Source: a virus. Taken from it: a DNA stretch of 21,715 bases. The stretch is from IMG/VR virus record IMGVR_UViG_3300025133_000681, positions 1 through 21,715 of that record. One strand, 5' to 3'. This document shows positions 1-21,715 of this stretch, one piece after another (positions within the stretch are counted from its first letter, which is position 1; each line of letters begins with the position of its first letter). Under the pieces are notes generated by a model. It saw only the letters and a list, made by a program, of their open reading frames with translations. It was not told the DNA's origin and did no database searches. A program made the translations under genes and the position numbers.

Positions 1-552
1 TGTTGGAAGTGTATTCCAATCTTTCATATACATTGTAGCTTCTATCATACATCCTGCAAAAAGAGCTTCATAACAGTAATCACTAAAATAATTTTGAACT
101 GTCACACTTGTACCTGTAGCAGAAGCCAAGGCTAGTGGTTGTGATTGCGATTGAATTTCTACTGTTAATGCTGAAACGGGAGTGGGTACTATTTTTATAC
201 TTGAATTATTTCTACGAGTGTAGTATCTAGGCGTTCCTGTAGACGCACTAACAGGCCAGTAGTCATTTACATATTCTACTGTCCTTTGAAGAAGGTTAGT
301 AACTTCAGTTCCATTACTAACTTTATAGTTTACATTCCTGACAATTCGTACTCTATCATTTAAAGATACAGTACCTGCATTACCAGATGATACTGATATA
401 TTAGTGTATTCATCTAGTCCAGAATCGTCCAGATCCTTGATCATTCTAAATTCTGTTTTCTTTACAAAAGCAGAAACTTGAGCAGCAAATTCAGTTGAAT
501 CATTCTCAGTCGTATTAACAAGGTCTGTTTTCAAGTAAGCATAGTTAGGCAT
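1..552 (-). CDS. Head-tail adaptor-like virion protein (partial, C-terminus off window)
   Basis: The minus-strand frame opens at an ATG at 552-550 and stays open for 184 codons to the window edge, so the C-terminus is missing. The product starts MPNYAYLKTDL. It has a helical N-terminal stretch (FVKKTEFRMIKDLDD, about residues 29-43), followed by beta-rich segments with YYTRRNN and VEIQSQ, and a helix around residues 150-180 (FSDYCYEALFAGCMIEA). This layout and its place downstream of the capsid genes resemble phage head-tail adaptor or connector proteins. That assignment is an inference from pattern and context. It starts 2 bases after the stop of the upstream gene, so it is probably cotranscribed and translationally coupled. 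A tail tubular or head completion protein is an alternative. Confidence 0.6.
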   Translation of the reverse strand, partial: MPNYAYLKTDLVNTTENDSTEFAAQVSAFVKKTEFRMIKDLDDSGLDEYTNISVSSGNAGTVSLNDRVRIVRNVNYKVSNGTEVTNLLQRTVEYVNDYWPVSASTGTPRYYTRRNNSSIKIVPTPVSALTVEIQSQSQPLALASATGTSVTVQNYFSDYCYEALFAGCMIEATMYMKDWNTLPT

Positions 553-554
553 CT

Positions 555-920
555 TTAGCCTACATATAGAGTTATTGTAGGAGTCATTGTTCCTGTGCCT
601 GAGTTGGCAACACTAAGTATACCATGTACACCTACTCCCATGTCTCCTATGTATTGATCGTTGGCATCTGCTGCTGCTACACGATAACGTATAGCTGTTC
701 CCTTTGCTGTCTTATTCGTAATCTGTTTACTTCCTGTAATAACAATTTCACCTGCAAGTGTTGAATAAGTATGTATAGCAAGAATACGGTTTATAGATGG
801 GGTGGGATCAGAGCCAGTTCCTTCATCGCCTAAAGTTAAGTTGGTATCAATATAACGAAAGCCTGTTATAATTGCTCCATCACTGCTTACATTTTGTGCT
901 ACTTTAACATTTGTAGTCAT
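555..920 (-). CDS. Small virion-associated protein of unknown function (121 aa)
   Basis: This 121-residue protein is rich in Thr, Gly, Ile and Ser and has no Cys. It looks like an all-beta fold with alternating hydrophobic strands (AIITGFRYID, GEIVITGSKQI, TPTITLYVG). Its place directly after the major capsid gene and its composition fit a head decoration or accessory virion protein, but I do not recognise a family. The ATG at 920 has AAGGAG six bases upstream on the minus strand. A hairpin between the capsid gene and this gene could lower its expression relative to the capsid protein. Confidence 0.6.
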   Translation of the reverse strand: MTTNVKVAQNVSSDGAIITGFRYIDTNLTLGDEGTGSDPTPSINRILAIHTYSTLAGEIVITGSKQITNKTAKGTAIRYRVAAADANDQYIGDMGVGVHGILSVANSGTGTMTPTITLYVG

Positions 921-929
921 AGCTTCTCC

Positions 930-963
930 TTATAATAATGAGGAAGGAGTATTGCACTCCTCC
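930..963 (-). terminator. Weak terminator or attenuator after the major capsid gene
   Basis: On the minus strand, GGAGGAGT (963-956 and outward) pairs with ACTCCT plus CC (950-942), leaving a 5-base loop and one bulged base. It is followed by an AT-rich stretch (CATTATTAT) rather than a clean U-run. It lies 13 bases after the capsid stop and 22 bases before the next start. The position suits a leaky terminator that keeps capsid mRNA in excess over downstream messages. Termination itself is inferred. Confidence 0.4.
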
Positions 964-975
964 CCCATATATTAA

Positions 976-1893
976 TTAACCTGCGCTACCGAACCATCCA
1001 CGCCAGTCAGAAACACCAAAGCTATAACGCTCCCGTGCCTTAAAGCGGAGATTACCAGTATCGAAGTCTGGCTCCATCTTCGTTTGAAGAGGAGTACGGT
1101 TAAACATCTTAGTACCGTTAGGCACATCAGTCTTAACAAAGTAAGCGTCAGTGTCGGTGAACCTACGGTTGATGTAGTACCCATCTGGCAACATACCTAG
1201 ATGACGAATGGCATTAATTGCATTCGTGTTTGGATTAGCCTGAAGGTCACTCGTTTGAGTGTTTCCGGGGCTAGAAAGAACACGATCTGCAATCGCCCAT
1301 GAGTCAACTGGAATATGTAGACTTACAGCACTTGCACCAATTAGAATGCCACGATCATCTTTGATCTTCTGAACATTCGTAAGAATAGTTTCAAGTGTGG
1401 CTTCAGATAAGTCAGAAGCAGCAGCTAAGTTGCTTTGATTACCGTCACCTACAGTTGGGTGAGTTGAAGCAAAGAAAGCTACACCATCACCAATAGTATC
1501 TGAGAAACCATTGTTGAAAATGTTAGCAGCTTTAACTTGCTTAGTGTTAGCCATTGCACGGGCAAGACCTCTAGCACGAAGCTTGGCAAACGTATCATAA
1601 AGATTGTCTTCCATTGCTTCTTCTGTAATGGCGAATGCCAATGCTACAGTCTCAGCCGTATAACGGGCTACATAACTCTCTTGTGCGTCATCATAAGTAA
1701 CAGCAGCACCTTCACCTTTAGTTGGCGCAGAGCCAAATCCGGTGAATAGTACTTCTTCTTCAAAAGCACGATCTGAGTTTTCTATTTCAAAGAGTTGTTT
1801 ATGCTCGTCATTAACTTCTCCATACTCAACTCCAAACACAGCATTTAAGCCGGGAAGGAGTTCTTTACTAATACTAGCTCTATTTATAGCCAT
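976..1893 (-). CDS. Major capsid protein (probable)
   Basis: The 305-residue product starts MAINRASISKELLPGLNAVFG. It has an N-terminal arm, a segment with acidic residues and Gly-Ser-Ala-Pro (about 45-65), a long helix (ARGLARAMANTKQVKAANIFNNGF, about 106-130), the signature-like ASTHPTVGDG, and a C-terminal KARERYSFGVSDWRGWFGSAG. Length, helix placement and the position two genes after a scaffold are what one expects of an HK97-fold capsid protein of a marine phage. Start choice: ATG at 1893 preceded by GGGAGGA. The gene is more GC-rich and less biased to rare codons than the early genes, as expected for a highly expressed late gene. Identification rests on context and pattern, not on a search. 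Confidence 0.82.
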   Translation of the reverse strand: MAINRASISKELLPGLNAVFGVEYGEVNDEHKQLFEIENSDRAFEEEVLFTGFGSAPTKGEGAAVTYDDAQESYVARYTAETVALAFAITEEAMEDNLYDTFAKLRARGLARAMANTKQVKAANIFNNGFSDTIGDGVAFFASTHPTVGDGNQSNLAAASDLSEATLETILTNVQKIKDDRGILIGASAVSLHIPVDSWAIADRVLSSPGNTQTSDLQANPNTNAINAIRHLGMLPDGYYINRRFTDTDAYFVKTDVPNGTKMFNRTPLQTKMEPDFDTGNLRFKARERYSFGVSDWRGWFGSAG

Positions 1894-1908
1894 AATAAAT
1901 CCTCCCTA

Positions 1909-2523
1909 TTAAGCTGTAGACGCTGTTGCCGTGACATAACGATCACGGTGCGTATTAAGATAAACTTCCACGATTGGATAGGCATCGCCATCACCTTCAC
2001 TTGGAAGTTGCGCTCTGCCGATACCACGTACAGCAGCAACAGCTTCTGTGCCTGATGCTCCGTCTAGATAGTAACTAGACTGACCAGTTGTGGTATTGCC
2101 TGATGAAGCCGTAGAACTAACAGTAACATTGTAGTTCTTTACGATCAACATTTCAGCAGCAGATAAGGTTAGTGAACATTGAATGTGATACGTTTGATCT
2201 GGATTCGTAATCACAAAAAATTTAATATCTGTGGCACTTGTTCCCCCGTTCCAAAAACGAGCAAACTTCTGCTCACCATTCTCAACATATTGACAACCCA
2301 TGAATACTCCAGAAGGTTTCAACGTAGCAGCAATATACGGAGATATTGTTGCAAAGTTTGCACCCGGAAGTACTACTGGATCACCAGTAAAAATGTTATT
2401 GGTTGGTGTACCTGCAAGGCCAGTAGATGACCATGCAATGACATCGGTTACAGCTTCATTGTTGTAACCACCACCAATCATACGAGCAGGAGTAAAGCCA
2501 CGAAATGCTTTAGTAGTAGACAT
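1909..2523 (-). CDS. Virion structural protein upstream of the capsid gene (204 aa)
   Basis: The 204-residue product starts MSTTKAFRGFTPARMIGGGYNNE. It is rich in Thr, Ser, Gly and Ala and predicted beta-rich, with no membrane segment. It contains GDPVVLPGANFATISPYIAA (about 48-67), a FARFWNGG segment, and a C-terminal EVYLNTHRDRYVTATAS. It sits 15 bases upstream of the capsid gene with AGGAG before its ATG, so both are in one transcript. The place between scaffold and capsid and the composition suggest a head decoration or minor head protein. No family is recognised. Confidence 0.65.
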   Translation of the reverse strand: MSTTKAFRGFTPARMIGGGYNNEAVTDVIAWSSTGLAGTPTNNIFTGDPVVLPGANFATISPYIAATLKPSGVFMGCQYVENGEQKFARFWNGGTSATDIKFFVITNPDQTYHIQCSLTLSAAEMLIVKNYNVTVSSTASSGNTTTGQSSYYLDGASGTEAVAAVRGIGRAQLPSEGDGDAYPIVEVYLNTHRDRYVTATASTA

Positions 2524-2551
2524 GTGTTTCTCCTAATCTATAGAGAAAGAC

Positions 2552-3043
2552 TTAATCTTGAAAAGAAGGTTGTCTTCCTCTGGTTGTAACTGATTTACTT
2601 GTATTTGAAATCGGCATACGAGAATCATTGTTACGCATGAGTTGTGCATTTACCGCATCCATCATCTCTTTAGATTTATTCTCATAATGCTTCCTTCTAG
2701 CCATTACTTTTCCTGTTGGCAACTTCGCCAACGCTAAGTCTCCACGACAGACTGTTCCCGTGTAACGGCCTTCTTTCCTTACGAAGGATGTAATAGCAAG
2801 TTCAGGAACTTCATCAGGAGTTACAAACTCCCAACCCATTTGCTGTTTCTTACCAATATTGGAGATGTCATCTTGTCCTTTTACAGATATGCGTAACCAG
2901 CGTAATGACATACCGTCATTGCTGAATCGTGCTTCTACCTCTTCAGGTATTTTAAGGGCATCTGGCTCCTCAAAGGTCCACTCTTCTTCTCTTGTATTAG
3001 TTTCTCTACTTGTATTACTACGTTGTTCATTTCGTGTTGTCAT
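2552..3043 (-). CDS. Hypothetical protein of the head module (163 aa)
   Basis: This is a hydrophilic 163-residue protein with a disordered N-terminus (about 1-25, Asn, Arg, Thr, Glu). A compact middle (about 40-110) includes RWLRISVKGQDDISNIGKK, GWEFVTPDEVPEL and GTVCRGDLALAKLP. The C-terminal tail is basic (RRKHYENKSKEMMDAVNAQL). The gene lies between scaffold and the 204-residue virion protein with short gaps, and GGGAG precedes the ATG. It is likely a head assembly or minor structural component, inferred only from its neighbours. I do not recognise the fold. Confidence 0.6.
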   Translation of the reverse strand: MTTRNEQRSNTSRETNTREEEWTFEEPDALKIPEEVEARFSNDGMSLRWLRISVKGQDDISNIGKKQQMGWEFVTPDEVPELAITSFVRKEGRYTGTVCRGDLALAKLPTGKVMARRKHYENKSKEMMDAVNAQLMRNNDSRMPISNTSKSVTTRGRQPSFQD

Positions 3044-3058
3044 CTTTAATCTCCCACG

Positions 3059-4051
3059 TTACGTTATGTTTGTATAGCCATCTGAGTCATCAACTTTTAA
3101 CTTCTCAGCAGCATATCTTTCAAGTGGTATATCCCATTTCTGCGCTAATCTAACATCTTCTTTTGTTAGCTTAACTTTTTTAGAACTGGTTGGGGATGAA
3201 CGTGAACCCCCTGATACTACTTGAGCAGGTTTTGACGTATTTTCCTGCACACGACTTTGACTTTCACCAAACTTCTGTGGAAAAGCCGACTTAATTCTGT
3301 TATCAATTTCTTCGTAAAAGTCTTGATCCGTTGGATCATATCCTTCTCCTTTTAATTCTGCATCTATTGCTAGAGCAGCAGCCGTCATAACATTATCTTG
3401 TCCAAACCAATCATTATCAGAAGCCCATTGCTCTGCCTTTGGATCAGTCCGTTGAGGCTGTGGTTGAGATCTAGGTTGTACAGCTTGTTGTGCTGGTACT
3501 TCCTCTATCTCTTGATAATTACTTTTAGCAGCCGTTACATTTTTAAGATCTATCTGAGCATCATTAAGCATTTCTTGTGCTTTTAAAACTTTATCTTGAT
3601 CACCTTCTTCAAAGGCATTTGAATAAGCTGTTCTGGCTAATTCAATCTTATCTTGTAACTGCTTCTCTGAAGCATCTAAACTTGACTTACCAAGTGTATT
3701 TACTTCTTTATCTTTTGTTCTGAGGTTAAAATTTAATTCCTCATTTTTTTGGATGAGAGCTTGAATTTGTTCATCACGTTCTTTACGCTGTCGAATAAGT
3801 TTCCTTATTCTTTTTTCGGCTCCCTTTGTTTCTATTCCTTCTAACTCTGGAGCTTCAGCTTTAACTTCTTCTTCTTGAGCAGGTTCTTCTTTAACTTCAT
3901 CTTCCTGTTCAATTTCTACTTTAGTTTCTTCTTTTTCCTGTAATTTTATTTCAGGTTCTTTCTCAGGTTCTTCTTCAAATTCAATTTCAATCTTATCTTT
4001 ATCTTGCTCTGCATTCTGAACACTAACTGTGTTCCAGTTATCTTCTTCCAT
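3059..4051 (-). CDS. Capsid scaffold protein (probable)
   Basis: The product is 330 residues. The N-terminal 90 are extremely acidic and low-complexity (runs such as EFEEEPEKEPEI). A coiled coil of about 70 residues follows (EKRIRKLIRQRKERDEQIQALIQKNEEL), then a Gln/Pro-rich linker (QPRSQPQPQRTDP). A short globular part comes next (WASDNDWFGQDNVMTAAALAID, YDPTDQDFYEEIDNRI), and the C-terminus is basic and Ser-rich (KKVKLTKEDVRLAQKW). An acidic coiled-coil protein with a basic C-terminus just before the capsid block is typical of scaffolds, which guide procapsid assembly and then leave. A longer TTG-started reading frame from 4081 exists, but the ATG at 4051 has AAGGA seven bases upstream and is preferred. 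Confidence 0.75.
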   Translation of the reverse strand: MEEDNWNTVSVQNAEQDKDKIEIEFEEEPEKEPEIKLQEKEETKVEIEQEDEVKEEPAQEEEVKAEAPELEGIETKGAEKRIRKLIRQRKERDEQIQALIQKNEELNFNLRTKDKEVNTLGKSSLDASEKQLQDKIELARTAYSNAFEEGDQDKVLKAQEMLNDAQIDLKNVTAAKSNYQEIEEVPAQQAVQPRSQPQPQRTDPKAEQWASDNDWFGQDNVMTAAALAIDAELKGEGYDPTDQDFYEEIDNRIKSAFPQKFGESQSRVQENTSKPAQVVSGGSRSSPTSSKKVKLTKEDVRLAQKWDIPLERYAAEKLKVDDSDGYTNIT

Positions 4052-4101
4052 TTTATTATCCTTCCGTTGTTTACGAGACAAACGATTTACGTACTGTTAA
4101 T

Positions 4102-4130
4102 ATTATATCATATAATTAACGATTTCCCAA
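4102..4130 (-). promoter_or_regulatory. Sigma70-like leftward promoter for scaffold and capsid genes
   Basis: On the minus strand TTGGGA (4130-4125) and a perfect TATAAT (4107-4102) are separated by 17 bases. The predicted start is near 4095, about 32 bases before the scaffold ribosome site. The -35 box begins just beyond the stop of the co-chaperonin gene, in the only sizeable gap of this stretch. The -10 lies inside an AT-rich inverted repeat (4102-4116), which lowers certainty because AT-rich gaps produce such matches by chance. Confidence 0.45.
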
Positions 4131-4131
4131 A

Positions 4132-4560
4132 TTAAACTGAACCTCTGCTCAAATTAAATGTAGGATCAAGATCTTTCGGATCTTGTAATCGCATAGTTAT
4201 TTGGTCATCAAAGAGTAAAATAAAACGAACACCTTTATAAAAAAGCTTTGTTCCTATATGTTTACCATAAGAAACGTGATCACCTACTTTACACCATGCA
4301 CCAGCAGGAAACTTCTCTTTATCAAAATAAGCTAGATCTCCTAGTGCTACTACTTTTCCTACCGTAGTTAGGTAAGACATATCATCTTTAGTTGAATCAG
4401 GAATATAGATACCACCCTTTGTTATACTCTTAACTGATACTGGACGTACCAAAACATGATATCCCGGAAGTTCTGGAAGAACCTCTGGATCTGGTGCTTC
4501 TTCTGGATCTGTTACCCATAAGTCATTCTTTACTGATTTACCTAAGTGTGCTTCTTGCAT
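4132..4560 (-). CDS. GroES-like co-chaperonin
   Basis: The 142-residue product matches the Hsp10 (GroES) layout. A strand LPGYHVLVRPV (about 31-41) leads into a mobile-loop-like segment ending GGIYIPD (49-55), followed by TVGKVVALG (66-74). Next comes GAWCKVGDHVSYGKHIGTKL (87-106) and a last strand VRFILLFDDQITMRL. GroES proteins cap GroEL and set the folding chamber; phage versions such as T4 gp31 are made for capsid protein folding. This one lies in the head module, which supports that role. It is longer than bacterial GroES (about 97 residues), with a 30-residue N-terminal extension and a C-terminal tail. Start: the reading frame reaches 4578, but those upstream ATGs lack a ribosome site. 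The ATG at 4560 directly follows the stop of the upstream gene. Confidence 0.85.
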   Translation of the reverse strand: MQEAHLGKSVKNDLWVTDPEEAPDPEVLPELPGYHVLVRPVSVKSITKGGIYIPDSTKDDMSYLTTVGKVVALGDLAYFDKEKFPAGAWCKVGDHVSYGKHIGTKLFYKGVRFILLFDDQITMRLQDPKDLDPTFNLSRGSV

Positions 4561-4561
4561 T

Positions 4562-4753
4562 TTAGTCTTCATCTCCATATGTTCGTTTTTTAATAATATC
4601 TGTTAGATTATTCCTAGCCCACTCAAGACTAGAGATAGATCCAACAATCTGACGATAGTGAGCATAATCTTCTGCACTACCATTACCTAAAGAAATACGA
4701 AGTTGATTAATCTCCTGATTAATCTCCTTCACTACTTCATCCCAAACTTCCAT
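4562..4753 (-). CDS. Small hypothetical protein between portal and co-chaperonin (63 aa)
   Basis: This is a 63-residue helical protein. Two helices are visible (EVWDEVVKEINQEINQLRISLG and YAHYRQIVGSISSLEWARNNLTDIIKKR) joined by NGSAEDY. No Cys, no membrane segment. Its ATG overlaps the stop codon of the preceding gene (TAATG), and its stop is followed one base later by the co-chaperonin start, so translational coupling is likely. It may be a small head or portal accessory protein; no family recognised. Confidence 0.6.
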   Translation of the reverse strand: MEVWDEVVKEINQEINQLRISLGNGSAEDYAHYRQIVGSISSLEWARNNLTDIIKKRTYGDED

Positions 4754-4950
4754 TAGGCTAGTTTACCACCCTTATGGTTTTGCTTAGTAGCTTTAATTGG
4801 TGTGGGCCATTCCCAAACAGAGTCTGGTTCCCATTTATTTAATCCTGCTCTTAGCTGATAATCTCCAGTAAGATTTTGTTTATAAGGATCACCAATAGAT
4901 TTATCGGTATTCTTTACATGTGAAAGATACCCTTTACCCTTCTTCATCAT
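4753..4950 (-). CDS. Small basic protein overlapping the portal gene (65 aa)
   Basis: The 65-residue Lys- and Gly-rich protein has no obvious secondary structure core, with Trp residues in the segment NKWEPDSVWEWPTPIK. Its start at 4950 has AAGGAG seven bases upstream and lies inside the end of the portal gene (17-base overlap). It ends on the start codon of the next gene. The overlap on both sides and the good ribosome site support it as real. Function unknown; a minor head component is possible from location. Confidence 0.55.
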   Translation of the reverse strand: MMKKGKGYLSHVKNTDKSIGDPYKQNLTGDYQLRAGLNKWEPDSVWEWPTPIKATKQNHKGGKLA

Positions 4951-7495
4951 TTGTCTTCTCCTTAGATTGATTTATTGCTAATTTAACTAATGCTTCCAGA
5001 CCTCTTATATCCAGATCTTTTTCATCTTTTCTAGTTTGTTCTAGAATATCTTTCATTATACGTTCTTTTGCTCTTTCATCTTCTTTGTTTTGTTTCTCTT
5101 CTTCTACAGCTAACTTACCAAGAACATCTATTGATTTAAGCTTTTCTTTAGATTCTCTATCAAGTTTAGCTTTTTCTTTCTTAAAATTATCAGCAGCACC
5201 TGCTTTTAATATGTCAATAATTTGTTCATTTTCATCAAGTTCGAGTTGCTTCTCTTTAATTTCCATCTCAGCAGCCTGTACTACTGTATCTGATTGAAGT
5301 TTCTGCTTCTGAAGTTCTACCTTGGCTTGTTCCAGAGCTACTAATTGCTGTTCAGGTGACTGAGCCATACCAGCAGCTTGATTAGCATTCATTACTTGTT
5401 GTGCTGCTTGTGCCATAACCATTTCAACAACAGCAGGATTTTGCTGTTGCTCTGGTGGTAATTGCTGTATAGCTTGTTGAGCTACTCCATTCATTTGCTC
5501 TTGATACTTCATGACTGAATGCTCTTGTATATTTGCTTCTAATATTGGAGCTATACGCTGCATAATAGGATTTGCACCATTAGCAGGATCTTGAAGGTAA
5601 GCCATCTTAGTTTGTATATGAGCATCATGATTCTGACCCGGAAAGGCTGCAATCGGTAATCCTTTGGTTGCTGCCATAATATCGGATACAGGGTCCATTG
5701 GTTGAGGCTCTATCTTTGGTGGTAATATTTCTTCTAGGTTCGGCATGTTGGCTGCATGTAGAATAGTTCTGTTCAGAGCTTCCAGATTAAACATACCGGG
5801 TGGTGACTGCTGTGACATCTGAAGAGCCATATTAGCCATCATCATACGGTGTGCGTTGGAAGGTATATTCGGATCTGAGACAGGAACAATATCTATACGT
5901 CCATCAAAGTCCTTCTTGAATATACTACGATCTTCATAAGGAACATCATAAGGATATTCAGCAGGTAAGTAATCATAATCAATCTTGGCTAGGATTCTAA
6001 ATTCATCTTTCTGAGACTTATGTACTCGTTTATGGATTGCACTGAAGAACTTACTACTGGCTTCTAGAAGAGCCATCGTAGTTCCAACGGGTCCATAGGA
6101 GGCAGCATCAGAGACTATTTGCTCTGTGCTGTCTGCAAACCGCTGACCAGCAGCAGCTACAAAATTCAGCATTTGAAACAGAGTTGAGGAAGGCTCTTTA
6201 TAAGGCAGGGGAATAATAGCCTTAGAGAGATCTGTTCCAGTTGCTTCAACCTCCTTGAACTCACCGGGGGAGATAGGATCGTTATCACCGACCATTCTCA
6301 GCCCCTTGGCTTTGAAACCACCCGGTAAATTGGCAAACTGTCCTGCATCTATGAGGGATCTCATTGCAGCCGTTGCACTCATGGTGAGATTACCTAGAAA
6401 GTGGATCAAGCCTAATCCATAGAAACCAAAGCCCGGAACAAATCTATAATGCACAAAGTGACTGCGCTTTTCTTTGTTCTGGTCATTCTGCTCATAGTTT
6501 CTACGAATACTTAATACTTCTCTTGTTTGTTCCAAGACAGTAACAATATAGGGAAGTGATTCATCTATTCCTTCAATATCAAGGTAGCAGTGCTGCTCCA
6601 GTAAAAGATATTGAGGATCATTATCAGAAGACGGAGATAGACCAATAATAGTATCCATCTTCTGTGTGAAACCTGTGGTATTAATCTGATCTGGTGTAGG
6701 CAGGTCTACGTCATCATAGACACCAGCCCTCATATCCTTCTCCATTTCTATAGGACTACGATAGATTAGATGTGTGTATCTGTCTGCATTTCTAAGATCA
6801 GTTGCATAGTAAGATACATAGAACTGGTCAATAGGTATAAACTCTGAGACAGGCCGTTTCAGGGTAGCACTGTAGTAAACCTTTTTAAATGCAGATCCTA
6901 TCAAGGGGAGATGGAACAACATTCTTTCAAACTCATCAAAGTATTCTGGCATCTGCTCAGTTACCTGATAGTTCATAAAGTTCTGTACTCTATTAGCTTG
7001 CAGTTCTTTTTCTGGTGTAGACTTACCTAGTATGTTTGCTTTGACAGGGCCGTTAGGTGGAAAGAGTTCTGCCGAAGCCTTGGATTGAAACTTAACGGCT
7101 GACTCTATTAAGAGTGGGTGTACGGCTGTACAGGCTCCATCAAAAGGATCAGTACCCGGCTCTAGCTTTAGACCTAGCAGATCAAAGCCACGCTCAAACA
7201 TAGACTCCCATTCAGCCCTTGAATCTTTATCAGCTTGGTAGTTATCTATAACTTGACTAGCTATTTGATCTAGATCTTCTTGTTCAAGAGTTTCTGTTAA
7301 ATTACCATACCACTCTTCTATATCTTCAGAAGGAGACATCTCAATACTTGCTTCTTCTGAAAAGTCTACGATAACTCCACCATCAGCAGGATCAACTTCA
7401 AAGGTAGCATTTAAATCTTCTGACTCTGCTGCCATAGGAATTACGTTTCCTAGTTCTTCTGGTTTCATCTCATATGGATTTTTCTCAGTTGCCAT
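4934..7495 (-). CDS. Portal protein (P22-like family)
   Basis: The 853-residue product forms, by family knowledge, the dodecameric ring at the capsid vertex through which DNA enters. Visible features: an acidic N-terminus; EEWYGNLTETLEQEDLDQIASQVI (about 59-82); ADKDSRAEWESMFERGFDLLGLK; DGACTAVHPLLIESAVKFQSKASAELFP (about 120-148), which is typical of podovirus-type portals; a wing and stem core with FVHYRFVPGFGFYGLGLIHFLGNL (about 350-373). The Gln- and Ala-rich C-terminal 200 residues are a long helical or coiled-coil region that could form the barrel seen in P22. Size is large for the family because of this tail. Two ATGs occur in tandem; the second (7495) has AAGGA six bases upstream and is preferred over 7498. 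Confidence 0.85.
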   Translation of the reverse strand: MATEKNPYEMKPEELGNVIPMAAESEDLNATFEVDPADGGVIVDFSEEASIEMSPSEDIEEWYGNLTETLEQEDLDQIASQVIDNYQADKDSRAEWESMFERGFDLLGLKLEPGTDPFDGACTAVHPLLIESAVKFQSKASAELFPPNGPVKANILGKSTPEKELQANRVQNFMNYQVTEQMPEYFDEFERMLFHLPLIGSAFKKVYYSATLKRPVSEFIPIDQFYVSYYATDLRNADRYTHLIYRSPIEMEKDMRAGVYDDVDLPTPDQINTTGFTQKMDTIIGLSPSSDNDPQYLLLEQHCYLDIEGIDESLPYIVTVLEQTREVLSIRRNYEQNDQNKEKRSHFVHYRFVPGFGFYGLGLIHFLGNLTMSATAAMRSLIDAGQFANLPGGFKAKGLRMVGDNDPISPGEFKEVEATGTDLSKAIIPLPYKEPSSTLFQMLNFVAAAGQRFADSTEQIVSDAASYGPVGTTMALLEASSKFFSAIHKRVHKSQKDEFRILAKIDYDYLPAEYPYDVPYEDRSIFKKDFDGRIDIVPVSDPNIPSNAHRMMMANMALQMSQQSPPGMFNLEALNRTILHAANMPNLEEILPPKIEPQPMDPVSDIMAATKGLPIAAFPGQNHDAHIQTKMAYLQDPANGANPIMQRIAPILEANIQEHSVMKYQEQMNGVAQQAIQQLPPEQQQNPAVVEMVMAQAAQQVMNANQAAGMAQSPEQQLVALEQAKVELQKQKLQSDTVVQAAEMEIKEKQLELDENEQIIDILKAGAADNFKKEKAKLDRESKEKLKSIDVLGKLAVEEEKQNKEDERAKERIMKDILEQTRKDEKDLDIRGLEALVKLAINQSKEKTNDEEG

Positions 7496-7505
7496 CATCT
7501 ATCCT

Positions 7506-10500
7506 TTAAGTAAGTTGTTCTTCTATCCCTACAGATATTTCTTCTTCACCACTTGTTTTTGTACCAAGCCACTCTAAAGCTTCTTCTCTGGTAAGTCCAT
7601 ATGTATCCATTAAAATTTTAACATTAGGATCTTCTTTTTTTCCTATTTTACCTAATAATAAATCGAATCTCTTTTTTTCTTCTTCTTTCTTTTGTTCTGG
7701 TGTAATTACTTCTTCTTGTATATCTTCAACTTCTATATCAGATCCATAATCTATATTAACATCAGGCGTATTTAGAGTTAGTCCTCCTCTATCACCTACT
7801 TGATAACTAAGACCATCTCTAGTTGTAAGAGTTCCTACAGTTTTTTCACCACCAAAATAAGATATAGCTGCTTTAGCTGCTAGAGGTGCTACTGTTCCTA
7901 CTATTGCTGATGCAAATTTATTATTAGGTGTAAAACTTGCACCTTTTTCTATAAGCATATTATTTAAACGATCTATATTTTCAGGTGTCATGTTTCGTGT
8001 AACACTAGCCATATCAAAACCTTTATCAATAAGACCTTTTAATCCTTCTCTTTCTTTTGGTTTCTTTCTATTCTTAAACCATTCTCCTAAACCTAACCCA
8101 ATACCAGTACCTTTTTCTAAAAGATCTTGTAAAGTTCCTGCTGGCCCACCATAACTATAACCCCCATAAAAAGCATCTCTCATTCCTTGTATACCACCCG
8201 GAGTAGCCATAGCCGATGCTAATGTAGATTGAGCTTGATTAATATCATAACCATCTCTAATTAAATCATTTAAATAAGCTGTTTGCCAAGGCTCATATCC
8301 ATACTTATCTAAACTTCTTTCATATTCTTCTTTTGTTGGAATAGATGTTCTTTGATCAGTAACAGTACGAGTAGTACCTTTTAAATATCCTATTCTTCTA
8401 TCTGCTTCATCTTTTTCTGCTGCTGCTCTCTGTGCATCTCTAATAGCTGCAATTTCAGGTGCATTATAACCTAACTCAGAATCTGCTGCTAAATCAGATA
8501 ATTGTGGAGAAGGCCCATAAGCTTGAGATAATTGGTCTAGTTGATCTTGATTATAAGTATCACCAGCAGCTTCTTGTTGATCATCTCCAAAACTAAGTCC
8601 AAGACCACCCGTAAATCTATAGACAGTAGGAAGACCACCACCAGTTTTTCTTGTACTCACAGGACCATCAAGTATTTCTTTAGCTGCAGCTATGGCTTCT
8701 CTTACTGTATTATCAAGATTTGGGCCTCCTCTATCAAACTTATTTGACTGTATACCTGTCATGGGATTTGTTATATTACGCCATACCCTACTAAAGTCAG
8801 GTCTACTTAAATCTCCTAATTTTTTATCTAGTAAGTTTTCATCTATTTTAGGTGATGAATCCTCTATTGGTGTAGGTGGTGGATTTGAAGCAGCAGGAAG
8901 TGAAGGAGTAAAACCAAAATCAAAATTATAGCTTCTATTATTAGTAGGTCCGATCCAGCTAGATGTTCCACTTGGTCTTTGAGTAGTACCAGTTGAACCC
9001 CTTTCTTGACCACGCCAGAGTTGTGTTATTGCAGCACTATTTAACATATTGTCTCTTTCTTTTGCTGCTAATTCTTTATTTATTTGTTCTACTGATTTAG
9101 GTCTCCATGTATCTCCTCTACTAGTTGGAGGTGCTTGCCACACATCTTCATTTGGATCTACAGTACCCGGATCTACATTACCCGGATCTGCTGGACCATA
9201 TACATCTGCATATGCTTGAGCATCAGCATCATCCATAAAACCACCATTTTCTCTATAAACAGTAGGAAGACCACCATTGGCAAAAGCACTGGTAGCATTT
9301 GGATCAGCAAAAGCACTTCTACGTTTACGATCACGAAATGTCATATAGGCATCATCAAGCCCACCACCATATTGCATTGGCATTATTTGCCCTCCTTCTT
9401 TAAATGCTACTATACTTCCAATATCTGTCTCTGTAGTAAATCCTTTTTTATATTCAGATAAAGTAGGCTTTCTAGATCCTTTAGCAAATACAAGAGGACC
9501 AACCTGTATTAATTCATCTGCTTTTTGTAAAGCCTGACCTGTGGCTTTATCATAAAAGTAACTTCCTCTATAAGGATTCATTCCTACTTGAACCCATTCT
9601 TCTCCTGCATCATCAATATACTTACCATCTTTCTTATTCTTTAATAATCGTTCAGCAAAAGAAGCTGTGTCTTCATCTGGTGCATTAGTCCAATTACCTT
9701 CTATTCTTGCAAAAGGACTCTTATTACCTCCTTGAGCTATTTTTAATGCTTTTTTTGGTTTATCTTTAGCTGGTGTACCAAACACAATATTTTTTAATCT
9801 AGCAGTCTTGCCATATCCTATTGATTTACCTACAGTACCAGATTCATGTACAGATACTATCCATTTACCATATCTATTATAGGCTGGTATATCTAATCTT
9901 GTAGCTAATCTAGTTCCTTCTGGTATATTTTTATTTAATCCTATTATTCCTATTTGAACTTTATTTTTATCTAATGCTCCTACTATTTCTTCAAATGTTG
10001 GAACATCTACTATCTTATCTATAGGTTTAATTGGAAGAGATTGTTTAACTGTATCTCTAAATTGTTTTCCTTTTATTTCTCCTGATTCCAAATCTTTAGC
10101 AGCTTGTTTTACTAAAGGATCTTGAACTTGTCTTTTACTAACTTTATTTGCTGGATTTGCTTTCCATGCTTTACCATAATCATCTAATTTTTTTTCAGAT
10201 TCAAGTATAGAAGATAAACCTTTATCTATTTCTTTACCAGCAGATCTAATCTTAGCTGAACCGGGAATAACAACTCCAGCCATACCGCCAGCCATCTGTG
10301 CTAAACCTGATAAGATATTACCTTCTGATGTCTTCTTTGATCCTTCTACCATTTCCTTTATATCAGCAGCAGGACTTATTGTTTCTGCTACTGTTATTAT
10401 ACTCTTAGATAGATCTTCTGGTTTAGGTACATTAAGACCAAGTTTACGCATAACAGTTAAGGGGCTTTCAGATGCATCATCAAAAACCTCTTTTGCTAAT

Positions 10501-10529
10501 CCTATTGCTCTATTGAATACTTCAGACAT
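7506..10529 (-). CDS. Large putative internal virion or polyvalent-like protein (1007 aa)
   Basis: A 1007-residue protein lies between terL and portal. The N-terminus has helices and a short Gly/Ala hydrophobic patch (LAQMAGGMAGVVIPG, about 76-90). Residues about 177-360 hold a compact domain (RLATRLDIPAYNRYGKWIVSV, GYGKTARLKNIVFG, NKSPFARIEGNW, GMNPYRGSYFYDKATG, QVGPLVFAKG). To my reading this resembles modules recurring in phage and mobile-element 'large polyvalent proteins', though I cannot run the search. Residues 375-650 are low complexity, Gly/Asn/Pro-rich, with the motif GGLPTVYR twice (about 419-426 and 631-638), each followed by GG and then an acidic stretch ending YGP. The C-terminus is helical and acidic. 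It could be an ejected internal protein. It is more AT-rich than the portal. AAGGGGA precedes the start. Confidence 0.6.
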   Translation of the reverse strand: MSEVFNRAIGLAKEVFDDASESPLTVMRKLGLNVPKPEDLSKSIITVAETISPAADIKEMVEGSKKTSEGNILSGLAQMAGGMAGVVIPGSAKIRSAGKEIDKGLSSILESEKKLDDYGKAWKANPANKVSKRQVQDPLVKQAAKDLESGEIKGKQFRDTVKQSLPIKPIDKIVDVPTFEEIVGALDKNKVQIGIIGLNKNIPEGTRLATRLDIPAYNRYGKWIVSVHESGTVGKSIGYGKTARLKNIVFGTPAKDKPKKALKIAQGGNKSPFARIEGNWTNAPDEDTASFAERLLKNKKDGKYIDDAGEEWVQVGMNPYRGSYFYDKATGQALQKADELIQVGPLVFAKGSRKPTLSEYKKGFTTETDIGSIVAFKEGGQIMPMQYGGGLDDAYMTFRDRKRRSAFADPNATSAFANGGLPTVYRENGGFMDDADAQAYADVYGPADPGNVDPGTVDPNEDVWQAPPTSRGDTWRPKSVEQINKELAAKERDNMLNSAAITQLWRGQERGSTGTTQRPSGTSSWIGPTNNRSYNFDFGFTPSLPAASNPPPTPIEDSSPKIDENLLDKKLGDLSRPDFSRVWRNITNPMTGIQSNKFDRGGPNLDNTVREAIAAAKEILDGPVSTRKTGGGLPTVYRFTGGLGLSFGDDQQEAAGDTYNQDQLDQLSQAYGPSPQLSDLAADSELGYNAPEIAAIRDAQRAAAEKDEADRRIGYLKGTTRTVTDQRTSIPTKEEYERSLDKYGYEPWQTAYLNDLIRDGYDINQAQSTLASAMATPGGIQGMRDAFYGGYSYGGPAGTLQDLLEKGTGIGLGLGEWFKNRKKPKEREGLKGLIDKGFDMASVTRNMTPENIDRLNNMLIEKGASFTPNNKFASAIVGTVAPLAAKAAISYFGGEKTVGTLTTRDGLSYQVGDRGGLTLNTPDVNIDYGSDIEVEDIQEEVITPEQKKEEEKKRFDLLLGKIGKKEDPNVKILMDTYGLTREEALEWLGTKTSGEEEISVGIEEQLT

Positions 10530-10547
10530 TATTTCCCCTTTGACTTT

Positions 10548-10576
10548 ATTATAACACAGTTTCTTGGAAACCGCAA
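10548..10576 (-). promoter_or_regulatory. Sigma70-like leftward promoter for the 1007-aa gene and portal
   Basis: On the minus strand TTGCGG (10576-10571) is followed after exactly 17 bases by a perfect TATAAT (10553-10548). Predicted start near 10541 gives a leader of about 12 bases that contains the ribosome site AAGGGGA and the ATG at 10529. The site fills the 48-base gap after terL. The same TTGnG(A/G) plus 17 plus TATAAT layout occurs before terL and before the scaffold gene. Confidence 0.5.
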
Positions 10577-10577
10577 A

Positions 10578-12116
10578 TTAAAAAGTCCAGTAAGTACTCC
10601 GCTCTTGTTTTGGAGGGTCATCCCAATCGGGATCATCGGGGTGTTCTAAGTGCCATGACTCCTTCATATAGTGGACTGCCATTGTCATGGCATCCACCTG
10701 ATCATCATGAGCAGCGTTGGGAAACCGTATTAATTCCTCTATGAGGTCTTCTGACCACTTTTTGTTACTGGGTATCCACACTCTTCCTGCTTCCATGATA
10801 GGTGAAGCTGCGTAAACTCTGGATACCTTATCTCTATCTGGGGTGTATTCCATAACAGGCAACCCTGCTCTTCGCATATCTTGGATGAGTGACTGACCAC
10901 TTGCCTTCTTCTCTATCATACACACATCTGGCTTGTTATCAGCGTACAATCTCTGTGCAAGCTTGCGTAGTTCTGGGTATTCATATCGACCTTTGATGTT
11001 ACCTAGCAGAATTAGGTGGGGTGCTGCACCTTCGTATCCCTGTTCATCTTGATCATAGAGATAAAATATGCCCCATGTCTGGATGACACTGTAATCAGCC
11101 GTAGTTTTAGTGGAAAATGCAGTATCATACGTCTGAATTACGAAATCACAAGAAGGAGGCTCTTCATCTTCCCACATTTGCAACCATTTCTTCTTAATCA
11201 GGCCACCTTCTTCAGGTGTAGGGTCTTGCATGTAGAGGGAGTTCCAATATCGGCTACCATTACTTGCTTTTATTTCGTGTTCATCTACCCGGAGGACTTC
11301 TTCTGGCTTCCATTCAGGAAAATAGCTGCCACCTACAGGTAATTCCAGCAATTCTGCTGCATCTTCGTCCAGCCATGCAGGTATTTTTACTACTTCCCAA
11401 GGGATAATGTCGTAGTCACCTGCATTTTCCTCTTGTTTCAAGAGCCAACCGCATAGATCATCGTAGTGATACCTAGTATTAATGATTAATATGGAACCAT
11501 TAGGCATAATCCGTGTACGTAGACCAGCAGGATACCATTCTTTTACATATCGTCTACCTGCTTCTGAGTAGGAATCTTCTTCAGACATCACATCATCAAG
11601 GATTGCAATGTGCGCTCCACGACCCGCAATTTGAGATCTCACTCCAGCAGCATAATACATACCACCTTGGTTGGTTTTCCACTTACCTGCTGCTCTGACA
11701 TCGCTTCTTAGCTGCACACCTCTGAAGATCTTCTGGAAATCTTCTGTGCTTACGATGTCTCTGACAGATCTGCCGAAGTCAGAGGACAACTGATCACTGT
11801 GAGACACTGTGAGTATCTCATGTTCTGGGTGTCTACCTATATACCATGCAGGAAATAGCTTAGAACACAACACTGATTTAGAGGAACGAGGTGGTAGGAA
11901 GACCATCAACCTTCTGATCTTACCTTCTTCTAACTCTTTTAGCTTATTGGAGATAACTTTGATATGATTTCCCATCTTAAAGTCAGACACAATAGAAGGA
12001 GCCATGAGCTTAACGAAGGTGAGGAAATCGTCTTTTGATTGTTCTTCTACTTTTTGAGATAAGAATCCTTTAAGACTAATGAAAGATTCTAAAGCTGTTT
12101 GATTAATTTCTTTCAT
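10578..12116 (-). CDS. terL: Terminase large subunit
   Basis: The 512-residue product is the DNA packaging motor: an N-terminal ATPase and a C-terminal RNase H-like nuclease. Visible motifs are the deviant Walker A LPPRSSKS (74-81), Walker B ILDD (172-175) and the coupling motif NTRYHYDDL (213-221). Nuclease acids are D331 in TYDTAFS, E402 in MIEKKASGQSL and D475 in HDDQVDAMTMA. Length is normal and all catalytic positions are present. It is first in the leftward late module. No Shine-Dalgarno sequence precedes the ATG at 12116, and a promoter lies so close that the message may be leaderless. No small terminase subunit is recognised next to it. Confidence 0.95.
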   Translation of the reverse strand: MKEINQTALESFISLKGFLSQKVEEQSKDDFLTFVKLMAPSIVSDFKMGNHIKVISNKLKELEEGKIRRLMVFLPPRSSKSVLCSKLFPAWYIGRHPEHEILTVSHSDQLSSDFGRSVRDIVSTEDFQKIFRGVQLRSDVRAAGKWKTNQGGMYYAAGVRSQIAGRGAHIAILDDVMSEEDSYSEAGRRYVKEWYPAGLRTRIMPNGSILIINTRYHYDDLCGWLLKQEENAGDYDIIPWEVVKIPAWLDEDAAELLELPVGGSYFPEWKPEEVLRVDEHEIKASNGSRYWNSLYMQDPTPEEGGLIKKKWLQMWEDEEPPSCDFVIQTYDTAFSTKTTADYSVIQTWGIFYLYDQDEQGYEGAAPHLILLGNIKGRYEYPELRKLAQRLYADNKPDVCMIEKKASGQSLIQDMRRAGLPVMEYTPDRDKVSRVYAASPIMEAGRVWIPSNKKWSEDLIEELIRFPNAAHDDQVDAMTMAVHYMKESWHLEHPDDPDWDDPPKQERSTYWTF

Positions 12117-12123
12117 ACTATAT

Positions 12124-12152
12124 ATTATACACTATATTATATAATATCACAA
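12124..12152 (-). promoter_or_regulatory. Leftward promoter of terL, possibly giving a leaderless mRNA
   Basis: On the minus strand TTGTGA (12152-12147) is followed after 17 bases by TATAAT (12129-12124). The usual start distance places +1 at about 12117, one base from the A of the terL ATG (12116). That would leave no room for a ribosome site, matching the absence of one. The region is very AT-rich, so a chance match cannot be excluded. Confidence 0.5.
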
Positions 12153-12201
12153 GTACTAATTAATATTAATTTAATTATAATAGAGATAATAAGAAGTTAT
12201 A

Positions 12202-12264
12202 TCATAGTATCTCTTAATTACTTCTTAGTACCTCTTAGTTATTTCTTAGTACCTCTTAGTTACT
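12202..12264. repeat. Three tandem 21-bp direct repeats (array A)
   Basis: Units lie at 12202-12222, 12223-12243 and 12244-12264. Units 2 and 3 share TCTTAGTACCTCTTAGTTA and differ only near the end; unit 1 is a diverged copy (TCATAGTATCTCTTAATTA). The last unit runs into CTTAGT-T-ACTAAG, a small palindrome. The 21-bp period equals two turns of B-DNA, which would place bound proteins on one face. An iteron or operator role is inferred. Confidence 0.8.
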
Positions 12265-12553
12265 AAGAAGACCGCAGATTAGTATTCTAATTTACCCCCT
12301 TAGTTTTGGTAGACTTTACTCCTTCCCCATTCTTTACCACACATGCGAGACTACGCAGTTTTTTGGGTGGGGGATCTAAAAAGTCCTATATAGAACCTAT
12401 ATAATGATTAAATAGATATCTTAATTGTCATCCTCCTTATTTCTGTTTTAGTTTCATTTGTAACTAATCCCATGCATTCCCTAGGCTTCATAATTCCAGA
12501 CAAAAAATAAATGATGATTTCCTAGCAATTCGGCAACCGCAAATGATGATAAT

Positions 12554-12575
12554 TTTTCAGTAGTACTACTGAAAA
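12554..12575. promoter_or_regulatory. 22-bp perfect palindrome, CAGTAGTACTACTG family, copy 1
   Basis: The core CAGTAGTACTACTG is flanked by TTTT and AAAA, giving a 22-bp perfect dyad, the longest of the family. It lies about 190 bases upstream of the first rightward gene and just ahead of a weak promoter-like sequence. A dimeric DNA-binding protein site is the simplest reading; as RNA it would form a 9-bp stem with a GUAC loop. Confidence 0.75.
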
Positions 12576-12586
12576 TTGATTAGCTA

Positions 12587-12614
12587 TTGTAATTTGTTTC
12601 AGAATGTTGATAAT
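12587..12614 (+). promoter_or_regulatory. Weak rightward promoter candidate
   Basis: TTGTAA (12587-12592), 16 bases, then GATAAT (12609-12614). Both boxes deviate from consensus and the spacer is one short, so this is only a candidate. It is listed because the rightward gene at 12762 needs a promoter in this gap and the palindrome at 12554-12575 lies immediately upstream. Confidence 0.28.
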
Positions 12615-12700
12615 GGGAGATAAGCAAGGACAAGCTCTGTTATTAGGTGGCAAGCCCTCCCATAAGCTCCCATCTATAATCCCGAAGAACTAGTAGGGAG
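12613..12700 (+). other. Leader with alternative pairing segments
   Basis: ATGGGAG (12613-12619) can pair with either of two CTCCCAT copies (12657-12663 and 12667-12673). A further GGGAG (12696-12700) can compete for the same CTCCC segments. Such mutually exclusive pairings in the leader of the 12762 gene could form a switch or a structured regulatory RNA. No known riboswitch is recognised, and short G- and C-rich words can match by chance. Confidence 0.3.
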
Positions 12701-12761
12701 TTATGCAAACTAAAAAAAATTCTTGCTTATATCTTTAACTCTTAACGAGGAATTTTTTATT

Positions 12762-13415
12762 ATGGAAAATTTTAATTTAAAGAACGCTAGTGAGACTGTT
12801 TTTTCTCAGTGGTCAAACTATGAGAAGAACAAGAAAGCTATCAAGGACGCTACTGTAGAACGTGACAGCGGTTTAATTGGTGCTTTCTCACATCTTGCTT
12901 ACATAGGAACGAACCTCGATCTAACGTCTAAAGATAATGCTATCCGCAAGGAAGCTAAAACCGAACAAGCTCACATCTTGGCAAAAATTGAAGATAAGTT
13001 TTCAGTATCTTCCCGAGAAGTGGCTCAGTCTTTCATGAATAAGTTTAATAAGACCTATCGTAAAAGCTTGGTTTTAGCTGATGGTGGAGAGCATAACACT
13101 GTTGAATTTATCCTAGAAATTTTTGTAGAAGAAAACTTAAAATCATGGGATAGCTTTCGCAACTATCAAAATGTAGTTGTTGAAGAAAAACTCGACAGCG
13201 AAGCTTCTCAAGTTTTTGATGAAATTTTAATTACTTTTGATAAATCAGATTATTCTGATGAAATTGAAGTTTTTGAAACGGATCTTAAAAAATTAATGCT
13301 TAAGCTTCAAAAGATGAAAGCTAAAAAGCAAGCGGATCTAATCAAGGAAGCGGAGCAAGCTGTAGAAGAAACTAAAAAGCAAGCAAAGCCTAAAGAATTG
13401 GCAATGGTTGCTTAA
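12762..13415 (+). CDS. Unrecognised early protein with coiled-coil C-terminus (217 aa)
   Basis: The first rightward gene stands alone as a unit between a control region and a strong terminator. The 217-residue product starts MENFNLKNASETVFSQWSNYEKNKK. It is mostly helical and charged, with no Cys and no membrane segment. Residues about 95-130 (VAQSFMNKFNKTYRKSLVLADGGEHNTVEF) look globular. The last 50 are Lys/Glu/Ala coiled coil. Start: a longer TTG frame from 12723 exists, but GAGGA precedes the ATG at 12762. Its own transcription unit, palindromes on both sides and the abundance-type terminator suggest a strongly expressed early protein, perhaps DNA-binding or the regulator of the palindromes. 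That is inference only. Confidence 0.8.
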   Translation: MENFNLKNASETVFSQWSNYEKNKKAIKDATVERDSGLIGAFSHLAYIGTNLDLTSKDNAIRKEAKTEQAHILAKIEDKFSVSSREVAQSFMNKFNKTYRKSLVLADGGEHNTVEFILEIFVEENLKSWDSFRNYQNVVVEEKLDSEASQVFDEILITFDKSDYSDEIEVFETDLKKLMLKLQKMKAKKQADLIKEAEQAVEETKKQAKPKELAMVA

Positions 13416-13420
13416 CTAAT

Positions 13421-13460
13421 AAAGCCCCTAATCATTAATTTGGTTAGGGGCTTTTTTTTT
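13421..13460 (+). terminator. Strong intrinsic terminator
   Basis: AAAGCCCCTAA (13421-13431) pairs with TTAGGGGCTTT (13444-13454), extended by one G-U and one G-C pair, with an 8-base loop and a run of T to 13460. It lies six bases after the stop of the 12762 gene and ends that unit. Confidence 0.92.
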
Positions 13461-13468
13461 GCTTAATT

Positions 13469-13486
13469 TTCAGTAGTACTACTGAA
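13469..13486. promoter_or_regulatory. Palindrome of the CAGTAGTACTACTG family, copy 2
   Basis: An 18-bp perfect dyad (TT, core, AA) lies nine bases after the terminator at 13421-13460 and about 35 bases before the second 21-bp repeat array. Confidence 0.75.
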
Positions 13487-13520
13487 TAAAGAATTGGAGT
13501 GAAAAATTTTTACATAATAT

Positions 13521-13592
13521 TATGAGTTGAAACAATATTCATATGAGTTGAAACAATATTCATATGAGTTGAAACAATATTCATATGAGTTG
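13521..13592. repeat. Tandem 21-bp direct repeats (array B), three perfect units plus a partial
   Basis: Identical units at 13521-13541, 13542-13562 and 13563-13583, each beginning TATGAGTTGAAACAATATTC, followed by a 9-base partial unit to 13592. There are no spacers. The array lies between a terminator and a sigma70 promoter (13622-13650), so an activator, repressor or replication-initiator site is plausible. The sequence differs from array A but the 21-bp period is the same. Confidence 0.92.
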
Positions 13593-13621
13593 GACACACT
13601 ACAAGGTGACCTGAAAATCTA

Positions 13622-13650
13622 TTGACTATCTTAATACTTTGTAGTATAGT
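13622..13650 (+). promoter_or_regulatory. Strong sigma70-type promoter
   Basis: TTGACT (13622-13627), a 17-base spacer, then TATAGT (13645-13650): five of six matches at each box and ideal spacing. The predicted start is near 13657, upstream of the gene at 13716. Array B ends 29 bases upstream of the -35 box and palindrome copy 3 lies in the transcribed leader, so regulation from both sides is possible. Confidence 0.75.
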
Positions 13651-13689
13651 ACTTATAAATAAAGATAATGTTTACAATTACTTAGAGGA

Positions 13690-13709
13690 TTTCAGTAGTA
13701 CTACTGAAA
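13690..13709. promoter_or_regulatory. Palindrome copy 3, lying between ribosome site and start codon
   Basis: A 20-bp perfect dyad (TTT, core, AAA). On the message it would fold into a stem with a GUAC loop. The only good ribosome site, AGAGGA (13684-13689), ends immediately before it and the ATG follows at 13716. Folding the palindrome would bring the two to about six bases apart, the normal distance; unfolded they are 26 apart. Confidence 0.7.
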
Positions 13710-13715
13710 AATGAC

Positions 13716-13979
13716 ATGAAAAAATATGAAACACATATAGGCAGAGAAATAAAAACAACTGCCAAACAACATAGGCTAAAAAGAATTTGGAAGCGTGAGC
13801 AAGAAACCAAATTCAAAATGGCTAAAGGTGCAGGAAAAGATAGCAAAAAATTAACTGTTTTTGATCCTACTGCACAAGTTATGGATCTGATTAAGAATGA
13901 TCCTAATGCTCAAGGATTACTAGGAACTAGGGAAGCTCATATACAATTTGGATCAAGGGATGTATTTGATAATTGCTAA
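13716..13979 (+). CDS. Small basic hypothetical protein (87 aa)
   Basis: The 87-residue protein has a very basic first half (KQHRLKRIWKREQETKFKMAKGAGKDSKK). Its second half is neutral to acidic (FDPTAQVMDLIKNDPNAQGLLG) and ends HIQFGSRDVFDNC. A nucleic-acid-binding role for the basic half is possible; no family recognised. An ATG five bases earlier (13711) runs into a stop after two codons. The ribosome site is separated from the start by palindrome copy 3. It is the first gene after the strong promoter at 13622 and is closed by a terminator, forming a one-gene unit. Confidence 0.65.
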   Translation: MKKYETHIGREIKTTAKQHRLKRIWKREQETKFKMAKGAGKDSKKLTVFDPTAQVMDLIKNDPNAQGLLGTREAHIQFGSRDVFDNC

Positions 13980-14018
13980 CAACATAATTTACTAAACTGG
14001 GATTACCCATTACGGCTA

Positions 14019-14056
14019 GGCGTATCAATCAAATAAGATTGGTGCGTCTTTTTTTT
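14019..14056 (+). terminator. Intrinsic terminator with wobble pairs
   Basis: GGCGTATCAATC (14019-14030) pairs with GATTGGTGCGTC (14037-14048) across a 6-base loop, using three G-U pairs, followed by eight T (14049-14056). It ends the 13716 unit. The G-U pairs make it directional: the opposite strand would have A-C mismatches. Confidence 0.88.
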
Positions 14057-14076
14057 AACTTTAACTAAAAAAAAAA

Positions 14077-14094
14077 TTCAGTAGTACTACTGAA
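14077..14094. promoter_or_regulatory. Palindrome of the CAGTAGTACTACTG family, copy 4
   Basis: An 18-bp perfect dyad 20 bases after a terminator, preceded by a run of A and followed within 8 bases by the AAGGAG site of the gene at 14113. No separate promoter is clear between terminator and gene, so the palindrome may be part of the promoter or the site of a factor that allows read-through. Confidence 0.75.
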
Positions 14095-14112
14095 AATTAA
14101 GGAGAATATCAA

Positions 14113-14307
14113 ATGACATTTAAACAATGGCTAAACGATTGCGACATATTAGTCAGCAATAAAATCGGATTAGGTATTGATTGTTTACCTGATGCTAACT
14201 GGCGTGATATGTATGATGATGGTATTGAACCGTCACTTGCTATTGATGATGCTTACAATGACTACTGGTCTGATGAGTTACCAGAAGAACTATGGTATGG
14301 AGAATAA
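14113..14307 (+). CDS. Small acidic phage protein, DUF5419-like (64 aa)
   Basis: The 64-residue acidic protein starts MTFKQWLNDCDILVSNKIG. It carries CLPDANWRDMYDDGIEPSLAIDDA, a pattern I associate with a short phage family of unknown function (often labelled DUF5419); this family name is from memory and unverified. AAGGAG precedes the ATG. It is the first gene of the long 14113-15899 cluster and ends one base before the next start. Confidence 0.7.
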   Translation: MTFKQWLNDCDILVSNKIGLGIDCLPDANWRDMYDDGIEPSLAIDDAYNDYWSDELPEELWYGE

Positions 14308-14308
14308 G

Positions 14309-14650
14309 ATGGGATTTTTTTCATGGATAACACAAGACACAAACCGATCTATACCTAGCAAGCATAGTTCACGTAAAACATTTAGTGTAACAATGCGTGA
14401 TGATCGTGGAAACAAATGGACAGAGCCTTCGTATGAAGGTTATGGAGATTTTGATGGTAAATGTTATTATGAATTGCTATCTGAAATGAATGGCTTTGGT
14501 TGTGATCGTGACAAAGGGATTAACCTTTTCTTTTCAGAAGATAAGGATATTAAATTTCCTACACTCACGGAAGATCCAGACGCACAAGTTACGGGAAAAC
14601 CTGCCGACTGCCCTGCTCAAGGTTTTTTCTATGGCCCAGAATGGGAGTAA
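14309..14650 (+). CDS. Conserved phage protein of the MGFFSW type (113 aa)
   Basis: The 113-residue product starts MGFFSWITQDTNRSIPSKHSS and contains YEGYGDFDGKCYYELLSEMNG and a tail PAQGFFYGPEWE. Proteins with this opening and the EGYGxFGG / ELLxEMN pattern recur in many unrelated phages with unknown function (from memory). Start: GGAG lies six bases before the ATG at 14309. An upstream in-frame ATG at 14297 inside the previous gene lacks a site. Soluble, no membrane segment. Confidence 0.72.
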   Translation: MGFFSWITQDTNRSIPSKHSSRKTFSVTMRDDRGNKWTEPSYEGYGDFDGKCYYELLSEMNGFGCDRDKGINLFFSEDKDIKFPTLTEDPDAQVTGKPADCPAQGFFYGPEWE

Positions 14651-14682
14651 TAATAAGGGGTAATTAATTGGAGAAGAAAGAA

Positions 14683-14703
14683 AAAGGTATATCATATACC
14701 TTT
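14683..14703 (+). other. Short perfect hairpin in the early operon
   Basis: AAAGGTATA (14683-14691) and TATACCTTT (14695-14703) form a 9-bp stem with a 3-base loop. It lies between the genes ending at 14650 and starting at 14722. The T-run after it is too short for a normal terminator, so an mRNA processing or stability element is more likely. Confidence 0.5.
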
Positions 14704-14721
14704 ATAGTAGGAGTAAATGAA

Positions 14722-14904
14722 ATGAAAGAGAGAACACCCAACCAAATCAAGCAGGATCGTGAAGACTCTGATAGAGATGATCGGAAGTTATCTGCTCATC
14801 TTAAGGGTAAGAAAACCATTCACCACAAAGGGAATGGAACAATAACAGGTAAGGAACGATGGCCTCATGCTGGTAAACCATTCGTAATGGATAACTGGAG
14901 GTAG
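14722..14904 (+). CDS. Small charged hypothetical protein (60 aa)
   Basis: A 60-residue, very polar protein (MKERTPNQIKQDREDSDRDD, then KGKKTIHHKGNGTITGKERWPHAGKPF). It is probably largely unstructured and has no known family. The frame extends upstream to a TTG at 14668, but that would translate through the hairpin. The ATG at 14722 has AGGAG eight bases upstream and is preferred. Confidence 0.55.
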   Translation: MKERTPNQIKQDREDSDRDDRKLSAHLKGKKTIHHKGNGTITGKERWPHAGKPFVMDNWR

Positions 14905-14909
14905 TTTTC

Positions 14910-15065
14910 ATGTCAATGAACAAACTCTTTGAAGATAAGATGGACTACTTCCAGTGGCAGAATGGTATGGAGTTAAGATATAATGTCATGCCAGCATGGT
15001 GGTGGAATGAATACATGAGAAAGAAAGCTTATCAAAATTATTTGGAAGGAAAATCATATGACTAA
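14910..15065 (+). CDS. Very small Trp/Met-rich protein (51 aa)
   Basis: A 51-residue protein (MSMNKLFEDKMDYFQWQNGMEL, then NVMPAWWWNEYMRKKAYQNY) with an unusual WWW run. GGAGG lies nine bases before the ATG, and its stop overlaps the start of the next gene. The Trp-rich helix could bind a partner or membrane surface; function unknown. Confidence 0.55.
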   Translation: MSMNKLFEDKMDYFQWQNGMELRYNVMPAWWWNEYMRKKAYQNYLEGKSYD

Positions 15066-15198
15066 ATGGTATGTCTGCCAAAAATGTGGCAATGAAGAAG
15101 AAGGTTGTGGAATGATATTCCCGTTTGAGTCATCACCAGATCAATGTTCTTGGTGTGGTGGATTAGATTTTAAATTGGAGGTAGAAGAAGATGGATAA
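15058..15198 (+). CDS. Zinc-ribbon miniprotein (46 aa)
   Basis: A 46-residue protein with C7-x2-C10 and C30-x2-C33 (YVCQKCGN and CSWCGG), the spacing of a single zinc ribbon. It overlaps the gene before by 8 bases and the gene after by 8 bases, with AAGGA upstream. Zinc ribbons in small phage proteins often bind host RNA polymerase, nucleic acid or ribosomes; which applies here is unknown. Two similar miniproteins occur at 19478 and 20750. Confidence 0.62.
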   Translation: MTKWYVCQKCGNEEEGCGMIFPFESSPDQCSWCGGLDFKLEVEEDG

Positions 15199-15415
15199 AA
15201 AATATAAAGTACTTGAAGAAAAAAGAACTGAAACTCTAGATTATGATTGGGTAGCTTTTATAGCTGAACAAGTAGTCGAATTGTATTGGGAATACGACAG
15301 GATGAGTAGCTGTGGTAAAGAAGCCTTAGATAAGTTAGCAATTATGGTAGGTATACCAACAGAAGATGAATTTCAAATGACAATGGAGAAGGAGAAAGCT
15401 AATGAAGTATTTTGA
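15191..15415 (+). CDS. Small acidic hypothetical protein (74 aa)
   Basis: A 74-residue, acidic, helical protein. DYDWVAFIAEQVVELYWEYDRM (about 17-38) is amphipathic, followed by GKEALDKLAIMVGIPTEDEFQ. GGAGG precedes the start within the end of the previous gene, and the end overlaps the next start by 14 bases. No family recognised. Confidence 0.6.
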   Translation: MDKKYKVLEEKRTETLDYDWVAFIAEQVVELYWEYDRMSSCGKEALDKLAIMVGIPTEDEFQMTMEKEKANEVF

Positions 15416-15599
15416 ATTTAATGACAACAATTTTAACTGGAATACTTTTATGACAGATCATTTAAGTATAATGGAATTTTTAAATAAAGCTCAAAAGAAA
15501 GCAATTATAATTGTTTTAAATCGAATTATAAAAGATTTAAAAGAAGATTTAGAATTTGAAAAGACATTAGAAAATATTAAACCAGTAAAAGTAAAATAG
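15402..15599 (+). CDS. Small hypothetical protein (65 aa)
   Basis: A 65-residue protein with an Asn/Phe-rich start (MKYFEFNDNNFNWNTFM). A helical Lys-rich part follows (NKAQKKAIIIVLNRIIKDLKEDLEFEK). AAGGAG lies upstream inside the previous gene. Very AT-rich codons (AAA, ATA, TTA). Function unknown. Confidence 0.58.
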   Translation: MKYFEFNDNNFNWNTFMTDHLSIMEFLNKAQKKAIIIVLNRIIKDLKEDLEFEKTLENIKPVKVK

Positions 15600-15612
15600 A
15601 AAGGATAAACTA

Positions 15613-15795
15613 ATGACAAAATATCTACAATTCTCTTCAACTTTATATCAAATAAACCATATAGAAAGTGGTGTACTACATAGTATACACACTAGTTTAG
15701 TGGAAGCTATGGAAAAAGCATATGAACTAGGAAAAGAATATGATGTATGGTTTTGTGCAAACTATAACCCTATCAGAAAAGAAAGGATAAGCTAA
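15613..15795 (+). CDS. Small hypothetical protein (60 aa)
   Basis: A 60-residue soluble protein (MTKYLQFSSTLYQINHIESG, SLVEAMEKAYELGKEYDVWF). It may form a small alpha-beta fold. AAAGGATAAACTA precedes the ATG; the same ribosome-site sequence, with one change, precedes the next gene at 15795, whose start overlaps this stop (TAATG). Function unknown. Confidence 0.58.
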   Translation: MTKYLQFSSTLYQINHIESGVLHSIHTSLVEAMEKAYELGKEYDVWFCANYNPIRKERIS

Positions 15796-15899
15796 TGGAT
15801 GATAACGAAAAAACTAAAAATAAAATAAAAGTAATACTAACAATTACGGGTTGTATAATGTTACTCTTACTGATGGTACACGATTATCACACGTACTAA
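15795..15899 (+). CDS. Single-span membrane miniprotein (34 aa)
   Basis: A 34-residue protein with a charged start (MDDNEKTKNKIK), one hydrophobic segment (VILTITGCIMLLLLMV, 13-28) and a short tail. ITGC resembles a lipobox, but the residues after the Cys stay hydrophobic, so a transmembrane segment is more likely than a lipoprotein. Start overlaps the previous stop (TAATG). It is the last gene before a terminator. Role unknown. Confidence 0.55.
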   Translation: MDDNEKTKNKIKVILTITGCIMLLLLMVHDYHTY

Positions 15900-15922
15900 T
15901 TCCTCAGTGAGAGCAACTCACT

Positions 15923-15936
15923 CAGTAGTGCTATTG
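15923..15936. promoter_or_regulatory. Degenerate palindrome copy (two changes)
   Basis: CAGTAGTGCTATTG differs from the family core at two positions (A to G and C to T). Both changes convert a Watson-Crick pair with the neighbouring copy into a G-U pair in RNA, so the transcript hairpin is kept while the DNA dyad is weakened. Confidence 0.65.
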
Positions 15937-15942
15937 AAATTT

Positions 15943-15958
15943 TCAGTAGTACTACTGA
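15943..15958. promoter_or_regulatory. Palindrome of the CAGTAGTACTACTG family, copy 5
   Basis: A 16-bp perfect dyad that forms the right arm of the terminator at 15920-15970. It is the only perfect copy embedded in a terminator instead of standing beside one. Confidence 0.7.
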
Positions 15959-15973
15959 GTCTTTTTATTTAAG

Positions 15974-16006
15974 AAGCCTGAGTCTACTGGGCTTTATACA
16001 GTAGAC
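15974..16006 (+). promoter_or_regulatory. Two mutually exclusive leader hairpins before the glycosylase-like gene
   Basis: AAGCCT (15974-15979) can pair with GGGCTT (15989-15994). Alternatively GTCTACTG (15982-15989) pairs with CAGTAGAC (15999-16006) with a 9-base loop. The two share bases and cannot coexist. The ribosome site GAGGAG follows at 16021. This could be an attenuator-like control of the gene at 16034; no ligand class is recognised. Confidence 0.35.
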
Positions 16007-16033
16007 ATTTATCTCTTAATGAGGAGAAAGAAC

Positions 16034-16627
16034 ATGTATAACGTACATGCCAAGGCCATATCAGCTTTATCTGAGGCTGATCCTAAATATACTTTAGCAA
16101 CAATGACATTTGTTAATAGCACTGTTCGCACACCCATATCTAGGGCTATGTCGGACATGACTGAAACCAAGAAGAAGGGTGCTAAAGCAGTATGTCTGAA
16201 TAATACTGCTAAGAACAATGCTTATAGGTATATCAGGAAAAACTATAAGTACCTACACCATGTAATACATTGTGATTACATGACTACCGCAGAAAAGATG
16301 GTAGCACTGATGGACATACCTAATATTGGACTAGCAAAAGCAGGGTTCATATTACAAATGTGCATAGGTAAAGTTGGATGTATTGATTGCCACAACCAGA
16401 ATATGTTTGGCATTGATAAGAAAGATCTTACTGTACCAAAGAGAGCTAAACTAGCGGAAAAGCTACGGAAATCTCACGATTACATTAATATGTGTGAGAA
16501 ATTAGGCGGTACTGAATACTTGTGGAATAACTGGTGTAAATTTATTGCAGGTAAGTATCCAAATAAATTTGACAACGCACATGCTGTATCAAGAGTACAT
16601 GTAGATGCAATAGTAACTATTGCTTAG
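16034..16627 (+). CDS. HhH-GPD DNA glycosylase-like protein
   Basis: The 197-residue product contains a helix-hairpin-helix-like segment IPNIGLAKAGFILQM (95-109) followed by GCIDCHNQ (115-122). This matches the order of the HhH and the conserved Asp (here D118) in endonuclease III, MutY and OGG1 type base-excision enzymes. The usual lyase Lys two residues after the hairpin Gly appears to be Ala (A101), with a Lys one residue later (K102), so it may be monofunctional or altered. No four-Cys iron-sulfur cluster is visible at the C-terminus. Start: GAGGAG is eight bases before ATG 16034; an in-frame ATG at 16019 overlaps that site. It stands in its own unit after a terminator. A divergent DNA-binding protein is an alternative. 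Confidence 0.55.
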   Translation: MYNVHAKAISALSEADPKYTLATMTFVNSTVRTPISRAMSDMTETKKKGAKAVCLNNTAKNNAYRYIRKNYKYLHHVIHCDYMTTAEKMVALMDIPNIGLAKAGFILQMCIGKVGCIDCHNQNMFGIDKKDLTVPKRAKLAEKLRKSHDYINMCEKLGGTEYLWNNWCKFIAGKYPNKFDNAHAVSRVHVDAIVTIA

Positions 16628-16635
16628 TTTAATAT

Positions 16636-16672
16636 ATCCCACAGGTTAGGAAGAACTCTTGATCTGTGGGAT
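16636..16672 (+). other. Long hairpin after the glycosylase-like gene
   Basis: ATCCCACAG (16636-16644) pairs with CTGTGGGAT (16664-16672), and the inner stretch continues with several G-U pairs to a loop of about five bases. No T-run follows, so it is not a standard terminator. An mRNA 3'-end stabiliser or processing site is a fair guess. Confidence 0.5.
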
Positions 16673-16689
16673 TATACTGAGGAAATAAC

Positions 16690-16791
16690 ATGAAAAAATT
16701 ATTAAAGATAATACTATTAGATCCTAGAGTGTTAGCGTATGAAGTTAAACCTTTACCTAAACTTGGAATGATAGTAAATATATTGGTATAA
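16690..16791 (+). CDS. Miniprotein (33 aa)
   Basis: A 33-residue basic and hydrophobic peptide (MKKLLKIILLDPRVLAYEV, then KPLPKLGMIVNILV). GAGGA lies six bases before the ATG. It may associate with the membrane through its amphipathic start. Short length makes it uncertain, but the ribosome site and the fit between hairpin and the next palindrome favour a gene. Confidence 0.45.
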   Translation: MKKLLKIILLDPRVLAYEVKPLPKLGMIVNILV

Positions 16792-16792
16792 T

Positions 16793-16806
16793 GGGTAGTA
16801 CTACCC
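16793..16806. promoter_or_regulatory. Variant palindrome GGGTAGTACTACCC
   Basis: A 14-bp perfect dyad sharing the inner GTAGTACTAC with the CAGTAGTACTACTG family but with GG/CC in place of CA/TG at the ends. It starts two bases after the 16690 gene and ends six bases before the ribosome site of the next gene. Confidence 0.6.
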
Positions 16807-16826
16807 TAAATAAGGAGAACAATAAT

Positions 16827-17108
16827 ATGAGTGACATTCACGAAACATTATTAGATAACTATGAAGAAGCTATGGATATGGGAATGTCTATAGCTGAAGC
16901 TATGAAGTGGGCTAAAGAAAAGACACATGGCTATGTAGATCATGGTGATATTAAATTAAGTGAGGTTGACATTTTAAAAAGAAATGTTGCAGATTTACAA
17001 CAGGAACTTCATGAAGCGCAGATTAAGATTAAGAACCAGCGTGAAGCCCTTGAAGATGTGTCAAAAATTCTTAAAGCAGGACTGAAAAGACATGAAGAAG
17101 AAACGTGA
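16827..17108 (+). CDS. Coiled-coil hypothetical protein (93 aa)
   Basis: The 93-residue product begins with a helical acidic part (MSDIHETLLDNYEEAMDMGMSIAEAMKWAKEK). After HGYVDHGDIKLSE comes a heptad-like coiled coil (VDILKRNVADLQQELHEAQIKIKNQREALEDVSKIL, about 47-82). AAGGAG precedes the ATG at 16827; an upstream in-frame ATG at 16791 would read through the variant palindrome and is rejected. Ends with a 17-base overlap onto the next gene. Function unknown. Confidence 0.65.
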   Translation: MSDIHETLLDNYEEAMDMGMSIAEAMKWAKEKTHGYVDHGDIKLSEVDILKRNVADLQQELHEAQIKIKNQREALEDVSKILKAGLKRHEEET

Positions 17109-17214
17109 TCCTAGTTGGAAATGGCTGAGAGAACTTGGTCATAAAATAATACTTGCAAAGAAAGGCAAGAAGGAGTATACTAGAAAAGTAAAACATAAGA
17201 AGGAGATTGAATGA
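17092..17214 (+). CDS. Small strongly basic protein (40 aa)
   Basis: A 40-residue protein, about 40 percent Lys plus Arg (MKKKRDPSWKWLRELGHKII, AKKGKKEYTRKVKHKKEIE). Charge suggests nucleic-acid binding. It overlaps both neighbours. Its 3' end carries the junction sequence AAGGAGATTGAATGATG, repeated nearly unchanged at the next two gene junctions. Confidence 0.5.
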   Translation: MKKKRDPSWKWLRELGHKIILAKKGKKEYTRKVKHKKEIE

Positions 17215-17405
17215 TGGCAATGGGTAAGAACTATAGTGTAGGTATATGGGACTGTACATACTATCTAATAGATGAAGATGATAACCTACTATTAAATGAA
17301 GATGGAAGTGTAAAAGAATTTTACTCTAACAAAATTGATATGAGTTACTGGGCTGATGGTATTGACCCAGATGATTTAGTACCTCTAACAGAAGAAGGAG
17401 ATTGA
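17211..17405 (+). CDS. Small acidic protein, tandem paralogue A (64 aa)
   Basis: A 64-residue acidic protein: KNYSVGIWDCTYYLIDEDDN, then a turn NEDGSVKEF and an acidic C-terminus. It aligns along nearly its full length with the next gene (YS-x2-WD-x-T-x2-LID, N-x-DG-x-VK-x-F, DG), so the pair arose by duplication. Two ATGs in tandem plus a third at codon 4 leave the exact start open; AGGAG lies five bases before the first. Role unknown. Confidence 0.65.
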   Translation: MMAMGKNYSVGIWDCTYYLIDEDDNLLLNEDGSVKEFYSNKIDMSYWADGIDPDDLVPLTEEGD

Positions 17406-17408
17406 ATA

Positions 17409-17597
17409 ATGGATTATAAAGACAAAGATTATTCCATAGCTGTATGGGATTTAACATTTCATCTGATTGATTCTAAATCAAATGAACCAGTTGTAAATAA
17501 AGATGGAACTGTGAAACAGTTTCATGCTGATGAGGTTGTAGATTGTAATCTTATAACAGACGGCCTTGAAATCAAAGACTTAAAGGAGATTGAATAA
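17409..17597 (+). CDS. Small acidic protein, tandem paralogue B (62 aa)
   Basis: A 62-residue protein, MDYKDKDYSIAVWDLTFHLID, then NKDGTVKQFHADEVV. It has the same layout as the preceding gene with one residue inserted in the middle loop. AAGGAG with spacing seven lies before the ATG, within the junction repeat. Stop overlaps the next start (TAATG). Role unknown. Confidence 0.65.
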   Translation: MDYKDKDYSIAVWDLTFHLIDSKSNEPVVNKDGTVKQFHADEVVDCNLITDGLEIKDLKEIE

Positions 17598-17785
17598 TGT
17601 TTATGTTAATAATATTCCCAATGTTATTTGGTGTAGTCAATGCTGATGCACTAAATAAATTTCAAGAAGAGACAGAAGCTGGTGCTGAGTGGCATCATGT
17701 AGGTGAACAAGACCTTGATCCTAATGCAAAGTCTATTGACCTTAACGGTAAGATATACTACAAACTTAAATGGAAGGATAAGTAA
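17597..17785 (+). CDS. Small protein with N-terminal signal peptide (62 aa)
   Basis: The 62-residue product starts MFMLIIFPMLFGVVNADALNKF: a hydrophobic stretch of about 14 residues and a plausible cleavage site after VNA (about residue 16). A hydrophilic 45-residue mature part follows (KFQEETEAGAEWHHVGEQDL, then SIDLNGKIYYKLKW). Export to the periplasm is inferred; the lack of early positive charge weakens a classical signal peptide, and a membrane anchor is the alternative. It is coupled to the preceding gene (TAATG). Confidence 0.6.
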   Translation: MFMLIIFPMLFGVVNADALNKFQEETEAGAEWHHVGEQDLDPNAKSIDLNGKIYYKLKWKDK

Positions 17786-17956
17786 ATGAACACGATTAGT
17801 TTACATGGTGTCAGTGATATTAAAATTAAAACTAATGACTTTGATTGGGGTAATACAATCACCATTGAAGTTACATCAAGAGATGTGGACAATGAGATTG
17901 TCTTATACCAAGATAAGAGTATGGATTTAATTAAACTAGAAGCAACGAAAGGATAG
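17786..17956 (+). CDS. Small hypothetical protein (56 aa)
   Basis: A 56-residue protein, MNTISLHGVSDIKIKTNDFD, then WGNTITIEVTSRDVDNEIVL and a short helix. Alternating residues suggest a small beta-sheet. GGAAGGATAAGTAA precedes the ATG and it ends just ahead of the next gene. No family recognised. Confidence 0.58.
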   Translation: MNTISLHGVSDIKIKTNDFDWGNTITIEVTSRDVDNEIVLYQDKSMDLIKLEATKG

Positions 17957-17959
17957 GTG

Positions 17960-18154
17960 ATGGAAAGATTTAGTACAGCAAAAGAAGTAAGAGATTACCT
18001 AAGTAAAGGTAACGATGGATGGTATGGAACTGTATTGGAAAACATACTAGATACATATCGAGAAGACATGTCTATAGAAGAGATAGATGAGATAATAAAG
18101 GAAGAAGTCCAAGATTTTAAACAAGGTTATGACAAATTTTGTGAAAGGAATTGA
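17960..18154 (+). CDS. Small acidic helical protein (64 aa)
   Basis: A 64-residue protein (MERFSTAKEVRDYLSKGND, then a helical SIEEIDEIIKEEVQDF). A GTG three bases earlier could also start it. The ATG at 17960 fits the AAGGATAG ribosome site better. It ends one base before the DUF932-like gene, so the two are probably co-translated. Function unknown. Confidence 0.6.
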   Translation: MERFSTAKEVRDYLSKGNDGWYGTVLENILDTYREDMSIEEIDEIIKEEVQDFKQGYDKFCERN

Positions 18155-18155
18155 T

Positions 18156-19076
18156 ATGTTTAACCATGAAGTACTCGACTTTAAAGTTGAGAAGTTTCCC
18201 TTATTAAGCCGAGGTGATTTAGATGGGTCTGGGTTTGATAGTATTAGTACAGTACCATCTAACATAGGTGTAGGTCTTAGACGTAAAGATACTATGCAAC
18301 CATTAGGTATAGTCTCTGAGAACTATGAGATTGTGCAGTATATGGACATCGTAGATGGTGTTGAACAAGCTATCACTAGGTCTGGTATGGATCTAACTGA
18401 TGCTGAGTTTGAGACTAATGTCTACGATGACGGTGCTAAGATAGAACTTACGGCTAAGTTCCCTGCACATGAGCAAAGTATAGGTAAGGAGTCTGATACT
18501 GTTAAGCCAGAGCTAAAGTTTAGAACATCACAGAATAGGACATGGGCTAACAATATGATGGTTGGTCTATGGAGAAGTGCATGTTATAATACGTTAGTCA
18601 ATGGTGATAAACTTGCCTACATCTATGGCAGACACACCAAGAACTTTAATGTGAGTGGGTTTGCTACCAAGATACAAAAGGCTGGTGAGTTTATAGCTGG
18701 TGATGGTATGAATGAGATGCGTACATGGTATGATACCAAGGTAAGTAGGGATCAAGCCATTAACTTGTTCACTAAAACACTGGCTAGACGTACTGATAAT
18801 GTGACCAGAAAGAAGGTAGCCAATAAAGTAATGCTATCTAATCTTATGAAAACATTTGATGAGGAGAGCCGACACTTACATGGTAAAGGAACCTATGATA
18901 GGTATGGTCGGAATGATGGTGGTACTATGTGGTCAGCATATAATGCTGCGACATGGTGGTCTACACATGGTCAGACTAGACAAGGCTCATCTCTACACAA
19001 TGCCAAGCCTATCAGAGAAGAGAAGGTTCGTAAGATGCTTGGCTCTGACACATGGAAGGAACTATTAGATGCATAG
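18156..19076 (+). CDS. DUF932-family phage/plasmid-like protein
   Basis: The 306-residue product shows the pattern of the DUF932 (TIGR03299-like) family common in phages and plasmids. An N-terminal part carries GVGLRRKDTMQPLGIVSENYEIVQ (about 39-62). The core ELKFRTSQNRTWANNMMVGL is followed by RSACYNTLVNGDKLAYIYGRHTKNFN. Helices follow, and a WSAYNAATWWSTHGQTR segment near the C-terminus. Biochemical role is unknown for the family. The frame extends to an ATG at 18129, but AAAGGA lies six bases before ATG 18156, right after the previous stop. Codons are less AT-biased than in the PP-loop gene downstream, suggesting a different origin. Confidence 0.82.
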   Translation: MFNHEVLDFKVEKFPLLSRGDLDGSGFDSISTVPSNIGVGLRRKDTMQPLGIVSENYEIVQYMDIVDGVEQAITRSGMDLTDAEFETNVYDDGAKIELTAKFPAHEQSIGKESDTVKPELKFRTSQNRTWANNMMVGLWRSACYNTLVNGDKLAYIYGRHTKNFNVSGFATKIQKAGEFIAGDGMNEMRTWYDTKVSRDQAINLFTKTLARRTDNVTRKKVANKVMLSNLMKTFDEESRHLHGKGTYDRYGRNDGGTMWSAYNAATWWSTHGQTRQGSSLHNAKPIREEKVRKMLGSDTWKELLDA

Positions 19077-19248
19077 AGTAAGTGATAAGGTCTGGGACTA
19101 TGATCTCATTGATGCTGAACGTAATGCTGAGTGGGGTGGCATCCATAAGCTAGTCACAGACCATGCAGTTGAGAAGCGTGTAACTCCACAGGAGATAGCA
19201 AAGCGTAATGCTATCTTCTATAATCATAGGGAGATTAACAAGCCATGA
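19069..19248 (+). CDS. Small hypothetical protein (59 aa)
   Basis: A 59-residue protein, MHRVSDKVWDYDLIDAERNA, then EWGGIHKLVTDHAVEKRVTP and a helical end. GGAAGGA lies eight bases before the ATG, inside the end of the DUF932-like gene (8-base overlap). Its stop overlaps the next start (ATGA). Its codon style matches the DUF932-like gene, so the two may move together. Function unknown. Confidence 0.58.
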   Translation: MHRVSDKVWDYDLIDAERNAEWGGIHKLVTDHAVEKRVTPQEIAKRNAIFYNHREINKP

Positions 19249-19478
19249 ATACATTATATCATATATACACATATCCACACGGTATCTCATTAAATGGTAG
19301 AGAATATTTATTGGATGATGAAGAAGATGTTATGTTGTTTACATCCATAAAAAAAGCAGTAGCTTTTATATCTGATGCCCTAAAAAAAGGTGGTGAGTTA
19401 GATGCAGACGTTGATCTAACCACAGATCAGATGGAAAATGATTTTGGTTTATGGGTTGAAGAAGTAGGGCTGGAATAA
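19245..19478 (+). CDS. Small acidic hypothetical protein (77 aa)
   Basis: A 77-residue protein, MNTLYHIYTYPHGISLNGRE, then DDEEDVMLFTSIKKAVAFIS and an acidic C-terminus. Predicted alpha plus beta, soluble. Start overlaps the previous stop (ATGA) and the stop overlaps the next start (TAATG). No family recognised. Confidence 0.6.
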   Translation: MNTLYHIYTYPHGISLNGREYLLDDEEDVMLFTSIKKAVAFISDALKKGGELDADVDLTTDQMENDFGLWVEEVGLE

Positions 19479-19642
19479 TGAACTGCTGGCACTGCAAGAC
19501 TGAGTTGATTTGGGAAGGTGATCATGACATAGGACATGAAGATGAAATCTATAGCATGGTCACTAACCTGAATTGTCCTAACTGTGAGAGTATAGTGGAT
19601 GTCTACTATCCAAAGGAGAAAGAAGATGGAGATAAAAACTGA
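19478..19642 (+). CDS. Zinc-ribbon miniprotein (54 aa)
   Basis: A 54-residue protein with C3-x2-C6 (NCWHCK) and C33-x2-C36 (NCPNCES), a zinc-ribbon spacing, separated by an acidic middle (EGDHDIGHEDEIYSM). Overlaps the PP-loop gene downstream by 17 bases. Likely binds zinc and a nucleic-acid or protein partner; role unknown. Confidence 0.62.
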   Translation: MNCWHCKTELIWEGDHDIGHEDEIYSMVTNLNCPNCESIVDVYYPKEKEDGDKN

Positions 19643-20405
19643 CTTTAAAATACTAGTACCTATTAGTGGTGGAAAAGATAGTACAGCATCATTAATACTA
19701 GCATTAAATAATAATCCAATGGAAAATATTATACCTGTTTTTAATGATACAGGGTGGGAACATCCATTAACATATGAATATTTAAAATACTTAGAAGGTA
19801 GATTAAATATAAAAATAAATAGAACATTAGGAAATGTTACAGGAAAATATAAAGGTCTTGATTTACCTAACTTAATTAGAAAGATGGGTAAGTTTCCATT
19901 TGGAAGAGGTAGATTTTGTACAATGTATTTGAAGCAGTATGCTTTAAGAGATTGGTATAAAGAAAACTTATTTAATGGAGAAACTATATATGAATTTTGG
20001 TTTGGTATGCGAACTCAAGAGAGTGGACAGAGATCTAGAAAATATAGTGGTATGAATGGTTTAGATTTATATGATGTTGATGATGTCTTTCCACAGAGAT
20101 ATAATAAAAAGATGCAAGCTACTATTAAAGTTAGATTGCCTATTGTAGATTGGACTGAAGATGAAGTGTTTAATTTCTTGAAGAAAAATAAAGTTGATAA
20201 AAATAAATTATATGATGAAGGAACAAATGACAGGGTGGGTTGTTATCCTTGTATGTTAGCAGGTAAAAAAGTACAGGAACGTATGTTAAAGACAGAGTTT
20301 GGACAAGAAAGATTAAAAGTTATACAAGAGTTAGAAAAAGAAATCGGTAAGAAATACGAAATGTTTGATACCGATCAAGGATCTTGTGAAATTTGTAAAA
20401 TGTAA
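19626..20405 (+). CDS. PAPS-reductase-like PP-loop ATPase
   Basis: The 259-residue product belongs to the adenine nucleotide alpha-hydrolase superfamily with PAPS reductase-like order. It has the PP-loop SGGKDST (14-20), VFNDTGWEH (38-46), RFCTMYLK (96-103, C98), GMRTQESGQR (117-126) and LPIVDWTEDEVF (161-172). Cys pairs C206-x2-C209 and C254-x2-C257 suggest a zinc or iron-sulfur site, unlike short classical CysH. Members reduce PAPS, activate tRNA or insert sulfur into DNA (DndC). No other dnd genes are seen here, so the phage role is open. Start: AAGGAG upstream of ATG 19626; a GTG at 19599 lacks a site. Markedly AT-richer than the DUF932-like gene upstream. Confidence 0.82.
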   Translation: MEIKTDFKILVPISGGKDSTASLILALNNNPMENIIPVFNDTGWEHPLTYEYLKYLEGRLNIKINRTLGNVTGKYKGLDLPNLIRKMGKFPFGRGRFCTMYLKQYALRDWYKENLFNGETIYEFWFGMRTQESGQRSRKYSGMNGLDLYDVDDVFPQRYNKKMQATIKVRLPIVDWTEDEVFNFLKKNKVDKNKLYDEGTNDRVGCYPCMLAGKKVQERMLKTEFGQERLKVIQELEKEIGKKYEMFDTDQGSCEICKM

Positions 20406-20426
20406 ATAAAAACAAGGAACAATAAG

Positions 20427-20585
20427 ATGACTAATGAAGAAAGAGTAGAAGCATTCAAGATATGGTTAGGAACCTGTCCTAATGGTGAGTTTCATTCTAT
20501 TGAAAATGTGTGGGAAGATAGTGCCACACTAGGATTTACTGTAGGCTTTGCATTAACAAGGAGTGAAGCTGATGATAGTATTTAA
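20427..20585 (+). CDS. Small hypothetical protein (52 aa)
   Basis: A 52-residue protein, MTNEERVEAFKIWLGTCPNG, then EFHSIENVWEDSATLGFTVG and a helical end. AAGGAAC precedes the ATG. It overlaps the next gene by 14 bases. The segment GFTVGFALTR is mildly hydrophobic but too short for a membrane span. No family recognised. Confidence 0.58.
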   Translation: MTNEERVEAFKIWLGTCPNGEFHSIENVWEDSATLGFTVGFALTRSEADDSI

Positions 20586-20775
20586 TAACATAGATAAAGC
20601 AGATGGCTTTGAAGCAGGTGTTGAAGAAGCTAACAAAAAACTTATTGAGATTGGTATAAAGTTAGAATATAATTTTATAACAAGTTATGTGGGTGTAGAT
20701 GGTGAGTATGCCTACTCTTTAACCGTAGAAAAAGTAAAGGAGTTTGATGATGGTAAACAGTTACACTTGCTCTAG
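20572..20775 (+). CDS. Small hypothetical protein (67 aa)
   Basis: A 67-residue protein, MIVFNNIDKADGFEAGVEEA, then NKKLIEIGIKLEYNFITSYV, alternating strand and helix like a small ferredoxin-type fold. AAGGAG is eight bases before ATG 20572, inside the previous gene; an upstream GTG at 20563 overlaps the site and is not preferred. Ends overlapping the next gene. Function unknown. Confidence 0.58.
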   Translation: MIVFNNIDKADGFEAGVEEANKKLIEIGIKLEYNFITSYVGVDGEYAYSLTVEKVKEFDDGKQLHLL

Positions 20776-20929
20776 ATGTGGGTGTGTGCATTGGGATGAA
20801 CTCAAGCCTATCTCATGTATCATGTGTGACAATGATATATTCTATGATAGCCCTGATGAGTTCTATGATAAGGAAAAGCTAAGTAAACAAACCAACTATG
20901 TAAAGGAGAATGAAGATGCCAAAGATTAA
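20750..20929 (+). CDS. Zinc-ribbon miniprotein (59 aa)
   Basis: A 59-residue protein with CSRCGC near residues 7-12 and CIMC about 12 residues later, giving a compact zinc-ribbon-like knuckle. An acidic tail follows (DNDIFYDSPDEFYDKEK). ATGs at 20747 and 20750 are both possible; the second has AGGAG with spacing seven. This is the third such miniprotein in the cluster. Overlaps both neighbours. Confidence 0.58.
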   Translation: MVNSYTCSRCGCVHWDELKPISCIMCDNDIFYDSPDEFYDKEKLSKQTNYVKENEDAKD

Positions 20930-21128
20930 GAAACCACAGACATTAATTCAGTGGGGTAATGAAGATGTTACCATGCTTGAGTTCTTCAAAGAACTAAAGA
21001 AACTTATTTGTGATCCTGTTAGAAATATGCATGAGATGGAAGGAGATATGTATATGTCTGACTATCATAAGTTGTCTGAAGCTGAGTGGAAAATACTATC
21101 TACTCTAAGATTACTTGAAGGAGAATAA
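20916..21128 (+). CDS. Small hypothetical protein (70 aa)
   Basis: A 70-residue protein, MPKIKKPQTLIQWGNEDVTM, then a helical FFKELKKLICDPVRNM and a C-terminal LSEAEWKILSTLRLLEGE. Soluble, no membrane segment. GGAG is seven bases before ATG 20916; an in-frame ATG at 20910 touches the ribosome site and is rejected. Only three bases separate it from the cupin gene. Function unknown. Confidence 0.58.
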   Translation: MPKIKKPQTLIQWGNEDVTMLEFFKELKKLICDPVRNMHEMEGDMYMSDYHKLSEAEWKILSTLRLLEGE

Positions 21129-21131
21129 AGA

Positions 21132-21473
21132 ATGATTAAAGAAGGTAAAGTGTGGGGTCAAACTATCCCATTGCTGCAATCACCTGCTGTAGAGATACAC
21201 CGTATCACAGTAGAACTTGGTGGGTATTGTAGTAAACATGCACATCAATCTAAGATCAATGCTTTCTATGTTATCTCTGGTGAGCTAGAGATCAAGCGAT
21301 GGAAAGAATATAAGTTAATAGATAGTACATGGTTAGAAGCAGGTGATCTATCTATCGTACCAGCAGGTGAGTACCACCAGTTTCATGCACACCAAGAGAC
21401 TGAAGCACTGGAAATATACTGGACAGAGCTAAGTCATAATGATATCATAAGGGAAAATGTAGGAGGTATTTAA
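21132..21473 (+). CDS. Single-domain cupin protein
   Basis: The 113-residue product has both cupin motifs. Motif 1 is the run from G30-G31 with H36-x-H38 to G50, but the usual metal-binding Glu is replaced by Asn (N43). Motif 2 is G71-x5-P77-x-G79-x2-H82 (GDLSIVPAGEYHQFH). Three His remain, enough to bind a metal, as in some isomerases and mannose-6-phosphate isomerase-type proteins. Substrate is unknown; sugar-nucleotide or small-molecule chemistry, or a binding role, are options. AAGGAG lies six bases before the ATG; it follows the previous gene by three bases. Confidence 0.8.
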   Translation: MIKEGKVWGQTIPLLQSPAVEIHRITVELGGYCSKHAHQSKINAFYVISGELEIKRWKEYKLIDSTWLEAGDLSIVPAGEYHQFHAHQETEALEIYWTELSHNDIIRENVGGI

Positions 21474-21474
21474 A

Positions 21475-21513
21475 ATGTTGTTGCTTTTATTACAACTGTT
21501 AGGAGTGTTATGA
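21475..21513 (+). CDS. Possible 12-aa hydrophobic leader peptide
   Basis: A tiny frame, MLLLLLQLLGVL, with a strong GGAGG eight bases upstream and an ATGA overlap with the next start. It may be a real microprotein inserted in the membrane or a device to couple translation of the next gene. It could also be chance. Confidence 0.3.
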   Translation: MLLLLLQLLGVL

Positions 21514-21692
21514 GTTATATAATAGTTCAAATGGAAGATCCATTTAATATAGAAACAAGTGCTATTCTTCCTGATGAAACAGGGAAGAAAGTAAATCAAT
21601 TCTCTTCAGAAGTAGAAGCTAAGAAGTTTTTAATTCAATTAGGACTTGAAGATGAACTAGAGTATGATGTTCAGATTGTGAGGTTACATTGA
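21510..21692 (+). CDS. Small hypothetical protein (60 aa)
   Basis: A 60-residue protein, MSYIIVQMEDPFNIETSAIL, then a helix EVEAKKFLIQLGLEDELEYD and a last strand VQIVRLH, suggesting a small alpha-beta fold. GGAG lies seven bases before the ATG, within the tiny hydrophobic frame. Function unknown. Confidence 0.6.
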   Translation: MSYIIVQMEDPFNIETSAILPDETGKKVNQFSSEVEAKKFLIQLGLEDELEYDVQIVRLH

Positions 21693-21715
21693 AAACATTA
21701 TTTGCTGGTCTGTTT
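21689..21715 (+). CDS. Start of a further gene (partial, TTG start)
   Basis: A TTG at 21689 overlaps the previous stop (TTGA), with GAGG a few bases upstream, and begins MKTLFAGLF before the window ends. The basic-then-hydrophobic opening resembles a signal peptide. Only nine codons are visible. Confidence 0.35.

Follow-up and report, generated by a model that had tools for sequence, protein, structure and literature searches.

Dimeric operators of the lambda CI/Cro type are short dyads around early promoters; they cluster at one or two promoters, beside a divergent repressor gene, and heteroimmune phages of this type differ in repressor and operators. The Cluster A mycobacteriophages (L5, Bxb1, TipsytheTRex) possess an operator/stoperator system served by a single phage-encoded repressor (PMC9283540, PMC6550527). 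The L5 sites, more than 20 per genome, are asymmetric 13-bp sequences oriented with transcription and recognised by a monomeric protein that has HTH-type domains; the phages are temperate and carry an integrase or parABS (PMC9283540, PMC6550527).

The locus described here comes from an uncultured phage with portal relatives among the HTVC023P-type pelagiphages, of which HTVC027P is described as lytic. It resembles the lambda type in having short dyads around early promoters, but the present sites occur singly, across several kb of co-directional early units, and no HTH repressor is recognised. The examined regions of HTVC023P, HTVC027P, 023Pt_psg01, CRP-901 and DSL-LC04 contained no repeated dyad family.

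A palindrome repeated between early genes

All site counts refer to the window, i.e. the whole contig of 21,715 nt; the rest of the genome is missing from the record. The features considered are listed in Table 1. Scanning the window for the 14-bp palindrome CAGTAGTACTACTG revealed five exact copies (starting at 12558, 13471, 13693, 14079 and 15944), found in the early region only and always between genes. The maximal perfect dyads at these sites measure 22, 18, 20, 18 and 16 bp, with exactly the coordinates given by the first-pass annotation, which had also rightly placed all copies outside genes: since intergenic DNA makes up about 8% of the window, five out of five by chance would have a probability of ~3e-6. 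With up to 3 mismatches allowed, 7 matches were observed versus 1.2 expected, a number reached in none of 100 shuffles. They include the degenerate copy noted earlier (2 mismatches) and, as the only match in the structural half, where a lone partial site had been announced, a 2-mismatch sequence at 2365-2378 within a gene. The reported succession of terminator and dyad was found again for two copies, behind the intrinsic terminators that follow genes 1 and 2. The sequence at 16793-16806 is indeed present, but it is not the mere variant it had been taken for: it is a perfect palindrome, the same as the private one of four relatives (L077, L094, L099, L180). An Rfam search at the palindromes returned no family.

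Table 1. Sites, genes and transcription signals of the window
Feature	Position	Strand	Remarks
Large terminase	10578..12116	-	anchor gene for finding relatives
Site 1	12554..12575		TTTTCAGTAGTACTACTGAAAA; 22-bp perfect dyad, 5' of gene 1
Gene 1	12762..13415	+	217 aa, predicted all-helical, without known family; favoured candidate for the cognate DNA-binding protein
Intrinsic terminator after gene 1	13421..13454	+	14-bp stem, T run
Site 2	13469..13486		TTCAGTAGTACTACTGAA; past gene-1 terminator; centre about -180 from predicted gene-2 promoter start
Predicted gene-2 promoter	13622..13650	+	sigma70-like, TTGACT-17-TATAGT; sites 2 and 3 on either side
Site 3	13690..13709		TTTCAGTAGTACTACTGAAA; immediately 5' of gene 2; centre about +42 from predicted gene-2 promoter start
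Gene 2	13716..13979	+	87 aa with basic N terminus; probably an early gene under regulation
Intrinsic terminator after gene 2	14018..14049	+	
Site 4	14077..14094		TTCAGTAGTACTACTGAA; between gene-2 terminator and gene at 14113
Terminator-like hairpin	15920..15960	+	degenerate copy and site 5, T-rich tail
Degenerate copy	15923..15936		CAGTAGTGCTATTG; 2 mismatches; arm 1 of terminator-like hairpin
Site 5	15943..15958		TCAGTAGTACTACTGA; arm 2 of terminator-like hairpin
Foreign-type site	16793..16806		GGGTAGTACTACCC; perfect palindrome

In eight phages (the window, L094, L099, L103, L091, L116, L108 and L145) a site is centred at +28 to +53 of the predicted gene-2 promoter. For the five of these that were tested, the promoter scored within the top 0.7-4.8% of random positions. 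Overall, the promoter stands out against random positions at 5 of 9 gene-2 sites; at the other four, no good promoter lies where the distance would place it. The sites upstream of gene 1 often lie near -56 to -66 relative to the best-scoring promoter, so that activation would suit them too.

Private palindromes in the relatives

Of ~400 phages related through the terminase, 80 were examined. The window palindrome is not common to its close relatives; in these, the corresponding places of the early region carry copies of another palindrome. Loss of the dyad in close relatives that keep the flanking genes, which the first-pass annotation had named as a refutation of its own proposal, was literally seen in L078 (92% terminase identity). 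This phage, however, has both its own palindrome at the equivalent gaps and a different gene 1, which refines rather than refutes the idea of a regulator. Phages having gene 1 (~170-240 aa) as first early gene nearly all possess their own repeated dyad, in 2-5 copies around that gene, while gene-1-less relatives have no such families or have long hairpins of a different type, with paired and varying outer stems, 5' of genes. At least three copies of one dyad were present in the first 6 kb of 16 of 20 gene-1-positive early regions versus 11 of 223 control contigs, and the structural side of the same loci showed no repeated dyad. In the 59-kb record L130 there are exactly five sites, all in the 44.6-50.9 kb interval.

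Motif-first scans of 2.9 million viral contigs recovered gene-1 loci. Among them was a cobavirus-like, otherwise unrelated phage (L210), the terminase of which is only 23% identical; its gene 1 is 30% identical and flanked by TTTAGTGNCACTAAA sites. Two less specific motifs can be multi-copy without gene 1: among the matches listed, several copies of TTGTGAAA-N2/3-TTTCACAA (in L354/L393 and L384/L387/L398) or of TTTAGTGNCACTAAA (in L235/L283) occurred with no gene 1 match. The cultured cobaviruses CRP-4, CRP-5, P12053L, ICBM1 and ICBM2, terminase relatives of L210, showed no repeated early dyad family once terminal-repeat copies and two-copy, chance-level matches were discounted, and on inspection their ~200-aa early proteins were unlike gene 1.

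Gene 1 and its co-variation with the palindrome

No DNA-binding domain is recognised in the window gene 1 product, as it matched neither Pfam nor PHROG and its structure model (pLDDT 73.7) gave no convincing fold against the PDB; the AlphaFold model of its L103 counterpart (pLDDT 55.5) was too poor for use. Single-protein searches with the window sequence in IMG/VR and annotated phages returned nothing, and the proteins of L104, L210, L133 and L145 had no match among annotated phages. Gene 1 families are mostly without detectable homology to one another; even to its closest relatives the window protein is only about 23% identical.

Palindrome similarity tracks gene 1 similarity when the terminase is controlled for (partial Mantel r 0.39, 0 of 5000 permutations). 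Individual pairs illustrate this. In L124/L130, gene 1 is 69% identical, the neighbouring genes 83-100%, and the spacer differs by 1 bp at each of the five orthologous sites. The sites have changed in L103/L091 (gene 1 55%, gene 2 96%), and the palindrome is replaced in L143/L152 (terminase 99% by score, gene 2 75%, gene 1 39%). In the same-motif pairs L103/L116 and L094/L099, gene 1 is conserved to the same extent as gene 2. The palindrome changes together with a fast-evolving gene 1, which suggests that each phage has a private switch protein and matching sites, although genes linked to gene 1 could be the true carriers of the signal.

A probable phage-encoded reader of the sites

We consider the palindromes to be probably operators of a phage-encoded, dimeric or two-fold symmetric DNA-binding protein, for which the gene 1 product is the best candidate. 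This agrees with the first-pass annotation, which proposed that a dimeric phage regulator acts on each early unit through these sites; that reading is the best supported one. Of the two candidates it put forward, the comparative evidence favours the gene at 12762 over the one for the basic protein at 13716. Alternatively, the cognate protein might come from a different gene of the phage, either gene 2 or one outside the sequenced part, with gene 1 as a hitchhiker or a regulated target. Gene 2 is small, basic and directly 3' of site 3, and gene 1 has the drawback of its unrecognised DNA-binding domain. We nonetheless judge this unlikely: gene 2 remains 75-96% identical where the palindromes changed and gene 1 drops to 39-69%, the other L124/L130 neighbours are 83-100% identical, and neither HTH_3 nor ParB_N was found in near-complete relatives.

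A role at the RNA level, with the palindromes folding into hairpins that serve in leaders, in processing or as antitermination sites for a phage protein, appears less probable still. Their location between terminators and start codons would suit this, as would the terminator-like folding of the 15923/15944 pair and the long hairpins of gene-1-less relatives. Yet duplex DNA is favoured because tandem sites are spaced by 32-34 bp, one copy of the asymmetric L103 site is inverted, and the centres are self-complementary without a loop, a property not required of RNA hairpins. Moreover, the L103 tandem copies (about -58, -90 and -122) lie 5' of the predicted transcription start, and among copies within one phage the primary sequence is conserved beyond pairing alone. 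It is very improbable that a host factor (a transcription regulator, nucleoid or chromosome-partition protein) reads the palindromes, with the phages adapted to different hosts. In this group of uncultured relatives the sites co-vary with a phage gene, are replaced between phages of 98-99% terminase similarity and, for the two window-type motifs, are multi-copy in IMG/VR only in this phage group.

As operator-binding protein, the gene 1 product would bind upstream of its own gene and in the short gaps that separate early transcription units, and repress early promoters. For gene 2, the predicted start has one site about 180 bp upstream and another about 42 bp downstream, an arrangement that would fit repression by looping or roadblock. 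The protein would shut off early transcription during infection and would likewise silence a superinfecting phage that shares its specificity. Each phage would keep one private palindrome, changing jointly with gene 1. A more speculative extension, possible but so far tentative, is that gene 1 represents a new hypervariable DNA-binding family setting private 'immunity groups' without lysogeny genes, in which protein and all sites switch specificity jointly (a 1-bp change of half-site spacing at every site included), and that the module is mobile between HTVC023P-like and cobavirus-like lineages.

If true, this points to a testable partner protein without recognised fold, and provides an easily scored natural record of a regulator and its scattered targets changing specificity together, in a group of apparently lytic phages that has abundant marine relatives and in which no regulator was recognised; phages devoid of lysogeny genes could still possess self/non-self early-gene shut-off. 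Matched natural pairs (same half-site, 1-bp spacer difference) are available for structural work.

Comparison with known systems

Scattered centromere sites of the ParB/parS type differ from the present ones in that PF02195 (ParB_N) had no match in nine records, seven of them 50-59 kb relatives. PF00589 (tyrosine integrase) and PF07508 (large serine recombinase) were likewise without match there, the near-complete relatives included; these phages may be maintained through other genes. By eye only, cluster c15 in L099/L103/L116 looks weakly ParB-like. Compared to L5, the sites are perfect dyads (16-22 bp in the window) instead of asymmetric 13-bp sequences, they number 2-5 per phage and are confined to the early region, and no fold is recognised for the candidate protein. 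What is shared with the mycobacteriophage stoperators is the presence of multiple near-identical short sites, placed in promoters and in the small gaps between genes, a single regulator that the phage itself would encode, and a site motif that co-diverges with the regulator, here the candidate gene 1.

Palindromes of the window phage and its relatives

The window is an entire contig and represents part of a tailed-phage genome; the portal of this phage most resembles those of HTVC023P-type pelagiphages and related roseophages. Genes run leftward in the structural half and, from 12762, rightward in the early region. The palindrome CAGTAGTACTACTG is found in five exact copies, all of them intergenic and within the early region, and the copies widen into perfect dyads of 16-22 bp (see Table). 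Intrinsic terminators precede two of these sites; the 15923/15944 pair folds on its own as a terminator-like hairpin. The early region also holds a tandem repeat and two genes, PAPS-reductase-like and cupin, possibly auxiliary sulfur-metabolism genes.

Features of the window, and private palindromes (dyads repeated within one phage or its gene-1 family) of related viral loci, designated by L-numbers
Feature	Position or locus	Remark
Terminase	10578-12116	minus strand; within structural half
Gene 1	12762-13415	plus strand; 217 aa
Gene 2	13716-13979	plus strand; 87 aa
Gene-2 promoter		predicted, sigma70-like; TTGACT-17-TATAGT
Sites 1-5	12554-12575, 13469-13486, 13690-13709, 14077-14094, 15943-15958	CAGTAGTACTACTG
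Sixth palindrome	16793-16806	GGGTAGTACTACCC; directly past a predicted small gene
21-bp unit, three in tandem	13514-13592	GAGTTGAAACAATATTCATAT; between site 2 and gene-2 promoter
PAPS-reductase-like gene	19626-20405	early region
Cupin gene	21132-21473	cysteine-dioxygenase-like; early region
Private palindrome	L077, L094, L099	GGGTAGTACTACCC
Private palindrome	L078	GGGTAACGTTACCC
Private palindrome	L108	GTTCTACGTAGAAC
Private palindrome	L100	GTATAACGTTATAC
Private palindrome	L103, L105, L116	AAGTGCATCGATACACTT
Private palindrome	L091	AGTATACCGATATACT
Private palindrome	L095, L104	TTTAGTGNCACTAAA
Private palindrome	L124, L128	TTGTGAAA-N3-TTTCACAA
Private palindrome	L130	TTGTGAAA-N2-TTTCACAA
Private palindrome	L133	GTTTACANTGTAAA
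Private palindrome	L145	GCTATGCANTGCATAGC
Private palindrome	L143	TCGGACNGTCCGA
Private palindrome	L152	GATGCAACGTTGCATC

A terminase search gathered 80 close loci. By a scan for repeated perfect dyads, relatives (for those without gene 1, see below) repeat dyads of their own, at places corresponding to those of the window; for most, distances from the terminase start are ~270-490 nt for the first site and ~1.3-1.6 and ~1.8-2.1 kb for the next ones. Three or more copies of a single dyad were present in 16 of 20 gene-1-positive early regions versus 11 of 223 control contigs; no structural side tested reached this number. L130, with a record of 59 kb, has exactly five sites, all early. Among the early regions scanned, exact motifs stay within their own gene-1 family, with the lone GGGTAGTACTACCC copy that coexists with the CAGTAGTACTACTG family of the window as sole exception; this copy is either a relic of an older specificity or a segment brought in.

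Motif scans covered 2.9 million IMG/VR contigs. No contig had multiple copies of CAGTAGTACTACTG. Four had at least two of GGGTAGTACTACCC, all members of this phage group: L077, L094, L099 and the new L180, whose gene 1 is alignable with the window subfamily. Among the matches listed for TTTAGTGNCACTAAA and TTGTGAAA-N2/3-TTTCACAA were two new gene-1 loci (L276, L334) and a few contigs that have several copies but no gene 1. L283 carries five copies of TTTAGTGNCACTAAA in one locus, with no gene-1 match. Two large viral contigs from one sample, L354 (103 kb) and L393 (201 kb), have 3-4 TTGTGAAA-N2-TTTCACAA dyads each and no gene-1 or terminase match; theirs is possibly an unrelated operator family sharing the half-site. 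The terminase of L210 is 63-65% identical to those of cobaviruses of Roseobacter-group hosts and only 23% to that of the window; its gene 1 is 30% identical to that of L095, TTTAGTGNCACTAAA-type sites lie immediately upstream of both gene 1 and gene 2, and a third copy (one mismatch) is inside the gene-2 frame.

Gene 1 as candidate partner

The first-pass annotation had named gene 1 and gene 2 as candidates for the regulator. Gene 1, the first early gene (170-240 aa), is bracketed by sites 1 and 2 and is present in every phage with a private palindrome. Relatives without it have no such dyad families, or long hairpins instead, with variable but paired outer stems. Near-perfect hairpins of 40-50 nt occur in L079, L080, L081, L083, L111 (e.g. 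at early coordinates 1955, 2299 and 5256), L115, L140, L141 and L153, mostly 5' of start codons; the core is constant among copies of one phage. Since no T run follows them, they are not ordinary terminators.

Gene 1 is hypervariable, and terminase similarity does not predict its similarity (rank r 0.07). Once terminase is controlled for, palindrome similarity tracks that of gene 1 (partial r 0.39, 0 of 5000 permutations, for all 19 phages and also for 15 non-redundant ones), a test only as good as the half-site definitions, which were set by the analyst; the correlation with terminase similarity is weaker (r 0.23-0.31).

Natural swap pairs bear on the choice of partner. Between L124 and L130, gene 1 is 69% identical and its neighbours 83-100%; all five orthologous sites differ, each by a single base pair in the spacer. 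Sites are changed between L103 and L091 (gene 1 55%, gene 2 96%), and the palindrome is replaced between L143 and L152 (gene 1 39%, gene 2 75%, a 251-aa neighbour 98%, terminase 99% by score). In pairs with an unchanged palindrome, gene 1 and gene 2 are similarly conserved (92/93% for L103/L116, 87/86% for L094/L099). The partner suggested by these pairs is gene 1, not gene 2. Gene 1 matched nothing in Pfam or PHROG and no fold convincingly, and collinear similarity between its separate families is no more than weak (L100/L108 with L078, L124/L130 with L143/L152, the window family with the L103 family); its DNA-binding domain is thus putative.

Probable mode of action

Dyad centres are perfectly symmetric, tandem copies are spaced 32-34 bp, roughly three turns of the helix, and a slightly asymmetric site also occurs in inverted orientation, which favours reading by a symmetric protein on duplex DNA. 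In eight phages a site is centred +28 to +53 downstream of a well-scoring predicted sigma70-like promoter of gene 2 (promoter scores unusual in 5 of 9 cases tested), and several have an additional partner site upstream, at -60 to -180. Because downstream sites fit repression and not activation, we propose with moderate confidence, from site placement, that they serve repression of early promoters. The purpose would be shut-off of early genes, possibly also exclusion of like phages. Sites upstream of gene 1 lie near -60, and gene 1 itself might be activated from them.

Comparison with known systems

In near-complete relatives, searches for tyrosine integrase, large serine recombinase, ParB_N and HTH_3 were all negative, so that no standard lysogeny module was found in them. 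An early protein of L099, L103 and L116 (cluster c15) looks ParB-like by eye (RPHKTQRIV...NLIESLKNNGS); PF02195 had no match in L105, a relative nearly identical to L103.

A literature search covering few subscription papers found no published description of these palindromes. Among described systems, the nearest is the operator/stoperator array of mycobacteriophages, in which, according to two reports, motif and repressor co-diverge (PMC9283540, PMC6550527). The system of the window differs from stoperators in site symmetry, number and confinement, is apparently without lysogeny genes, and has a candidate regulator matching no recognised family. Like them, it has a motif that co-diverges with the candidate regulator, gene 1.
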